Part shown: piece after piece, positions 1-64,000 of the stretch
Position numbering within the stretch: the stretch's first letter is position 1
Layout of the letters: every line of letters starts with the position of its first letter
Assembly: GCF_003449035.1 (NCBI RefSeq)
Contig: NZ_QRGB01000001.1
Span: 2,914,001-2,978,000 of the forward strand
Reading direction: 5' to 3'
DNA length: 64,000 nt
Source of the DNA: Pedobacter indicus
GTDB taxonomy: Bacteria; Bacteroidota; Bacteroidia; Sphingobacteriales; Sphingobacteriaceae
Program-made: the position numbers and the translations under genes
The notes under the pieces: model-generated
Databases searched by the model: none
What the model was told of the DNA's origin: nothing
Seen by the model: the letters and a program-made list of their open reading frames with translations, nothing else

Positions 1-906
1 TAATCGGAGGATAATCTCTTTCATATCATAGGGTTCTTCACGCGATGCAGGCAAGATCCCATAAATATCTTCCGGTTTTTCTTTTGGTTCTTTACTCTTA
101 ATCCGATCAAAACCGGCCGATTCCGGTGCACCAAGCATGCTCATGATGTTCTTAATGGAATCCAGGCAAGAAGCATCGTTCGGAAATTTATAGTCGGTTA
201 CCCCAGAAATCTCAGAATGCGTTGTAGCCCCACCTAATGTTTCATTATCAACCACCTCTCCGATAGCCGATTTAACCAAATAAGAACCTGCTAAAAACAC
301 CGAACCCGTACCATCTACAATCATCGCTTCGTCGCTCATGATGGGCAAATAAGCGCCCCCTGCCACACAGGACCCCATAATGGCCGATATCTGCACAATT
401 CCCTCGGCACTCATCTTCGCATTGTTCCTAAAAATGCGCCCAAAATGCTCTTTATCCGGAAAAATCTCATCCTGCATCGGAAGAAACACCCCTGCTGAAT
501 CGACAAGATAGATAATCGGCAACCGGTTTTCCATCGCAATCTCTTGTGCGCGGAGATTCTTCTTTGCCGTCATCGGAAACCAAGCCCCCGCTTTGACAGT
601 CGCATCATTGGCGACCAGCACACACTGGCGTCCAGACACATAACCAATCCCCGTTACCACCCCCGCCGACGGACAACCACCATGTTCCTCGTACATACCA
701 TCAGCCGCCAAGGCTCCAATTTCCAGCCAAGGCTTATCCTCATCCAGTAAGTAATTGATTCGTTCGCGGGCCAGCATTTTCCCTTTTGCCCGTTGTTTTT
801 CAGCGGATTTCTCCCCTCCTCCTAAGAATACCTTTTTCAACGTATTCTTAAGAGAGGAAAGTTGTTGTTTATTAAAATCTTCGTTCTTATTAAACTTTAG
901 GTTCAT
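1..906 (-). CDS. acyl-CoA carboxylase carboxyltransferase (beta) subunit, methylcrotonoyl-CoA type, 3' end outside window
   Basis: The frame runs from ATG (904-906) to the window edge without a stop, giving 302 residues of a protein usually about 540 long. It reads as a biotin-dependent carboxyltransferase of the crotonase-like fold: an N-terminal GKMLARERI segment, GGCPSAGVVTGIG, VANDATVKAGAW, DSAGVFLPMQDEIFPDKEHF and MGSCVAGGAYLPIMSDE. The PDKEHFGRIF/GGAYLPIMSDE pattern fits methylcrotonoyl-CoA carboxylase beta (leucine degradation) better than propionyl-CoA carboxylase, but substrate cannot be settled here; the biotin-carrying alpha subunit is not in view. It lies 36 bases behind guaB in the same direction, so the two may be cotranscribed, although no functional link is evident. 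Confidence 0.9.
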   Translation of the reverse strand, partial: MNLKFNKNEDFNKQQLSSLKNTLKKVFLGGGEKSAEKQRAKGKMLARERINYLLDEDKPWLEIGALAADGMYEEHGGCPSAGVVTGIGYVSGRQCVLVANDATVKAGAWFPMTAKKNLRAQEIAMENRLPIIYLVDSAGVFLPMQDEIFPDKEHFGRIFRNNAKMSAEGIVQISAIMGSCVAGGAYLPIMSDEAMIVDGTGSVFLAGSYLVKSAIGEVVDNETLGGATTHSEISGVTDYKFPNDASCLDSIKNIMSMLGAPESAGFDRIKSKEPKEKPEDIYGILPASREEPYDMKEIILRL

Positions 907-942
907 GACCGAAGATAATTCTATTTTTAGAGAAATAGAACT

Positions 943-2430
<1,488 letters not shown>

Positions 2431-2444
2431 TTATTTTTGCCGGG

Positions 2445-2452
2445 CAAATTTA
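2445..2452 (-). promoter_or_regulatory. guaB promoter -7 box (TAAATTTG)
   Basis: Matches the Bacteroidota -7 consensus TAnnTTTG read on the minus strand and would give a leader of about 25 bases before the guaB ATG. No convincing -33 element was identified. The divergent methyltransferase promoter lies about 70 bases away in the same intergenic space. Confidence 0.6.
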
Positions 2453-2518
2453 CTGAGAATAATCGGAAATTAAAAGAAGTGTTCCGAACCATTTCGTCAA
2501 AATACTTTCATATTTTTT

Positions 2519-2526
2519 TATCTTTG
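2519..2526 (+). promoter_or_regulatory. -7 box (TATCTTTG) of the TrmH-family gene
   Basis: Exact fit to TAnnTTTG. It ends only 5 bases before the ATG at 2532, so transcription would begin within a few bases of the start codon: an almost leaderless mRNA, unless translation starts at the later in-frame ATG (2547). Confidence 0.6.
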
Positions 2527-2531
2527 CCGCC

Positions 2532-3065
2532 ATGCGTAAACTATCGATGGATGAGCTAAACCGTCCGACCGTAGAAGAATTCAAAAGTAAGAAGAAATTA
2601 CCAATTACCCTGCTGCTTGACAATATCCGCAGCCTGCACAACGTCGGCTCGATATTCAGGACGGCAGATGGTTTCGCCATTGAGAAAATCATACTCTGTG
2701 GCATCACCGGTCATCCACCTCACCGTGAAATCGAAAAAACTGCACTGGGTGCTACCCAATCCATCGCCTGGGAATATGAAAAGAACATAACGGACGCTAT
2801 CAACCAACTCCGTTCAGAAGAATATCAGATTATTGCGATTGAGCAAGCCGACAACAGCAGGTATCTCAACGAATATCATCCCAGCGCCGATCAAAAATAT
2901 GCGCTAATACTTGGAAACGAGGTGAACGGTGTTTCTGAAGAAGCCATGGAAATGATCGACACCTGCATAGAAATCCCCCAATTCGGCACCAAACACTCCC
3001 TTAACGTTGTTGTGTCTGCGGGCATTATCTTATGGGACTTTTACTCGAAAATTAGCAAGAGCTAA
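2532..3065 (+). CDS. TrmH/SpoU-family RNA 2'-O-methyltransferase
   Basis: A 177-residue SPOUT-class methyltransferase that transfers methyl from SAM to a ribose 2'-OH of tRNA or rRNA. All three family motifs are present: motif 1 LDNIRSLHNVGSIFRTADGF (about residues 33-52), motif 2 ALILGNEVNGVSEEAM (about 123-138) and motif 3 IEIPQFGTKHSLNVVVSAGI. The length matches the compact TrmH-like proteins without an N-terminal RNA-binding domain. The start MRKLSMDELNR is chosen because this N-terminus is typical of Bacteroidota homologues. The exact RNA target cannot be read from sequence. It is divergent from guaB. Confidence 0.93.
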   Translation: MRKLSMDELNRPTVEEFKSKKKLPITLLLDNIRSLHNVGSIFRTADGFAIEKIILCGITGHPPHREIEKTALGATQSIAWEYEKNITDAINQLRSEEYQIIAIEQADNSRYLNEYHPSADQKYALILGNEVNGVSEEAMEMIDTCIEIPQFGTKHSLNVVVSAGIILWDFYSKISKS

Positions 3066-3104
3066 AATTTTACTGGTTTATTTTCTTTTGTTTCTAATAT
3101 GCTG

Positions 3105-3112
3105 TAAATTTG
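3105..3112 (+). promoter_or_regulatory. -7 box (TAAATTTG) of the AbiEii-type operon
   Basis: Exact TAnnTTTG match ending 5 bases before the ATG at 3118, again predicting a nearly leaderless transcript. Confidence 0.55.
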
Positions 3113-3117
3113 TATAA

Positions 3118-3402
3118 ATGAGCACAATAAAGGATATATCGCAAATCTTTCCCAAACACTTATTTTGGGATGTCGATCCAAAAAATTTAGACATTCAGGA
3201 CGACAAAGATTTTATTATCCCTAGAGCGCTAATCGCTACAACAGCGGAAACCTTTGATAAAGATATCCAACCTTTGGAAAAACTTTACAGCAAAATGCAG
3301 ATTGTTAGAGAATTGCAAAAAACAAAAGAACGAATTAGTAATGAGGTCTGTAAACTTGTTGCTCGTCGTTACCACGTTAAGCAATTTTTACGTTATCAAT
3401 AA
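3118..3402 (+). CDS. DUF6922-like small protein, partner of AbiEii-type toxin
   Basis: A 94-residue soluble protein. The FPKHLFWDVDPKNLD...DKDFIIPRALI segment (residues 11-40) resembles the Bacteroidota DUF6922 family, which often precedes nucleotidyltransferase (AbiEii-type) toxins. The last codon and stop overlap the next ATG (TAATG), so the two genes are probably translationally coupled. By position it may be the antitoxin, but no AbiEi winged-helix motif is visible and the second half (ERISNEVCKLVARRYHV) is mainly helical; the antitoxin role is inference from context. Confidence 0.75.
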   Translation: MSTIKDISQIFPKHLFWDVDPKNLDIQDDKDFIIPRALIATTAETFDKDIQPLEKLYSKMQIVRELQKTKERISNEVCKLVARRYHVKQFLRYQ

Positions 3403-4175
3403 TGTCCGCTATTGCTCCAGGTCTATTAAAGACTATTCGTGAGTTACAATCTTTTGAAAGTTTTGAGGGGTCTGCTTTAGGTGGGGGCACTAACCTGGCT
3501 ATTCGATATAATCATCGAATATCTACCGACATTGATATCTTTTTCCCTCATATTATCGGAAAAGCAGGTTATGACCGAATTAAAGACGAGGTCCAGAACT
3601 TTTATAGCGCACGCATATTTGGCCTCCAATTTCCATGCGATATCGATGACCAATATATCTTTCTTCGTTTTTTTATTGTATGCGAAGGAGAAACAATTAA
3701 GGTAGAGGTTCTTCAAAATATGAAAATGCTCGATGCCATCGAAAATATAGATGGTATCAAACTCGTTTCGGAACTGGATATCGCATTATTTAAGATGATG
3801 TCCGCTGCAAACCGCGCCACTGAAAAAGATATTTATGATCTTGACCTCCTTTCTGAAAAATTCCCATTGATATACCTTTTTGAGCAGCTCGAACGAAAAC
3901 GTTCTCTATTTTCAGCAAAGGAGCATTGCACCATTTTTGATCTCGATGGAGAAACCAATCCAATAGATCAACCTCTGACTTTATTGAAGTTTGACGACGG
4001 AAATATACACGGTAGAAAATCAAGGCCTCACCATTCACAAAACAGAGTTGATATTCTAAAAGATCAAAAAAGTTGGCCAGTTGCTCGATCAAGTTGGCGA
4101 AAAAAGGTTCGAACTCTCTTCCACGAATTAAATATAGAATTCCCAGGCCCGTCCCCATCAGATGTGGAAGAATAG
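3402..4175 (+). CDS. AbiEii/AbiGii-family nucleotidyltransferase toxin
   Basis: A 257-residue protein with the N-terminal nucleotidyltransferase signature GGGTNLAIRYNHRISTDIDI (residues 27-46): the Gly-rich turn followed by the DxD metal-binding pair. LVSELDIALFKMMSAANRATEKD...DLLS (about 120-148) matches the conserved second region of AbiEii proteins, where catalytic and structural acidic residues lie. AbiEii toxins are known to act in abortive-infection or toxin-antitoxin modules by transferring nucleotides onto RNA; the target here is unknown. It is the second gene of a two-gene operon. Nearby mobile genes are absent, but the short intergenic repeats downstream suggest a variable locus. 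Confidence 0.88.
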   Translation: MSAIAPGLLKTIRELQSFESFEGSALGGGTNLAIRYNHRISTDIDIFFPHIIGKAGYDRIKDEVQNFYSARIFGLQFPCDIDDQYIFLRFFIVCEGETIKVEVLQNMKMLDAIENIDGIKLVSELDIALFKMMSAANRATEKDIYDLDLLSEKFPLIYLFEQLERKRSLFSAKEHCTIFDLDGETNPIDQPLTLLKFDDGNIHGRKSRPHHSQNRVDILKDQKSWPVARSSWRKKVRTLFHELNIEFPGPSPSDVEE

Positions 4176-4334
4176 AATTTTATTTAGATATACCATCTAT
4201 TAAGTATCTGCGTTGTATTCAGCGTTGATAGCTCCAGATTCTAAAATGTTAAAAAAATTAACCAATGATAAATTGCCCCAGCCTTATTATGCTCTTCTTT
4301 CTAATAAACAGTGGAAAAACCCTCCTAAAACAGT

Positions 4335-4398
4335 GGTTAAACAGTCCTTTTACCACAGGTTGACCACAGTTAGAGGACTGTTTAAGGACTGTTTGACC
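4335..4398. repeat. interleaved inverted and direct repeats of GGACTGTTTAA
   Basis: TTAAACAGTCCT (4337-4348) is perfectly inverted at 4374-4385, and the word GGACTGTTT recurs immediately at 4386-4394, where GGACTGTTTGACC (4386-4398) is the inverse of 4335-4347 with one mismatch. Within the 25-base loop CCACAG occurs twice. The arrangement can form alternative hairpins; function unknown. Confidence 0.75.
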
Positions 4399-4450
4399 AA
4401 CGTTCTTCTCGAACAAGTTAATAATGTTTCTTAAAAGATTATACTTAAAG

Positions 4451-4480
4451 AAAAAGGCCGTACAAATGCACGACCTTTTT
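4451..4480. terminator. bidirectional terminator-like hairpin
   Basis: AAAAAGG-C-CGT pairs with ACG-A-CCTTTTT around an 8-base loop (one mismatch). Runs of A before and T after make it usable from both strands; it separates the plus-strand AbiEii operon from minus-strand gltD. Confidence 0.65.
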
Positions 4481-4517
4481 CAACTTAAACAACATGAAAG
4501 ATTTTTAATTACTCTTG

Positions 4518-5981
4518 CTATACTACCGGCAAGGCATCTTTGGTTTCTAATTCGGATACTCCCATTAAGAACTCATCCACTTTTCTAGCGCATTCACGAC
4601 CTTCGGAGATTGCCCAGACAACGAGCGATTGCCCCCTACGCATATCGCCAGCTACAAAAATCTTATCAGCCGATGTCTGATAGCTGCCTTCCTGAGCTTT
4701 TACGTTTCCACGTTGATCGTATTCCAGACCGAGCTGATTGAGCAGGCCTTCGTGCTGCGGATGCAGGAACCCCATAGCTAATAAAACCAGCTCGCAAGGA
4801 ATTTCACGTTCGGAGCCTTCAATTTCCGTGAACTTGACCGGGCGACCGAGTTTGTCTTTCTCCCATTCCAGGTCGACAACCTTCAGCGCTTTTAGCTTAC
4901 CGTTTTCATCAGCGATAAATTCTTTGGTGTTAACCGACCAATAGCGTTCGCAACCTTCTTCGTGCGATGTTGTAGTCTTTAACAAGATCGGATAAGTCGG
5001 CCAAGGCATGGCCTCGGTGCGACTGGCCGGGGGCTGGAACATCAGCTCAAACTGGGTGACAGACTTTGCGCCGTGACGGTTTGAGGTACCAACACAATCG
5101 GACCCTGTATCACCACCGCCGATAACCACGACATGTTTGTTGGTTGCCAAGATGTCTTCATCATCAAAGGTTGAGTTTCCGACACGCTTGTTTTGCTGTT
5201 TTAAGAAATCCATCGCAAAATGAACGCCTTTAGCATCTCGACCGGGAATCGGAAGATCTCTCGGGATGGTTGACCCGCCAGCCAGCACGACCGCGTCGAA
5301 GGCATTCAAATCCTTTGCGGTAACGTCTTTACCTACTTCTGTATTGCAGATGAAATTCACACCTTCCTCTTCCATAATCCGAATTTTGCGGTCAATTACC
5401 CACTTGTCCAGTTTAAAATCCGGTATACCATAGCGCAACAGCCCGCCCGGCTTATCTTCACGTTCAAAAACGGTGACCTGATGACCTGCTTTACTCAACT
5501 GAGCGGCAGCGGCCAACCCTGCAGGGCCAGAGCCAACAATTGCAACGCTTTTTCCACTGCTGATCAATACCGGCCGTGCTTTTGCATAGCCTTTCTTATA
5601 GGCTATCTCTGCAATGTGTTTTTCGATTTCTTCGATACTCACCGGTGAACGGTTAATCCCTAATACACAAGCGGACTCGCAGGGTGCGGGACAGATTCTA
5701 CCCGTGAATTCGGGGAAGTTATTGGTAGATGAAAGTATTTCGTAAGCTTCCTCCCATTTGCCCTTATAGACTGCATCGTTAAATTCCGGAATCACATTGC
5801 CAAGCGGACAGCCCGAGTGACAAAAGGGTATTCCGCAATCCATACAACGCGCTGCCTGACGGTTCAGTTCATCATCAGTCAACGGTTTCACAAACTCGCC
5901 TGAATGTTTTAGACGATCAGCTACTATTTCTTTTTCAGGAGCCTTTCTATCAAACTCCATAAATCCTGTTATTTTTCCCAT
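4518..5981 (-). CDS. gltD: glutamate synthase small (beta) subunit
   Basis: A 487-residue flavoprotein that feeds electrons from NAD(P)H through FAD and two 4Fe-4S clusters to the GltB subunit for glutamate formation from glutamine and 2-oxoglutarate. The N-terminal cysteine cluster CMDCGIPFCHSGCP (C46, C49, C54, C58) and CPAPCESAC (near residues 97-105) supply the Fe-S ligands. Dinucleotide-binding motifs are VAIVGSGPAGLAAA (about 146-160) and VVVIGGGDTGSDCVG (about 285-300). It follows gltB by 12 bases in the same operon. Confidence 0.97.
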   Translation of the reverse strand: MGKITGFMEFDRKAPEKEIVADRLKHSGEFVKPLTDDELNRQAARCMDCGIPFCHSGCPLGNVIPEFNDAVYKGKWEEAYEILSSTNNFPEFTGRICPAPCESACVLGINRSPVSIEEIEKHIAEIAYKKGYAKARPVLISSGKSVAIVGSGPAGLAAAAQLSKAGHQVTVFEREDKPGGLLRYGIPDFKLDKWVIDRKIRIMEEEGVNFICNTEVGKDVTAKDLNAFDAVVLAGGSTIPRDLPIPGRDAKGVHFAMDFLKQQNKRVGNSTFDDEDILATNKHVVVIGGGDTGSDCVGTSNRHGAKSVTQFELMFQPPASRTEAMPWPTYPILLKTTTSHEEGCERYWSVNTKEFIADENGKLKALKVVDLEWEKDKLGRPVKFTEIEGSEREIPCELVLLAMGFLHPQHEGLLNQLGLEYDQRGNVKAQEGSYQTSADKIFVAGDMRRGQSLVVWAISEGRECARKVDEFLMGVSELETKDALPVV

Positions 5982-5993
5982 GGTTCCTGTTTC

Positions 5994-8900
5994 TTAATTG
6001 TTTACCAATGATTTAGCTAATAAAACCTGTTTGTATTCGCGTGGGAATACCTTGATAAAGAAAGGTTTAACATCCTGCCAATGATCCAGAAGATGTGTTG
6101 CCAAATCACTACCTGTAAGGTGTATATGTTTTTTCAGTAAGGAAATAATTTCCGTTTCGTCTTGCGTGTCCAGTTTCTCCAGATCGACCATCTCACCATT
6201 GCATCGTTCATGGAAAGTTCCGGAAACATCGTATATCCAGGCAATACCGCCACTCATCCCCGCAGCGAAGTTCCGGCCGGTTTCACCAAGTACCAGAACC
6301 CTTCCTCCGGTCATGTATTCGCATCCATGATCACCCAAGCCTTCTACTACGGCCGCAGCACCAGAGTTACGCACTGCAAAACGCTCACCGGCCTGCCCAC
6401 GAACAAATAGTCGACCGGAAGTTGCGCCGTAGAGAGCCACATTTCCGATGATGATATTTTCACTGGCGTTGTAGACACTCTCTTTTCGCGGATAAATGGC
6501 TAACTGTGCTCCGGAAAGCCCCTTGCCTACATAATCATTAGCCTCACCTTCCAATTCGAAAGACAAGCCTTTTGCGGCGAAAGCCCCGAAACTCTGTCCG
6601 GCATAACCAGTAAATTTGTAATTGATGGTATTGTCAGGTAAGCCTTCAGATCCGTAAACTTTCGACACCTCGTTCGACAACAGCGTACCGATGGTACGAT
6701 CTGTGTTTTTCAAATCAAAGGTTCCAAAAACTGGTGTTTTGCTTTCAAGCGAATTTTGTGCTTGTTTCAACAGCTCCCAATCCAGAATACTGTCCATTTC
6801 ATGATCCTGTGCCTCGGTATTGTACAATGCTTTGGGATCCGCATCATGGGCCACATATAATACATCACTTAAATCGAGCCTATCAATTTTCCAATGTGAG
6901 ATTTCTTCCTTACGTTTTAAAAATTGAGCTTTACCCACCATTTCATTGATCGTCCGGAAGCCTAATGATGCCATGATTTCACGGAGCTCCTCGGCGATGA
7001 ACTGAAATAGGTTGACGATATGATCCGGTTGACCGGTAAACAATTTCCTCAGTTCCGGATCTTGCGTAGCAACGCCCACGGGACAGGTATTCAGATGGCA
7101 TTTACGCATCATGATACACCCTCCTGCTACTAGGGCGGCTGTTGCCACGCCCCACTCTTCTGCACCTAAAAGTGTGGCGATTGCAATATCTTTAGCCGTT
7201 TTCATTTGTCCATCTGCTTGAAGGACCACCCGACTGCGCAAGCGGTTTTTCACAAGGGTTTGATGTGCTTCTGCCAAACCAAGTTCCCATGGCAATCCGG
7301 CATGCTTAATCGAGCTGATAGGCGAAGCCCCCGTTCCGCCGTCATAACCGGCGATTAAAATAACATCCGCATGGGCTTTGGCAACACCCGCAGCTATTGT
7401 ACCGACTCCGGCTTTTGAGACCAGTTTAACATTAATCCGTGCCGCACGGTTCGCATTTTTCAAATCGAATATCAATTGCTTTAGATCTTCGATCGAATAG
7501 ATATCATGATGTGGCGGAGGTGAAATCAAACCTACCCCGGGAGTGGAATGGCGAACTTTTGCAATCCAGTCATCCACCTTATGTCCGGGAAGTTGCCCTC
7601 CTTCACCGGGTTTAGCGCCCTGTGCCATTTTGATCTGTAATTCATCAGCCTGGCTCAAATAGTGAGAGGTCACACCAAAACGCGCTGAGGCGATCTGCTT
7701 AATAGCGGAACGCATCGAATCGCCATTTTCCAGCTTTTCATAGCGAATTTCATCTTCTCCCCCTTCACCTGTATTACTCTTTCCACCAATACGGTTCATC
7801 GCAATAGCCAGTGTGCTGTGTGCTTCATGTGAAATCGATCCAAAAGACATAGCCCCCGTAGCAAAACGCTTCATGATGCTTTCAATCGGCTCCACCTCTT
7901 CTAACGGAACTGCCGGACGATGGTAAGCAAATTCAAGGATATTGCGCAACGTATAATACTTATCGCTTTGCTGACTGATTGTCGCTGAATAAGCTTTGTA
8001 TGTCTCGTAGTCGTTTGTACGACAAGCTTTTTGGAGCAAATGGACGGTTTCGGGGTTAAATAGATGCGACTCACCTCTGCGCCTCCAGGAGTACAAGCCC
8101 CCTTCTGGTAATAAATGACTTTTTGATCTACTGGAAGTAAAACCCCTTCTGTGTTTAATTAGAACCTCTTTTGCAATCTCATCCAGACCGAGCCCCCCGA
8201 TTCTGGAGACAGCGCCACAGAAATAGCGATCCACAACTTCCTTATTGATTCCCAGTATTTCAAAAATCTGAGCACCGTGATAAGATTGCAGTGTCGATAT
8301 ACCCATTTTCGAGAATATCTTCAGCAGTCCGGCACAGATCGACTTTACATAATTTTTTTTCAGATCTGCCCATTTCAGATCGGTACCAATAGATCCCTGT
8401 TCTTTTAGCGTGCGGATGGAAGCGAGTGCAAGGTATGGGTTAATGGCTGTCGCCCCAAAGGCCAACAGACAGGCAAAATGATGAACCTCCCATACATCCC
8501 CTGCTTCAACAACCAAACCAACCGAACCTCGATGACCTGTTTTAATCAAATGATGATGGACAGCCGAAACCGCCAATAACGAAGGTATAGCCGCATGTTG
8601 GGAGTCGATTGCCCGATCGGATAAGATAATAACTTCAAAACCGTCTTTTACTGCATCTTCAGCGTAGCGACATAGTCGCGTTAATCCGTCCTCTAATGCG
8701 CCGGGAGTTTCATCTGCACGGAAATAGGTCTGCAAAGTTTTGGCCTGGAAAACCCCTGTATCGATACTCCGCAGCTTTTCCAGTTCTTTGCTGGTCAATA
8801 CCGGGTGCTCAAGTGCTACACAATGACAGTGCATTTTATTTTCATCGACGATATTGCCACCGTTACCTATAAAAGTAGCCAAACTCATGACCAATCGTTC

Positions 8901-10511
8901 GCGGATCGGGTCGATCGGCGGATTGGTTACCTGAGCGAAGTACTGTTTGAAATAGCTTGAAAGATGTTGCGCCTGATTGGACAAAACGGCCAGAGGCACA
9001 TCGGTACCCATAGCTCCAATCGGTTCTTTACCTTCTAAAGCCATCGGTATTAAAATATCCTGTATATCCTCTCTGGAATAGCCAAAGGTCTGCTGATAAC
9101 GGAATACAGATTCTTTAGCAAGATAGGTAAAGGTGACACGTGGTTCAGCCAGATCATCCAACCTGATCTTGTATTGATCTAACCAATCGGCATAAGGTTG
9201 TTTATTCGCAAGTTCGGCCTTGACAGTTTCATCGCTGCTGATTTCACCTTTTTCCATATCGATTAAAAAAATCTTTCCTGGTTGCAGGCGACCTTTTTTA
9301 ATAACCAACTCTTCATTCAGCGGCAACGCACCAGTTTCTGAAGCCACTACCACCCGGTCGTCACTTGTAATCGAGTAGCGCAGCGGACGAAGTCCATTGC
9401 GGTCCAACATTGCCCCGATCATCTTCCCGTTTGTAAAACATAGCGCAGCAGGCCCATCCCAAGGCTCAACTAATGTGGCGTGGAATTCGTAAAAAGCTTT
9501 TTTTATCGGATCCATCTGCGTATTGCCATCCCATGCCTCCGGAACCATCATCAGCATCACATGAGGAAGCGAACGCCCACAGTGCATCAATAGCTCGGCT
9601 ACGTTATCCAGACAAGCGGAATCTGACTGACCCTTATCAATCACCGGCAAGAGAATTTCCATTTCTTCTTCCGAAAAATAAGGCGAGACCAAGGATTCCA
9701 TTCCTGCATAAAACCAATTCAAATTTCCGGTTAATGTATTAATCTCACCGTTATGAGCTACAAAACGGAAAGGCTGGGCCAACTTCCACGAGGGAAACGT
9801 ATTGGTTGAAAAACGTGAATGCACCAGTCCGAATGCTGACACAACACGCTCGTCATGAAGATCCGTAAAATAAGACCGGACCTGAGCGGTGGTCAATTGA
9901 CCTTTATAAACAATGGTTTGGCAAGAAAGAGAAGTCACATAAAAGTGCTCCTGTATTTCCTGCTGTGTTTTTTTGATTTCCTGAACAATCAGTCGGCGGA
10001 GAACATATAGCTTACGCTCGAAATCTTCAGTTGTTTTGATGTCACGGGGACGATCTACAAAGAATTGAACAATGGAAGGTTCTACACTTAACGCAGTTAC
10101 ACCAATCCCTTCAGGATTAACAGGAACTTCACGAAAACCAAGAAAATCAAAGCCTCTGTCGATGGCGGCTGCCTCAATGATGGCGCGACAACGGGCATGA
10201 GCCTCTTCTTCTTTCGGTAAAAAAGCCATACCGACACCATAATGCCCCGGCTCTTTCAGTAGAATATCTAAAGAAATACATTCATCCCATAAAAACTGAT
10301 GTGGAATTTGAAACATGATCCCTGCGCCGTCACCACTATCCGGATCGCAACCACAAGCTCCGCGGTGCTCCATATTCTCCAGCATAACCAATGCATCAAC
10401 GATCTGCTGATGCGATTTCTCTCCTTTTACATGGGCCACGAACCCCACCCCGCAAGCATCGTGTTCAAATTCAGTACGATACAAGCCTTCTGTCTGTGTT
10501 AATTTGTTCAT
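5994..10511 (-). CDS. gltB: glutamate synthase large (alpha) subunit
   Basis: A 1505-residue protein of normal length for bacterial GltB. The N-terminal class II glutamine amidotransferase domain starts at Cys20 in DACGVGFVAH, the N-terminal nucleophile after removal of a 19-residue propeptide. FMN/synthase-domain signatures include TGEGGEDEIRY, KPGEGGQLPGHKV and AGYDGGTGASPISS. The 3Fe-4S cluster motif is CIMMRKCHLNTCPVGVA. The C-terminal beta-helix domain contains repeated G-rich turns (GGRVLVLGETGRNFAAGMSG). It is the first gene of gltBD; its upstream region is AT-rich with no clear TAnnTTTG box, so I could not place its promoter. Confidence 0.98.
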   Translation of the reverse strand: MNKLTQTEGLYRTEFEHDACGVGFVAHVKGEKSHQQIVDALVMLENMEHRGACGCDPDSGDGAGIMFQIPHQFLWDECISLDILLKEPGHYGVGMAFLPKEEEAHARCRAIIEAAAIDRGFDFLGFREVPVNPEGIGVTALSVEPSIVQFFVDRPRDIKTTEDFERKLYVLRRLIVQEIKKTQQEIQEHFYVTSLSCQTIVYKGQLTTAQVRSYFTDLHDERVVSAFGLVHSRFSTNTFPSWKLAQPFRFVAHNGEINTLTGNLNWFYAGMESLVSPYFSEEEMEILLPVIDKGQSDSACLDNVAELLMHCGRSLPHVMLMMVPEAWDGNTQMDPIKKAFYEFHATLVEPWDGPAALCFTNGKMIGAMLDRNGLRPLRYSITSDDRVVVASETGALPLNEELVIKKGRLQPGKIFLIDMEKGEISSDETVKAELANKQPYADWLDQYKIRLDDLAEPRVTFTYLAKESVFRYQQTFGYSREDIQDILIPMALEGKEPIGAMGTDVPLAVLSNQAQHLSSYFKQYFAQVTNPPIDPIRERLVMSLATFIGNGGNIVDENKMHCHCVALEHPVLTSKELEKLRSIDTGVFQAKTLQTYFRADETPGALEDGLTRLCRYAEDAVKDGFEVIILSDRAIDSQHAAIPSLLAVSAVHHHLIKTGHRGSVGLVVEAGDVWEVHHFACLLAFGATAINPYLALASIRTLKEQGSIGTDLKWADLKKNYVKSICAGLLKIFSKMGISTLQSYHGAQIFEILGINKEVVDRYFCGAVSRIGGLGLDEIAKEVLIKHRRGFTSSRSKSHLLPEGGLYSWRRRGESHLFNPETVHLLQKACRTNDYETYKAYSATISQQSDKYYTLRNILEFAYHRPAVPLEEVEPIESIMKRFATGAMSFGSISHEAHSTLAIAMNRIGGKSNTGEGGEDEIRYEKLENGDSMRSAIKQIASARFGVTSHYLSQADELQIKMAQGAKPGEGGQLPGHKVDDWIAKVRHSTPGVGLISPPPHHDIYSIEDLKQLIFDLKNANRAARINVKLVSKAGVGTIAAGVAKAHADVILIAGYDGGTGASPISSIKHAGLPWELGLAEAHQTLVKNRLRSRVVLQADGQMKTAKDIAIATLLGAEEWGVATAALVAGGCIMMRKCHLNTCPVGVATQDPELRKLFTGQPDHIVNLFQFIAEELREIMASLGFRTINEMVGKAQFLKRKEEISHWKIDRLDLSDVLYVAHDADPKALYNTEAQDHEMDSILDWELLKQAQNSLESKTPVFGTFDLKNTDRTIGTLLSNEVSKVYGSEGLPDNTINYKFTGYAGQSFGAFAAKGLSFELEGEANDYVGKGLSGAQLAIYPRKESVYNASENIIIGNVALYGATSGRLFVRGQAGERFAVRNSGAAAVVEGLGDHGCEYMTGGRVLVLGETGRNFAAGMSGGIAWIYDVSGTFHERCNGEMVDLEKLDTQDETEIISLLKKHIHLTGSDLATHLLDHWQDVKPFFIKVFPREYKQVLLAKSLVNN

Positions 10512-10835
10512 TGTTTCTGTGTGTGTTCAAATATGATTTGATTTGCTAAATTAATATTTTTTTCGATATTTTATTATACTTTCAATACTTTTTCTCATTT
10601 TTTTTATAAAAAACGTATATTAAATGGTTTATTTTGAATTTTTCTAAATTATAGTGAAAATTATTTTATTCGTGAAAGGAAATGCTTCAAAGTAATATCG
10701 GCGACTACTACAACCTGAACCATTATGCGAAACCCACCGAAAACAAATCGCATAGGAAACAAAAAATTAACATTAAGATTACCAAGCAAATAGCAACAAA
10801 AGCCACGTTCTTTATGCAAATACGACTTTTATTGC
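10512..10835. other. AT-rich intergenic region, gltB upstream
   Basis: About 320 bases between gltB and the SRP RNA promoter. It should contain the gltB promoter on minus, but no box could be assigned with confidence. An open frame starting at 10682 runs into the SRP RNA and has no protein-like features. Nothing else was seen. Confidence 0.5.
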
Positions 10836-10843
10836 TACTTTTG
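10836..10843 (+). promoter_or_regulatory. -7 box (TACTTTTG) of the SRP RNA gene
   Basis: TAnnTTTG match placed so that transcription starts at or close to the first G of the RNA (about 10847-10848). Confidence 0.65.
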
Positions 10844-10847
10844 CGGT

Positions 10848-10943
10848 GGGTAAGTCTTTTACGACCAGCTCCCTTTAAATCCCCCAGGGCGGGAACGCAG
10901 CAAGGGTAAAAGGTTGTAGCGGTGCGATAAAAGGGGCTTGCCC
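10848..10943 (+). ncRNA. ffs: 4.5S / small SRP RNA
   Basis: The core CCCAGGGCGGGAACGCAGCA (about 10882-10902) is the Bacteroidota version of the conserved domain IV loop that binds Ffh. Flanks pair to form the expected long hairpin: GGGTAAGTC (10848-10856) with GGCTTGCCC (10935-10943), and CTTTTA with TAAAAG just inside. A T6 run (10945-10950) follows the closing stem as terminator. With Ffh and FtsY (not in this window) it targets nascent membrane proteins. Ends are estimated from pairing to within a few bases. Confidence 0.92.
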
Positions 10944-11081
10944 ATTTTTTATTCCTGATTTTCTCGTGCGGCCTCTTTCTTTTTTCGCCTGCCTCCTTTT
11001 TTTAATCTTTACATGATACATGCAGAAGTAGCGCCTTTTAATCTTTAGTACAATAGGTTATAAATTGATAATTTTATTGGC

Positions 11082-11089
11082 TAAATTTG
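11082..11089 (+). promoter_or_regulatory. -7 box (TAAATTTG) of the fsa-ypdA-purKE genes
   Basis: Exact consensus with a leader of about 50 bases before the ATG at 11142. The four downstream genes are tightly packed, so this may drive all of them. Confidence 0.6.
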
Positions 11090-11141
11090 TTCACGAATTC
11101 ATAGGGAATTTTTAATAAAATTTAGATCAAAAGAACAATCG

Positions 11142-11801
11142 ATGAAATTTTTTATTGACACAGCCAATCTTTCTCAGATTAAAGAAGCACAAGATTTAGG
11201 TGTTTTAGACGGTGTAACCACCAATCCAAGTTTAATGGCTAAAGAAGGTATTAGCGGAGAAGAAAACGTTATTAACCACTATAAAGCTATTTGTGATATT
11301 GTTGAAGGGGATGTTAGTGCAGAGGTAATCTCTACAGACTATGATGGGATTATCAAAGAGGGTGAAGCATTGGCGAAACTAGATGAGAAGATCGTTGTCA
11401 AAGTTCCCATGATTAAAGACGGTGTAAAGGCATTGAAGTATTTTAGCTCGAAGGGAATTAAGACCAATTGTACGTTGGTATTTTCAGCGGGTCAGGCTTT
11501 GTTGGCCGCAAAAGCTGGTGCCACCTACGTATCTCCGTTCATCGGTCGGTTAGATGACATTTCAACAGACGGCTTATCATTAATCGAAGATATTCGTATG
11601 ATTTACGATAACTATGGTTTTGAAACTCAAATATTAGCTGCATCCGTAAGGCACACCATGCACATTCTGGAGTGTGCGAAAATTGGTGCAGATGTCATGA
11701 CAGGACCTCTATCTGCAATTTTAGCTCTTCTAAAACATCCGTTAACAGACAGTGGACTAGCTCAGTTCCTTGCTGATCATGCGAAAGCGGCTGGTAAATA
11801 A
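11142..11801 (+). CDS. fsa: fructose-6-phosphate aldolase / short transaldolase
   Basis: A 219-residue class I aldolase of the short transaldolase (TalC/FSA) group. The N-terminus [20 protein letters not shown], the GVTTNPSL motif (24-31) and the Schiff-base lysine in KIVVKVPM (Lys87, equivalent to Lys85 of E. coli FSA) are visible, as are the phosphate-binding SPFIGRLDD and [11 protein letters not shown]. Whether it acts as transaldolase in the pentose phosphate pathway or as fructose-6-phosphate aldolase cannot be decided from sequence; in Bacteroidota the transaldolase role is plausible. It is the first gene of a group that continues with ypdA 15 bases later. Confidence 0.93.
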
Positions 11802-11816
11802 ACATTCTTAATTTAA

Positions 11817-12797
11817 ATGCGAGTCAGTAGCTTAATTGATATACTTATAATCGGCGGCGGCCCCATAGGTTTAGCCTGTGGGATCGCCGCAAAAAAAGCT
11901 GGTTTGTCGTATTTAATCCTTGAAAAAGGATGTCTTGTTAACTCCCTTTACAACTACCCTCTAGGAATGACTTTCTTTTCTACAGCCGAAAAGCTGGAGA
12001 TTGGAGGGCTGCCTTTTGTTAGCATCAATCCGAAGCCTAAGCGGGCGGAAGCGCTGGAATATTACCGTCGGGTTTCACTCACGTATGACCTGGATATTCA
12101 CCTTTTCGAGGAGGTGAAAAATATTGCTGATGAAAAAGAGCACTTTACGGTAAAAACAAGTAAAGGAGAGTATCATGGCAAAAACGTAGTTATTGCAACT
12201 GGTTTTTACGACGAACCCATGTTATTGGATATACCGGGTGAGAATCTGGACAAGGTATTCCATTATTATCGCGAACCTCATTATTTTGCTAATCAAAATG
12301 TCGTGGTGGTGGGAGCAAGCAACTCTTCGGTAGATGCAGCTTTGGAGACTTACCGAAAAGGTGCTAATGTGACCATGGTGGTACGCGGACAGGAAATTGG
12401 ACAGCGTGTAAAGTATTGGGTGCGACCAGACATAATGAACCGAATTTCAGAAGGGTCTATTCAGATTTATTTTTCTAGTAATCTGACCGAAATTCGTGAG
12501 AACGAAGTTGATATCCAGACACCGGAAGGACAGATAACGATCCCGAACGACTTTGTACTGGCCCTGACAGGGTATCGACCAAACTTTTCTTTCCTAAAGA
12601 AAATCGGCATCAAAAACAGCGATAAAATTAGTAAAACGCCGGTTTACGATCCGGTAACAATGGAAACTAATGTAGAAGGCATTTACCTGGCTGGCGTTGT
12701 TTGTGGGGGACTGAACACTCATTCCTGGTTTATAGAAAATTCAAGGATCCATGCGGATCAAATAATTCAAGCGATCATTAATAAACTAAATAAATAA
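11817..12797 (+). CDS. YpdA-family flavin reductase (putative bacillithiol-disulfide reductase)
   Basis: A 326-residue FAD/NADPH protein resembling thioredoxin reductase but without its CxxC redox pair. FAD motif: IIGGGPIGLACGIAAKKAG (11-29). NADPH motif: VVVVGASNSSVDAALE (about 163-178). ATGFYDEP and LALTGYRPNFSF are typical of YpdA, for which reduction of bacillithiol disulfide is established in Firmicutes. None of the bacillithiol synthesis genes lies in this window, so the substrate in this organism is inference. It starts 15 bases after fsa and ends 3 bases before purK. Confidence 0.88.
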   Translation: MRVSSLIDILIIGGGPIGLACGIAAKKAGLSYLILEKGCLVNSLYNYPLGMTFFSTAEKLEIGGLPFVSINPKPKRAEALEYYRRVSLTYDLDIHLFEEVKNIADEKEHFTVKTSKGEYHGKNVVIATGFYDEPMLLDIPGENLDKVFHYYREPHYFANQNVVVVGASNSSVDAALETYRKGANVTMVVRGQEIGQRVKYWVRPDIMNRISEGSIQIYFSSNLTEIRENEVDIQTPEGQITIPNDFVLALTGYRPNFSFLKKIGIKNSDKISKTPVYDPVTMETNVEGIYLAGVVCGGLNTHSWFIENSRIHADQIIQAIINKLNK

Positions 12798-12800
12798 TAA

Positions 12801-13943
12801 ATGGCAAAAGAGTTTTATAGCGATTTGCGGTTAGGCATTCTGGGCGGGGGACAATTAGGCCGGATGCTAATCCAAGAAGCAATTAATGTTAATGCGAGCA
12901 TTTCAGTGCTTGACCCGGATGCTAATGCTCCTTGCAAGAAGCTATGTGATTATTTTGAAGTGGGTGCGCTGGATGACTTTGACACTGTTTATAAATTTGG
13001 AAAACGGGTCGATCTCCTCACCATAGAAATTGAAAAGGTGAATGTGGATGCTTTGGAGAAATTAGAGGATGAAGGTGTTGTGGTATACCCTCAGGCGCGG
13101 ATTATCAGACTGATCCAGGATAAAGGCTTACAGAAAGAGTTTTTTAAACAAAATGATATTCCGACTGCACCTTTTCAACTAATCTCATCGAGAGAAGATC
13201 TGAAAACAACACATTTTAAACTTCCTTATATTCAAAAGTTAAGAAGGGATGGTTATGATGGGCGGGGTGTTATGAAAATCATGTCAGAAGGTGATATTGA
13301 CAAGGCTTTTGAAGCACCAAGCCTGATTGAAACCTGGATAGACTTTGAAATGGAAATCAGTGTCATCGTGGCTCGAAATGAAAATGGAGAGGTAAAAGCT
13401 TTTCCGGTAGTGGAAATGGAGTTTAATCCTGATGTAAACTTAGTTGAATACCTGATCTCCCCTTCGCTCCTTCCCCTAGAAGTTCAGCAAGGTGCAGAAA
13501 GGCTAGCCATAAAAATTGCGGAAGATCTGCAAATTGTTGGTCTGCTAGCGGTAGAAATGTTTCTGACGAAAGAGGGTGAACTTCTTGTTAACGAACTGGC
13601 GCCAAGACCTCACAACAGTGGGCATCATAGCATCGAAGGGAATATTACCTCCCAATTTGCGCAACATTTACGAGCAATATTCAACCTGCCACTTGGGAGT
13701 ACGGACGTTTTGACCAATGCCGTGATGATTAACCTGCTTGGTGAACCAGATTTTCAAGGCTTAGCACGTTATACCGGACTGGAAAAAATATTAAAGATGG
13801 AAGGTGTCTATGTACACCTATATGGAAAGAAGTATACCAAGCCGTTCCGAAAGATGGGACATATTACCATTATTAATGAAAATCGTGAAAAGGCGATCGA
13901 AACGGCAAGGACGGTTCAACAGACTATTAAAGTAATTGCTTAA
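12801..13943 (+). CDS. purK: 5-(carboxyamino)imidazole ribonucleotide synthase
   Basis: A 380-residue ATP-grasp enzyme making N5-CAIR from AIR, bicarbonate and ATP in de novo purine synthesis. Visible features: N-terminal Rossmann-like [16 protein letters not shown], the ATP-grasp core [17 protein letters not shown] (about 144-160), the metal-binding [15 protein letters not shown] (about 268-282) and a C-terminal biotin-carboxylase-like fold. It is followed directly by purE, whose product converts N5-CAIR to CAIR. Confidence 0.97.
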
Positions 13944-13953
13944 TTATAGAAAT

Positions 13954-14466
13954 ATGGCAAATCATAACCTCGCGGAAGTCGCTATCATCATGGGTAGTAA
14001 ATCTGACCTTCCTGTCATGCAGGATGCAGCGGATATCTTGAAAGAACTGGGTGTGCACTATGAAATTACAATTGTTTCTGCGCACCGCACACCCGAACGT
14101 TTGTTTGATTTTTCAAAGAGCGCGGCTTCCCGTGGATTGAAGGTTATCATAGCCGGTGCCGGCGGTGCAGCGCATCTTCCTGGTATGGTGGCCTCGATCA
14201 CGCATGTACCTGTTATTGGAGTTCCGGTTAAATCGTCCAACTCGATTGATGGGTGGGATTCGGTTTTATCGATTCTACAAATGCCCAATGGTATCCCAGT
14301 AGCGACGGTAGCCCTGAATGCTGCTAAAAACGCGGGTATCTTAGCAGCGCAAATCTTAGCCACCTCAGACGAACAGTTAGCTCAAAACCTGATACATTAT
14401 AAAGAACAACTAAGACAAAAAGTTGAAGAAACAGCGAAAGAAATCGAAGAGCAAAACAATAAGTGA
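13954..14466 (+). CDS. purE: N5-carboxyaminoimidazole ribonucleotide mutase
   Basis: A 170-residue class I PurE. Motifs: [13 protein letters not shown] (substrate phosphate binding), [12 protein letters not shown] (with the catalytic histidine) and [15 protein letters not shown]. The start [14 protein letters not shown] is chosen over an earlier in-frame codon at 13936 that would overlap purK; this start leaves a 10-base gap after the purK stop. The last codons and the stop lie in a 19/20-base tandem duplication. Confidence 0.96.
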
Positions 14467-14484
14467 AGAGCAAAAACAATAAGT
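14446..14484. repeat. tandem duplication across the purE stop codon
   Basis: GAAGAGCAAAACAATAAGT (14446-14464) is repeated with one added A at 14465-14484. The purE TGA lies on the junction, so the second copy is untranslated. Confidence 0.85.
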
Positions 14485-14534
14485 TTTTGACTTTCATCTG
14501 AATTTTCAAAGCTGAGTATCTGTACTTTTTGACT

Positions 14535-14542
14535 TACCTTTG
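14535..14542 (+). promoter_or_regulatory. mnmA promoter -7 box (TACCTTTG)
   Basis: Consensus match with a leader of about 15 bases. The TTG inside this box is in frame with mnmA and could be mistaken for a start codon. Confidence 0.6.
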
Positions 14543-14560
14543 CAAATTCAAATTAATATT

Positions 14561-15649
14561 ATGAGCAAAAGAGGAAGAGTTTTAGTGGCAATGAGTGGCG
14601 GCGTGGACAGTTCGGTAGCTGCCGTTATGCTTCATGAACAAGGTTATGAGGTTATTGGCCTGACCATGAAAACATGGGACTATGCTTCTTCTGGCGGTTC
14701 ATCAAAAGAAACGGGGTGCTGCAGTCTGGATAGCATTAACGATGCTCGTGCATTGGCAGTAGCCTATGGCTTTCCGCATTATATATTGGATATACGAAAT
14801 GAGTTCTCGGGATCTGTTATAGATAATTTTGTTGAAGAATATATTGCGGGGCGTACACCCAACCCCTGTGTTTTGTGTAATACACACATCAAATGGGAAG
14901 CTTTGCTCAAAAGAGCGAACCATTTGGATTGTGAGTTTATTGCTACAGGACATTATGCCAATATACGCGTGCACGATAATGGCCGCTATGTGGTGTCAAA
15001 AGGAAAAGATGAAAATAAGGATCAGTCTTATGTACTCTGGGGCGTGTCTCAAGAGAATTTAGCGCGGACTCGTTTTCCGTTGGGGAATTTTAGCAAAACG
15101 GAAATTAGGCAAATGGCTGAAGATATGGGGCAACATGAGCTTGCTACCAAATCAGAAAGTTATGAAATATGCTTTGTACCAAACAATGATTATCGTTCTT
15201 TCCTTCGCCACCAGGTAACGGATCTGGATGATCGTATCGGACCAGGTAACTTTACACTAAGCGATGGAACCGTTGTGGGGAAACATGAAGGCTATCCTTA
15301 TTATACTATTGGTCAGCGTAAAGGCTTGGGCATTGCTTTAGGGCGCCCGGTATTTGTATTGGAGATTATCCCGGAAACCAATACCGTAGTTATCGGCGAT
15401 GAGGTTGAATTGCAACGCTCTGCCGCTACTGTCCGAAATATCAACCTGATGAAATATGCCTCGTTGGAAGAGCCCATGGAAGCAATAACTAAGGTACGGT
15501 ATAAAGATGCAGGAATGACCAGCACACTTAGTCAAAACGGAGATACGATGCAGGTAGAATTTCACCACGCAGTGAAAGGAATTGCACCTGGGCAATCCGC
15601 TGTTTTTTACGAAGGTAACGATGTGATCGGCGGTGGTTTCTTGGCTTAA
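14561..15649 (+). CDS. mnmA: tRNA-specific 2-thiouridylase
   Basis: A 362-residue enzyme that adenylates and thiolates U34 of tRNA(Lys, Glu, Gln). PP-loop motif: VAMSGGVDSSVAAVML (9-24). The two catalytic cysteines are Cys103 in NPCVLCN and Cys204 in SYEICFVP. GHYAN and the C-terminal beta-barrel segment (GYPYYTIGQRKGLGIALG) are also typical. The start ATG AGC AAA is chosen because upstream in-frame codons fall within the promoter. It appears to be monocistronic. Confidence 0.97.
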   Translation: MSKRGRVLVAMSGGVDSSVAAVMLHEQGYEVIGLTMKTWDYASSGGSSKETGCCSLDSINDARALAVAYGFPHYILDIRNEFSGSVIDNFVEEYIAGRTPNPCVLCNTHIKWEALLKRANHLDCEFIATGHYANIRVHDNGRYVVSKGKDENKDQSYVLWGVSQENLARTRFPLGNFSKTEIRQMAEDMGQHELATKSESYEICFVPNNDYRSFLRHQVTDLDDRIGPGNFTLSDGTVVGKHEGYPYYTIGQRKGLGIALGRPVFVLEIIPETNTVVIGDEVELQRSAATVRNINLMKYASLEEPMEAITKVRYKDAGMTSTLSQNGDTMQVEFHHAVKGIAPGQSAVFYEGNDVIGGGFLA

Positions 15650-15747
15650 GGCAATTCTTGTTTTCGGCCTTCCTTGATGATTAAATATTTCCATTCATTT
15701 GAAAATCCCTTTTTTATTGCCTTTATTTGCAAAAACCAACAACGTTA

Positions 15748-18156
15748 ATGGCAAAGAATTTACTGATTGTAGAGTCACCCGCAAAAGCGAAAACAATTGA
15801 AGGATATTTAGGAAAAGATTTTTTAGTCAAGTCAAGTTATGGACACATCAGGGATCTCGTAAAAACTGATGAGGCGATTGATGTAGCGAATAACTTCAAA
15901 CAAAAATATGAAGTTCCAGCGGATAAAAAGGCTGTAGTTAGTGAATTAAAAAAGTTGGCAAAAGCTTCTGAAACCGTATGGTTGGCATCTGATGAGGACC
16001 GCGAGGGAGAAGCTATTTCCTGGCATCTTTTTGAGACGTTGGGCCTTGATGAAAATAAGACCAAGCGTATTGTTTTTCATGAAATCACCAAGCCTGCTAT
16101 CGTTAAAGCCATTGAGAACCCACGAAAAATTGATTATAATCTTGTGAATGCACAGCAGGCGAGACGAGTACTGGATCGCTTGGTTGGTTTTGAACTGTCA
16201 CCAGTGTTATGGAAGAAGGTAAAACCTTCCCTTTCTGCGGGTCGTGTACAATCTGTGGCGGTCCGCTTATTGGTAGACCGTGAACGCGAATACAATAATT
16301 TTGTTCCGACGGCTTCTTTTAAAGCTATCGGGATATTCAATACCGGAAAACCGAAAGAACTTTTTAAAGCGGAGCTGGCAAAACGTTTTAATAAGGCTGA
16401 AGAGGCTGAACAGTTTTTAAAAGACTGCTCTGATGCTGAATTTAAAATCAAGTCTCTCGAAACGAAACCCGGCAAACGTTCGCCAGCAGCACCTTTTACA
16501 ACATCTACACTGCAACAGGAGGCGAGCAGAAAGCTTGGCTTCTCGGTTGCCCGTACGATGCGAGTAGCGCAACGCCTGTATGAAGCGGGTTATATCTCCT
16601 ATATGCGTACCGACTCGGTAAATTTGAGTCAAACCGCAATTGACGCAGCGGAGCAGGAAATCAAAGGTGCATATGGAGAGAAATATCATAAAAAAAGACA
16701 ATATAAAACGAAGTCGTCCGGAGCGCAAGAAGCTCACGAAGCTATCCGACCGACGAACTTCGCTAGTCATACCATCCAGGGAGATGCAGCTGATAAACGG
16801 CTTTATGAATTGATCTGGAAACGAGCAATCGCTTCGCAGATGAGTGAGGCTGAATTCGAAAAAACAACCGCAAAAATATCCATCTCCAGCCGAGAGGAAG
16901 AATTGACAGCGAACGGCGAGGTTATGAAGTTTGATGGTTTTCTGAAAGTCTACTTTGAATCAACAGACGAGGAATCTGAAGTAAACCTAGAAGACAATAG
17001 CGACAATACACTACTCCCTCCTCTTTCGGTTAACCAAACGGTTAACTTAACGGAGATGAGCGCTACAGAGCGCTTTACACGACCTCCAGCGCGATATACA
17101 GAGGCTAGCTTAGTTAAGAAAATGGAAGAACTGGGGATCGGGCGACCATCAACGTATGCTCCGACGATTTCCACGATACAGAACCGGGGTTATGTTGTGA
17201 AAGAAGATCGCGATGGAAAACCAAGAAACTATCAGGTATTTACACTTAGCGACGGGAAAGTTTCCTCTGTTGTTAAGACAGAAATGACGGGCGCTGAGCG
17301 CGGAAAGCTATTCCCTACGGATATTGGGGTTATGGTGAACGATTTCCTTGTTGAGCATTTCCAGGATATCGTGGATTTCAATTTTACGGCGACTGTTGAA
17401 AAAGAGTTTGACGAGATAGCGCAGGGATTGAAAGAATGGACCAAGATGCTCAGTGATTTCTATGGCCCCTTTCACAATGATGTAGAAAACACCTTGGAGA
17501 CTGCCGAGCGGGCAAGCCATGAACGTGAGTTGGGTATTGATCCTGAATCAGGTAAAAAAGTCATCGTGAGGGTTGGACGATTTGGGCCGTTAGTTCAAAT
17601 TGGCTCCACAGATGATGAGGAAAAACCACGTTTTGCGAGTTTGCGTACCGGTCAAATGATTGAGACCATCACTTTTGAGGAAGCAATGGAACTATTTAAG
17701 CTCCCCAAAAAGGTTGGCAACTTTGAAGACAAAGACATGGTTATTGCGGTCGGCCGTTTCGGCCCCTACATCCGTCATGACGGAGCTTTTTATTCTTTAC
17801 CGAAAGGCAGAGATCCGCTGGATGTAGAGGAGGACGAAGCAATAGAAATTATTCAGGTAAAACGACAAAAGGACAAAGATAAAATCATAAAAACTTTTGA
17901 AGAAGACCCGAATGTCCGAGTTGAAAATGGACGTTGGGGTCCGTTTATACGTTTTGGAAAACAGAATATCAAAATCCCAAAAGATACAGTTGCAGAAGAC
18001 CTGACCTTTGAGGAAATAAAGAAACTCGCGGGTGAGCAACCAGCTACTAAAAGGGGTGCGAAGGCTGCGAATAAGACAGCCAAATCCGCTGCTACGAAGA
18101 AGAAGACACCCGCAAAAAAGAAAACGACAAGTAAAACGAAAGCCAAAGAGAATTAG
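15748..18156 (+). CDS. topA: DNA topoisomerase I
   Basis: An 802-residue type IA topoisomerase relaxing negative supercoils. The Toprim domain carries VESPAKAKTIEGYLG and SDEDREGEAISWH (metal-binding DxDxxE). The catalytic tyrosine is about Tyr285 in GYISYMRTDSVNLS. The PPARYTEASLVKKMEELGIG segment is conserved. Instead of C4 zinc fingers, the C-terminal part has repeated topoisomerase C-terminal motifs (RVGRFGPLVQIG, AVGRFGPYIRHDG, GRWGPFIRFGKQN) and ends in a Lys/Ala/Thr-rich basic tail (from about residue 765). The start MAKNLLIVESP is chosen over an in-frame TTG 21 bases upstream. Confidence 0.97.
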   Translation: MAKNLLIVESPAKAKTIEGYLGKDFLVKSSYGHIRDLVKTDEAIDVANNFKQKYEVPADKKAVVSELKKLAKASETVWLASDEDREGEAISWHLFETLGLDENKTKRIVFHEITKPAIVKAIENPRKIDYNLVNAQQARRVLDRLVGFELSPVLWKKVKPSLSAGRVQSVAVRLLVDREREYNNFVPTASFKAIGIFNTGKPKELFKAELAKRFNKAEEAEQFLKDCSDAEFKIKSLETKPGKRSPAAPFTTSTLQQEASRKLGFSVARTMRVAQRLYEAGYISYMRTDSVNLSQTAIDAAEQEIKGAYGEKYHKKRQYKTKSSGAQEAHEAIRPTNFASHTIQGDAADKRLYELIWKRAIASQMSEAEFEKTTAKISISSREEELTANGEVMKFDGFLKVYFESTDEESEVNLEDNSDNTLLPPLSVNQTVNLTEMSATERFTRPPARYTEASLVKKMEELGIGRPSTYAPTISTIQNRGYVVKEDRDGKPRNYQVFTLSDGKVSSVVKTEMTGAERGKLFPTDIGVMVNDFLVEHFQDIVDFNFTATVEKEFDEIAQGLKEWTKMLSDFYGPFHNDVENTLETAERASHERELGIDPESGKKVIVRVGRFGPLVQIGSTDDEEKPRFASLRTGQMIETITFEEAMELFKLPKKVGNFEDKDMVIAVGRFGPYIRHDGAFYSLPKGRDPLDVEEDEAIEIIQVKRQKDKDKIIKTFEEDPNVRVENGRWGPFIRFGKQNIKIPKDTVAEDLTFEEIKKLAGEQPATKRGAKAANKTAKSAATKKKTPAKKKTTSKTKAKEN

Positions 18157-18162
18157 TATGTC

Positions 18163-18567
18163 ATGAAGAAGGATTTACCTGAAAATATTGTCGAGGACAT
18201 TAGTATTGCGGTTAGCTTGGAAGGTGGGACTCCTGAGACGAAAATATGGCGCGTCTATCTGATCAACCAGAAAAACGAAACACTTAGAAATGTGTTGGTA
18301 ACGTCAAAGGGATACGATCGCAGTGAGGGAAAAGATATTAAGACAAGTATTTTGCGCCATTTTCTTGGCGATGTTAAAGGACGATCCTCAGCGTTAATCG
18401 AACCAATCGATGATGCACTCTTTGGCCTCACCAATGAGTATTGGTTAAGTTATTATATCGATGACGTTATCTATGACAAGAAATTCATCTTTCTACCCGA
18501 AAGTATCGTCGACTCTAACTTTATAAAATTGCCACTTCTGAATAAACCGGGTGTATTGATTGGGTGA
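18163..18567 (+). CDS. conserved hypothetical protein downstream of topA
   Basis: A 134-residue soluble protein with no recognised domain. It begins 6 bases after topA, preceded by a short spacer, and is probably cotranscribed with it. Visible features are a beta-rich pattern (DISIAVSLEGG, KIWRVYLINQKNETLRNVLVTSKG) and a hydrophobic C-terminal end. It looks like one of the small uncharacterised proteins conserved in Sphingobacteria, though I cannot name a family. The stop codon lies within a perfect 15-base inverted repeat. Confidence 0.75.
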   Translation: MKKDLPENIVEDISIAVSLEGGTPETKIWRVYLINQKNETLRNVLVTSKGYDRSEGKDIKTSILRHFLGDVKGRSSALIEPIDDALFGLTNEYWLSYYIDDVIYDKKFIFLPESIVDSNFIKLPLLNKPGVLIG

Positions 18568-18590
18568 GGATTTGAACCCAATCAATACAC
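18551..18590. repeat. perfect 15-base inverted repeat over a stop codon
   Basis: GTGTATTGATTGGGT (18551-18565) is followed after 10 bases by its exact complement (18576-18590). No T-run follows, so it is not a standard terminator; the standard one lies at 18649-18685. Confidence 0.9.
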
Positions 18591-18648
18591 TGAGAACCGG
18601 AGCTCTTTGCTATAATTAAATTTAGATAAGTTTCAAAAAAAACTCAAT

Positions 18649-18685
18649 AAAAAAAGAGCTGCTTCTAAGAAACAGCTCTTTTTTT
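18649..18685. terminator. bidirectional intrinsic terminator
   Basis: AAAAAAAGAGCTG pairs with CAGCTCTTTTTTT around an 11-base loop. A-run and T-run flanks let it serve both the plus-strand topA group and the minus-strand TPR/gyrA group. Confidence 0.9.
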
Positions 18686-18708
18686 ATACATATATAGTTG
18701 AAAACTCC

Positions 18709-19884
18709 CTAATTGAGCGAGTTCATTTTCTCTTGGATCTCATTAACCTTTTCAGTATTTTCTTTCAACTGATAATAGGTTCTAAGATTCTGCCAAGCAA
18801 CGGCCGACGTTGGATCAATTTCAGTAGCCTTCTCTAAAAAAGGTAATGCCTCGTCAACCAGTTGATTACCAATTTTGGCTTGTTCATTATATTTCTGTTG
18901 CTCATTAGCAGGCAGCTTACTAGCCTCTCTAAACACCTCGATACCTTTGTTCAGCATTAGCCCTCCTAAGTTAATATAGGCATTAACCGACTGAGGATCT
19001 AACTCGATTGACTTCTTATATGCGGCTTCAGCTTCATCATTTTGACCACTAGCTCCTAACGCAATACCATGATAGTAATGCAACACGGCATTCGATGGAT
19101 CTTTCTCTATCTGTGATGATATATCAGCAATAACTTCCGCTTCATTGCCTGCTTGCAAATTCAGCTCAATATTTTGCGTAGCCAATTCTTGGTTCTCCGG
19201 GAATTTAGCTGACCCTTCTTTTGCATATTGAATGGCAGAAGTTGTGTCTTCTTGCATCAAATATAGACGCGACAAATCTAAATATACCTGTGAAAGACTT
19301 GAGAAATCATCATGATCCAGAAGAGTCTTATATTTCTCTATTGCGTTTGGATAGTCTTGCGCATTAATTGCAGCTAAACCTGCATAATAAGAGAACAAGG
19401 TATCTCCAGGCAAATACTCTAACCCTTTGGCAAACGCAGTATAGGCACCAGCAAAATCTTGATTTTCGAAGGCTTTAACACCGACAGTTAATTCGGCTTG
19501 TGCAAGTGTTTTTGCAGCTACATCGATGTTCTCGGCTTGCTCATCAGCACCTTCTGTAGATTTTGCTTTTTCTATCGCTGCGAGTGCTTTTTGCTTGTAC
19601 TCGTCAGCTCCTCCTGTAGAATCAAGCAATACATAATCTGAATAAACCAATGCGAGATATGTCCAAGTCTCAGATAAATTATTGGTCTTATCATTTTCAG
19701 CAGCTTTTTCCAATGAGGTTTTTGCGGCTTCTAAGTCTTTTAAGCCTAATTCAGCGCTACCAATCTGTTTAACCTCGTTAAACTTGCTGTAGCTTGCTTT
19801 TCCTCTATTCAGTTCACCCTTTTGCGCAAAAGCAACAACTGAGCAAAACAATGAGGCAATTAATAGTAGTGATTTAATCTTCAT
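18709..19884 (-). CDS. secreted TPR-repeat protein
   Basis: A 391-residue protein with an N-terminal signal peptide (MKIKSLLLIASLFCSVVAFA, cleavage near AQ) and TPR-like helical repeats over most of its length (for example AVLHYYHGIALGASGQNDEA and VNAYINLGGLMLNKG). It is the last gene of a gyrA-TPR-TPR run; it starts one base after the previous TPR stop, so coupling is likely. TPR proteins of this kind serve as periplasmic protein-interaction scaffolds; the partner is unknown. Confidence 0.88.
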   Translation of the reverse strand: MKIKSLLLIASLFCSVVAFAQKGELNRGKASYSKFNEVKQIGSAELGLKDLEAAKTSLEKAAENDKTNNLSETWTYLALVYSDYVLLDSTGGADEYKQKALAAIEKAKSTEGADEQAENIDVAAKTLAQAELTVGVKAFENQDFAGAYTAFAKGLEYLPGDTLFSYYAGLAAINAQDYPNAIEKYKTLLDHDDFSSLSQVYLDLSRLYLMQEDTTSAIQYAKEGSAKFPENQELATQNIELNLQAGNEAEVIADISSQIEKDPSNAVLHYYHGIALGASGQNDEAEAAYKKSIELDPQSVNAYINLGGLMLNKGIEVFREASKLPANEQQKYNEQAKIGNQLVDEALPFLEKATEIDPTSAVAWQNLRTYYQLKENTEKVNEIQEKMNSLN

Positions 19885-19885
19885 G

Positions 19886-20995
19886 TTAATTGAATGTGTT
19901 CTGATTTAATTGATTACTTACTCGTTCATATTGGATAGTATCACCCGACTTATCAAACAACACAGCCAAAGACTGTAATGCATTAACAGAGTTCGGGTCA
20001 ATTTCGTTTGCTTTAAGCAAATGTTTTTCGGCCAAATCTTTCTTCTCCATATTTGCCGTATCACTTACAAAATCTCGCAAGTAAAGCAGCCCTAACTCGA
20101 AATTGGCGTTATAGTTATTATCGTCAAGATCTAAAGTAGTCTTATAATATTGCTCTGCTTGCTTTCGATTACCAGTTACTTCATAAGCATAACCTGCAAG
20201 ATAATTTAACTCCACATTTTCAGGCTCTAAACGAATGGCATGTTCTATCAAGGGAACGACTGCATCATAGGAACCATTGCCTGCGTAAATATTGATAATC
20301 TGAAAAAGAATGTCTTTATTATCCGGATAAGAATCGGAACCCGAGAGCAAAACATTTAGTCTTTCATTTTGGTTGCCGGTTTTATTATACAAGTCAGCCA
20401 TAATGAGTATATCCTCTGCCGAGGCGTTGTCTTTACTCTCTAGATATGCATTGTAATAATGAATAGCTTCGTCATTTTTTTCGAGCTGTGAAGCGAGTAC
20501 AGCGAGATTACGATTCACTTGAATATCTCCCCGGCTAAGGGTATCTACTTGTTTCAAATGATTATAGGCTTCTTCATATTTATTATTGTTCAAAGCCCGA
20601 CGTCCGAGAATCAAATGCGCATTCCCCAGTTTTCTATGAATATAGGTTATTTGCGCCTCATTTTCGTAATTAAGCTGTTCGTCATTCAACTTCGACAGAG
20701 CAAACTTTGCTTCGTCGATTGGATCCTTTGAATATTTCAAGCTACGATTTGAGTCTGCCACCGCTAAACTACTATATACCAATGCTCTTAAAAGATTGTT
20801 CTTATAGGCACTAGAGTCACGGCGTTCCTTGTAGGCATTATCGGAGAACTTTCTGGCATTCTCCAATTGCTTGAAGTCTGCTGTCTTCGCATACATAGCA
20901 AAGGCGTTGTTTCCTTCCTTCTCGTCCGATTGTGCCCACACAATAGGCTGTCCCATCATGAACGTTACGAAAAATAATAAGAAAGCTTTTTTCAT
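19886..20995 (-). CDS. secreted TPR-repeat protein
   Basis: A 369-residue protein starting MKKAFLLFFVTFMMGQPIVW, a clear signal peptide. An earlier in-frame start would run into the end of gyrA and add a basic, non-signal extension, so this ATG (20993-20995), 19 bases behind the gyrA stop, is preferred. The body is TPR-like repeats (NVELNYLAGYAYEVTGNRKQ, NANFELGLLYLRD). It is paired with the next TPR gene and similar in plan, suggesting an old duplication. Function unknown. Confidence 0.87.
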   Translation of the reverse strand: MKKAFLLFFVTFMMGQPIVWAQSDEKEGNNAFAMYAKTADFKQLENARKFSDNAYKERRDSSAYKNNLLRALVYSSLAVADSNRSLKYSKDPIDEAKFALSKLNDEQLNYENEAQITYIHRKLGNAHLILGRRALNNNKYEEAYNHLKQVDTLSRGDIQVNRNLAVLASQLEKNDEAIHYYNAYLESKDNASAEDILIMADLYNKTGNQNERLNVLLSGSDSYPDNKDILFQIINIYAGNGSYDAVVPLIEHAIRLEPENVELNYLAGYAYEVTGNRKQAEQYYKTTLDLDDNNYNANFELGLLYLRDFVSDTANMEKKDLAEKHLLKANEIDPNSVNALQSLAVLFDKSGDTIQYERVSNQLNQNTFN

Positions 20996-21014
20996 TTTAC
21001 AGTATGCTTTTTCT

Positions 21015-23579
21015 TTAATCTTCTGTTGGTGTATCCGGTTCATTTTCATTTCCCGTTTCTGCAACATCACTCTGTGTATTTTCTTCCACATCTATTTCTT
21101 CATCTTCCTCGCTCTCTACTTTAGCGACAGAAGCAATTTGATCTCCTTTCTTTAGATTGATCAATTTCACTCCTTGTGTCGCACGTCCCATCACCCTCAA
21201 TTCTTGTACAGAAATACGAATAACAATACTTGATTTATTGATAATCATCAAGTCGTCCTGATCCGTAACATCCTTAATAGCAACTAATTTACCAGTTTTT
21301 TCGGTAATATTAATTGTCTTAACTCCTTTTCCACCTCTATTTGTGATTCGATAATCTTCCAGATCGGTTCTTTTTCCGTATCCATTTTCCGAAACCACTA
21401 AAATAGTGGATGCACTATCATTCACACTAATCATGCCAATGACTTCGTCCTGATCGTCAGCCAACGTAATCCCCCGCACACCTGCAGCCGTTCTACCCAT
21501 CGGACGTACAGTTGACTCGTTAAAACGTATGGCTCGTCCCGAACGTAAAGCTATCAATATTTCACTCTCTCCATTTGTCAGATTAGCTTCGATAAGCTGA
21601 TCACCCTCGTGTATATTAATCGCATTGATACCATTGGCACGTGGACGAGAATAGGCTTCCAACGAGGTTTTCTTTATTGTACCTCGCTTGGTACACATGA
21701 TGATAAAGTTATTATCCAGATACTCTTGATCTTTCAAGTTCTTCACCTTGATATAAGCCTGAACCTTTTCCTCCTTCGGAATGTTGATTATGTTTTGCAG
21801 TGCGCGACCTCTTGATACTCGCGACCCTTCCGGTATTTCAAATGCACGCAACCAAAAACAGCGACCCGCATCAGTAAAGAATAACAGGTAGTTATGGGCT
21901 GTTGCGGTGATGATATGTTCCGTAAAATCAGACTCTTTTGTATTCGAACCTAAAGCTCCTTTTCCACCCCGGTTCTGTAGTCGGTATTCACTTAGTGGAG
22001 TACGTTTTACATAACCTTCGTGCGAAATCGTAATGACGATCTCCTCGTCATCGATGAAATCCTCCATGCTCATATCACCCGCAGAGTGAACAATCTGGGA
22101 GCGACGCTCATCGCCGTATTTCTCTTTGACTTCTGTTAGCTCATTTTTAATGATTGACATTCTCAGACCTTCATCAGCTAAAACCGATTTCAAATACTCG
22201 ATCGTCTTCATCAATTCCGCATATTCCTCTTTGATCTTATCACGTTCCAATCCGGTTAAGCGTCTGAGTGTCATATCCAGGATAGCTCTGGCTTGGATAT
22301 CAGACAAACCAAATTTCTCCATTAAGCCTGTACGAGCTTCCTCGGGAGTGTTTGATGCACGAATCAACTTAATAACCTCTTCGATATGATCTAGAGCTAT
22401 CAAAAGACCCTCTAAAATATGTGCTCTTTTTTCAGCCTCAGCCAGTTCAAACTTGGTTCTTCTGATTACCACTTCGTGACGGTGTTCTACAAAATGGTGG
22501 ATCAGGTCTTTTAAGTTCAACAGCATTGGCCTTCCCTGTACCAATGCAATGTTATTAACACTAAATGAACTTTGTAAAGCTGTATACTTAAAGAGGTTAT
22601 TCAGTACGACAGAAGCATTAGCATCCCGTTTTATGTCGTATACGATACGTAAACCCTCTCTGTCAGATTCGTCGCGAATGGATGAGATTCCTTCTATTTT
22701 CTTTTCATTGACCAACTCGGCTGTCCGCTCAATCATGGTAGACTTATTGACTTGGTAAGGAATCTCAGTGACAACAATCTGCTCACGGTCATTTTTAGTC
22801 ACTTCAATCTCAGCCTTTGCGCGCATAATGATACTTCCTCGGCCAGTCTCAAACGCACTCTGAAGTCCTTTATAACCGTAGATAATACCCCCTGTTGGAA
22901 AATCAGGCCCCTTTACATGCTGCATTAATTCAGGGATCTCAATATCCCGGTTATCAATATATGCGATGGTGCCGTCAATGACCTCTGAAAGGTTATGAGG
23001 CGCCATATTTGTCGCCATCCCAACAGCAATCCCTGAAGCTCCATTTACCAATAGGTTGGGTATCCTGGTGGGCAATACTGTAGGTTCTTGCAGGGTATCA
23101 TCAAAGTTCAGTTGAAAATCAACTGTTTCCTTGTTGATATCGGCCAACATCTCTTCGGCAATCTTCTGCAATCTGGCTTCCGTATAACGCATGGCCGCGG
23201 GTGAATCACCATCAACCGATCCGAAGTTACCCTGACCATCAACCAAGGTATAACGCATGCTCCAGTCTTGAGCCATCCTAACCATCGTACCGTATACAGA
23301 AGAGTCTCCGTGTGGGTGGTATTTACCCAGAACGTCACCGACAATACGGGCAGATTTCTTATAAGGTTTATTACTGGTAACACCAAGATCCAACATACCA
23401 TACAATACCCGACGATGTACCGGCTTCATGCCATCGCGCACATCAGGCAATGCTCTTGAAACGATCACCGACATTGAATAATCAATGTACGCTGATTTCA
23501 TTTCATCTTCAATATTGATAGGGATTATACGATCGTTAGCTGGTATTAAATTGTTTTCGTTTTCTGTTTCGTCAGCCAT
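21015..23579 (-). CDS. gyrA: DNA gyrase subunit A
   Basis: An 854-residue type IIA topoisomerase subunit. The N-terminal region has [10 protein letters not shown], the winged-helix quinolone-determining region [20 protein letters not shown] and the active tyrosine in [12 protein letters not shown]. The C-terminal domain is a beta-pinwheel with the gyrase box ([10 protein letters not shown]) and related blades ([25 protein letters not shown]), which support gyrase rather than topoisomerase IV ParC. It ends in an acidic tail of about 40 residues ([10 protein letters not shown]). Two TPR genes follow directly. Confidence 0.97.
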
Positions 23580-23635
23580 ATATAATTAGTTCAATTAAAC
23601 TATAAACTCACACATAGTGAGCGTTGCGAAGTTAG

Positions 23636-23643
23636 CAAAAATA
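23636..23643 (-). promoter_or_regulatory. gyrA promoter -7 box (TATTTTTG)
   Basis: TAnnTTTG match on minus, with a leader of about 50 bases before the gyrA ATG. A 5-base inverted repeat (CTCAC/GTGAG) lies within the leader. Confidence 0.55.
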
Positions 23644-23683
23644 AGCATATTTACCGAATTGAAAAGCCCTTTTAGACTGCTTT

Positions 23684-24586
23684 TTATAGAGAAATCCAAT
23701 CAACCCCCTTCTTTAAAAAGCGAAGTGTTTTCTCTTCGTCACTACCGGGCTCAGCTTTGTAGTTATAAGTCCAGTTTGCATAGGGTGGCAAACTCATTAA
23801 AATAGATTCGATCCGTCCGTTTGTCTCCAGACCGAACTTGGTCCCAGCGTCATAAACCAGGTTAAACTCCACATAGCGCCCCCTCCTCATAAGTTGCCAC
23901 TGTTTTTCTTTTTCGCCGAAGGGTCTATTCTTATTTCTTTCAATAAGTTCTCTATAGATAGGAACAAAGGAGCGACCAAGCTCTTCTGAAAACGAAAAGA
24001 AATCTTCATAATCTAAGGATGTTTTCGCAGGATTTAAGCGATCATAAAACACACCACCTATCCCTCTTGTTTCATTTCGATGCTTAATAAAAAAATAGTT
24101 ATCAGCCCAAGTTTTAAATTCGGGATAAAAGTCAGCCGAAAATCGGTCGCAGACATCTTTTAAAGAACGATGAAAGAATTGCGCATCTGCTGTGTTAATA
24201 TAGTGTGGGGTCAAGTCAATCCCTCCGCCAAACCAGCGTGTTTGTTCATTGAGTTCAAAATATCGGATATTCATATGAATAATCGGAACCCAAGGGCTCT
24301 TAGGGTGAATAACAATAGATACACCAGTTGCAAAAAACTGATCGTCTTGTACTCCAAATGATTTTTTGATGGGTTCAGGTAGTGTGCCGTGCACAGCTGA
24401 AAAATTAACACCACCTCTTTCCAGTACAGAGCCGTCTTGTATAATTCGTGTACGCCCGCCGCCGCCGCCTTCTCTATCCCATAATTCTTCTTGAAACTTT
24501 GCGCTGCCATCTGCCTCTTCAAGTCCACGACAAATTTCATCTTGGATCAGCTTATAACTCTCTGCTACCTTTTCTTTAAAGTCCAT
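23684..24586 (-). CDS. hemF: oxygen-dependent coproporphyrinogen III oxidase
   Basis: A 300-residue cytosolic enzyme performing the two oxidative decarboxylations that convert coproporphyrinogen III to protoporphyrinogen IX in heme synthesis. Family signatures: WDREGGGGGRTRIIQDG, ERGGVNFSAVHG, HMNIRYFEL, WFGGGIDLTPHY and GRYVEFNLVYDAGTKFGL, and the C-terminal SLPPYANWTYNY. The length is as expected. It is divergent from the DUF4442 gene and appears monocistronic. Confidence 0.97.
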   Translation of the reverse strand: MDFKEKVAESYKLIQDEICRGLEEADGSAKFQEELWDREGGGGGRTRIIQDGSVLERGGVNFSAVHGTLPEPIKKSFGVQDDQFFATGVSIVIHPKSPWVPIIHMNIRYFELNEQTRWFGGGIDLTPHYINTADAQFFHRSLKDVCDRFSADFYPEFKTWADNYFFIKHRNETRGIGGVFYDRLNPAKTSLDYEDFFSFSEELGRSFVPIYRELIERNKNRPFGEKEKQWQLMRRGRYVEFNLVYDAGTKFGLETNGRIESILMSLPPYANWTYNYKAEPGSDEEKTLRFLKKGVDWISL

Positions 24587-24646
24587 AAAGGCAAATATCC
24601 ATTAATTTTTGAAAAGAAAGAAATAGCTACTTTGGGTACTTCTCTG

Positions 24647-24654
24647 TATCTTTG
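24647..24654 (+). promoter_or_regulatory. -7 box (TATCTTTG) of the DUF4442 gene
   Basis: Exact match ending 6 bases before the ATG at 24661, predicting a leader of only about 3 bases. Confidence 0.6.
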
Positions 24655-24660
24655 AATGAT

Positions 24661-25128
24661 ATGCGGGTATCAGAAAATATACTTAAATGGGCCATGCGTT
24701 TCTACCCTCCTCTGCTGTTTCAAAGGGTTTGGGTTAAAAAATTCCACAAAGACTTCCGAGGTGTTGAAGTAAAGATTCACCGCAGTCTTCTGAATCGAAA
24801 TTATAATGGTTCTATTTTTGGCGGGACGATTTTCTCAGCAACAGACCCTTTCTATGCCATCTTGTTTGACCAGATCCTTCAACGCGAGGGATACAAAGTG
24901 TTAATCTGGTTAAAAAGCGCACATATTCAATATAAAAAACCAGCACGGAAGAACCTTGGTTTTTCAATTACAATTATTCCGACCCAGATAGAACAAGCTA
25001 AAATTGATTTAAATGAAATTGGGAAACATGTCGTTGAGTTCGAATTCGACCTGCATGATCAGGAGGGGCTACTGTGTGCAACGGTCAGAAATGAAGTCTA
25101 TATCCGCAATTTAGATTTTGGGAAATAA
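24661..25128 (+). CDS. DUF4442 (hotdog-fold, thioesterase-like) protein
   Basis: A 155-residue protein of the DUF4442 family, a relative of PaaI-type acyl-CoA thioesterases. RNYNGSIFGGTIFSATDPFY (about 46-65) is the hotdog central-helix region. The start MRVSENILKW is chosen; an in-frame TTG upstream lies inside the -7 box. The substrate is unknown. Confidence 0.85.
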   Translation: MRVSENILKWAMRFYPPLLFQRVWVKKFHKDFRGVEVKIHRSLLNRNYNGSIFGGTIFSATDPFYAILFDQILQREGYKVLIWLKSAHIQYKKPARKNLGFSITIIPTQIEQAKIDLNEIGKHVVEFEFDLHDQEGLLCATVRNEVYIRNLDFGK

Positions 25129-25135
25129 TAGTTTG

Positions 25136-25143
25136 TATATTTG
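25136..25143 (+). promoter_or_regulatory. -7 box (TATATTTG) of the lipoprotein-SCO-cytochrome cluster
   Basis: Exact match; a leader of about 12 bases before the ATG at 25159. The following three genes are tightly spaced and probably share it. Confidence 0.6.
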
Positions 25144-25158
25144 TTCAAAAACAAGACC

Positions 25159-25587
25159 ATGAAAAACATTTTCTTACTTTCATTGACCTTCGCTCTTTTC
25201 TTTGTCGGCTGCAGTTCTTCGTCTGACAACAATCGCAAGATTCAGGATGAAATGATCGCTATCCATGACGAGGTAATGCCGATGATGGGTACCTTTGTAC
25301 GCGATATTCAGAAAATTGATTCAATTTTGCTAAATATAGACGAATATAAGACTCAAAACCCACGTTTGGATACTGCAGAGCTGACCCAGCTTCGCGATCG
25401 ACTGGAAACGACCCATGACTCTATGAACGACTGGATGCATGACCTCAATTTAAATTTCGAAGGTAAATCTGACGATCAGATTAAAGCCTATCTGGAAGTT
25501 GAAAAGGACAAAATTCAGGATATTAATAACGAGTTTATTGAAGTATCCGACGTTGCAAAACAAACACTAAGTAAATACCAACTTTAA
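25159..25587 (+). CDS. small lipoprotein, helical
   Basis: A 142-residue protein with a signal peptide and lipobox (LFFVGCSS, lipidated Cys near residue 18). The mature part is charged and helical, with many Asp/Met/Leu heptad-like positions (EMIAIHDEVMPMMG, LRDRLETTHDSMNDWMHDL). Its stop lies one base before the SCO start. No family function is known to me; the context suggests a role at the periplasm with the SCO and cytochrome c proteins. Confidence 0.85.
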   Translation: MKNIFLLSLTFALFFVGCSSSSDNNRKIQDEMIAIHDEVMPMMGTFVRDIQKIDSILLNIDEYKTQNPRLDTAELTQLRDRLETTHDSMNDWMHDLNLNFEGKSDDQIKAYLEVEKDKIQDINNEFIEVSDVAKQTLSKYQL

Positions 25588-25588
25588 A

Positions 25589-26236
25589 ATGAAGAAATTT
25601 TCCGTCTTATTACTAGCTATTGCCTCGGTATTTTTTTATGCTTGCCAATCTTCCGAATCCAACAAAACGCTTCCGATACTTGGATCTAGGGAACCGGTAA
25701 CAAAAGAAGTAAACGGACAGACAATTACCGATACGGTCTATCATCAGATCCCTGCATTTGAGTTCTTGAATCAGGATAGTGTTTCAATCACTAATAAAAC
25801 TTTTACAAATGGCATTTATGTCGCTGATTTCTTTTTCACTTCCTGCCCTAGCATCTGCCCCATTATGCACAGAAATATGCTTAAAGTATACGAAAAATAC
25901 AAAGGGAACGATGATGTAATGTTTTTATCACACAGTATTGATACCAAATATGACAAGCCTAGTGTCTTAAAGCGTTACGCCGAAAAATTGGGAGTAAATG
26001 GTAGTCAATGGCAATTCGCTTCAGGTACTCGTGAGACAATCTATGGCATCTCACCGGCTTACATGGTGTTTGCAGAGGAAAATGAAGCTGCACCTGGAGG
26101 TTTTGAACATCAGGGGTGGTTTATACTTGTTGATAAAGACAGGCAAATACGCGGTGCTTACAACGGCACAGAAGAATCTGAAGTAGAGCAAATGATGAAG
26201 GATATGGACATACTCCTTAAGGAATATGAGAAATAA
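25589..26236 (+). CDS. SCO1/SenC-family lipoprotein
   Basis: A 215-residue thioredoxin-fold protein of the SCO family, which delivers copper to the CuA site of cytochrome c oxidase or acts in thiol redox control. It has a lipobox (FFYACQS), the Cys pair in TSCPSICPIMHRNML (CxxxC), and a downstream conserved histidine in GGFEHQGWFILVDKDRQ. The C-terminal end overlaps the cytochrome c gene by 11 bases. Confidence 0.93.
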   Translation: MKKFSVLLLAIASVFFYACQSSESNKTLPILGSREPVTKEVNGQTITDTVYHQIPAFEFLNQDSVSITNKTFTNGIYVADFFFTSCPSICPIMHRNMLKVYEKYKGNDDVMFLSHSIDTKYDKPSVLKRYAEKLGVNGSQWQFASGTRETIYGISPAYMVFAEENEAAPGGFEHQGWFILVDKDRQIRGAYNGTEESEVEQMMKDMDILLKEYEK

Positions 26237-26654
26237 GTCTATCTATGCCCTATTTACCTGTTTGACTATCGGTATCCTGATTTCGTCTTGTAAAAACAAT
26301 TCACAAATCGAGGAAGCACGCTATTATATCAACGGAAAAACAACCTACGAAAAACATTGCCAAAACTGTCACGGTGCCAAGGGAGAAGGCTTAGCATTGT
26401 TAATCCCGCCTCTTACTGACACCGCTTATATAGCCAACAACAAAAACAAGCTAGCGGCGATAATAAAATACGGAATGGAAGGCCCTATCACGATCAATGG
26501 AAAAGTTTATGACGAAAAAATGCCTGCTGAAACCCATCTTACTCCCATTGAAATTACTTATATTATAAATTACATTGGCAACTCCTTTGGCAATAATATT
26601 GGCTTTTACACCAAAGAACGGGTACAACAAGATCTAATAGATCACCGACCTTAG
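26226..26654 (+). CDS. mono-heme cytochrome c lipoprotein
   Basis: A 142-residue exported protein. A lipobox-like ISSC (Cys near residue 22) ends the signal peptide; the heme motif CQNCHGAKGEG follows, and the distal methionine is probably in YDEKMPAE. Its start lies inside the SCO gene, indicating coupling. It is a likely electron carrier at the outer face of the inner membrane. Confidence 0.92.
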   Translation: MRNKSIYALFTCLTIGILISSCKNNSQIEEARYYINGKTTYEKHCQNCHGAKGEGLALLIPPLTDTAYIANNKNKLAAIIKYGMEGPITINGKVYDEKMPAETHLTPIEITYIINYIGNSFGNNIGFYTKERVQQDLIDHRP

Positions 26655-26697
26655 AAAACATTTATGATCCTCTGGTGTTTTATTTAGAAAACATATT

Positions 26698-26871
26698 ATG
26701 AAGGATCACAAAGACATAGAAGAGAATTATCCAGAGAATCAACAGAACCCTGGACCGTCGGAAGAAGCGGTTACTGAAAAGGATGACAAACCAGCCAGCC
26801 GCACCCTGAACTGGGTAATCATTATTGCTGTAGTGATTTTGGCAATTATTATCTTTATGTATTACTATTAA
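26698..26871 (+). CDS. small single-pass membrane protein (57 residues)
   Basis: ATG at 26698-26700 opens a 57-codon frame ending TAA at 26869-26871. The first 37 residues are very hydrophilic (Glu, Asp, Lys, Pro, Gln); the rest is one transmembrane helix (VIIIAVVILAIIIFMYYY). The clean bipartite design argues that it is real. It lies 43 bases behind the cytochrome c gene and may belong to the same transcript. No family recognised. Confidence 0.6.
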   Translation: MKDHKDIEENYPENQQNPGPSEEAVTEKDDKPASRTLNWVIIIAVVILAIIIFMYYY

Positions 26872-26916
26872 AAGAATTCAAATTCCAATCATCAAGAAGG
26901 TTTGATTGATTTTCTA

Positions 26917-28107
26917 TTAAATCCTCTTGGCGATCGCAAAGCCAGCCGCCCATGCCCATTGGAAGTTATATCCGCCTAACCAGCCGGTGACATCGACACA
27001 CTCACCTCCAAAAAATAATCCGCCTACTTTCTTTGCCTCCAAGGATTGGCGATCTAGTTCATGTGTAGCCACCCCACCACGCATAACTTCCGCTTTATCA
27101 TAACCTTTATCCCCTGCTGGTTTTACTTCAAAACGATGTATAGTAGAGTCTACCAGTTTTGCGTCCGCCTTACTCATAGAAGCAATCTTTCTATCTGTGG
27201 GCAAGCATTTACCTAAGGCTTCAGCTAATTTCTTGGTAAAAAGATCTTGCAACAAATGAATCAAAAGACGCTTTCCGCCTTGTGAACGCTCCTTTGCGAT
27301 CAAGTCTGACATGGATTCATTAGGAAGCATATTGATACGGATAGATTGACCCGGGCGCCAGTAAGACGATATTTGTAAAATAGCTGGTCCGCTTAGCCCC
27401 CAGTGTGTAAATAAAATATTTTCCTTAAATCGGACACTCCCGATCGAAACTTCACTAAAAACCGTATTACCTGCTAAATCTGCAAACCACGGCTTATCCT
27501 TTCCAGTGATGGTCAGAGGAACCAACGCAGGAGCGGTTTCCACGAGATCCAGATCGAAGCTCCTTGCGACCCTCAACGAAAAGTCGCTCGCACCCATTTT
27601 TTTTATGGGTAAGCCTCCACTCGCCATCACTACCTTATGAGATTGTAGCTTTATTTCCTGACCATTTTTTTCGTAAGTAACTTCAAATAAATCTCCATTT
27701 TTCCGAACCGCTTTAACGTCCGAACTTAACCGTAACTCCCCTCCATACTCGCGGAGCAGATTGACAAAAACAGCTACGACGTCCTTAGCTTTATTGCTTA
27801 CTGGAAAAAGCTGACCCAATGTCTTTTCCTGACCGCGGATGCCATTGCTCTCAAAAAAGGAAACAGTATCGTCGACAGTCCACTGATCGAGTATATCTTT
27901 ACAGAAATCAGAATCTGCCGAGATAAAATTATCAAAATTCGCATACAGGTTGGTATAGTTGCAGCGTCCTCCTCCTGAGATTAATATCTTTGCTCCTGCT
28001 TTATCATTTTTTTCTAGAAGCACAACTCTCTTCCCCTGTATTGCCGCCTGCACCCCACACATCAGTCCACAAGCACCCGCTCCTACTATAATTGCATCAT
28101 ATATCAT
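26917..28107 (-). CDS. BaiN/YhiN (HI0933)-family flavoprotein
   Basis: A 396-residue FAD-dependent oxidoreductase. FAD motif: AIIVGAGACGLMCGVQAA (5-22); the family signature ISGGGRCNYTN (42-52) and the C-terminal GGVATHELDRQSLEAKK and GLFFGGECVDVTGWLGGYN are all present. The physiological reaction of most members is unclear; BaiN acts in bile-acid metabolism in gut clostridia, which cannot be assumed here. It faces the cytochrome cluster tail to tail. Confidence 0.9.
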   Translation of the reverse strand: MIYDAIIVGAGACGLMCGVQAAIQGKRVVLLEKNDKAGAKILISGGGRCNYTNLYANFDNFISADSDFCKDILDQWTVDDTVSFFESNGIRGQEKTLGQLFPVSNKAKDVVAVFVNLLREYGGELRLSSDVKAVRKNGDLFEVTYEKNGQEIKLQSHKVVMASGGLPIKKMGASDFSLRVARSFDLDLVETAPALVPLTITGKDKPWFADLAGNTVFSEVSIGSVRFKENILFTHWGLSGPAILQISSYWRPGQSIRINMLPNESMSDLIAKERSQGGKRLLIHLLQDLFTKKLAEALGKCLPTDRKIASMSKADAKLVDSTIHRFEVKPAGDKGYDKAEVMRGGVATHELDRQSLEAKKVGGLFFGGECVDVTGWLGGYNFQWAWAAGFAIAKRI

Positions 28108-28195
28108 GGATTATTGCATGTTGAACCCCGCGAAGATAGATAATCACAAACATAATTTATATTTTTAGCTTTATTTTACTAAAAACACATGCCGT

Positions 28196-29374
28196 ATGGG
28201 TAACTTCCCTTTGCTGTCTATATTGGATAATGACTTTTATAAATTCACCATGCAACATGCTGTGGTGAGGCTTTTCCCAAGGGCAAAAGCCAAATATAAA
28301 TTTATTAACCGAGGGGAGCATCCGTTTCCAGACGGGTTTGACCAGCTATTGAAAAAAGCGGTTGATCAAATGGCCGGACTTTCCCTTCTGAAAACAGAGA
28401 AAGAATACCTCGAGAAAACCTGCCCTTATTTAGCGCCAACCTATCTTGATTTCCTTCAAGGTTACCGATATGACCCGAGTGAAGTTGAAATATCCCAAAC
28501 AGGCTCTAATCTTTCGGTTGAAATCTCCGGACTCTGGTATCGGACCATCATGTGGGAGGTGCCCATCATGAGCTTGATCTGTGAACTGTATTACCAAGCG
28601 ACTGCCCAAGAAAGAATTAACGATAAACAGGTAATATCAGTGGCTCAAGAAAAAATCAACAAATACAAGGCACTCGACATCAAATTAGCAGAATTCGGCA
28701 CCCGTAGAAGGCACTCATATCAAGTGCACGATCTCACAACAAAAACCTTGGTTGAATTCGGAAAAGACGTCTTCACTGGCACAAGTAATTTACATTTGGC
28801 GATGAAATATCAAACCAAACCCATCGGCACACATGCGCATGAGTGGTTTATGTTTCATGGAGCGAAATTTGGCTTCAAGATGGCTAATTTACTCGGACTA
28901 GAAAATTGGTCAAATGTCTACCGTGGCGATTTAGGCATCGCCCTATCAGACACCTATACCAGCAAAGTGTTCTTCTCTCAATTTGATAAAAAGTTCTCGA
29001 AGTTATTCGATGGTGTCCGTCATGATAGCGGAGATCCGTTGCAATTTGCAGATATGACCATCCGGCACTACGAAGAAAACGGTATTGACCCAAAAACTAA
29101 AACCATTATTTTTTCAGATGGTCTTAACTATGAAAAAGTTGAACGAATAGCCAACTATTGTCGAGGTAAAATCAAGATCTCGTTTGGCATAGGAACAAGC
29201 CTGACAAATGATGTCGGATTAAAACCTATGAACATCGTCATCAAAATGACTGATGCGCTTCCTGAAGAAGGTGACTGGACACCCGTCATCAAATTATCCG
29301 ACGAGAAAAACAAGCATACGGGTGACCCAGAAACAATAGAACTTGCAAAACAACTTTTAGATATAAACGATTAG
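28196..29374 (+). CDS. pncB: nicotinate phosphoribosyltransferase
   Basis: A 392-residue enzyme of NAD salvage joining nicotinate and PRPP. Visible motifs: LDNDFYKFTMQHAV near the N-terminus, the substrate region EFGTRRRHSY, the catalytic histidine region GTHAHEWFMFHGAKFG, GVRHDSGDPLQFA (PRPP binding), and FGIGTSLTND. The catalytic-histidine type fits the bacterial PncB family. The next gene begins directly after the stop. Confidence 0.96.
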   Translation: MGNFPLLSILDNDFYKFTMQHAVVRLFPRAKAKYKFINRGEHPFPDGFDQLLKKAVDQMAGLSLLKTEKEYLEKTCPYLAPTYLDFLQGYRYDPSEVEISQTGSNLSVEISGLWYRTIMWEVPIMSLICELYYQATAQERINDKQVISVAQEKINKYKALDIKLAEFGTRRRHSYQVHDLTTKTLVEFGKDVFTGTSNLHLAMKYQTKPIGTHAHEWFMFHGAKFGFKMANLLGLENWSNVYRGDLGIALSDTYTSKVFFSQFDKKFSKLFDGVRHDSGDPLQFADMTIRHYEENGIDPKTKTIIFSDGLNYEKVERIANYCRGKIKISFGIGTSLTNDVGLKPMNIVIKMTDALPEEGDWTPVIKLSDEKNKHTGDPETIELAKQLLDIND

Positions 29375-30082
29375 ATGAACTATACCGATATCTACGGCGA
29401 AGCTCTCGACGATTTTTATCACGACCGTTTCAACGATGAACTGATACTTTACACCAATGATCAAGATCAGGAAACCATGCCGGTCGACTTGTTTTTCCGG
29501 GATAGCAATGAGCTACCCGATCAAGAATTAATCGCCCTAGCACTCTGTGACGGCAAGGTATTAGATGTCGGGGCAGGCGCTGGCAGCCACGCACTCTATC
29601 TGCAAGAACAGCAAATGGATGTAACTGCATTGGAAATTTCGGAAAAAGCTTGTGAGGTCATGAAACAGCGTGGTGTAAGAAAAGTAATTCATCAAGATAT
29701 CTTTTCATACGCTGGCGAAAAGTTCGATACAATACTCTTTTTGATGAACGGTATCGGGCTGGCTGAAACCATTGATGGACTTATCAAACTATTCGATCAT
29801 TGCCGAACACTTTTAAATCCCGGAGGACAGTTACTATTCGACACATCGGATATCAATTACTATTACGAATCAGAAGAATTAGCTAAACCCGAACATTATT
29901 ATGGTGAAATTAGATTTCAGTACGAATATAAGGGCAAAAAAGGAAAGCCTTTTGGCTGGCTTTATATTGATCAGGAAGAACTAATCAAAATTGGTCATAA
30001 ACTGGGTTGGGTAGTGCAAATTCTAGATGAGGATGATCATTACCAATATCTGGTTCGAATGGAACTCAGAGAAACTTTTTAA
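29375..30082 (+). CDS. class I SAM-dependent methyltransferase
   Basis: A 235-residue Rossmann methyltransferase; motif I VLDVGAGAGSHALYLQ (about 63-78) binds SAM, and ALEISEKACEVMKQRG follows as motif II. Its ATG follows the pncB stop with no gap, so the genes are coupled, but no shared pathway is evident. The 3' end overlaps the end of mutS on the other strand by 4 bases. Substrate unknown. Confidence 0.88.
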   Translation: MNYTDIYGEALDDFYHDRFNDELILYTNDQDQETMPVDLFFRDSNELPDQELIALALCDGKVLDVGAGAGSHALYLQEQQMDVTALEISEKACEVMKQRGVRKVIHQDIFSYAGEKFDTILFLMNGIGLAETIDGLIKLFDHCRTLLNPGGQLLFDTSDINYYYESEELAKPEHYYGEIRFQYEYKGKKGKPFGWLYIDQEELIKIGHKLGWVVQILDEDDHYQYLVRMELRETF

Positions 30083-32688
30083 TTTTTTAAGAGTCGCTGA
30101 ATTTCGTCTAACTTCATTAGTGCTTCGACTGGTGTCAATGTATTTACATCTAAATTATTCAGCACATCTCGGATTTTGACCAAGACCGGATCATCAATCG
30201 AGAACATTTGCAATTGGTAAGCTTGCTTTTGAACCTTCTTAAGACTATTTTTTATATCCTCCCCGCCAGTGCGTTCCTGTTCCAGGCGTTTTAGAATTTC
30301 GTTTGAACGTTGAATTACAGCTGCTGGCATACCCGCCATTTTCGCCACGTGGATTCCAAAACTGTGTTCACTTCCCCCTGGAACCAGTTTGCGAAGAAAA
30401 ATAACTTTATTATTTATCTCTTTAACAGCAATATTATAGTTTTTGATCCGGTTAAAGCTATTCGTTAGCTCATTCAATTCGTGATAGTGCGTAGCGAATA
30501 AAGTTCGCGCTTTCGCCGCCGGATATTGATGAAGGTACTCAGCGATAGCCCAAGCTATAGAAATACCATCGTACGTACTCGTTCCTCTACCAATCTCATC
30601 TAGCAAAATCAGACTTCTTGATGAGATATTATTTAAAATACTCGCAGTTTCACTCATCTCAACCATAAATGTAGATTCACCGCTCGACAAATTATCAGAC
30701 GCACCCACCCGCGTGAATATCTTATCTGTTAAACCCAGTCTCGCATCTTTGGCCGGCACAAAACAACCCATCTGGGCCATTAGCACGATGAGCCCGGTCT
30801 GCCTCAATAACGCTGATTTACCGGCCATATTAGGTCCGGTAATAATAATAATCTGCTGTGTATGGTTGTCTAAAAAAACATCATTGGTAATATAATCTTC
30901 GCCCAGAGGCAATGTTTTTTCAATTACCGGATGACGGCCACCCTTAATATCTATTACCGTATCCTTTGTTATTTCGGGTTTCGTATAATGGTTTTTTCTT
31001 GCTATCAGCGAGAAGTTCAGCAAAACATCTAGTTGTGCGATTAGCTGTGCATTCAGTTGAACCGGCTTAATATATTCTACTAATGATCTTAGAATATCCG
31101 CGTAGATTTGAGTTTCGAGCGCAAATATTTTTTCTTCCGCACCCAGTATCTGTTCTTCGTATTCCTTCAGCTCAGTCGTAATATATCGTTCAGCATTTAC
31201 GAGCGTTTGTTTTCTTTGCCAGGTATCAGGTACTTTATTTTTATGTGCATTCGTAACTTCTAAATAATATCCGAAAACATTGTTAAACGAAATTTTCAAC
31301 GAAGGTATACCGGTACTCTCCGACTCCCTTTTCTGAATCTCTAGTAAAAAGTCCTTACCGCCATACGCGATACTTCTTAACTTATCTAGCTCTTCATTAA
31401 CCCCTTCGGCGATCACATTCCCTTTTGCCACTGAAACCGGAGGCTCAGAATGTATCTCTGTATCAATTTGTTCACATAGTAGTTTACAAGAATTTAACTG
31501 ATCAGCAATCATCCGCAAGGGTTTGGAATCTACGTCGTGAATAGTCTCCTTAATTGATTGGATCGCATATAAAGAACGTTTTAACTGAACTATTTCGCGT
31601 GGATTCGCTTTCTGCAGTCCAATCTTACTGATCAATCGCTCAAGATCACCAATTTGTTTAATCTCAGTTAAAAGCGAGTTTTGCAACTCCTCATTCTTCA
31701 ACAGAAAGTCGACAACATCCAGCCTCGACATAATCGGTTTCTGATCTTTTAAAGGCATCACAATCCACTTTTTCAAGAGTCTGGCACCCATTGGTGACGA
31801 CGTATGATCCAGCACATTCAAAAGTGTTACCGCATTTTCATTATGAGAGTCGACTAATTCCAGGTTTCTGATCGTAAAGCGGTCGAGCCACATGTAATTC
31901 CCTTCTTCTATCCGCGAAATTGTCGAGACGTGTTGTAAGTTCCGGTGTTCGGTTTCATTCAAATAATGCAAAGCAACACCGGCTGCCACCACAGCAAGCC
32001 CCAGCTTTTCAATACCGAAGCCTTTGAGTGTACTTACTTCGAAATGTTTTAAGAGCAATTCCTTCGCATAGTCGCCCGTATAAGGCCATTCATCAAGAGT
32101 ATACGTATAAAATTGCGTACCAAAAAGCTCAGTGAAGAGTTTAAAGCTAGATTTATTCAGGATGATTTCATTCGGTTTATAGCTCTGCAACAGCTTATCG
32201 ATATACTCTGCATTTCCTTGAGCCGCCAGAAACTCACCCGTCGAGATATCTAGAAAAGAACAGCCGATATATTGGCGTTCGAAATAAAGCGAGGCCAGGT
32301 AATTATTTGACTTTTGCTGAACAATGTTATCGTTATACGAAACGCCAGGTGTAACCAATTGCGTTACCCCCCTTTTTACAATTGTCTTCGTGCTTTTGGG
32401 ATCCTCTAACTGATCGCAAATTGCTACGCGTAAGCCTGAGCGTACCAATTTTGGCAAATAGGTCTCTAATGAGTGATGTGGAAAACCAGCCAAGGCAACC
32501 TCTGAGGCTGTTCCATTTCCGCGTTTCGTAAGCACAATCCCCAAGACATCAGCCGCTTTAATCGCATCGTCCCCAAAAGTCTCGTAAAAATCGCCAACTC
32601 GGAATAGTAATAAAGTACCTGGGTATTTTACTTTAATGCTGTTATACTGCTGCATTAAAGGTGTCACTTTCTTTTCTTTCTTTGCCAA
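30079..32688 (-). CDS. mutS: DNA mismatch repair protein
   Basis: An 869-residue MutS1. The mismatch-reading Phe-x-Glu is in FRVGDFYETFG (Phe34, Glu36). The clamp and lever domains follow; the ATPase has Walker A ITGPNMAGKSALLRQTG, the GQSFM-like segment SSGESTFMVEMSE, Walker B LILLDEIGRGTSTYDG and the conserved LFATHYHEL. The C-terminus is a short helix-turn-helix dimerisation region. It is the first gene after the NtrC-type regulator on the same strand but appears independent. Confidence 0.97.
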   Translation of the reverse strand: MAKKEKKVTPLMQQYNSIKVKYPGTLLLFRVGDFYETFGDDAIKAADVLGIVLTKRGNGTASEVALAGFPHHSLETYLPKLVRSGLRVAICDQLEDPKSTKTIVKRGVTQLVTPGVSYNDNIVQQKSNNYLASLYFERQYIGCSFLDISTGEFLAAQGNAEYIDKLLQSYKPNEIILNKSSFKLFTELFGTQFYTYTLDEWPYTGDYAKELLLKHFEVSTLKGFGIEKLGLAVVAAGVALHYLNETEHRNLQHVSTISRIEEGNYMWLDRFTIRNLELVDSHNENAVTLLNVLDHTSSPMGARLLKKWIVMPLKDQKPIMSRLDVVDFLLKNEELQNSLLTEIKQIGDLERLISKIGLQKANPREIVQLKRSLYAIQSIKETIHDVDSKPLRMIADQLNSCKLLCEQIDTEIHSEPPVSVAKGNVIAEGVNEELDKLRSIAYGGKDFLLEIQKRESESTGIPSLKISFNNVFGYYLEVTNAHKNKVPDTWQRKQTLVNAERYITTELKEYEEQILGAEEKIFALETQIYADILRSLVEYIKPVQLNAQLIAQLDVLLNFSLIARKNHYTKPEITKDTVIDIKGGRHPVIEKTLPLGEDYITNDVFLDNHTQQIIIITGPNMAGKSALLRQTGLIVLMAQMGCFVPAKDARLGLTDKIFTRVGASDNLSSGESTFMVEMSETASILNNISSRSLILLDEIGRGTSTYDGISIAWAIAEYLHQYPAAKARTLFATHYHELNELTNSFNRIKNYNIAVKEINNKVIFLRKLVPGGSEHSFGIHVAKMAGMPAAVIQRSNEILKRLEQERTGGEDIKNSLKKVQKQAYQLQMFSIDDPVLVKIRDVLNNLDVNTLTPVEALMKLDEIQRLLKN

Positions 32689-32733
32689 TACTTAAAAAAT
32701 TAAATTTTGTAGAGATAAAAACCAGTGTGACCG

Positions 32734-34107
32734 TTAGAGAATCTGATACTTATCCAGCTTATTGTAGAGAGTTTTACGATCAATATTCAATAGCTGAGCA
32801 GCTTTACTTTTATTATATTTAACTTTCTGCAGCACGTCAATGATTAACTGACGCTCATGTGCTTCATTCTTTGACTTCAGATCGTCGCCCGAAATATCGT
32901 AGGAGTCTTCATTGCTTGCATTTTTCATCGAAAGCACCATCTCCTCTGGCAATGCAGATACTTTCGCAGTTGAATCAGCTGTCAACAACACCATACGTTT
33001 CACCACATTCTTCAACTCTCTTAAATTGCCGGGCCAGTCGTAAGCAGAAAAAACAGACCACACCTCTTCGTCCAATTCTTCAACATTGCGGCCTAACTCT
33101 TCGTTGGCCTTTTCCACAAAGAAGTCTGTAAACAAACGGAGATCGTTTCCACGCTCCCGTAATGGCGGAACCAAGATTTCAAATTCATTGATACGGTGGT
33201 ACAAATCTTCCCTAAAGTCACCCCCCGCCGTGCTTCCCAACAAATCATCATTCGTTGCAGCGATTACCCGCACATCAACTTTGATCTGTTTATTAGCGCC
33301 TATTGGCTGAATAACACGCTCCTGCAATGCTCGAAGTAGTTTTACCTGAACATCATAGCTTAGGTTACCAATCTCATCCAAAAAAAGTGTCCCGCCAGAA
33401 GCCTCTTCAAATTGACCGCGCTTATCGGCCAGAGCTCCTGTAAATGATCCTTTTATATGACCAAATAACTCGCTCGCCGCCAACTCTTTTGATAAAGTTC
33501 CACAGTCAATAGAAACAAAAGGCTTATCAGCCCTTTTGCTCTTCTCATGAATTGATCGTGCTACATACTCTTTTCCTGTACCACTTTCTCCCCGGATCAG
33601 AATGGACATATCCGTAGGTGCCACCAAATTAATATATTCCTGCAATTTTACAGCCTGCTTGCTCTTGCCTTCGATGTATTCAGGGAAACTCGACGAAGGT
33701 TTATTGAATTTTGATCTTTCTTTGACAGCTGCCGGTTTAATTTCTTCTGGACTCCCCAATGCTCCTTTTAAAATCATCAATAGCTCGTCCGGATTAACGG
33801 GTTTGGTAATATAATCATAAACACCTTTCCTCATTGCTCTTACGGCCGTGCGGACATCGCTAAAACCCGTCATCACAATTGCAGGTATATTCATGCCCTG
33901 ATCCCGCGTATAATCCAACAGTTCAAATCCATTACCATCGCCTAATCGATAGTCCAAAAGCAACAGATCGTATTTATCGTTCTTAACCGCTTCCATCCCT
34001 CCCGCAATCGAGAACTGCACATCAACATGATATTGATGTTTCTTTAAATAGTTTTCGATAATAGCAGAAAACGTTGCGTCGTCCTCTACTAAAAGTACTT
34101 TCGTCAT
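32734..34107 (-). CDS. sigma-54-dependent NtrC-family response regulator
   Basis: A 457-residue regulator in three parts. Receiver domain (1-120): acidic pocket VEDD, phospho-acceptor Asp52 in LLLLDYRLGDG, conserved Lys in YITKPVNPDE. Central AAA+ domain: Walker A GESGTGKE (about 174), the sigma-54 contact loop GSFTGA, Walker B GGTLFLDEIGN, and arginine-finger region PLRERGND. C-terminal Fis-type HTH: KAAQLLNIDRKTLYNKL. The cognate histidine kinase is not adjacent, so its signal is unknown. Confidence 0.95.
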   Translation of the reverse strand: MTKVLLVEDDATFSAIIENYLKKHQYHVDVQFSIAGGMEAVKNDKYDLLLLDYRLGDGNGFELLDYTRDQGMNIPAIVMTGFSDVRTAVRAMRKGVYDYITKPVNPDELLMILKGALGSPEEIKPAAVKERSKFNKPSSSFPEYIEGKSKQAVKLQEYINLVAPTDMSILIRGESGTGKEYVARSIHEKSKRADKPFVSIDCGTLSKELAASELFGHIKGSFTGALADKRGQFEEASGGTLFLDEIGNLSYDVQVKLLRALQERVIQPIGANKQIKVDVRVIAATNDDLLGSTAGGDFREDLYHRINEFEILVPPLRERGNDLRLFTDFFVEKANEELGRNVEELDEEVWSVFSAYDWPGNLRELKNVVKRMVLLTADSTAKVSALPEEMVLSMKNASNEDSYDISGDDLKSKNEAHERQLIIDVLQKVKYNKSKAAQLLNIDRKTLYNKLDKYQIL

Positions 34108-34140
34108 AAATATTTTTTCCTTTCAACCAAAATGGATTGA

Positions 34141-35403
34141 TTAGCCAATATGCTTAATGATCTCGTCAGCAAATTCACTGGTCTTTAACAAGACAGCATC
34201 GTCCATTTGATTATAAAAATCAACCGTCACCTTTTTACTCTGGATAGCTGCTGCTACTGCAGACTTAATTAACTCTGCGGCCTCAGTCCACCCCAAGTAT
34301 TCAAACATCATCACACCGCTCAATATTACCGATGAAGGGTTCATGGTATTTGTGTTTGCGAAGCGGGGAGCTGTACCATGCGTAGCTTCAAACACAGCAT
34401 ATCCGGTTTTATAATTTATATTCCCTCCCGGTGCTATCCCGATACCGCCTACAATTGCTGCCAAAGCATCAGAAATATAGTCGCCATTTAAATTAAGTGT
34501 GGCAATTACTGAATAATTCTGTGGATTTAACAATATCTGCTGTAAAAAGTTATCTGCAATCACATCAGTCACAATCAGCTTTCCTGCTTGCTTTGCTTCC
34601 TCTAATTCTTCATTTGCTTTCTCTTCACCCTGCTCAGCTTTTGCTTTCTCCCACTGCCCCCAAGTATAGGCGTGATCAGCATATTCCTCCTCTATTAATT
34701 CATACCCCCAGTTCTTGAATGCACCTTCCGTAAATTTCATAATATTACCCTTATGAACCAGGGTCAATGTACTCCTTTTATTTTTAAGTGCATATTCAAT
34801 TGCCGCCTTAATTAGCCTCTTCGAACCCTCTTCCGATACAGGCTTGATACCAATAGACGGATTAAACTCAAACGAATAACCAACTTTCAACTCCTTTGTA
34901 AGAAACTCCCTAACCTTCTTTGCTTCCAGAGAATCACCCATAAATTCAATACCCGCATAAATATCCTCCGTATTCTCGCGAAACAACATCATATCTGTCT
35001 TTTCTGGATACTTTACCGGCGACGGAACCCCCTCAAACCATTCTATCGGCCGAACGCAGGCATACAAATCCAACTCCTGACGAATGGCAACATTTAATGA
35101 GCGAATACCACCCCCTACCGGCGTTGTTAATGGCCCTTTAATAGAAACAATATATTCCTTCATTGCATCCAGCGTTTCTTTCGGAAGCCATTCCCCCGTT
35201 TCATCAAAAGCTTTCTGACCCGCTAGAATTTCTTTCCATTCCACTTTTCGTTGTCCTTGATAAGCTTTTTGCACGCCGGCATCAAAAACCCGCACTGCTG
35301 CACGCCAAATATCTGGCCCAATTCCGTCACCAATTATAAACGGGATCACCGGTTGGTCAGGAACCCGTAAACCTTGTTCTGTTTTTACGATTTTAGCTGT
35401 CAT
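34141..35403 (-). CDS. icd: isocitrate dehydrogenase (NADP-dependent)
   Basis: A 420-residue decarboxylating dehydrogenase of the TCA cycle, homologous to E. coli Icd. Substrate loop: [20 protein letters not shown] with the phosphorylatable-type serine; [31 protein letters not shown]; and the nucleotide region [19 protein letters not shown] and [16 protein letters not shown] specificity follows from overall resemblance, not tested. The start overlaps the antiporter stop by 11 bases. Confidence 0.95.
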
Positions 35404-37549
35404 GAGATGAATCCTTTCTTAAAATATTACCAACGCGTCGTGTCAAATTCCCCATGGTTTCCAATCCGGGTGCATAGGGTGCGCGATGGATATCTGTCAA
35501 ATCTATTGTACTTCTGTATCTGCGGCTCGGATAAATCAAGAGCAAATTACTTGACGGGAACATATCACTAACCCGGCGAGGAAATGAATCAAAATGATGA
35601 TCGTATGAAACATCTCCAGTTCTTGCCAACACAAACACAGCAAAGTCCTCTGGCTCCAAATACTTATTTAACTCTTGAATCTTATCATAAAAGAGCGAGT
35701 TCTCAAAGGTCATATTGATACTAACTTTTCTCTTCTGTATATATTTTTCAATAGTATTTTGTGTTCGGACATTACATATACAGTTTACCGGCAAGCTCAA
35801 CTCCTGAGTAAGCAAAATAACCTTATTTAACCAATACTGGAACCCTTTCTCAGCTTCGGCCATCGGCGGCACAAACAGCACAATACGTTTGTGCCCTACG
35901 AGCGGCTTTTCTAGCCGACACATAAACAAACTAACATCTGTTAAATTGAGTATACTTTCAGCCTTACCCCCTACTAATTTATCAACTATACTCGTTTTAC
36001 TTGGCCATCCAATCAAAATTCCTGTCGCAAGAACCTCCTTTGAAGCACGACTAATACCTCCTGCAATATTATAATCGATTGTCGTCATAATATTCACTTC
36101 TGTTTCACTTCCCGAAGCATATTTTGCTATTGAGTCCAAATTCTTCCTAGCTTTCTTTAAATTCACTTCAGCCATCTCATTGTTAGGAACAACCGAAAGC
36201 ACAGTTAGCGGATTTGGAGATTTTTTACTTTGGATCAACGACGCAACATCTAATAGCGCCTGCATATTATTTAGATTTGCAATCGGCAGTATAATATGCT
36301 CCTCAGCAGCTTCATCTTTTGCATTGGGTTCAATAACAACATCCCCTTCCAGTACAACCTTCTTCGACGCAGATTCAGCTGCAAAAGTTGCAATTACGCA
36401 AGAAACCAAAATCAGTAGAATTGCTCCATTCAGGACATTTTCTCCGACGATATTATTTTGGAAGCCCACCATAATCACCGCCAGCGTAGCTGCCGCATGA
36501 GCCCCGCTCAAACCATATATTAGCTGACGTTGTGCTACCGAATACTTAAAAATCTTTTGAGTAAGAAAGGCCGCAGACCATTTACCAGATATCGACACAG
36601 CGATCAGGGCTAAGGCAATCAAGATTGCCCGCGGATCATTGATCAGTACACTTACGTCGACAAGCATTCCGACACTAATAAGGAAAAACGGAATAAAAAT
36701 TGCATTACCGATAAAGTCGATTCGGTTCATCAGGGCAGATGAATGCGGTATAAACCGATTCAGCGCCAATCCCGCCATAAAAGCTCCAATAATAGGTTCT
36801 AGGCCACAAACTTCTGCAATAAAAGCGGCGAAAAAAACTATTGAAAGAACAAATATGTAATGCGATGTCTTTTCAGCCTCAACCTTTTTAAAGAACCATT
36901 TGGCCACACGGGGGATAATGACAAACATGATGAAGAGGAAGATCGAAAACGATATACCCATTTGTAACCAAAATTCACCATTTAATGCCCCTGCAGAAAA
37001 CCCTACAATCACCGCCAAGGCTACCAGCACAGCTGTATCCGTTAAAATCGTTCCTCCAATGGCTACCCCGACAGCTTCATTCTTCGCGATCCCATAACTT
37101 GTTACTACCGGGAAAGCTACCAAGGTATGTGTAGCCATCATAACTGCAATCATGATACTCGCAGCAGGATCGTAGCCAAAAACAAAATAAAACAAAGGAT
37201 ATGCGAAGATAATGGGGACCAAGAAAGTAAAAGACCCAAAGGTCAGGCTCTTATATTTATTTTTCCCAAAATCGTTCATATCGAGTTCAAGACCAGCCAC
37301 AAACATGATATACAGCAAACCGATGGTAGAGAATAAGTCGACTGCTATATTCCGTTCAAGAATATTCAATGCATGAGGACCTATAATAACTCCCGAAACG
37401 ATCAAGCCAATGATCGCAGGAACCTTTACCTTCCGCAAAAGTATTGGGGATAATAAAATGATAAAAAGGATGAGAGCAAATACTAAAACCGGGTTTGATA
37501 AAGGCGTTTCAAATGCGTGTTTTATATGTTCTATAAATCCCTTATCCAT
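35393..37549 (-). CDS. cation:proton antiporter (CPA2 type) with C-terminal USP-like domains
   Basis: A 718-residue membrane protein. Residues about 20-400 form 12-13 hydrophobic segments with Na+/H+ exchanger family patterns ([65 protein letters not shown]). The C-terminal half is soluble and contains universal-stress-like alpha/beta segments ([11 protein letters not shown]..., [22 protein letters not shown]) rather than a TrkA-N domain. It probably exchanges Na+ or K+ for H+. Its stop overlaps the start of icd, implying cotranscription. Confidence 0.92.
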
Positions 37550-37641
37550 AAGATTTTTCTATGCGTTAAATTTAAAAGTACTCCTGCAAATGCAGCAGTT
37601 TTTGATGTTTTCAAAGATAGAAAATTTCGGTTAAGTCTGGT

Positions 37642-39624
37642 CTAGGCAGTCTCTTGTTTTTCTGCTAATTCACCATCAATCATTTCATACGGTGAATTTT
37701 TACTTAAAAATTCGGGTACAATCAGTTTCATCTTCCTGACAATCGCTTCATTATTATGGCGCTCGTTAACAGATATCAGCTCGATGATATTTTTATTAGT
37801 TTCCAAAAAAGGATAGCTTACAACCTTGGCAATACTGATTTTTTCATGATGCGTAGGCAGAGTAAGCTCTTTTATATTGAGAAGTTCCTCGTATAGCTTT
37901 TCACCTGGTCTCAAACCGGAGAACACGATTTCGATATCCTTCCCTTCTTCCAGATCAGAAAGCTGAATCATTTTCTTTGCAAGATCAAGAATCTTAATGG
38001 GTTTACCCATATCGAAAACAAAAATCTCACCCCCTGTGCCCATGGTGCCCGCTTCCAGTACAAGCTGCACAGCCTCGGGAATTGTCATAAAGTAGCGTGT
38101 AATTTCCGGATGGGTTACTGTTATTGGCCCTCCTTTCATTATCTGGCTCCTGAAGCGGGGAATCACTGACCCGTTGGATCCAAGCACATTTCCAAAACGT
38201 GTTGTGATAAACCGGGTCCGACGTTCACTAGCACCGTTTTTTGGACTACCATTTTCCATTACTGGGTTTACAATCGTCTCAACAATATCCTGTCCGGCGT
38301 TGAGCGACTGAATATAAATCTCAGCAAGGCGCTTCGACGCGCCCATAATATTTGTTGGGTTTACTGCTTTATCAGTCGAAACCATCACAAACTTCTCTGT
38401 ACCATAACGAACCGCGAGGTCAGCCAATGTTTTTGTACCCAAAACATTGGTTTTGACCGCTTCAAATGGATTGCTTTCCATCATCGGAACGTGCTTATAC
38501 GCTGCAGCATGATAGACCATCTGAGGACTGAATTCTTCAAAAAGATCCTTCATTCTTTTTTGATCACGCACATCCGATATTTCTATCTGTAGCTCTGCGT
38601 CAGGGAAGCGATCATTCAGTTCTAATTGAAGTTCATGCAAGGGAGATTCCGCCTGGTCACATAAAATCAAAAGAGAAGGATGGTACTGTAAAACCTGACG
38701 CACAATTTCCGAACCGATTGAGCCCGCAGCCCCGGTAACCAACACACGCTTCCCTTTCAGGTCATTACTCACTCGGGTCTGATCGATCTTAATTGGTTTG
38801 CGCTGAAGCAAATCTTCAATACGCAAGTTTTGTATTTGTTTACGATCCAATTTACCAGACAGCCATGTCCCTGCCGGCGGAACTGTTATTACTTTAATAC
38901 CTAGTCGTAGCGCGCGTTCAATCACCACCTTTTTATCCCGTTCGTCCATACGCTCATTGATAATCACCAGCTGATCAATTTTCTTTCTGGATTTTAATAT
39001 CGGAAGGTCTTTGAAGTGATAAACCCGCTTCTGCTCCATATAAGAATTCAACCGCGTCCTGTCTACATCCACAAAACCCTCTACCACATAATTTACTGCC
39101 GATGTATTTTCAAGAGCTTGCTTAACCAGAATTGCATTTTTATCTGAACCATAGATTAAAACCCTCACGGTTTCACGCTTCCCGTAACGTCTGATCAGAA
39201 CATAAAAAGCAGCTTTGGCAAAAATGCGTAGCATGATCAACAAAGAAGACGTAATAAAGAAATTGATAATGAGTACACTAAGTAGGTGGCGCGAAGAAAT
39301 CTCTAAAACCCCTTCGATAAATACCGCATTGACCAATGCGTATAAAAGACTGAATGTTAAGACAGCTACGAAAATTCGTAACATATCTTGTGTGTTCGAG
39401 TAACGAAGCAGTCCTGTATGCAGACGCATAAAGTAAACCGTCGGTACCGCTAATGCGCAAAATATACCAGTATAAACGAGATAATGCCCGCGCACCATGT
39501 CGCTAAACTCAAACCGTTCGACAATAAAATATGAAAAAGTGAATGACCAGCTAATGATAATCATATCAACAACAAAGATCATCCATTTTGGAAGCGTTCG
39601 TCCCTGAAGTAGAAATTCTTTCAC
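37642..39624 (-). CDS. membrane-bound nucleotide-sugar 4,6-dehydratase (CapD/WbpM type)
   Basis: A 660-residue polysaccharide-biosynthesis protein. Four transmembrane helices at the N-terminus (about 15-125), a linking Rossmann-like domain (VRVLIYGSDKNAILVKQALE), and a C-terminal SDR domain with NAD motif VLVTGAAGSIGSEIVRQ (about 293-309), AAAYKHVPMMESNPFEA, FVMVSTDKAVNPTNIMGASK and TRFGNVLGSNGSVIP. This type typically makes 4-keto-6-deoxy-UDP-HexNAc for surface glycans. No other glycan genes are adjacent, so its pathway is undefined here. Confidence 0.93.
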   Translation of the reverse strand: MKEFLLQGRTLPKWMIFVVDMIIISWSFTFSYFIVERFEFSDMVRGHYLVYTGIFCALAVPTVYFMRLHTGLLRYSNTQDMLRIFVAVLTFSLLYALVNAVFIEGVLEISSRHLLSVLIINFFITSSLLIMLRIFAKAAFYVLIRRYGKRETVRVLIYGSDKNAILVKQALENTSAVNYVVEGFVDVDRTRLNSYMEQKRVYHFKDLPILKSRKKIDQLVIINERMDERDKKVVIERALRLGIKVITVPPAGTWLSGKLDRKQIQNLRIEDLLQRKPIKIDQTRVSNDLKGKRVLVTGAAGSIGSEIVRQVLQYHPSLLILCDQAESPLHELQLELNDRFPDAELQIEISDVRDQKRMKDLFEEFSPQMVYHAAAYKHVPMMESNPFEAVKTNVLGTKTLADLAVRYGTEKFVMVSTDKAVNPTNIMGASKRLAEIYIQSLNAGQDIVETIVNPVMENGSPKNGASERRTRFITTRFGNVLGSNGSVIPRFRSQIMKGGPITVTHPEITRYFMTIPEAVQLVLEAGTMGTGGEIFVFDMGKPIKILDLAKKMIQLSDLEEGKDIEIVFSGLRPGEKLYEELLNIKELTLPTHHEKISIAKVVSYPFLETNKNIIELISVNERHNNEAIVRKMKLIVPEFLSKNSPYEMIDGELAEKQETA

Positions 39625-39723
39625 GTTCGAGTTTTTATGTTAACAACAAAAGTTTCCATCCAGCCTATGAGCCAAAAACGATACAAAAAGTGTACCATGA
39701 ACACCCTGTTATTTAACGGAAAC

Positions 39724-39762
39724 AAAAATAAGCAGAAAATGTTTAAAACACTCTGCTTATTT
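39724..39762 (-). terminator. terminator of the dipeptidase gene
   Basis: AAATAAGCAGA (39726-39736) and its exact complement (39752-39762) form an 11-base stem; read on minus it is followed by a T-rich run (TTTTTGTTT). It lies 18 bases behind the dipeptidase stop. Confidence 0.8.
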
Positions 39763-39779
39763 CTCCTTTCTTATATCCT

Positions 39780-41147
39780 CTAACTCAATTCGTTAAAATA
39801 CTTATAGAATAGTGGTATGGTTTCAATCCCTTTTAGGTAATTAGCGATATCATATTTTTCGTTTGGCGAATGCAAATTATCACTATCCAGACCAAAGCCC
39901 ATTAATACCGTCTTAATCCCTAATTCCTTTTCAAAAAGCGCAACAATAGGAATACTTCCACCACCTCTGGTAGGGATCGGCGCTTTACCAAAAGCATCTG
40001 TAATTGCCTTCGCAGCTGCCTGATAAGCTTTGCTGTCTGTTGGGGTTACCACGGGTTCGCCTCCATGATGAGGCGTTACTTTTACATTTACATTCTTCGG
40101 CGCAATGCTCTCAAAATGTTTTTTAAATAACTGTGTTATCTTTTCTGAATTTTGATTGGGCACCAAGCGCATCGATATTTTCGCATTGGCTTTTGACGGC
40201 AATACCGTCTTTGCCCCTTCTCCAATATATCCACCCCAAATACCGTTGACTTCCAGCGTAGGTCTGATACCGGTTCTCTCTAAACTGGTATAACCCTTTT
40301 CACCCCAAACATCATCAACACCCAGGTCCTTTTTATATTCTTCTAAATCAAAAGGTGCTTTGTTAATTGATTTGCGCTCCTCTTCAGAAAGCTCAATAAC
40401 ATCATCATAAAATCCAGGAACTGCAATATGGTTATTTTCATCGTGTAAAGAGGCTATCATTTTCGCTAAGATTGTCGCTGGATTTGCAACCGCCCCACCA
40501 TATACACCAGAATGTAGGTCACGATTTGGCCCCGTAACTTCAACTTCAACATAGGAAAGACCGCGCAAGCCCGTTTCCAATGAAGGGTTTTCTAAGCTAA
40601 TCATCGCTGTATCAGAAATCAAAACCACGTCGGCACTCAGACGTTCTTTGTTCTTTTCAACGAAAATTCCCAGATTAGCGGAGCCGACTTCCTCTTCTCC
40701 TTCAATCATAAATTTTATATTGCATTCCAACATGTCCTTTTCCTGCATCAGCTCAAAGGCTTTTACATGCATATAAAACTGCCCTTTATCATCACAGGCA
40801 CCACGTGCAAATATTTTCCCATCCCTTACAGTTGGTTCAAACGGAGGGGTCTCCCATAATTCCAACGGTTCTGGTGGTTGCACATCGTAATGGCCATAGA
40901 CCAATACCGTCGGCTTGGACGGATCGATGATCTTTTCTCCGTACACAATCGGATAACCCGCTGTTTCACACAATTCAACATTGTCAGCGCCCGCACTACG
41001 TAATTTCTCAGCCACAAATTCAGCCGTTTTCACTACATCTTCCTTGTATTTCGGATCGGCACTGACCGAAGGTATGCGGAGGAGATCGAACAACTCATCA
41101 AGAAAACGTTGCTGATTTTCTTCTACATATTTTTTTATTTCTTGCAT
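39780..41147 (-). CDS. M20-family dipeptidase
   Basis: A 455-residue metallopeptidase of the M20 (carnosinase-like) group. Metal-binding and catalytic motifs: VYGHYDVQPPEPLELWETPP (first His and Asp), FARGACDDKGQ, FMIEGEEEVGSAN (catalytic Glu pair), a dimerisation/lid domain in the middle, and NLHSPNEKYDI at the C-terminus (last His). No signal peptide is seen, so it should be cytosolic. Divergent from the MFS gene. Confidence 0.95.
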   Translation of the reverse strand: MQEIKKYVEENQQRFLDELFDLLRIPSVSADPKYKEDVVKTAEFVAEKLRSAGADNVELCETAGYPIVYGEKIIDPSKPTVLVYGHYDVQPPEPLELWETPPFEPTVRDGKIFARGACDDKGQFYMHVKAFELMQEKDMLECNIKFMIEGEEEVGSANLGIFVEKNKERLSADVVLISDTAMISLENPSLETGLRGLSYVEVEVTGPNRDLHSGVYGGAVANPATILAKMIASLHDENNHIAVPGFYDDVIELSEEERKSINKAPFDLEEYKKDLGVDDVWGEKGYTSLERTGIRPTLEVNGIWGGYIGEGAKTVLPSKANAKISMRLVPNQNSEKITQLFKKHFESIAPKNVNVKVTPHHGGEPVVTPTDSKAYQAAAKAITDAFGKAPIPTRGGGSIPIVALFEKELGIKTVLMGFGLDSDNLHSPNEKYDIANYLKGIETIPLFYKYFNELS

Positions 41148-41217
41148 AGCTCTATAATTTTTCTAAAAATCAAAGGTAATAAATTGAGCCGAGAACCCTC
41201 TTGATACAAAAAAAACC

Positions 41218-41225
41218 TAAGTTTG
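41218..41225 (+). promoter_or_regulatory. -7 box (TAAGTTTG) of the MFS gene
   Basis: Consensus match with a predicted leader of about 29 bases. A seven-codon open frame (41238-41261) lies in this leader and its TGA overlaps the MFS ATG. Confidence 0.55.
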
Positions 41226-41257
41226 CAGTGCAATTCAATGAGCAGACAAAGAGACGT

Positions 41258-42493
41258 ATGAAAAAGTTTATCCGATTGTATATCAGCGCCTACAGTGGTT
41301 TATCTCAACCCGCCTGGATGCTGTCGCTTGTAATGTTGCTGAACAGGATGGGTGCTATGGTGATCCCTTTTCTCGGACTCTATATGACCGAACATCTTCA
41401 TTTCACGTTGAAAGAAACAGGTTTGGTGCTTAGCTTTTTTGGAATCGGAGCCATTTCAGGGTCTTATATCGGTGGGCGACTTACCGATCTCGTGGGGCAC
41501 TTTAAGGTCCAAGCCTCTAGTCTCTTTCTTAGTGTACCGCTATTTTTCGTAGTTCCGGTCCTACAAACGCCATTTCAATTAAGCATCGGTATTCTTGTGT
41601 TAAGCCTCGTCACCGAAATTTTCCGTCCAGCCAACTCGGTATCCATCGCCTACTATGCAAAGCCCGAAAACCTGACGCGGGCTTTGTCACTCAACCGCAT
41701 GGCCTTGAACCTCGGTTTCTCAATCGGCCCAGCAGTTGGCGGATTCTTAGCGGCCTTATCTTATAACTGGCTTTTCTATGGCAACGGACTCAGTGCTGCT
41801 TTGGCCGGCTTCGTATTTTATGCGTACTTTAGAAGACGAAAAGGAAATGAGAGGCTCCTGAACAAGAACGCGTCACAACAAAAAAATGCTCTGGGTTCCG
41901 ACCTTAAAAATGAGGCTCAAGTGCGTTCACCGTACAGAGATAAGTACTTTCTGATTTTCAGCTTCCTATGCCTGTTATTTGCCATTTGCTTCTTTCAATT
42001 GCTCAGTACACTTCCGTTATTTTATAAACAAGAATTCCACTTGGAAGATAGTGGCGTCGGACTCATTCTGGCGTTCAACGGATTTATTGTATTTCTACTC
42101 GAGATGCTTTTAGTGCATCTGGCCGAAAAGAAGATGACTACCTTCCAGTCGATCGTTTTCGGAACCCTTCTTCTGAGCATATCTTTTGCACTCTTACTTA
42201 TTCACAGTGGCATTTGGGTGCTTTTTGTTGCTATGTTTATTTTTAGCGTATCCGAAATATTTGTTCTTCCGTTTACCTCGACCGTTACTTTAAAACGAGC
42301 ACACAAATCCAATCAAGGCGCCTATATGGGACTGAATGGACTTGCTTTCTCGGCAGCACATATCGTTTCTCCTTCCCTCGGAACGCAAATCGCCGCCAAT
42401 TACGGTTTTGACGCCCTGTGGCTATCCATAGCTATAGTCTCGTTGCTAGTCACGTTCGGATTCTACTTTTTACGAAATAAATTCAGAGCCTAA
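41258..42493 (+). CDS. major facilitator superfamily transporter
   Basis: A 411-residue protein with about 12 transmembrane helices. The loop 2-3 motif GSYIGGRLTDLVGHFKV matches the MFS signature GxxxDRxGRR-like pattern in weakened form. The start MKKFIRLYIS is preferred because the upstream extension falls in the promoter. It resembles MDR/YdeE-type efflux proteins; substrate unknown. Confidence 0.88.
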   Translation: MKKFIRLYISAYSGLSQPAWMLSLVMLLNRMGAMVIPFLGLYMTEHLHFTLKETGLVLSFFGIGAISGSYIGGRLTDLVGHFKVQASSLFLSVPLFFVVPVLQTPFQLSIGILVLSLVTEIFRPANSVSIAYYAKPENLTRALSLNRMALNLGFSIGPAVGGFLAALSYNWLFYGNGLSAALAGFVFYAYFRRRKGNERLLNKNASQQKNALGSDLKNEAQVRSPYRDKYFLIFSFLCLLFAICFFQLLSTLPLFYKQEFHLEDSGVGLILAFNGFIVFLLEMLLVHLAEKKMTTFQSIVFGTLLLSISFALLLIHSGIWVLFVAMFIFSVSEIFVLPFTSTVTLKRAHKSNQGAYMGLNGLAFSAAHIVSPSLGTQIAANYGFDALWLSIAIVSLLVTFGFYFLRNKFRA

Positions 42494-42579
42494 AGTCCAA
42501 ACAAATTCATTCTATAAAACAGAAGATCAAAACAATTGTTATTCTCTTACCAATCATAACATTAGGAAAGGAGAACGAC

Positions 42580-42921
42580 ATGAACATTGAAAACGACAGC
42601 AAGTACGGCAGACCCGGAAAAGAGACCCACGATAAAATCGAAAACGAACCAAACTGGGGAGATGATAAACGCAAGGTAAATCCTGCGAATGAAGATGAAC
42701 GAGCTGAAAACCGAAAAGTAAGCTCAGAAAAGTTCGAGGAAAAGAGTGCTGACGAAGAATCTAAGGACAGCACCCACCCCGATCATAAGAAAGACACCCA
42801 AAGCAGCCAGAGCAAGGACCCGACACGAAAAAACGAGGCTAATCAAGGTTCAAGCGACCTACGTACCCGCACCAGAACTCATTTTCGGCGTGAAGGTGAA
42901 GGGCGTCCGGAACCTGAATAA
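42580..42921 (+). CDS. small disordered, highly charged protein
   Basis: A 113-residue protein almost without hydrophobic residues, rich in Glu, Lys, Asp, Arg, Asn and Ser, and therefore probably unstructured. A good ribosome binding site (GGAAAGGAG) lies 7 bases before the ATG, which supports translation. It is similar in style to stress- or desiccation-related hydrophilic proteins, but no motif confirms this. It stands between the MFS gene and the S46 peptidase. Confidence 0.65.
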   Translation: MNIENDSKYGRPGKETHDKIENEPNWGDDKRKVNPANEDERAENRKVSSEKFEEKSADEESKDSTHPDHKKDTQSSQSKDPTRKNEANQGSSDLRTRTRTHFRREGEGRPEPE

Positions 42922-42943
42922 TTCGTTGAAATGATTTTGCCGT

Positions 42944-42984
42944 ATGTATTATTTAATGCAATTTTGGAGCATTAAATAATACAT
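42944..42984 (+). promoter_or_regulatory. 16-base perfect inverted repeat before the S46 peptidase
   Basis: ATGTATTATTTAATGC (42944-42959) and its exact complement (42969-42984) surround AATTTTGGA. The loop holds the TTTTG of a weak -7 box (CAATTTTG, 42959-42966) and a GGAG that could pair with 16S rRNA. The repeat ends 2 bases before the ATG at 42987. It could be a protein-binding operator or an mRNA hairpin. Confidence 0.75.
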
Positions 42985-42986
42985 CT

Positions 42987-45137
42987 ATGAAAAAAATATT
43001 CCTTTTTATTTTACTCGCAGCCACTACCTTTTCTGTAAAAGCAGATGAAGGAATGTGGTTTCTGATGCATATTGAGCGCCTCAACGAACGTGATATGCAG
43101 AAGATGGGTCTCCAACTGACGGCAGAGGAGATCTACAGCGTTAATAATTCAAGCCTCAAAGACGCCATCGTACAATTCGGTGGAGGCTGTACTGCTGAAA
43201 TGGTATCCAGCACAGGATTAGTCATGACCAATCACCACTGTGGTTATGGAGCAATTGCAGAGCTTTCTACTCCGGAGAACGACCATCTAACCAACGGTTT
43301 TTGGGCTAAGACCAAAGCAGACGAGTTAAAACCGAAGTCCCTTTCGGTACGTTTCTTCGTTCGCATGGATGACGTCTCAGAACGCATCCTAGGCAAGGTA
43401 AATGATGAGATGAGTGAAGAAGAACGCGAAAAAGTGATCAACCAAGAAATCGCTTTAATCGAACAAGAAAACAATGAAGGCGGGAAATACACCGTATCCG
43501 TAAAATCTTTTTATCAAGGTAACGAATACTACTACTTTGTATACCAAGACTATACCGATGTTCGCCTAGTAGGGACACCTCCAAATAGCATTGGTAAATT
43601 TGGTGGCGATACAGATAACTGGGAATGGCCACGTCACACCGGCGATTTCTCTTTATTTCGTGTGTATGCAGACAAAAACGGAAACCCAGCCGAATACTCG
43701 AAGGATAATGTACCTTTAAAACCTAAACATCACCTTCCTATCAGCCTAAACGGATTTAAAGAAGGCGACTTCGCTATGATTTTAGGATATCCGGGGCGCA
43801 CCAACCGTTGGATGCCATCGGCAGGGATTTCTCAAAACGTAAATTTCGCCTACCCAGCATGGGTTGAAGCATCCAAAACTGGCATGGACGTGATGAAGAA
43901 ATACATGGATCGCGATCAGGCTATCCGTTTGAACTATGCATCCAAATATGCCGGAGTTGCCAACTATTGGAAAAACCGTCAAGGAATGATTGACGCTTTG
44001 AAACAACATCAAACTGCAGAGACCAAAGCAGCGTCTGAAAAGAAATTTAACAAATGGGCTAAAAAACGGAAGAATCGCGAAAAATACGGCAATGTCATGC
44101 AGGTGATCAACGATTACTACTCTTACACCAATGAAATGTCACGCCATGACAACTACATTTCGGGTGGTATCCTTCGCAGCAGTTCACTAGCACCACTACC
44201 CTATGTTATTGGCAATGGCATATCATTCTACATTCAGCAGAATGATGCTAAAAAAGCAGAGCTATTACCTAAATTATTGGAACAAGTAAACAATTCGTAC
44301 GAGAAGCTGTACATGCCGCTTGAGAAAGACCTACTTACTGCGCTTTTAAACCTCTATGTACAAAAAGGTGGTGATGAGCTGATTGCTCCTGGAATTGCCG
44401 AAATCGCTAAAGAAAACAATGGCAACTTTGGCCCTTACCTCAATAGCGCATTTGAGACGAGCATCTTCGCTGACAAAGCGAAGCTATTAGCATTTATCAA
44501 CAACCCAGATGCTCAACAATTAGCGAACGACCCACTATATCAACTATCAAATGATATCATCGCCCGTTACCGCTATGTTTCAGATGAAACCAAAGAAAAG
44601 CAAGCTGAATTCGAAAAAGCATACCGATTGATGGTACAAGGCATGCGCAAGGCCAATCCGAAAACCAAATATTATCCGGATGCAAACAGCACATTGCGTC
44701 TATCTTATGGAACCATCCGCGCATTACCTGAAGATCCAAGCAATGATGCTGAAGTCAATAACTACACTACCCTAAAAGGCACCATAGCGAAATACAAACC
44801 AAACGACCCAGAGTTCGATTTGCCACAAAAATTAATCGATCTCTACGAAGCAAAAGACTTTGGTCAGTATGCCGACAAAGAAGGTTACATGCCTGTAAAC
44901 TTTCTTTCAGACAATGATATCACCGGTGGTAACTCAGGATCCCCTGTACTAAACGGTAAAGGCGAACTACTAGGCTTAGCTTTCGACGGAAACATTGAAG
45001 CCATGGCCGGAGATGTGATCTTCGACCCAGAGCTACAGCGTACCATCAGCGTAGATATTCGCTATGTATTGTTTATCATCGATAAGTTTGCAGGAGCAAG
45101 CCATATTATTGATGAATTCACATTAGTAAAAGATTAA
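42987..45137 (+). CDS. S46-family dipeptidyl peptidase (DPP7/DPP11 type)
   Basis: A 716-residue exported serine peptidase that releases dipeptides from protein N-termini, characteristic of Bacteroidota. Signal peptide residues 1-19 (MKKIFLFILLAATTFSVKA). The chymotrypsin-like catalytic histidine is in MTNHHCGYGAI (about residue 84); the nucleophile is the serine in TGGNSGSPVLNGKGE (about residue 651). SIGKFGGDTDNWEWPRHTGD near residue 205 holds the catalytic Asp region. Whether it is DPP7- (hydrophobic P1) or DPP11-like (acidic P1) cannot be settled from sequence alone. Confidence 0.95.
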   Translation: MKKIFLFILLAATTFSVKADEGMWFLMHIERLNERDMQKMGLQLTAEEIYSVNNSSLKDAIVQFGGGCTAEMVSSTGLVMTNHHCGYGAIAELSTPENDHLTNGFWAKTKADELKPKSLSVRFFVRMDDVSERILGKVNDEMSEEEREKVINQEIALIEQENNEGGKYTVSVKSFYQGNEYYYFVYQDYTDVRLVGTPPNSIGKFGGDTDNWEWPRHTGDFSLFRVYADKNGNPAEYSKDNVPLKPKHHLPISLNGFKEGDFAMILGYPGRTNRWMPSAGISQNVNFAYPAWVEASKTGMDVMKKYMDRDQAIRLNYASKYAGVANYWKNRQGMIDALKQHQTAETKAASEKKFNKWAKKRKNREKYGNVMQVINDYYSYTNEMSRHDNYISGGILRSSSLAPLPYVIGNGISFYIQQNDAKKAELLPKLLEQVNNSYEKLYMPLEKDLLTALLNLYVQKGGDELIAPGIAEIAKENNGNFGPYLNSAFETSIFADKAKLLAFINNPDAQQLANDPLYQLSNDIIARYRYVSDETKEKQAEFEKAYRLMVQGMRKANPKTKYYPDANSTLRLSYGTIRALPEDPSNDAEVNNYTTLKGTIAKYKPNDPEFDLPQKLIDLYEAKDFGQYADKEGYMPVNFLSDNDITGGNSGSPVLNGKGELLGLAFDGNIEAMAGDVIFDPELQRTISVDIRYVLFIIDKFAGASHIIDEFTLVKD

Positions 45138-45184
45138 CACAAGGCATCGGCAGAGGAGCCTCGATATATTAATCAAATAATCTC

Positions 45185-45222
45185 ATCTGGCAGTGGACCT
45201 TATTCACTGCCAGATTTTTTTT
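45185..45222 (+). terminator. terminator behind the S46 peptidase
   Basis: ATCTGGCAGTG (45185-45195) and its exact complement (45205-45215) make an 11-base stem followed by T8. The T-run touches the -7 box of ssrA. Confidence 0.92.
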
Positions 45223-45223
45223 G

Positions 45224-45231
45224 TATCTTTG
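45224..45231 (+). promoter_or_regulatory. ssrA promoter -7 box (TATCTTTG)
   Basis: Exact consensus placed immediately behind the terminator T-run; start of the RNA at 45249 would be a processed 5' end. Confidence 0.65.
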
Positions 45232-45248
45232 TACTCTTAAATAACCAT

Positions 45249-45612
45249 GGGGTCGACCGGAATTGACAGGATGGAGACGGTTATGTAAGCATGCAGCGCG
45301 TTGTTAGTCTAGCGCTATAATCTGAACTTTCAACTTTTTAAATGGCGAAAATAACTACGCCTTAGCTGCCTAATTTAGAATTAGAATAGCTTTTGTCCAG
45401 TCTGGGTTTTGTTCTGTAGCTTAGACAAACGGGCATCGAATTATGGAACTAGCTACTTCAAAGCTGTGGTGAAGTAGCGAAACAAAGCAGATAAGGATAT
45501 GGTATAGGTAAGCAACCAACCTTCCATATCTCGAAAACCAAATGGAAGCTAAGCATGTAGAAAGCATATACAGTACCATGTTTGGACGAGGGTTCGAATC
45601 CCTCCGACTCCA
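45249..45612 (+). ncRNA. ssrA: transfer-messenger RNA
   Basis: The 5' end GGGGTCG pairs with CGACTCC (45605-45611) to close the tRNA-like acceptor stem, and the T-arm GGGTTCGAATCCC is next to the 3' end. The tag frame reads GGC GAA AAT AAC TAC GCC TTA GCT GCC TAA (45344-45373), giving GENNYALAA, as is usual for Bacteroidota. With SmpB (outside the window) it rescues stalled ribosomes. The terminal CCA is not encoded. The 3' end of this gene is a known integration site for genomic islands, and an accessory block begins just behind it. Confidence 0.97.
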
Positions 45613-45645
45613 CAAAGACAGCTGTAAACCAAGTGTTTACAACAC

Positions 45646-45680
45646 ACACCCAAAACTACACCCAGTTTTGGGTGTTTTGT
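45646..45680. terminator. terminator between ssrA and the zor operon
   Basis: ACACCCAAAACT (45646-45657) and its exact complement (45664-45675) form a 12-base stem followed by a T-rich stretch on plus. It could end ssrA transcription; on minus it may end the zor operon. Confidence 0.8.
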
Positions 45681-45715
45681 TATAGTCTAAATAGATTTTT
45701 GGGAATAGCTGAAAA

Positions 45716-48700
45716 TCATATCTTAACCATTCTTTGAGATTCAATTCTGTTAATTTCTTGTAACGTTATTTCATTATTGATGATTAAATTTTCAAGATGT
45801 CTTCGATTTAATATTGTAATGTCATTTGACTTGGCTAGAATATTTGCAGAATTACTATAATCATTGTTAGTGATAGTAAGCAAATTAAATTGCTCCTTAA
45901 ATATGTCTTCGTAATATTTCTTTGCTGTACAAATTTCTTGTATTGCTTCATTCCCAACCAATGATTTTGTTTGCTTGGCTTGTATGAGGTAATTTCCTCC
46001 GTTCTTTAAAGCTACAACATCTACACCTTTATCGTTGGAATAAGGTGTAAGGTACACTTCAAAGCCTTGACTTTTGTAAAGCGATGCTATACTTGCTTCA
46101 AAAAGATTAGGATGAAGTCTGTCAATATCTGTCAAAGTAAGTGTTTTCGGCTTACTCTCTGTTTTTGCGCCAAAGATATTTCCAAAAAGCTCATCAGGAG
46201 TAATTTCCGCTTGTTCTGTAGGGAACAACGTATTAATTGCTAATGCTTTTTTATTGTTCAATAATGTATCAAGAATTTCATCGAAAGACTTCAACCTGTT
46301 TCCTATTTCATCTTTCATTTCCTCTGGAAAAATTGCCATTGGATAATATACAAACACTTCCTTTTGTTGACCGATTCTGTATGCTCTATCTGTAGCCTGT
46401 TCTTCTTTTGCAGGATTCCAATGTCTTGTATAATGAATAATATGATTAGCTTTTGTAACATTCAACCCAACACCTGCGGCTATTGGGGACATAATTATTA
46501 CATTAAACCCTTCTTCTTCCTGAAAACGGTCAATAGTTTGCTGTCGGCTTAATTTTGATTTGCCTTCCAATTTCTTGGTTGTTGGTGTGTCTCCGTTGAT
46601 AATGCTTGCAAATATTCCGAAAATATCATAAACTATTTTCTGCAACATTTTTTGGGTTTCTCGTCTGTCTGCAAATACAATTACCTTTTCGTTTTTAGAT
46701 TGTATATCTGTCAAAATCCCTACTGTTGTTTGTAGTTTAGAAGAGCTTTCTATCAATTCATCACTTGTGAAATTTAATATTTGGCTTTCTAATAGATAAG
46801 GATGGTCGGATATGTCTCTAACTGCCCAAAGTGATTTTAATTTTTGATTTCTTTTATCTACACCTTCTAAATCTGAATCGTTTGCCGTTTCAATTTCCTG
46901 TTTATATCGGTCTAATTGAATTGTAGGCATTACTCTTTTAATTCTCGAATTGGCATTATCGTGTTTTGCAGGCAAATCTTTGGCTACATCGCTTTTCAAT
47001 CTTCTTTTGATAAAAACTCCAATATTGTTGCGAAGTTGCTCGGTTAGTGTTTTAATATCGGTATTTTCATCGCTCAACGGCTTTTGGTATTCCTTTGCGA
47101 AATCTTTAGCATTACCCAAAAGACCGGGTACTGCAAAATCCATTAAACACCAAATATCTACCAATGTGTTTTCGACTGGTGTTCCTGTCATTGCAATTTT
47201 AAAATCGGCTTTCAGGGCTTTACTTGCGTTTGTAATAAGTGTTCCTGGTGTTTTTATTTTTTGTGCCTCATCTAATGCAATAACAGCAAAATCAACTAAA
47301 CCCAAACTAATTTGGTACGACCTTAATGTTTCATAATTGGTTAGAATGATCTGTTTGAACTGTAGTCGTTTTGCGTCCTGCTGATTTTGAACTGGATTAT
47401 TTTCTTTTGTTAGGGAAACTCCTCCATATAGTTTACATAAAGGTAAGTTTTGCGGGTTAAAAAACTTCTGATATTCATTTTCCCAATTTTCGAGTAGGCT
47501 GACAGGTGCTACAATCAAATAAGGTTTATTATCATCGCAGTTTTGGCTATGCCATTCTATGAAATAGAGTATTTGCAAGGTTTTTCCTAAACCCATATCA
47601 TCGGCAAGCAATCCTCCTGCAAAGTTTTCTTTGAATAACGACTGTAGCCACGAAACACCTTCTTTTTGGTGTTGTTTTAGACTTATTCCGTTATTCAAAT
47701 TTGGTATTTCATAGAAACTATGTTTTAAGTTTTCTGGCAACTCATTTCCATTAGAAAACTCTGTTATCTCTGCATTTTCTTTGATAATGAGGACTTCGTT
47801 GTCAGCTTTCTTTTCCTGTTTTACAGGTTTGTTAGGGTTTTCAAATTGCTTTTTTGCTGTTTTAATAAACTTTTCTGCTTCTTCTATCGGAATTTCTGCA
47901 TTTTCCCATTCAAAGGTTTGCTTCTTTTCTTTTACCGCTTTTACCTTTTGCTCTATAAAATCATTAAGCTTTTCAGTTGTTTTGAAATAGATTTTTTTCT
48001 CTCCGTGTACTTTGTCTTTGATCACAATTCCGGGAATCCATTGCGATTTATAAGGACTTGCAAAAGGATAGAACTTTGGACTGTAAACACCAATTTCTTT
48101 TACCCTGTCGCTATAAAAAACTGCAAAATCAACTTCATCATCATTAAAAAATAATTCGGGATGCTCAATGATTTCTTGAATTATTTCTTTGTCAGAAACT
48201 TTTCTTTTCTGCTTTATTTTTTGTAATTCTGTTTTTTGATTTTCAGAAATTACTACTCTCGTTGTTTCTCCATTATTTCCTGATACTGGATACACATCAC
48301 GAATCATTGGTAATTTGTCAAACGTGTTGGTAAAGCCAATAGCATTATCAATTTCTACGGTTGGGATAATTTCAAAAATGCCGTTATTGAAGTCAACGTC
48401 CAATTTGATTTTTTCAGGAATATATAATTCTTGATTGTTTAAAAATTGCTCTAAGGTCAATCCACTCTCTTTTGAAAATGATTTTAATTCTGATAATTTT
48501 TTTAGATTGGTTACATTTCCTTTCTCGCTATCGGATAAGTTGTTGAACTCGTCAATAGCCAGACAAAGCAAATATTGGTTTTCAGAAAGTAGATATTCGT
48601 TTTCTTCTACTTTTAGTAACGCTCCGTTTCGGGATGTTCTTAGTCTTGTGCCATTTGGAACAAAATCATAAAATCCATATTTGAACTTAAATGAATTATG

Positions 48701-48988
48701 GGTTAAGGTTCCGTCTGATTCTACAAAAATCTCATACGGATAAACGTTTGGTAAATCCAATATTTGCTTATCAATATCGTTTAGTCTTAAAATATCAATA
48801 CTTTCAATTTCGCATGAGTTGTCCGTATAATCTGCTAAACCATTATCGTGTAACTCTGTTAGAATTGCAAGTTGAGATAAAAATTCTGATTGTAATTTTT
48901 CCCATTCATACACAGGAATTTTACTTCCCGATTCGTTTAGGAAATAGAATGAAAATTTGTTTTTGTCCTGTGTGTATTTTAAAATCAT
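45716..48988 (-). CDS. zorD: Zorya type I ZorD: SNF2-type helicase with Mrr-like nuclease domain
   Basis: A 1090-residue protein. The SNF2/SWI2 helicase core has Walker A GLLADDMGLGKTLQ (about 457-471), the DEAH-like box ALDEAQKIKTPG (about 571), TGTPVENTLVDIW, and the second lobe KVIVFADRRETQ, GVGLNVTKANHIIHYTRHWN and ATDRAYRIGQQKEV. The C-terminal 130 residues fit a PD-(D/E)XK Mrr-like nuclease: GVDVVAL (catalytic Asp, about 988) and LIQAKQ (about 1000). In Zorya, ZorD is known to be the DNA-degrading effector. It overlaps zorC by 4 bases (ATGA). AT-rich compared with the window core. Confidence 0.9.
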   Translation of the reverse strand: MILKYTQDKNKFSFYFLNESGSKIPVYEWEKLQSEFLSQLAILTELHDNGLADYTDNSCEIESIDILRLNDIDKQILDLPNVYPYEIFVESDGTLTHNSFKFKYGFYDFVPNGTRLRTSRNGALLKVEENEYLLSENQYLLCLAIDEFNNLSDSEKGNVTNLKKLSELKSFSKESGLTLEQFLNNQELYIPEKIKLDVDFNNGIFEIIPTVEIDNAIGFTNTFDKLPMIRDVYPVSGNNGETTRVVISENQKTELQKIKQKRKVSDKEIIQEIIEHPELFFNDDEVDFAVFYSDRVKEIGVYSPKFYPFASPYKSQWIPGIVIKDKVHGEKKIYFKTTEKLNDFIEQKVKAVKEKKQTFEWENAEIPIEEAEKFIKTAKKQFENPNKPVKQEKKADNEVLIIKENAEITEFSNGNELPENLKHSFYEIPNLNNGISLKQHQKEGVSWLQSLFKENFAGGLLADDMGLGKTLQILYFIEWHSQNCDDNKPYLIVAPVSLLENWENEYQKFFNPQNLPLCKLYGGVSLTKENNPVQNQQDAKRLQFKQIILTNYETLRSYQISLGLVDFAVIALDEAQKIKTPGTLITNASKALKADFKIAMTGTPVENTLVDIWCLMDFAVPGLLGNAKDFAKEYQKPLSDENTDIKTLTEQLRNNIGVFIKRRLKSDVAKDLPAKHDNANSRIKRVMPTIQLDRYKQEIETANDSDLEGVDKRNQKLKSLWAVRDISDHPYLLESQILNFTSDELIESSSKLQTTVGILTDIQSKNEKVIVFADRRETQKMLQKIVYDIFGIFASIINGDTPTTKKLEGKSKLSRQQTIDRFQEEEGFNVIIMSPIAAGVGLNVTKANHIIHYTRHWNPAKEEQATDRAYRIGQQKEVFVYYPMAIFPEEMKDEIGNRLKSFDEILDTLLNNKKALAINTLFPTEQAEITPDELFGNIFGAKTESKPKTLTLTDIDRLHPNLFEASIASLYKSQGFEVYLTPYSNDKGVDVVALKNGGNYLIQAKQTKSLVGNEAIQEICTAKKYYEDIFKEQFNLLTITNNDYSNSANILAKSNDITILNRRHLENLIINNEITLQEINRIESQRMVKI

Positions 48989-50400
48989 CCAAATATTTTT
49001 TTGTTCATCCAGCTATTAAACCTTGTTTCCCAAATTTGTTTACCGTCTCTGTGCGTTAGTCTTCCTTCATCGTTAAAATAATCGTAGTAATTATCGCTTT
49101 GAATAGCCATCGGCATTGACGCATTACGCAAATCGTCCACACTATTTAATTGATAACTCAAACTTGGTTTATATGGACTGTTGATTTTATAGGCGTAAAA
49201 GGCGTAGCCTTCGTTGCTAAATTCAATCAACATATAATCTCCAATGTATAATATAAATGCTGAAACATCTCTTTTGCTCGTTACCGTTTCAAATCTCGCA
49301 TCTACATATTCCGCTATCCTTTCATCATGTTTCAGTATGCTTTTTGTGTGAAGCGGTCCATAAACCTTAAATGATGATATTTTGGAAGCAAAGCGAAGCC
49401 AAAATTTCTTTCGTCTTTCATCATTGATACAAACATTGAAAAATACATTGATAAATTGTTGTGTAATCCATTCATTTAGAATATTTCTTGCTTCAATGAT
49501 TTCTCTCCGTTCAATTTCAGTTGCATTCTCAAAAGCTGTCCAATTAGCAATATTACTTGGGTCGCCAATTTGTGTGAAGGCTATTTTTTTTATTTTATCT
49601 TGTACTGTTGCAAATTGAGGTTGATTTGCTTGGATGATAACTCTACTAATCAATCTTTTATTAGTAATCGAACTATTATGTGTTAACAATACATCATTCA
49701 GATTGTCAATTTCGTCTGTTATTCTGTTTTTATTTCTTTCGTAATAAGTTACAATGACCTTTGAAAAATAAGTGTATGCCGACCACGATTCAGGAACGCC
49801 TAATATTTTAGTAGCGTCTTGAATGGGTTTATTGAGTTTAGCGATGGTATCACCCAAAATCAAATCTCCATTTTTTAAATTGAAATAACGCTTATTGTTT
49901 TTGAAAGAAATTAGTGTGCTTCTGTTTCCTGAATAATTCTCTAATTTATTAGCAATGAATTGTTCTAATTGCTCTAATGATTTCGGATATTTAGTTTCCC
50001 AATTTCTTAAAAAGCAATCTATCAAGCCCACTAAAAACGAGTCTCGCCAATTTGAATCTAACAGCATTAAGGCATATTCTAACTCATTCTCATTGCTGAA
50101 AATTGGTAATGAATTTTTTTCTGAATAATTTAAAGAATAAGTAAGTGTTCTTAATTCTCTACGTTCAAAACTTGTATTGTTATTATTAATGGAACTTTTG
50201 AACTTTCTATAAACTTGTGGAATGAGATTGTCTCCCGAAAATGAAAAAGAACTTGCTCCAACTTCTTCTGTTATTTTTTGAAGTTTATCAATTCGATGGT
50301 CGTTCAGCGATGCAAGAGTAATCGGAATAATCTTTTGTGCCGACTGCTGAAATGTAGTCGGTGAAAAATGAAATTGTAATATGTCTTGCGTAGTCGGCAT
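48985..50400 (-). CDS. zorC: Zorya type I ZorC: EH_Signature domain protein
   Basis: A 471-residue soluble protein without membrane segments. Position between ZorA and a ZorD-type helicase, the length and the ERRKKFWLRFASKI segment (about 325-340) fit the EH_Signature family to which ZorC belongs. ZorC is known to be needed for type I defence and is proposed to bind DNA together with ZorD. The motif match is by eye, so the family assignment leans on gene order. It starts one base after the zorA stop. Confidence 0.8.
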   Translation of the reverse strand: MPTTQDILQFHFSPTTFQQSAQKIIPITLASLNDHRIDKLQKITEEVGASSFSFSGDNLIPQVYRKFKSSINNNNTSFERRELRTLTYSLNYSEKNSLPIFSNENELEYALMLLDSNWRDSFLVGLIDCFLRNWETKYPKSLEQLEQFIANKLENYSGNRSTLISFKNNKRYFNLKNGDLILGDTIAKLNKPIQDATKILGVPESWSAYTYFSKVIVTYYERNKNRITDEIDNLNDVLLTHNSSITNKRLISRVIIQANQPQFATVQDKIKKIAFTQIGDPSNIANWTAFENATEIERREIIEARNILNEWITQQFINVFFNVCINDERRKKFWLRFASKISSFKVYGPLHTKSILKHDERIAEYVDARFETVTSKRDVSAFILYIGDYMLIEFSNEGYAFYAYKINSPYKPSLSYQLNSVDDLRNASMPMAIQSDNYYDYFNDEGRLTHRDGKQIWETRFNSWMNKKIFG

Positions 50401-50401
50401 A

Positions 50402-51931
50402 TTAGTTTCTTCTTCCGTTTAATTTGCTAAGTTGTTCCGTTAATTCTTCCAAAATATCTTCTTGTTTAGAAGATGCTCCTGCCAGAGCTTCGGCAGTTTT
50501 GGTTAAATGGTCAGTATATTTCCCTAAATAGGTTTCAAGACTTCCGCTCACAGTATTTTGATAGTCTTTTAGTCCTATTGTTATTTTAGCAAAAATATCT
50601 TGCAATCCTTTTTCAATAATCTCAAACTTCTGTGCGTAGTCGACAGAAACTCCTTTTGCAGTTTCTAATGATTTTTGTATTTCTGTAATTGTGTTTGAGT
50701 TGTTTTGCAAGAACTGGTTAGAATGCTTTGAAAATTCATTTTGCGATTCTCCAAATCTGCTTGATGATGTATTGATTTCCTGCGACACGTTTCTGAACAC
50801 GGAAATGACTTTTTCCAATTCTGTTTGAGCTTGATTGAGTTTTGAAATACTTCCGTTTACTTCGGTAGAAAGTCCGTTCATTTTTTCAATACTTGTATTG
50901 AAAGCACTTAAAAGGTTTTCGGAAACTTGAAGATTTTTAGATTGTTCTGTTAATAATGTTTGTTGTCCTGTTTGTAAATCTCCAACTTTGCTTCGCAGAA
51001 TTTCGCTCATATCCTCAACTTGTTTTCTCATTTGGTTGGTAGATTCTTCCGATTGAGAAAGTGTTTGTTTTGAAATTTGCTGCACCACCTCTTGTAATCC
51101 TCTGAAATTTTCATTCAGATTGTCGGTCATATTTTGCAATTTGGTTGGGAAATCTGTCAATGAACCGCCTGCTTGTCCTAGTAGTCCTGCTAAACGTTCC
51201 ATTTCATTTTTAGTATCTCCGCTCATTGAAGTTTTAAATTCTTCAATCATTTTGCCCATAGATTCCTGTAATTCCTTTACAATATTTTGGGTCATATCGG
51301 TTGCAGGGTCTTTGAGTTTATTTCCTAAGTTTTCGATTTCGGTTTTTACTAATTTTAGTTCTGCTACAACTCCTTCGGTTGGATTATTCAGAATTTGTTC
51401 AAAACCTGCCGATATAGTCAAAGCTAAATCGGAAGAAAAGGTTTGTAACGAAGTTGATTGCTTTTGGGATTCTTTATAAATATCACGAAACACATTCCCA
51501 GGCTTAATAGTATTCCCATTTTCATCTGTTGAAGCAAAATCGTTTCTCAATTCGTTAATGGCTTCAATTAAATTGTTGATTGCTTGTGTTTCATCGCTTA
51601 AAACACCTTCTTCCAATTTTTTCTTTTTATAGTTTGTCCAGAATGAAAAAATAACCAACAAGGCTACTCCAAATATTGAAACCAGAAAGGCGGTTTTTAA
51701 ACCGTTCATCAATTCGGGGATACTCTTTTCAATATTGTTACTGTCAAAATTCCATAGTCCAATAGCAATACCTAAAAATGTAAATAGAATTCCTAAAGTA
51801 GGGAATAGGTTAGGAATGAAGTCAAATAAATGTTCATTGTTGTTTTCCTTTGTTCTTTTGTTAATATATAGACCTGCCCAAATTGCAAATGCAGATATAA
51901 TAACAATTCCAGTTATAATTTCAAATGTCAT
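50402..51931 (-). CDS. zorA: Zorya ZorA: MotA-like motor protein with long coiled-coil tail
   Basis: A 509-residue membrane protein. Transmembrane segments at about 4-24, 42-66 (PNLFPTLGILFTFLGIAIGL) and 83-104 form the MotA/ExbB-like core; the sequence after about residue 120 is a long Gln/Glu/Ser/Lys-rich coiled coil reaching almost the C-terminus. In known Zorya systems ZorA5ZorB2 is a proton-driven inner-membrane motor whose cytoplasmic tail signals to ZorC/D. It starts 3 bases behind the zorB stop. Confidence 0.9.
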   Translation of the reverse strand: MTFEIITGIVIISAFAIWAGLYINKRTKENNNEHLFDFIPNLFPTLGILFTFLGIAIGLWNFDSNNIEKSIPELMNGLKTAFLVSIFGVALLVIFSFWTNYKKKKLEEGVLSDETQAINNLIEAINELRNDFASTDENGNTIKPGNVFRDIYKESQKQSTSLQTFSSDLALTISAGFEQILNNPTEGVVAELKLVKTEIENLGNKLKDPATDMTQNIVKELQESMGKMIEEFKTSMSGDTKNEMERLAGLLGQAGGSLTDFPTKLQNMTDNLNENFRGLQEVVQQISKQTLSQSEESTNQMRKQVEDMSEILRSKVGDLQTGQQTLLTEQSKNLQVSENLLSAFNTSIEKMNGLSTEVNGSISKLNQAQTELEKVISVFRNVSQEINTSSSRFGESQNEFSKHSNQFLQNNSNTITEIQKSLETAKGVSVDYAQKFEIIEKGLQDIFAKITIGLKDYQNTVSGSLETYLGKYTDHLTKTAEALAGASSKQEDILEELTEQLSKLNGRRN

Positions 51932-51934
51932 AGG

Positions 51935-52651
51935 TTACTCAATATTTTTTAGTGCTTCGTTAATAATCGCTTCACTTGTGGTTACTATTCTAAATTCAAC
52001 TCGTCTTGATTTATCATTATCAATAGGTTGTTTACTATCGAATGAAAGTTTATAATCTTTATCAACAGTTCGACCATAGGAAAGCCCATTGGCTGTAAGC
52101 CAATATTGTAGTCTTTCTTTTTCTGTTGGTTGTAAGTTAATAAAAGAATTTTGTGATCGTAAAAACGCTAAAACATTTCTTCCTCTGTCTTGCGAGAGCT
52201 TCATATTGTCAATGTATGGGTCGTTTGTTAAACCAATCGGTTTTGTGTCAGTGTGCCCTTCGATTCTAATTTCTGCTATTTTGTCCTTGTATTTTTCCTG
52301 TAGTACAACGGAAAGATATTTTGGAATGAATTCGGTTAAAATGGTTTGAAAATGAGTTGTGATCTCTGATTTACCTGTTGGGAAAAGCACTTGAGGATTA
52401 GTGAATTTGATTGATAAATCATTATCAAGTTTCAAATCCCATTTAGCAAAATCATCTTTAAATACCTGATTTAATTCGTTGTATAAAGCAACTTTTGATT
52501 CTTCGTAGTCTTTGAAAATTTGGTTTTGTTCTTTTTGCTTTTTTTCAACCAATGCCATATAAGAAATAGACATAAACAGAAAAATAACCATTAATACCGT
52601 CATTAAATCGGCTAAAGGAATCCAGTGACTATCCTTTTTTGTCCCAGACAT
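51935..52651 (-). CDS. zorB: Zorya ZorB: MotB-like protein with OmpA domain
   Basis: A 238-residue protein with a single transmembrane helix at residues 11-34. It is preceded by WIPLAD, whose Asp15 is at the position of the proton-binding aspartate of MotB/ZorB. A periplasmic OmpA/MotB peptidoglycan-binding domain follows, with VLFPTGKSEI, EIRIEGHTDTKPIG (127-140) and LSQDRGRNVLAFL. It is the first gene of the operon; the usual order is zorA then zorB. Confidence 0.92.
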   Translation of the reverse strand: MSGTKKDSHWIPLADLMTVLMVIFLFMSISYMALVEKKQKEQNQIFKDYEESKVALYNELNQVFKDDFAKWDLKLDNDLSIKFTNPQVLFPTGKSEITTHFQTILTEFIPKYLSVVLQEKYKDKIAEIRIEGHTDTKPIGLTNDPYIDNMKLSQDRGRNVLAFLRSQNSFINLQPTEKERLQYWLTANGLSYGRTVDKDYKLSFDSKQPIDNDKSRRVEFRIVTTSEAIINEALKNIE

Positions 52652-52691
52652 ATAGTAAGATTATATAATTGATTTATTAATTATCGTTGGA

Positions 52692-52699
52692 CAAATATA
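52692..52699 (-). promoter_or_regulatory. zor operon promoter -7 box (TATATTTG)
   Basis: Exact TAnnTTTG on minus, 40 bases before the zorB ATG. It lies at the edge of the truncated gene on the other strand. Confidence 0.6.
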
Positions 52700-52707
52700 A
52701 ACAATAA

Positions 52708-53238
52708 CCTAATAAAAGTATAAGTCTACGGCAGCAAATCCTCATATTCACATCGGAGGATTTTGACCATACCGGACACTTTACAGCGTTTGACTTTTTC
52801 TGTATCGTAATTTGGAAAGCAAACCGAGCTAAAACAAAAGTTGCTCAACGACTATTAAAGTATAATCCTGACATTGACCAAAGCGTTAAGGATTTAACGA
52901 GTAAAATCTTTTCGGCAATAGACGACCGACAAAAACTGAAAGTTCTCATAGTCGACTACAAGTTTCGACTACCAATGAGTTCGGCTATTTTGTCTTTGCT
53001 GTATCCTGACAACTTCACAATTTACGATGTTAGGGTTTGCGATACCTTGACAAATGTCAAAGGGCATGACGCGACCACAAACTTTGAAAAATTGTGGTTA
53101 GGTTACAAGAACTATATTGACAATGTGAAAAAATATGAGCCGCAAAATCTTTCACTTCGGGACAAAGACCGCTTTCTTTGGGGCAAATCATTTTACGAGC
53201 AATTAAACAGGGACTTAAAAAATAACTTTAAAAAATAA
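52708..53238 (+). pseudogene. 5'-truncated gene remnant, family unknown
   Basis: An open frame without an early start codon extends from 52708 (stop at 52705-52707) to TAA at 53236-53238, 176 codons. It reads as genuine protein: SEDFDHTGHFTAFDFFCIVIW, WKANRAKTKVAQRLLKYN, KVLIVDYKFRLPMSSAILS and LYPDNFTIYDVRVCDTL. The first ATG (52975) would remove half of it. The N-terminus seems to be missing, probably lost where the zor block was joined. The ILSLLYPDNFTIYDVRV segment resembles a hypothetical family I have seen with other defence or restriction genes, but I cannot name it. Confidence 0.6.
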
Positions 53239-53319
53239 AATATGAGGGAGGGTAAACGTTAGGGTTTTACATCCTTAGAGGATTAACAGTTTTATTGCTT
53301 TGGCTTGGTCGGGATAAAC

Positions 53320-53604
53320 ATGAAAAAAGAAAATAGGTATATAACACCTAATCAGTATACGAAGCTACTGGGGGTTACAAATTACTATGTATACAGGCAT
53401 ATAAAGGAAAGCAAGATCAAATCAAAGAAAGTACCTAATGGTCGGGTTAAGGCATTATACCCTAGTTTAGGGCGTGTGTCGTCTTATACGGTCAATAAGG
53501 TCGACAACTTTTACGAAGCACAGCTTGGCAAAGTATTTGGCAATGGTTCAATGTGGAAGCATCGAACATTCAGAACAATATTTGACCCGATTTCAAGTAA
53601 GTGA
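53320..53604 (+). CDS. small HTH-domain protein, possibly excisionase-like
   Basis: A 94-residue basic protein. NRYITPNQYTKLLGVTNYYVYRHIKESKIK (residues 5-34) is split here as ITPNQYTKLLGV and YYVYRHIKESKI, the layout of a HTH_17/MerR-like DNA-binding domain as in excisionases. The second half is unlike known families. An earlier in-frame TTG is not needed. It could be a remnant of a mobile element; the reading frame is intact. Confidence 0.5.
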   Translation: MKKENRYITPNQYTKLLGVTNYYVYRHIKESKIKSKKVPNGRVKALYPSLGRVSSYTVNKVDNFYEAQLGKVFGNGSMWKHRTFRTIFDPISSK

Positions 53605-53734
53605 AATGGAACTGACTACGATAAGCAGGTTCACCTTATCTTTGCCTTTTATGCGGTGCTTCCTACTTAGCATCGAGCTCAATCACATAAACACTGGAAT
53701 AAAATTTGCACTTTTTGAAAAAATGCTTTTTGAA

Positions 53735-54286
53735 ATGAAATCTATATCGATACTCTTCTTCGTTCTTTTTTCTTTAGGAGCCTGCACCAACCGTCAGACT
53801 GAACGTAATGATGAACATAAAGACTCCGTTGAGCCTCATTCAAACGAAACTAAGCTAGAGGCGGACAGTAATGTAAAAGATGAATTTTTCAAAGAAGATC
53901 TAATAAGTCAATCGGCACTGTCGGCCGGAAGTTTCGGAGATGTGATCAATTCATACGACCATCCGATTCTGGAAGGAATAATCCTCGATATCACCAAAGA
54001 AGACCCTACGGAAGGTGCTAGAGCAGCATATTTCGAAGAAGAGCCGAATGATTTTAACATGGTAGTCACTATTCAATTAACCAAAGTTAATCCTTCACCC
54101 TTTGATGGTTATGACAGAAAAATTGGTGACAAAGAAACGTTTCACATTCTGGATTATAATCACATGTCAAAATCTGACTTGATTGCTTTCGAGGCAATTA
54201 TGGTTCCCGGTCAAAAAATACGTTTTAAATCATTTTATTTTGGCTACGGAGCAGAGGATATTTTTTATATCAAGAAATTAAATTAA
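53735..54286 (+). CDS. hypothetical lipoprotein
   Basis: A 183-residue protein with signal peptide and lipobox (MKSISILFFVLFSLGACTN, Cys17). The start is chosen because this ATG begins the signal peptide; the frame extends upstream without protein-like character. The mature part is acidic at the front, then beta-rich (MVVTIQLTKVNPSPFDGYD, PGQKIRFKSFYFGYG), ending in YIKKLN. No domain recognised. Its 3' end overlaps the HipT-like gene by 4 bases tail to tail. Confidence 0.75.
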   Translation: MKSISILFFVLFSLGACTNRQTERNDEHKDSVEPHSNETKLEADSNVKDEFFKEDLISQSALSAGSFGDVINSYDHPILEGIILDITKEDPTEGARAAYFEEEPNDFNMVVTIQLTKVNPSPFDGYDRKIGDKETFHILDYNHMSKSDLIAFEAIMVPGQKIRFKSFYFGYGAEDIFYIKKLN

Positions 54287-55209
54287 GCTCCTATCCGCTT
54301 TAGCTTATTATTAAAGATTTGAAGATATCGTTCTTTATATTCCTCAGTTAAAAAACTTCTTTCAATAAGGTTCGCTACGTTCTCAGTTTGTTTTGAAAAA
54401 TCTTTATAGATATTATCACGCACCAACTCGGATAAGCCTAAACTCATTGCGAATTGATCAAAATCAGATCGTCTAACCTTTCGTTTACGACCACCTAGAG
54501 TCAGCGCCAAGTCATCCTTATCTTTTGGATAGATTAGGTTTACATTCAGCAAATCATAAGCTGGTGTGAATAATATACCTTTATCCGTATGCAGTAAAGA
54601 GAAATTCTTTAGATGCATATCATTATTTCCAGTCAGAAAACTGAAGAGTACCAACCTAAAATATTTAATCACATCTAAACCAGAATTAGTAGCATATTGC
54701 TTAATAATCTTCCCTACTCGCTCATATGAACTTTTGTATTTCTGTTCGGTGAGTAACTCAGACAATTGACATAAATCTTCTACGTGAACTTTTTTCCCTT
54801 TTACACGGTCAAATCTTTTCGTAATATACGCCAGTTCTCCTTCTGAAGTACGAATAAGCGCATGATTAGCGGTCTCAATTTTAAACAACCCAGCAAGGTG
54901 CATCGTCAAGTCCTCTACCTCTGGCATATACATAAATTCCGAAGACTGAGGTTTTAAGATATAATCTCCCCAAAGCCCTACAAGGGTTAATCGTTTATTC
55001 CCTTTTTCCCCATTTAAGGTTAACGATATTTTGGGCTGAACTCCTGTCAAAGCCAATCGCTCACCAACAGCCATTTGAGCCAATTTATTCAATTTCTCAC
55101 GGTCCAATTCTAGATATGGAACTTCAGCTATATCAAAGAACTTTTTAGAACAAGATGGGTGGTACTCACCAGTTTCAACCAATTTATAGCAAAACAAACA
55201 ATTAGGCAT
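54283..55209 (-). CDS. HipT-like serine/threonine kinase toxin (HipA C-terminal domain)
   Basis: A 308-residue HipA-family kinase lacking the HipA N-terminal subdomain, which is encoded by the preceding gene. N-terminal CLFC...HPSC (Cys4, Cys7, His17, Cys20) looks like a small zinc knuckle. The Gly-rich loop is ALTGVQPKISL (from residue 53), the catalytic Asp is in GNNDMHLKNFSLL (about 198) and the Mg-binding Asp in TPAYDLLN (about 218). HipA/HipT kinases phosphorylate aminoacyl-tRNA synthetases; the target here is unknown. The start overlaps the HipS-like gene by 8 bases. Confidence 0.88.
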   Translation of the reverse strand: MPNCLFCYKLVETGEYHPSCSKKFFDIAEVPYLELDREKLNKLAQMAVGERLALTGVQPKISLTLNGEKGNKRLTLVGLWGDYILKPQSSEFMYMPEVEDLTMHLAGLFKIETANHALIRTSEGELAYITKRFDRVKGKKVHVEDLCQLSELLTEQKYKSSYERVGKIIKQYATNSGLDVIKYFRLVLFSFLTGNNDMHLKNFSLLHTDKGILFTPAYDLLNVNLIYPKDKDDLALTLGGRKRKVRRSDFDQFAMSLGLSELVRDNIYKDFSKQTENVANLIERSFLTEEYKERYLQIFNNKLKRIGA

Positions 55210-55537
55210 TGTCCTCCGCCTCCATCGGATATACAGCTACAGCACCTATTGTATCTCTACACAAATTGATTAATAATTCGAAACGATCTCTTGGATTCAA
55301 TTTCCAATACTTTTCCCCAATTTCCAACAACCACCCTTCTGGAATTAAACCGTCAAAAAAAGGAAATAACACATTACTATGGAAAGGATACGCTGAAATT
55401 GGCAATGTTAAACTAATCGGCTTAGCATTATCTAACTTTAAATATTGTTCGTCATATTTAAACACATATCCTCCATCACCTTCAATAAGATAGCCTGCTA
55501 ATTGATCTTGATAATATATTTTAGCTTGACGTAGCAT
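55202..55537 (-). CDS. HipS-like protein (HipA N-terminal subdomain)
   Basis: A 111-residue protein corresponding to the HipA N-terminal (couple_hipA) region: PISLTLPISA, PFFDGLIPEGWLLEIGEK and DRFELLINLCRDTIGAVAVY. In HipBST systems the separate HipS is the antitoxin of HipT. It overlaps the HTH gene by one base and the kinase gene by 8, so the three genes are tightly coupled. Confidence 0.88.
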   Translation of the reverse strand: MLRQAKIYYQDQLAGYLIEGDGGYVFKYDEQYLKLDNAKPISLTLPISAYPFHSNVLFPFFDGLIPEGWLLEIGEKYWKLNPRDRFELLINLCRDTIGAVAVYPMEAEDNA

Positions 55538-55740
55538 TATTCTCTACTTTTATCAACAACCCCTACTTCCTTACCAAACAAGGCAAGAACATCATTTACT
55601 TTATCTAAACGGAGTGTCCTTTTTCCTTGTTCCAAATCACGTACAAAACGCAATCCTACTCCAGCATTCAACGCCAAATCCTCTTGTGTAAGCTTTAACT
55701 CCTTACGCTTTTGTTTAACAAATAGTCTGATTGAATCCAT
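55537..55740 (-). CDS. HipB-like HTH (XRE) regulator
   Basis: A 67-residue XRE-type repressor: FVKQKRKELKLTQEDLALNA and GVGLRFVRDLEQGKRTLRL form the helix-turn-helix, and DKVNDVLALFGKEV the dimer helix. It is the first gene of a HipB-HipS-HipT operon and should repress it by binding upstream half-sites (55744-55842). Confidence 0.9.
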   Translation of the reverse strand: MDSIRLFVKQKRKELKLTQEDLALNAGVGLRFVRDLEQGKRTLRLDKVNDVLALFGKEVGVVDKSRE

Positions 55741-55743
55741 AAC

Positions 55744-55842
55744 TATACCTTTTCTGATATAAATATAAGAAAATTTTTAGTTTCTATATCTAATCGGGTA
55801 TAATATCTATATTTTATACCTTTTTATACCTTTTTGGGTATA
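55744..55842. promoter_or_regulatory. cluster of TATACC/GGTATA half-sites, putative HipB operators
   Basis: Half-sites lie at 55744-55749 (TATACC), 55797-55802 (GGTATA), 55815-55820 and 55825-55830 (TATACC) and 55837-55842 (GGTATA). The pair 55825-55842 has TATAC-N8-GTATA, the same spacing as the E. coli HipB operator TATCC-N8-GGATA. The flanks extend the last pair to an 11-base inverted repeat that may also act as a hairpin behind the sulfatase gene. Confidence 0.6.
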
Positions 55843-55859
55843 AAAAGACTTTATGCACC

Positions 55860-57479
55860 CTACTCCTTTTCAACCGGTTCAAAATCTGAATCTTCTATCC
55901 AGCTGGTTTTCATTTTTTCCCCTTTCATAAAGCGTTCATAAAAGTTAGCTAGGTCGGTTCGCGAGTATGGGTATTTATCAAACACGGAACCTTTTCCGAA
56001 CATACGTGGATCTTTCTGTGCTTTCAATTCCGCTTCCATTTGAGATTTTAGGGTGTCTTTAATTTCAGCATAATTGGGATCATCAGCTAAGTTATTCATG
56101 CTATAAGGGTCAACATCAACCTGATAAAGCTCTTCTGTGGGTTTCTTTCCGAAAGACAAGAGCCATAAATCTTGATGTCGCCCGTGCCGGTTAGCATTCA
56201 GCAGGGTTGTCTTTGTAGGTCCGCCATCGGTTTCCATATAGCCGGTTTCAGGATTACCCGAAGGCCAGCGATTAGGTTCATAGTTTTTGTGAAAAATAAA
56301 GTTATCCTTAACAATGGCACGAACTGGATAGCCGCGATCTTGCGGTCGCCCTACGTCTGTCCGCTCCCTACCAAGAAGCACGAAATCACGTAAAGGCTTT
56401 ACATGATCATTGTCTTGCGATTTCAATATATCCAGTAAAGATTTCCCTTGCACAGCTTGCATATTGGCTGATTTGTCATTGAGTCCGGCTAGATCCAAAA
56501 ACGTAGGTGCAAAGTCAATAAAGCTGACATACTCACTAATTACCCTTCCCGGATTTGATATTTGCCCCTTCCACATGATTGCCAGCGGAAGATGATTGTC
56601 ATATTCATACACATGACCTTTGACGCGAGGAAAAGGCATGCCATTGTCAGAGGTAACTACAATGATTGTATTTTCAAGTTCACCCGCATCTTCCAATACT
56701 TGAAGTACTTCACCCAGTTGCTTATCAAAATATTCCACCTCCAAGGCGTAATCAAGCATGTCGTTTCTAACCGTATCGTTATCCATCCAAAAGTCTGGAA
56801 CGTTGTCAATATCGCTTAGCTTCTTCCCTCCTTTTTCTACACCTGATCCATACTCATATCCCCGATGAGGCTCAAACGATCCAAACCAAAACATAAATGG
56901 TTGACTTTCAGACTTATCATTAAGAAAAGCAGCAAAGTTTGCGGCATAATCTAACGTTGAAATATTTTTCGTCGGCGCATTAGCTTTTTTTATATCGCTA
57001 TACTGAGCACCAGTAAGCGATCTGGGTTCTCCGTTTTTATCAACAGCAACACCCGGTGCCCAGCCTTTCCCGGTGTAGCCGACATGATATCCATGTTGAC
57101 CTAGCGCCTCCATAATCGTAGTGAACTTCGTCGGAAAATAAGGGTTATGATTTCCCGCTTCCTCTAGCTGCCAAGGATTACGACCGGTTAGAATACTGGC
57201 TCTAGAGGGTGCACATTTAGCATTTGGTGTGTAAGCATTCGTAAACAGTAAACCCGCTTCTGCTACCCGATCAAAATTGGGCGTGCTCACCCAGTCTACC
57301 TGACTATACGCACTCATATGCTGCCAGGAAGCATCATCAGCAATACAAAATAAAATATTAGGTTGCTTTACTTGGTCTTGTGCCTTAACTGAAAGAAAGA
57401 AAAATGAGGTAATTAAGCATAAGGCCAACAATTTCTTTATTAATTTTAGAAATGAGCTGTTTTTGAGCAAGTGATTCAT
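55860..57479 (-). CDS. secreted sulfatase (S1 family)
   Basis: A 539-residue formylglycine-dependent sulfatase. A basic, hydrophobic signal region (residues about 15-33) precedes the mature protein. NILFCIADDASW holds the metal-binding Asp pair; the modified cysteine is Cys89 in CAPSRASILTGR. The Cx(P)SR motif is the type needing oxidation by anSME or FGE (not in the window). N-sulfoglucosamine sulfohydrolase-like members share this layout, but substrate is not decided. An inverted repeat overlaps its presumed promoter. Confidence 0.93.
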   Translation of the reverse strand: MNHLLKNSSFLKLIKKLLALCLITSFFFLSVKAQDQVKQPNILFCIADDASWQHMSAYSQVDWVSTPNFDRVAEAGLLFTNAYTPNAKCAPSRASILTGRNPWQLEEAGNHNPYFPTKFTTIMEALGQHGYHVGYTGKGWAPGVAVDKNGEPRSLTGAQYSDIKKANAPTKNISTLDYAANFAAFLNDKSESQPFMFWFGSFEPHRGYEYGSGVEKGGKKLSDIDNVPDFWMDNDTVRNDMLDYALEVEYFDKQLGEVLQVLEDAGELENTIIVVTSDNGMPFPRVKGHVYEYDNHLPLAIMWKGQISNPGRVISEYVSFIDFAPTFLDLAGLNDKSANMQAVQGKSLLDILKSQDNDHVKPLRDFVLLGRERTDVGRPQDRGYPVRAIVKDNFIFHKNYEPNRWPSGNPETGYMETDGGPTKTTLLNANRHGRHQDLWLLSFGKKPTEELYQVDVDPYSMNNLADDPNYAEIKDTLKSQMEAELKAQKDPRMFGKGSVFDKYPYSRTDLANFYERFMKGEKMKTSWIEDSDFEPVEKE

Positions 57480-57488
57480 AAAAGGCGC

Positions 57489-57512
57489 ACTTAGATTTAC
57501 TCAAATCTAAGT
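57489..57512 (-). promoter_or_regulatory. inverted repeat overlapping the sulfatase -7 box
   Basis: ACTTAGATTT (57489-57498), a 4-base spacer and the exact complement (57503-57512). On minus it contains TAGATTTG (57502-57509), a -7 match that would start transcription about 19 bases before the ATG at 57479. The layout suits an operator. On plus the repeat is followed by T5, but no plus-strand gene precedes it. Confidence 0.65.
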
Positions 57513-57677
57513 TTTTATTACATAAATACAATATACATATCCGTTATCCGTATCATCAAACATATAATTGAGTCGAGGTAACTCAAAACTAATTGAATAG
57601 CTTCATCGATAACATTAATTTCATGATTTTCTTTTATCCTAATTAATAAGAATTATCAAAAAACCATCTGAAAATAG

Positions 57678-57685
57678 TAAGTTTG
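57678..57685 (+). promoter_or_regulatory. -7 box (TAAGTTTG) of the DUF3667 gene
   Basis: Consensus match with a leader of about 21 bases. The 200 bases between here and the sulfatase hold nothing else recognised. Confidence 0.55.
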
Positions 57686-57709
57686 AATACGATAACCAGA
57701 GTACTGCCG

Positions 57710-58477
57710 ATGAGCCAGATAAACTGTAAGAATTGTGATCAGTCTTTTATAGGTAATTTTTGTCCAAATTGCGGACAAAGCGCCAAAGAGCAACGCATCG
57801 ACCTTCATTACTTTGTACACGATGTCCCCCACTCTGTTTTCCATATCGATGCGGGCTTTTTCTTTACCCTAAAAATGCTTTTTACGCGGCCTGGAGTGAT
57901 GGTTAAATCATACATTGACGGTAAGCGGGCTAAGCATTTTAGACCTTTTGCATACGTCATGATTATGACGGCTATAAGCGCATTACTGGTGAATCTTCTA
58001 GATTGGGGAAAGGAGATGCTTATCCAAAACAACTCCCCTGCACACCTCGCAGCTGAAAGTCACAATTTTTTCGAACATTATTTCAGTGTTTTCGTATTTC
58101 TAATGATCCCTTTTGCCAGTTTAGTCACGTGGTTGGTTTTTATTCGCAGACCTTATAATTTTTGGGAACATTTTCTGGCAAACACCTATATTTCAGCACA
58201 GCTGAACGTCATATGGGTTTTGATACACTTGGTTGGTTTTCTAAGCGCATTGTTCGCCTCCAACGATTATTCAGTAACTAAACTGGTCTTTTACATCTGT
58301 TTCATGACTACTTTCCTATATATGTATGGTAGCGTATTTGGGTTCCTAATGAATGATTACTATAAAAGATGGAAGCTGATCCTTATTCTAACAGGAATGA
58401 ACCTTATCCTGTATTTTGTCTATTCTATTGGTTTTCATGTCGCCGGACTTTGGCAGATAACTAACCTTACTATATAG
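57710..58477 (+). CDS. DUF3667 membrane protein
   Basis: A 255-residue inner-membrane protein. The N-terminal zinc ribbon INCKNCDQSFIGNFCPNCG (two CxxC pairs) is followed by DLHYFVHDVPHSVFHIDAGF and by about five hydrophobic segments (FAYVMIMTAISALLVNLLDW and later). This layout is the DUF3667 family common in Bacteroidota; function unknown. The start MSQINCKNC is preferred over an in-frame TTG that lies in the -7 box. Confidence 0.88.
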   Translation: MSQINCKNCDQSFIGNFCPNCGQSAKEQRIDLHYFVHDVPHSVFHIDAGFFFTLKMLFTRPGVMVKSYIDGKRAKHFRPFAYVMIMTAISALLVNLLDWGKEMLIQNNSPAHLAAESHNFFEHYFSVFVFLMIPFASLVTWLVFIRRPYNFWEHFLANTYISAQLNVIWVLIHLVGFLSALFASNDYSVTKLVFYICFMTTFLYMYGSVFGFLMNDYYKRWKLILILTGMNLILYFVYSIGFHVAGLWQITNLTI

Positions 58478-58508
58478 CACTACCAACAGCTTACTAATCG
58501 AAAACTCC

Positions 58509-58673
58509 TCAATCAAACCGGCACATTAACATATCTTCTCCTACATTAATACACATTTTGTCATTTATCATAAATGCCAGTCCACCAAACATATTCTTTT
58601 CTTCGATTTTTAGTTTGGGAATAGCTAACAGATACTCTCTTACCCTATTTGCAAGTTCGCTGCTATATGCCAT
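58509..58673 (-). pseudogene. truncated TfoX N-terminal domain protein
   Basis: A 54-codon frame from ATG 58673 to TGA 58509: MAYSSELANRVREYL and KNMFGGLAFMINDKMCINVG are clear TfoX_N signatures, but TGA follows CRFD where full-length members (about 110 residues) continue. The frame after the stop does not show the rest of the domain within the next codons. TfoX-like proteins without the competence role are common; this one is probably non-functional. It lies 3 bases before the next gene remnant. Confidence 0.65.
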
Positions 58674-58676
58674 AAA

Positions 58677-59213
58677 TTATTGGTTAATGACGTAATCTGT
58701 CTGAGATTGGATAAGATGAAGCGCCCCCACATTCACCACCAAAACCCAGTCTTGCTGATCGGTCGATGGTGGAACAAAGCTCTGTGCACCCTTCGTAGAT
58801 TTATTTTTTACTCGCGTGTACTTTCCTGTTGCCGGATTAAACCAATGCACCTTCTTTTTTCCTTCAGCTAGTCGATCCAGATCAACACGAACCGGCTTGA
58901 CTTGCGGCAAGTGAACAGACGTGTCGCCAGTAAATATTGGCGGATTTGAAGCTGTATAGCATGAACTACTCTCTCCACTCCCGCCGGTATGATACCCTTG
59001 CTCCTTCCTCTTATCTAGGTAATAGATTACATCTTCCCTAGTCATTCTATGAAATAGTTCCAAAGCGGTGTCACCCAACCAGACGAACGCTTCGCCCGTT
59101 CTTGTATCAACAAGAAATTTTTGGGATTTATCAACTTTGATCTGTGCGTGCACGAGTCCCATCCAGACTGAAAACAGTAAAACTAGAAAATATCTCATAT
59201 TTAAGCGCTTCAC
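58677..59213 (-). pseudogene. apiosidase-like (DUF4038) glycosidase remnant with internal deletion
   Basis: A 178-residue frame with a signal peptide (MRYFLVLLFSVWMGLVHAQ). Residues about 30-73 match the N-terminus of the DUF4038/GH140-like barrel (FLVDTRTGEAFVWLGDTALE, LDKRKEQGYH). After a low-quality junction (TGGSGESSSCYTASNPP) the sequence continues as the C-terminal collagen-binding-like domain (VRVDLDRLAEGKKKVHWFNP, WVLVVN). Complete relatives are about 450 residues, so roughly 270 residues of catalytic barrel are missing; activity is unlikely. The frame itself is open. Confidence 0.7.
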
Positions 59214-59596
59214 AACTTTCTTCTAAGTTAAGTTTTCTTACCGGATTCCCCGGAGTTTTTTCAACGATTTTTCACAGCAATTCTGTCTGAATAATGTACT
59301 AATATTGTTCTGAAAATGGAACTATATAATGCGGACATTAGTCGGACTTTGTTCGGACATTGTTCGGACTTTAGTCGTGTAAACACGAGTTATATCCGAT
59401 GAATATCCGATCGACTTCAGTATAAAATCCGTTGTATATAAAAACGAGTATATTTCATGTTAACTGCATATCTTTTATTTAACTAAAACTATAATTGAGA
59501 ATTTATTTTCAATAAGCGATGATTGCTTATATACGATTTCCAGTTTCGGCACGTTTTTAGAGTTGACTTGATTAAAACCGCATATCAAAAATTTCT
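59214..59596. other. intergenic region with short tandem repeats
   Basis: About 380 bases between the DUF4038 remnant and a lipoprotein gene. Besides the repeat at 59332-59387 nothing gene-like was seen on either strand. It contains the promoter of the lipoprotein, which I could not place with confidence. Confidence 0.5.
59332..59387. repeat. four 11-base tandem repeats followed by a short inverted repeat
   Basis: Units CGGACATTAGT, CGGACTTTGTT, CGGACATTGTT and CGGACTTTAGT run head to tail at 59332-59375; CGTGT-AA-ACACG follows at 59376-59387. The 11-base period is close to one DNA turn, placing the CGGAC words on one face. Confidence 0.85.
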
Positions 59597-60037
59597 ATGA
59601 AAAAACTCTTATTTTTTATTTTGGTCGCACTAGCAGTGACATCTATTTCATCTTGTAGTAAAGATGATAACACAAAACCCAGTCTTGAAGGCTATTGGTA
59701 CATCCACAAGGAAAGCATTGTTATCGACGGAGAAACTGTTCACGAAGAACTATGGGAAGATTGCAAAGCTGAAAGTCATTTCCAGATCAAAGAAGACAAC
59801 TCAGTGACTTATCGAAGGTTTCTCATCTGTAATGGTTACACTACCGAAAACGGAGTGTACTATCCCGACTCGGATCAGATCATCCTGGAGCATGAAGGTA
59901 AGAAATATGTCTATGAAGTTGAATCTGTAGACGGTGAGCTGTTGTTAAGTATTACCGCTACTGTAACTTCAAATGACGAGGAAATCGACGAAACAACGAT
60001 ATATCACTGCAAAAAAGGTGAGCCCATGCCGGAGTAA
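59597..60037 (+). CDS. lipocalin-like lipoprotein
   Basis: A 146-residue lipoprotein (MKKLLFFILVALAVTSISSC, Cys20). The mature domain begins SLEGYWYIHKESIVIDGE, typical of Bacteroidota lipocalin-like proteins, and is beta-rich. Its ligand is unknown. It lies between a repeat region and the second sulfatase. Confidence 0.8.
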   Translation: MKKLLFFILVALAVTSISSCSKDDNTKPSLEGYWYIHKESIVIDGETVHEELWEDCKAESHFQIKEDNSVTYRRFLICNGYTTENGVYYPDSDQIILEHEGKKYVYEVESVDGELLLSITATVTSNDEEIDETTIYHCKKGEPMPE

Positions 60038-60132
60038 AGAGATAGGCTAATAAGCTTCTTTCTTTCTATTAATGCATAATTAATGGCTTGGTCGAAAGAC
60101 GAAGAATCGAATTTTTTATATATTTAGCTTAT

Positions 60133-61653
60133 ATGAAAACTCGATTCCTTTTATTTGTTTTTTTGATGCTTTCGGCCTCATTATATGCACAAGATCAATC
60201 AAGACCGAATATCATTGTCTTTATGGTGGATGATCTTGGCTGGCAGGACTTGTCCGAGCCTTTCTACAAGGAAAAAACGGCAATCAATGAACGTTTCCAT
60301 ACGCCAACTATTGAAAAACTGGCTAGGGAGTCAACTAAATTTACAAATGCTTACTCTACGTCAGTTTGCACTCCGACGCGGATCAGCTTACTGACGGGGA
60401 TGAACGCAGCACACCATAAGGTAACGAACTGGACGCACCCCACCGCAAATAAACCAACCGACGCTGCCGATGAAATGTTAACCCCGCCAGATTGGAACAT
60501 TAATGGACTAAGCCCGGTACCGAACATTTCGCATACGGTCTATGCTACACCATTACCTCAGGTATTAAAAGAAAACGGCTATTATACCATTCATGTCGGG
60601 AAAGCACATTGGGGAGCAGCTGGTACTCCTGGCGCAAACCCTACTAATCTGGGTTTTATAGTTAATATTGCGGGACACGCGGCCGGACACCCTCAAAGCT
60701 ATTATGGGACGGAGAACTATGGAAATATTCCCAACAAAGCAAGTTATCAGGCGGTACCTGATTTAAGTGAATTTCACGGAACCGATACGTTCTTGACGGA
60801 AGCTTTGACTCTCAAGGCAATCCAGTCGATCAAGGAACCAATCCGTCGAAAAGAGCCCTTCTTTTTAAACCTATCTCACTATGCGGTTCATGTACCAATA
60901 CAGCCTGATGACCGCTTTGTACAAAAGTACCTTGATCAGGGGCTGGATTCTACCGAGGCGGCATACTCTTCTCTGGTAGAAGGCTTTGACAAGAGTTTAG
61001 GTGATGTCGTGGCTTTTCTTAAAAAAGAAGGGATCTATGACAATACCGTTATTATCTTCATGAGCGACAATGGGGGCTTAAGCTTAGCGCCACCAAGATC
61101 GGGCGAAGAACACACACAGAACCGTCCTTTAAAAGCCGGAAAAGGCTCGCTATACGAAGGAGGTATCCGGATTCCTCTTCTGATTAAAAAAACAGACGGC
61201 AAACCGGCGCAAAGCGAGCAACCGGTTATCGTAGAGGATTTATTTCCGACGATTCTGGATTTCGCTCAGGTGAAAGAAAGTAATCTCGTTCAGGAAATCG
61301 ACGGTATGAGTCTAAAACCTGTCTTGGAAGGACGGGAGAACAACAGCTGGAAAGAACGTGCATTGATCTGGAACTATCCTCATAAATGGGTACCAACAGA
61401 TGGTCATGGGATTAATTACTTTTCGGCTATTCGCCTGGGTGACTACAAGCTGATTTACGACATAAAACACGGGAAACTGGAACTCTATAACCTTAAAAAA
61501 GATATCGGAGAACAGCATAATTTGGCTTCAACGATGAACGCTAAAACCAAGAAGCTAAGCAAAATGCTCGCTGATCAGTTAAGAAAATGGGATGCCTTGC
61601 TACCGGTTTATACATCTTCCGGAGAAAGCATCCCATATCCTGACCGACTCTAA
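60133..61653 (+). CDS. secreted sulfatase (S1 family)
   Basis: A 506-residue sulfatase with a signal peptide (MKTRFLLFVFLMLSASLYAQ). Metal-binding VFMVDDLGW, the modified Cys79 in VCTPTRISLLTGM, GKAHWG and SDNGGLSLAP are visible. The start is chosen as the ATG that opens the signal peptide; upstream codons are unlike a leader. The CTPTR (C-x-P-x-R) motif is standard. Compared with the other sulfatase in the window the sequences are clearly different subfamilies, so they are not a recent duplication. Confidence 0.93.
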   Translation: MKTRFLLFVFLMLSASLYAQDQSRPNIIVFMVDDLGWQDLSEPFYKEKTAINERFHTPTIEKLARESTKFTNAYSTSVCTPTRISLLTGMNAAHHKVTNWTHPTANKPTDAADEMLTPPDWNINGLSPVPNISHTVYATPLPQVLKENGYYTIHVGKAHWGAAGTPGANPTNLGFIVNIAGHAAGHPQSYYGTENYGNIPNKASYQAVPDLSEFHGTDTFLTEALTLKAIQSIKEPIRRKEPFFLNLSHYAVHVPIQPDDRFVQKYLDQGLDSTEAAYSSLVEGFDKSLGDVVAFLKKEGIYDNTVIIFMSDNGGLSLAPPRSGEEHTQNRPLKAGKGSLYEGGIRIPLLIKKTDGKPAQSEQPVIVEDLFPTILDFAQVKESNLVQEIDGMSLKPVLEGRENNSWKERALIWNYPHKWVPTDGHGINYFSAIRLGDYKLIYDIKHGKLELYNLKKDIGEQHNLASTMNAKTKKLSKMLADQLRKWDALLPVYTSSGESIPYPDRL

Positions 61654-61664
61654 AATGACCGGCT

Positions 61665-61802
61665 CTAAAACTCAATATCATCAGCCACTCCGCCGGTACC
61701 ATTTTCTTTGGCGAAATGTGCTGCATATTCTGCTTTCTTCTGGTGATCCATTTCATGAATCATTGCTTTCAGATAAGCTTCATACGCAGGTGTAGTTGCT
61801 TC
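61665..61802 (-). pseudogene. C-terminal gene fragment, origin unknown
   Basis: On minus an open frame of 45 codons runs from just behind TAG (61803-61805) to TAG at 61665-61667. It reads like protein (PAYEAYLKAMIHEMDHQKKA, EYAAHFAKENGTGGVADDIE) but has no proper start. It may be the last part of a lost gene; the family was not recognised. The remaining bases to 61997 (AT-rich) show nothing else. Confidence 0.35.
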
Positions 61803-61997
61803 CTATAGTAATGTAAAATTGCATGTAAAAAAGTACACGGTCAATAGAAGCATTATTGCAGTACATATACAAATACCGAATAAGCGACTACAAACTGACT
61901 ACACATGAAAAATTACAAGGAATTCGAAATATTTTTCATTGGTTTTAAATCCAAATATGTAAATTAGATTAAAACCGAAACATCAAAATCTAATTTT

Positions 61998-62330
61998 ATG
62001 GGAAAATTTGAAATTAAAACCAGAAAAAACGGCGAGTTCCAATTTAACTTAAAAGCGTCAAATGGTCAGGTAATTTTGACTAGTGAAGGTTACAGCAGTA
62101 AGGCTAGTTGTCTCAACGGCATTGAATCCGTGAGAAAAAACTCTCAGGATGAAAGCAAATTTGACAAGAAAACCTCATCTAACGGCAAGTACTATTTTAA
62201 TCTAAAAGCCACTAACGGTCAGATCATTGGCGGAAGCGAAATGTATCAATCTTCCTCGGGAAGAGCTAATGGTATTGCTTCGGTAAAGAAGAATGCACCA
62301 GAAGCGGCCATTGTAGAAATTGAGAAATAG
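61998..62330 (+). CDS. YegP-family (DUF1508) protein
   Basis: A 110-residue protein with two tandem DUF1508 repeats: KFEIKTRKNGEFQFNLKASN...SEGYSSKASCLNGIESV (3-45) and KFDKKTSSNGKYYFNLKATN...SEMYQSSSGRANGIASV (54-95). Small cytosolic proteins of this type are widespread; their role is not known. Transcribed towards the dehydrogenase gene; a terminator lies behind it. Confidence 0.93.
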   Translation: MGKFEIKTRKNGEFQFNLKASNGQVILTSEGYSSKASCLNGIESVRKNSQDESKFDKKTSSNGKYYFNLKATNGQIIGGSEMYQSSSGRANGIASVKKNAPEAAIVEIEK

Positions 62331-62353
62331 GTTTACCCAAAAAGCATAAGAAT

Positions 62354-63286
62354 TTAATAACCCATAGTGAGGTCAACAAGGTCTTCTATGGGTTTTTTAT
62401 TCATAAAACGATCTAAATTCCTAAGAAAACGACCTATTTTTCCCTGATCCTCGTCAATGCTTCCGCCACCGGTATGCTGTGTAAGGATCACGTTTTCCAT
62501 ATCCCATAGTGGATTATCCTTGGGCAATGGCTCTTGGTTTGTGACATCGATAATAGCGCCGCCTAATTTCTTCGACTGTAGGTTCTTGATGAGTTCCCCC
62601 TCATTCGTTGTATTACCTCTACCCACATTTGCGTAAACACTCCCCTTTTTCATAGATTCAAAAAACTCTTTTGAAACATATTGTTCAGCGGTACCGGGAA
62701 GCGTATTTATAACCAGGTCAGTATCGCTTAACACTTTCAATACATCTGAAAAGTCATGGATATCAGCTATTGGGCTTGTCCTTGCACTTAGCTTCACTTC
62801 CGCCCCAAAACCTTTTAACATTTTCCGGATAGCTAACCCGATAGTTCCACTACCTAATATCAAAACCTTTTTATCGCCAAGACAATGGAGTGTTCTTCTT
62901 AACTGTAACCCTTCCCACTTTTTCTTCTGTTGAAGCTTTATCAGTTTATCCATTCCTCTATAATAGGCTAATATTCCAGCCAACATGGTTTCAGCACACG
63001 CTTGAGCGAATAAGTCGCCCATATTAGCAACTGGGAAAGGTAACTTCAGCCCTTTATATTGATTAAAACCAGCCGAGTCAATTTGCCAAAACTTGAGCTT
63101 CGGGGGAATATTCTCAAACCATTCAGGTGGTGGGTTACCCATAAGAACATCGCATTCCTCGAATGCAAGGCGAGCTTGATCGTTGCGCATCTTGTCTCTA
63201 AAGACAAACTGTATTGTTGTTAATTTTTCATTTTTAAATTCATTATAAAACTTCTCATTAAAGGAGCTGTATATAAAGACTTTCAT
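62354..63286 (-). CDS. D-isomer-specific 2-hydroxyacid dehydrogenase
   Basis: A 310-residue NAD(P)-dependent dehydrogenase. The nucleotide motif is VLILGSGTIGLAIRKMLKGF (about 143-162); VYANVGRGNTTNEGELI holds the catalytic arginine, the family Glu is in DVTNQEPLP and the catalytic His in ILTQHTGGG. It is similar to glyoxylate/hydroxypyruvate reductase-like members; substrate not determined. Its 3' end lies over the terminator of the YegP gene. Confidence 0.92.
   Translation of the reverse strand: MKVFIYSSFNEKFYNEFKNEKLTTIQFVFRDKMRNDQARLAFEECDVLMGNPPPEWFENIPPKLKFWQIDSAGFNQYKGLKLPFPVANMGDLFAQACAETMLAGILAYYRGMDKLIKLQQKKKWEGLQLRRTLHCLGDKKVLILGSGTIGLAIRKMLKGFGAEVKLSARTSPIADIHDFSDVLKVLSDTDLVINTLPGTAEQYVSKEFFESMKKGSVYANVGRGNTTNEGELIKNLQSKKLGGAIIDVTNQEPLPKDNPLWDMENVILTQHTGGGSIDEDQGKIGRFLRNLDRFMNKKPIEDLVDLTMGY
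62359..62398 (+). terminator. terminator of the YegP-family gene, inside the opposite gene
   Basis: AACCCATAG (62359-62367) pairs with CTATGGGTT (62386-62394) and T6 follows on plus. The whole hairpin lies within the last codons of the minus-strand dehydrogenase. Confidence 0.65.
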
Positions 63287-63375
63287 GACTATTGCTTTTC
63301 TAATTATTTGTTTGCACCCTGAACGATGGGTCTTAAAGATAGCATAAAGAAAGAACTTTTTCGTATTTTGGTTCT

Positions 63376-64000
63376 ATGATATCTGAACCTACCTACCTGG
63401 CAGCTAAAATGGTTTCCTCTACTTTGCGAGAACATTTCGAACAGCAATTTCCCTCTTCAGCGAAGAAAACCAAAAAGAACCCTTTGGCACCAGATCAATA
63501 TGTAATCGAAGGGCTTATAGATGCAGCCTTTTGGGCCAGCCTACGTCACGAGGAAGGTTACGTACCGAAAATATCCATGGCATTTCTACCGCCTGCAGCT
63601 GGTGAAAATAACCTTGTGTTCAACGAGCCGCAGCGACTGACACCTCACAATTTGGTTAAACTATCACCTGCTGTTATTTTACCGGGAGTCCATCTGGGTA
63701 TTTGGAGAGACGAGGATCGGCTTATTATCTGGGGAACAACCCATAAGGTACCAACATCTTGCTTTGTACTGGAGGTTATTGAGGCAGGTTTGCTAGTTGT
63801 GAAACAAAAGAACAATGATATTGGGGCCAAGTTTATCAATATCGCCATGTTACGTGGTAATCAGATAAAATTAGTAGACGAAAACCAATGGGGACTCTTT
63901 AATGATCGTCTCGATATCTTAAGTGCTCTGTTGGGCTTTCCGGTATCGCCAGAACAAGGTGAAGACGCTAATATTTTGGTTGAGCTTGCCTTAGCGATGC
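63376..64000 (+). CDS. DACNV-type sensor-domain protein, 3' end outside window
   Basis: Starts ATG at 63376 and stays open to the window edge (208 codons). The first residues MISEPTYLAAKMVSSTLREH, then VIEGLIDAAFWASLRHEEGY, PGVHLGIWRDEDRLIIWGTT and AKFINIAMLRGNQIKLVDE, fit the Bacteroidota DACNV sensor domain, which is known from comparative genomics as an N-terminal partner of DisA-type (DAC) cyclases making c-di-AMP-like messengers. The cyclase part would lie beyond the edge, so its presence is inference. Confidence 0.7.
   Translation, partial: MISEPTYLAAKMVSSTLREHFEQQFPSSAKKTKKNPLAPDQYVIEGLIDAAFWASLRHEEGYVPKISMAFLPPAAGENNLVFNEPQRLTPHNLVKLSPAVILPGVHLGIWRDEDRLIIWGTTHKVPTSCFVLEVIEAGLLVVKQKNNDIGAKFINIAMLRGNQIKLVDENQWGLFNDRLDILSALLGFPVSPEQGEDANILVELALAM

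Follow-up and report, generated by a model that had tools for sequence, protein, structure and literature searches.

The window analysed here, a 64,000-nucleotide stretch of Pedobacter indicus DNA, carries a gene for an S46 peptidase whose start codon is closely preceded by a long perfect inverted repeat. The repeat overlaps a predicted promoter, and the genes upstream of it point in the same direction. The features of the locus are as follows.

41201-42493, + strand: MFS transporter gene, whose counterpart lies directly upstream of the peptidase gene in the genus mate
42580-42921, + strand: hydrophilic orphan open reading frame (ORF) of 113 aa, upstream of the peptidase gene and co-directional with it
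42937-42939, + strand: putative -33 element TTG, inside TTTTG at 42935-42939, assigned from family spacing and consensus
42944-42959, + strand: left arm of the palindrome, ATGTATTATTTAATGC, in the promoter spacer; it shares its final base with the start of the -7 box
42959-42966, + strand: putative -7 box CAATTTTG, one change from the consensus TAnnTTTG
42960-42968, + strand: centre of the palindrome, AATTTTGGA, 9 bases between the arms
42969-42984, + strand: right arm, GCATTAAATAATACAT, which, given the predicted start, accounts for the bulk of the peptidase mRNA's 5' leader
42971, + strand: predicted transcription start, from the published position of the -7 box
42987-45137, + strand: S46 peptidase gene (DPP7/DPP11 family), 716 aa (Pfam PF10459, E 1.7e-235)
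45185-45215, + strand: terminator-like hairpin with a T tail, behind the peptidase gene

The solved relatives of the peptidase are DPP11 and DPP BII; the NCBIfam Dpp7 model gave 684 bits, below its cut-off of 1200. The N-terminus has a hydrophobic stretch that, judged by eye, resembles a signal peptide. The 113-aa ORF had no match in Pfam or NCBIfam and none in the genus mate or the other 200 family genomes searched, and its codon score was positive in its own frame only. Its ATG is preceded by a Shine-Dalgarno-like sequence, GGAAAGGAG, which is unusual for the phylum. With this ORF included, the MFS gene and the peptidase gene are 493 bp apart in the window, compared with 100 bp in the genus mate. 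Directly 3' of the peptidase lies the tmRNA gene (45249-45613), with the tag GENNYALAA.

A reading of the sequence alone had pointed to a perfect inverted repeat just ahead of the peptidase ATG, with TTTTG and GGAG at its centre, and this description holds. All 16 of the 16 arm bases are complementary around a 9-base centre, both motifs are present, and the right arm ends 2 bases (42985-42986) before the ATG at 42987. The GGAG occupies 42966-42969 and so reaches one base into the right arm. The G+C content of the palindrome is 0.20. The palindrome exceeds local chance expectation: among 20,000 leaders simulated with a first-order Markov model of the 65 bases at 42922-42986, none had a perfect repeat of at least 16 bp, and repeats of at least 14, 12, and 10 bp arose in 2, 13, and 120 of them, respectively.

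We found 22 perfect repeats with arms of at least 12 in 384 kb of the palindrome's own genome (window included), and 14 of the 21 others followed the 3' end of an ORF at a distance of 45 nt or less, a terminator-like placement. Among 252 ORF starts drawn from the same 384 kb, which are mechanical ORF starts and not curated ones, the peptidase repeat was the longest perfect repeat ending at a start codon (16, followed by 12 and 10). Intrinsic terminators have a G+C-rich stem with a T run behind it, and the peptidase repeat does not appear in our list of terminator-like sites. Neither DNA similarity nor a search with the arm pattern found a second copy in the 3.47-Mb genome, and Rfam gave no match at the palindrome up to an E value of 1.

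Several other repeats were seen during these scans. A perfect repeat with 15-base arms and a 10-base centre, GTGTATTGATTGGGT / ACCCAATCAATACAC, lies at 18551-18590 of the window; its other strand reads GGGTTCAAATCCTC, which we take to resemble a tRNA T arm, and no tRNA was found at these positions. At L136, 4796-4873, related motifs (TGTTTGTTTCAAACA / TGTTTGAAACAAACA / GGTTTGTTTCGAACC) cluster in front of a 158-aa ORF and may represent multiple operator sites. Two distant repeats (L129, 1998-2043, and L137, 19916-19973) have TCGGACATTGTTCGGA in common and are possibly copies of a repeated element of this genome.

Primary-sigma promoters of Bacteroidota are described in PMC7366714 as having TAnnTTTG at -7 and TTTG near -33. 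The window has TTG at 42937, a 19-bp spacer, and then CAATTTTG, so that by sequence both a -7 box and a -33 TTG are present at suitable spacing; this box is the sole YAnnTTTG on the + strand of 42301-42990. For comparison we used the closest family orthologues, defined as the 79 of 301 genomes that matched the peptidase at E 1e-250 or better. Leaving out G284 (whose match begins at residue 129), L192, and L212 gave 76 usable leaders, the window's own included. Of these leaders, 61 carried the pattern TTG-N(17-23)-YAnnTTTG within their last 90 nt (57 of the 76 at a spacing of 19 bp) and 15 did not; Markov shuffles contained an average of 1.65 promoter-bearing leaders. When similar leaders were thinned, 36 of 50 still had the promoter. 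The genus mate, whose peptidase is 87% identical to that of the window, has TTG-N19-CAACTTTG.

The suggestion that the centre of the palindrome lies over the -7 region is thus confirmed, since 61 of 76 leaders share the promoter to which the box CAATTTTG belongs. Its arrangement near the start codon, TTG-N19-CAATTTTG, which is found in most family leaders, resembles the Bacteroidota primary-sigma (sigma-ABfr / sigmaA) promoters described in PMC7366714 and PMC9723704. The box begins with C and not with the T of the consensus, as it does in nearly all box-bearing leaders of the family. What sets the peptidase promoter apart from ordinary promoters of this type is the enclosing palindrome, seen in this species only. 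By these sequence comparisons, the conserved object is an ordinary primary-sigma promoter and not the palindrome.

The palindrome was missing from the other 75 usable family leaders, including that of the genus mate, the one genome on which the same-genus comparison rests. The expectation that pairing would be conserved in relatives was therefore not borne out. The longest other perfect repeat among the 76 leaders was 11 bp, a different repeat that lies between the two promoter elements, and no perfect repeat longer than 11 bp was found in the other 111 leader rows of a second collection, which partly overlaps the 76 leaders and includes paralogues. Because the palindrome is absent from these 75 leaders and 111 rows, the comparison does not demonstrate selection for it.

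A separate feature of the family came out of the same leaders. In 11 of the 76 (L144, L157, L162, L164, L167, L168, L169, L171, L183, L189, and L190), the promoter spacer is itself a dyad of the type TTGATTT..AAATCAA, with 11-bp perfect arms in 5. From its sequence, this spacer dyad is a possible conserved operator of S46 genes in Sphingobacterium-like species.

The position of the promoter bears directly on what RNA the gene would produce. In Flavobacterium psychrophilum the -7 box is reported to span -12 to -5 (PMC9723704), which would place +1 near 42971 (base 3 of the right arm) and give a leader of 16 nt. Median leader lengths reported for F. psychrophilum and Bacteroides thetaiotaomicron are 24 and 32 nt, respectively (PMC9723704 and PMC7366714). 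An mRNA starting near 42971 would include 14 of the 16 right-arm bases and none of the left arm. This prediction undercuts the proposal that the gene's own mRNA forms a stable hairpin exposing a ribosome binding site in its loop. The fold itself is predicted to be stable (-16.3 kcal/mol at 37°C, z -7.2; -20.8 kcal/mol at 25°C), but the conserved promoter falls within it and would leave the left arm outside that mRNA. Moreover, 17 nt separate the GGAG from the ATG, and PMC7366714 describes the mRNAs of Bacteroidota as being without classical Shine-Dalgarno sites, so that the GGAG is a poor candidate for a ribosome binding site. We therefore rejected an RNA switch in the gene's own mRNA and regard it as the least credible of the explanations considered.

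Of the tight control that the sequence-only reading had envisaged, the placement of the centre on the -7 region survives, and the own-mRNA hairpin, the GGAG site, and conservation do not. Of the observations that it had named as telling against itself, a start within the right arm is predicted from the published box position, and conservation is absent among the leaders examined.

The reading that we favor, with a probability of about 0.42, is that the promoter-enclosing palindrome acts as a translational insulator against read-through RNA. The ordinary promoter TTG-N19-CAATTTTG would drive expression of the peptidase with a leader of only ~16 nt, and the RNA that it initiates, starting in the right arm and lacking the left arm, would be open to ribosomes. 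RNA entering from the upstream MFS gene or the 113-aa gene would carry both arms and would fold into a stem of 16 bp that stops 2 nt short of the ATG and would hide the start region. The right arm may derive from the left arm by template switching. Along with that origin, we infer the start site, the read-through, the translational block, and any benefit to the cell.

Predicted folds are consistent with such a lock. The start region (-15 to +12) was predicted to have a mean unpaired probability of 0.26 in the read-through RNA and 0.70 in the gene's own RNA; the corresponding values for the genus mate were 0.51 and 0.58. From 42493 to 42987, the scan listed no terminator-like site on the + strand. 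The usual footprint of a ribosome is about 15 nt and the stop codon of the 113-aa ORF lies 22 nt 5' of the stem, so a terminating ribosome would not open it.

A lock of this kind has a precedent in gene e of phage T4, for which PMC3014915 describes a long RNA that is locked and an RNA from a near promoter that is open, with 100-fold less lysozyme from the locked form. The late promoters of gene e lie in the DNA of the 5' strand of the stem, and the leaders of soc, gene 49, and I-TevI are named there as similar. The peptidase locus is alike in having a gene-proximal promoter within the 5' portion of a stem that would be inhibitory, the -7 box occupying the end of the left arm and the loop, and in that the stem would cover the start region in the longer RNAs only (0.26 versus 0.70, as predicted). 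It differs in several respects: T4 uses late phage promoters, whereas the peptidase is a chromosomal gene with a host primary-sigma promoter; the T4 stem hides a Shine-Dalgarno sequence and/or the AUG, whereas the peptidase has no Shine-Dalgarno sequence in range; and the gene e lock was shown by experiment (PMC3014915), whereas that of the peptidase is proposed here from sequence and predicted folds. None of the other leaders examined had such an arrangement. The resemblance would be a likeness in working and is not kept in relatives.

Next in probability, close behind and likewise short of even odds, is the alternative that the palindrome is a neutral relic, in which template switching during replication copied the promoter spacer into the leader, with no regulatory role and with the promoter working as in relatives. 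Occurrence in one species only, among those compared, fits this explanation, as does the report that one template-switch event can create a perfect stem (PMC8794818). The leader in the window is 11 nt shorter than that of the genus mate (box at -28 versus -39). The inner half of the left arm lies in conserved promoter columns and the columns of the right arm carry less information (means of 0.78 and 0.52 bits), so the right arm would be the newer of the two. Consensus identity, however, is nearly equal between the arms (10 of 15 on the left and 9 of 16 on the right), so that this order of events is only weakly indicated by the alignment. An alignment of the right arm with the genus mate is also possible, at the cost of two gaps and one substitution. 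The palindrome is like the template-switch (quasipalindrome) mutations described in PMC8794818 in being a short perfect inverted repeat near a place where relatives have none; the sequences lend weak support to an origin by copying between the arms, whichever the direction of the change. Against a relic stand the perfection of the repeat over 16 bp and its end at the start region, where a functional lock would end, and the evidence from the genus rests on a single genome.

An operator at which a dimeric repressor would occupy the palindrome, block the -7 box, and silence the peptidase promoter is an unlikely explanation. The site is long, symmetric, and AT-rich and its centre coincides with the -7 box, and what speaks for an operator is this position and symmetry. 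DNA similarity found only the mirror copy of the site itself, and the operator is less probable because no second copy of the arms was found elsewhere in the genome, although single-site repressors exist. Arm matches with up to 2 mismatches numbered 15 (7 + 8, the palindrome's own two arms included), compared with 12 (5 + 7) for a reversed control, which does not support a regulon of similar sites. By Pfam, the four nearest genes encode a transporter, two peptidases, and the orphan, with no regulator among them, and the palindrome was not conserved in the leaders compared. A lone arm match with 1 mismatch was set aside, since no second arm was seen around it by eye. An origin as the end of a mobile element was likewise rejected: the genome holds no further copy (next best E 0.43), positions 42494-42943 had no plasmid match, and the palindrome pattern had no exact match among viral contigs. 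Very improbable, finally, is a role as a 3'-end protector or processing site for the RNA of the 113-aa gene. The palindrome lies 22 nt behind the stop codon of that ORF, where many terminator-like repeats of this genome fall, but the stem is followed by CTATGAAAAAAA only, with no T run, the terminator-like scan does not list it, and the ORF is an orphan whose expression is putative.

We also considered whether palindromic promoters form a class in this genome. In 744 kb, a sample that includes the peptidase case and prompted the idea, a perfect repeat of at least 9 bp ended near the start in 3 of 33 promoter genes versus 6 of 497 others, and when the repeat was required to lie across the -7 box, 3 of 20 promoter genes qualified (expected, 0.12 to 0.13). 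A repeat across the -7 box was seen in 0 of 5 promoter genes in a fresh 400 kb of the same genome (expected, 0.07), 0 of 10 in 400 kb of the genus mate (expected, 0.07), 0 of 5 in 400 kb of genome G017 (expected, 0.00), and 0 of 22 S46-flank loci of other species. A looser promoter rule of TAnnTTTG alone, which excludes the peptidase because its box begins with C, gave 3 of 107 in the 744 kb (expected, 0.73); in the new samples it gave 0 of 47 in the same genome (expected, 0.12), 0 of 53 in the genus mate (expected, 0.38), and 1 of 37 in G017 (expected, 0.10). The first hint of a class was thus not repeated, the numbers being small, and we make no claim to one. In our estimate a more general proposal is improbable, namely, that some Bacteroidota genes have a promoter inside a leader palindrome such that only RNA from that promoter is translatable, a terminator-free form of chromosomal insulation that would arise repeatedly by template switching and not by descent, with its own sequence each time.

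Two other genes are candidates for such palindromic promoters. A sulfatase-like gene, its family judged from sequence (ATG at 57479; 57479-57531, minus strand), has TTG-N19-TAGATTTG and a perfect repeat with 10-base arms and a 4-base centre, ACTTAGATTT-gagt-AAATCTAAGT, across the -7 box, in the same layout as at the peptidase; its closest counterpart in the genus mate matches weakly (E 1.6e-11). A 290-aa ORF (L233, 18738, minus strand) has TTG-N18-TATTTTTG, and its -7 box is spanned by a 9-bp repeat, TTTTTCGAG ... CTCGAAAAA.

Taken together, these results describe a species-specific palindrome enclosing a conserved promoter, with a read-through lock as a plausible function and a neutral relic close behind in probability. 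If the lock is real, it would be the chromosomal equivalent of a device known from phage, in a phylum whose ribosomes are not thought to rely on Shine-Dalgarno sequences, and it would show how a single mutation can insulate a gene from those around it. If it is not, the locus would clearly illustrate how a palindrome can tempt one to read it as an operator or RNA switch, and in which comparison nevertheless shows that it is the promoter at the centre that is conserved.
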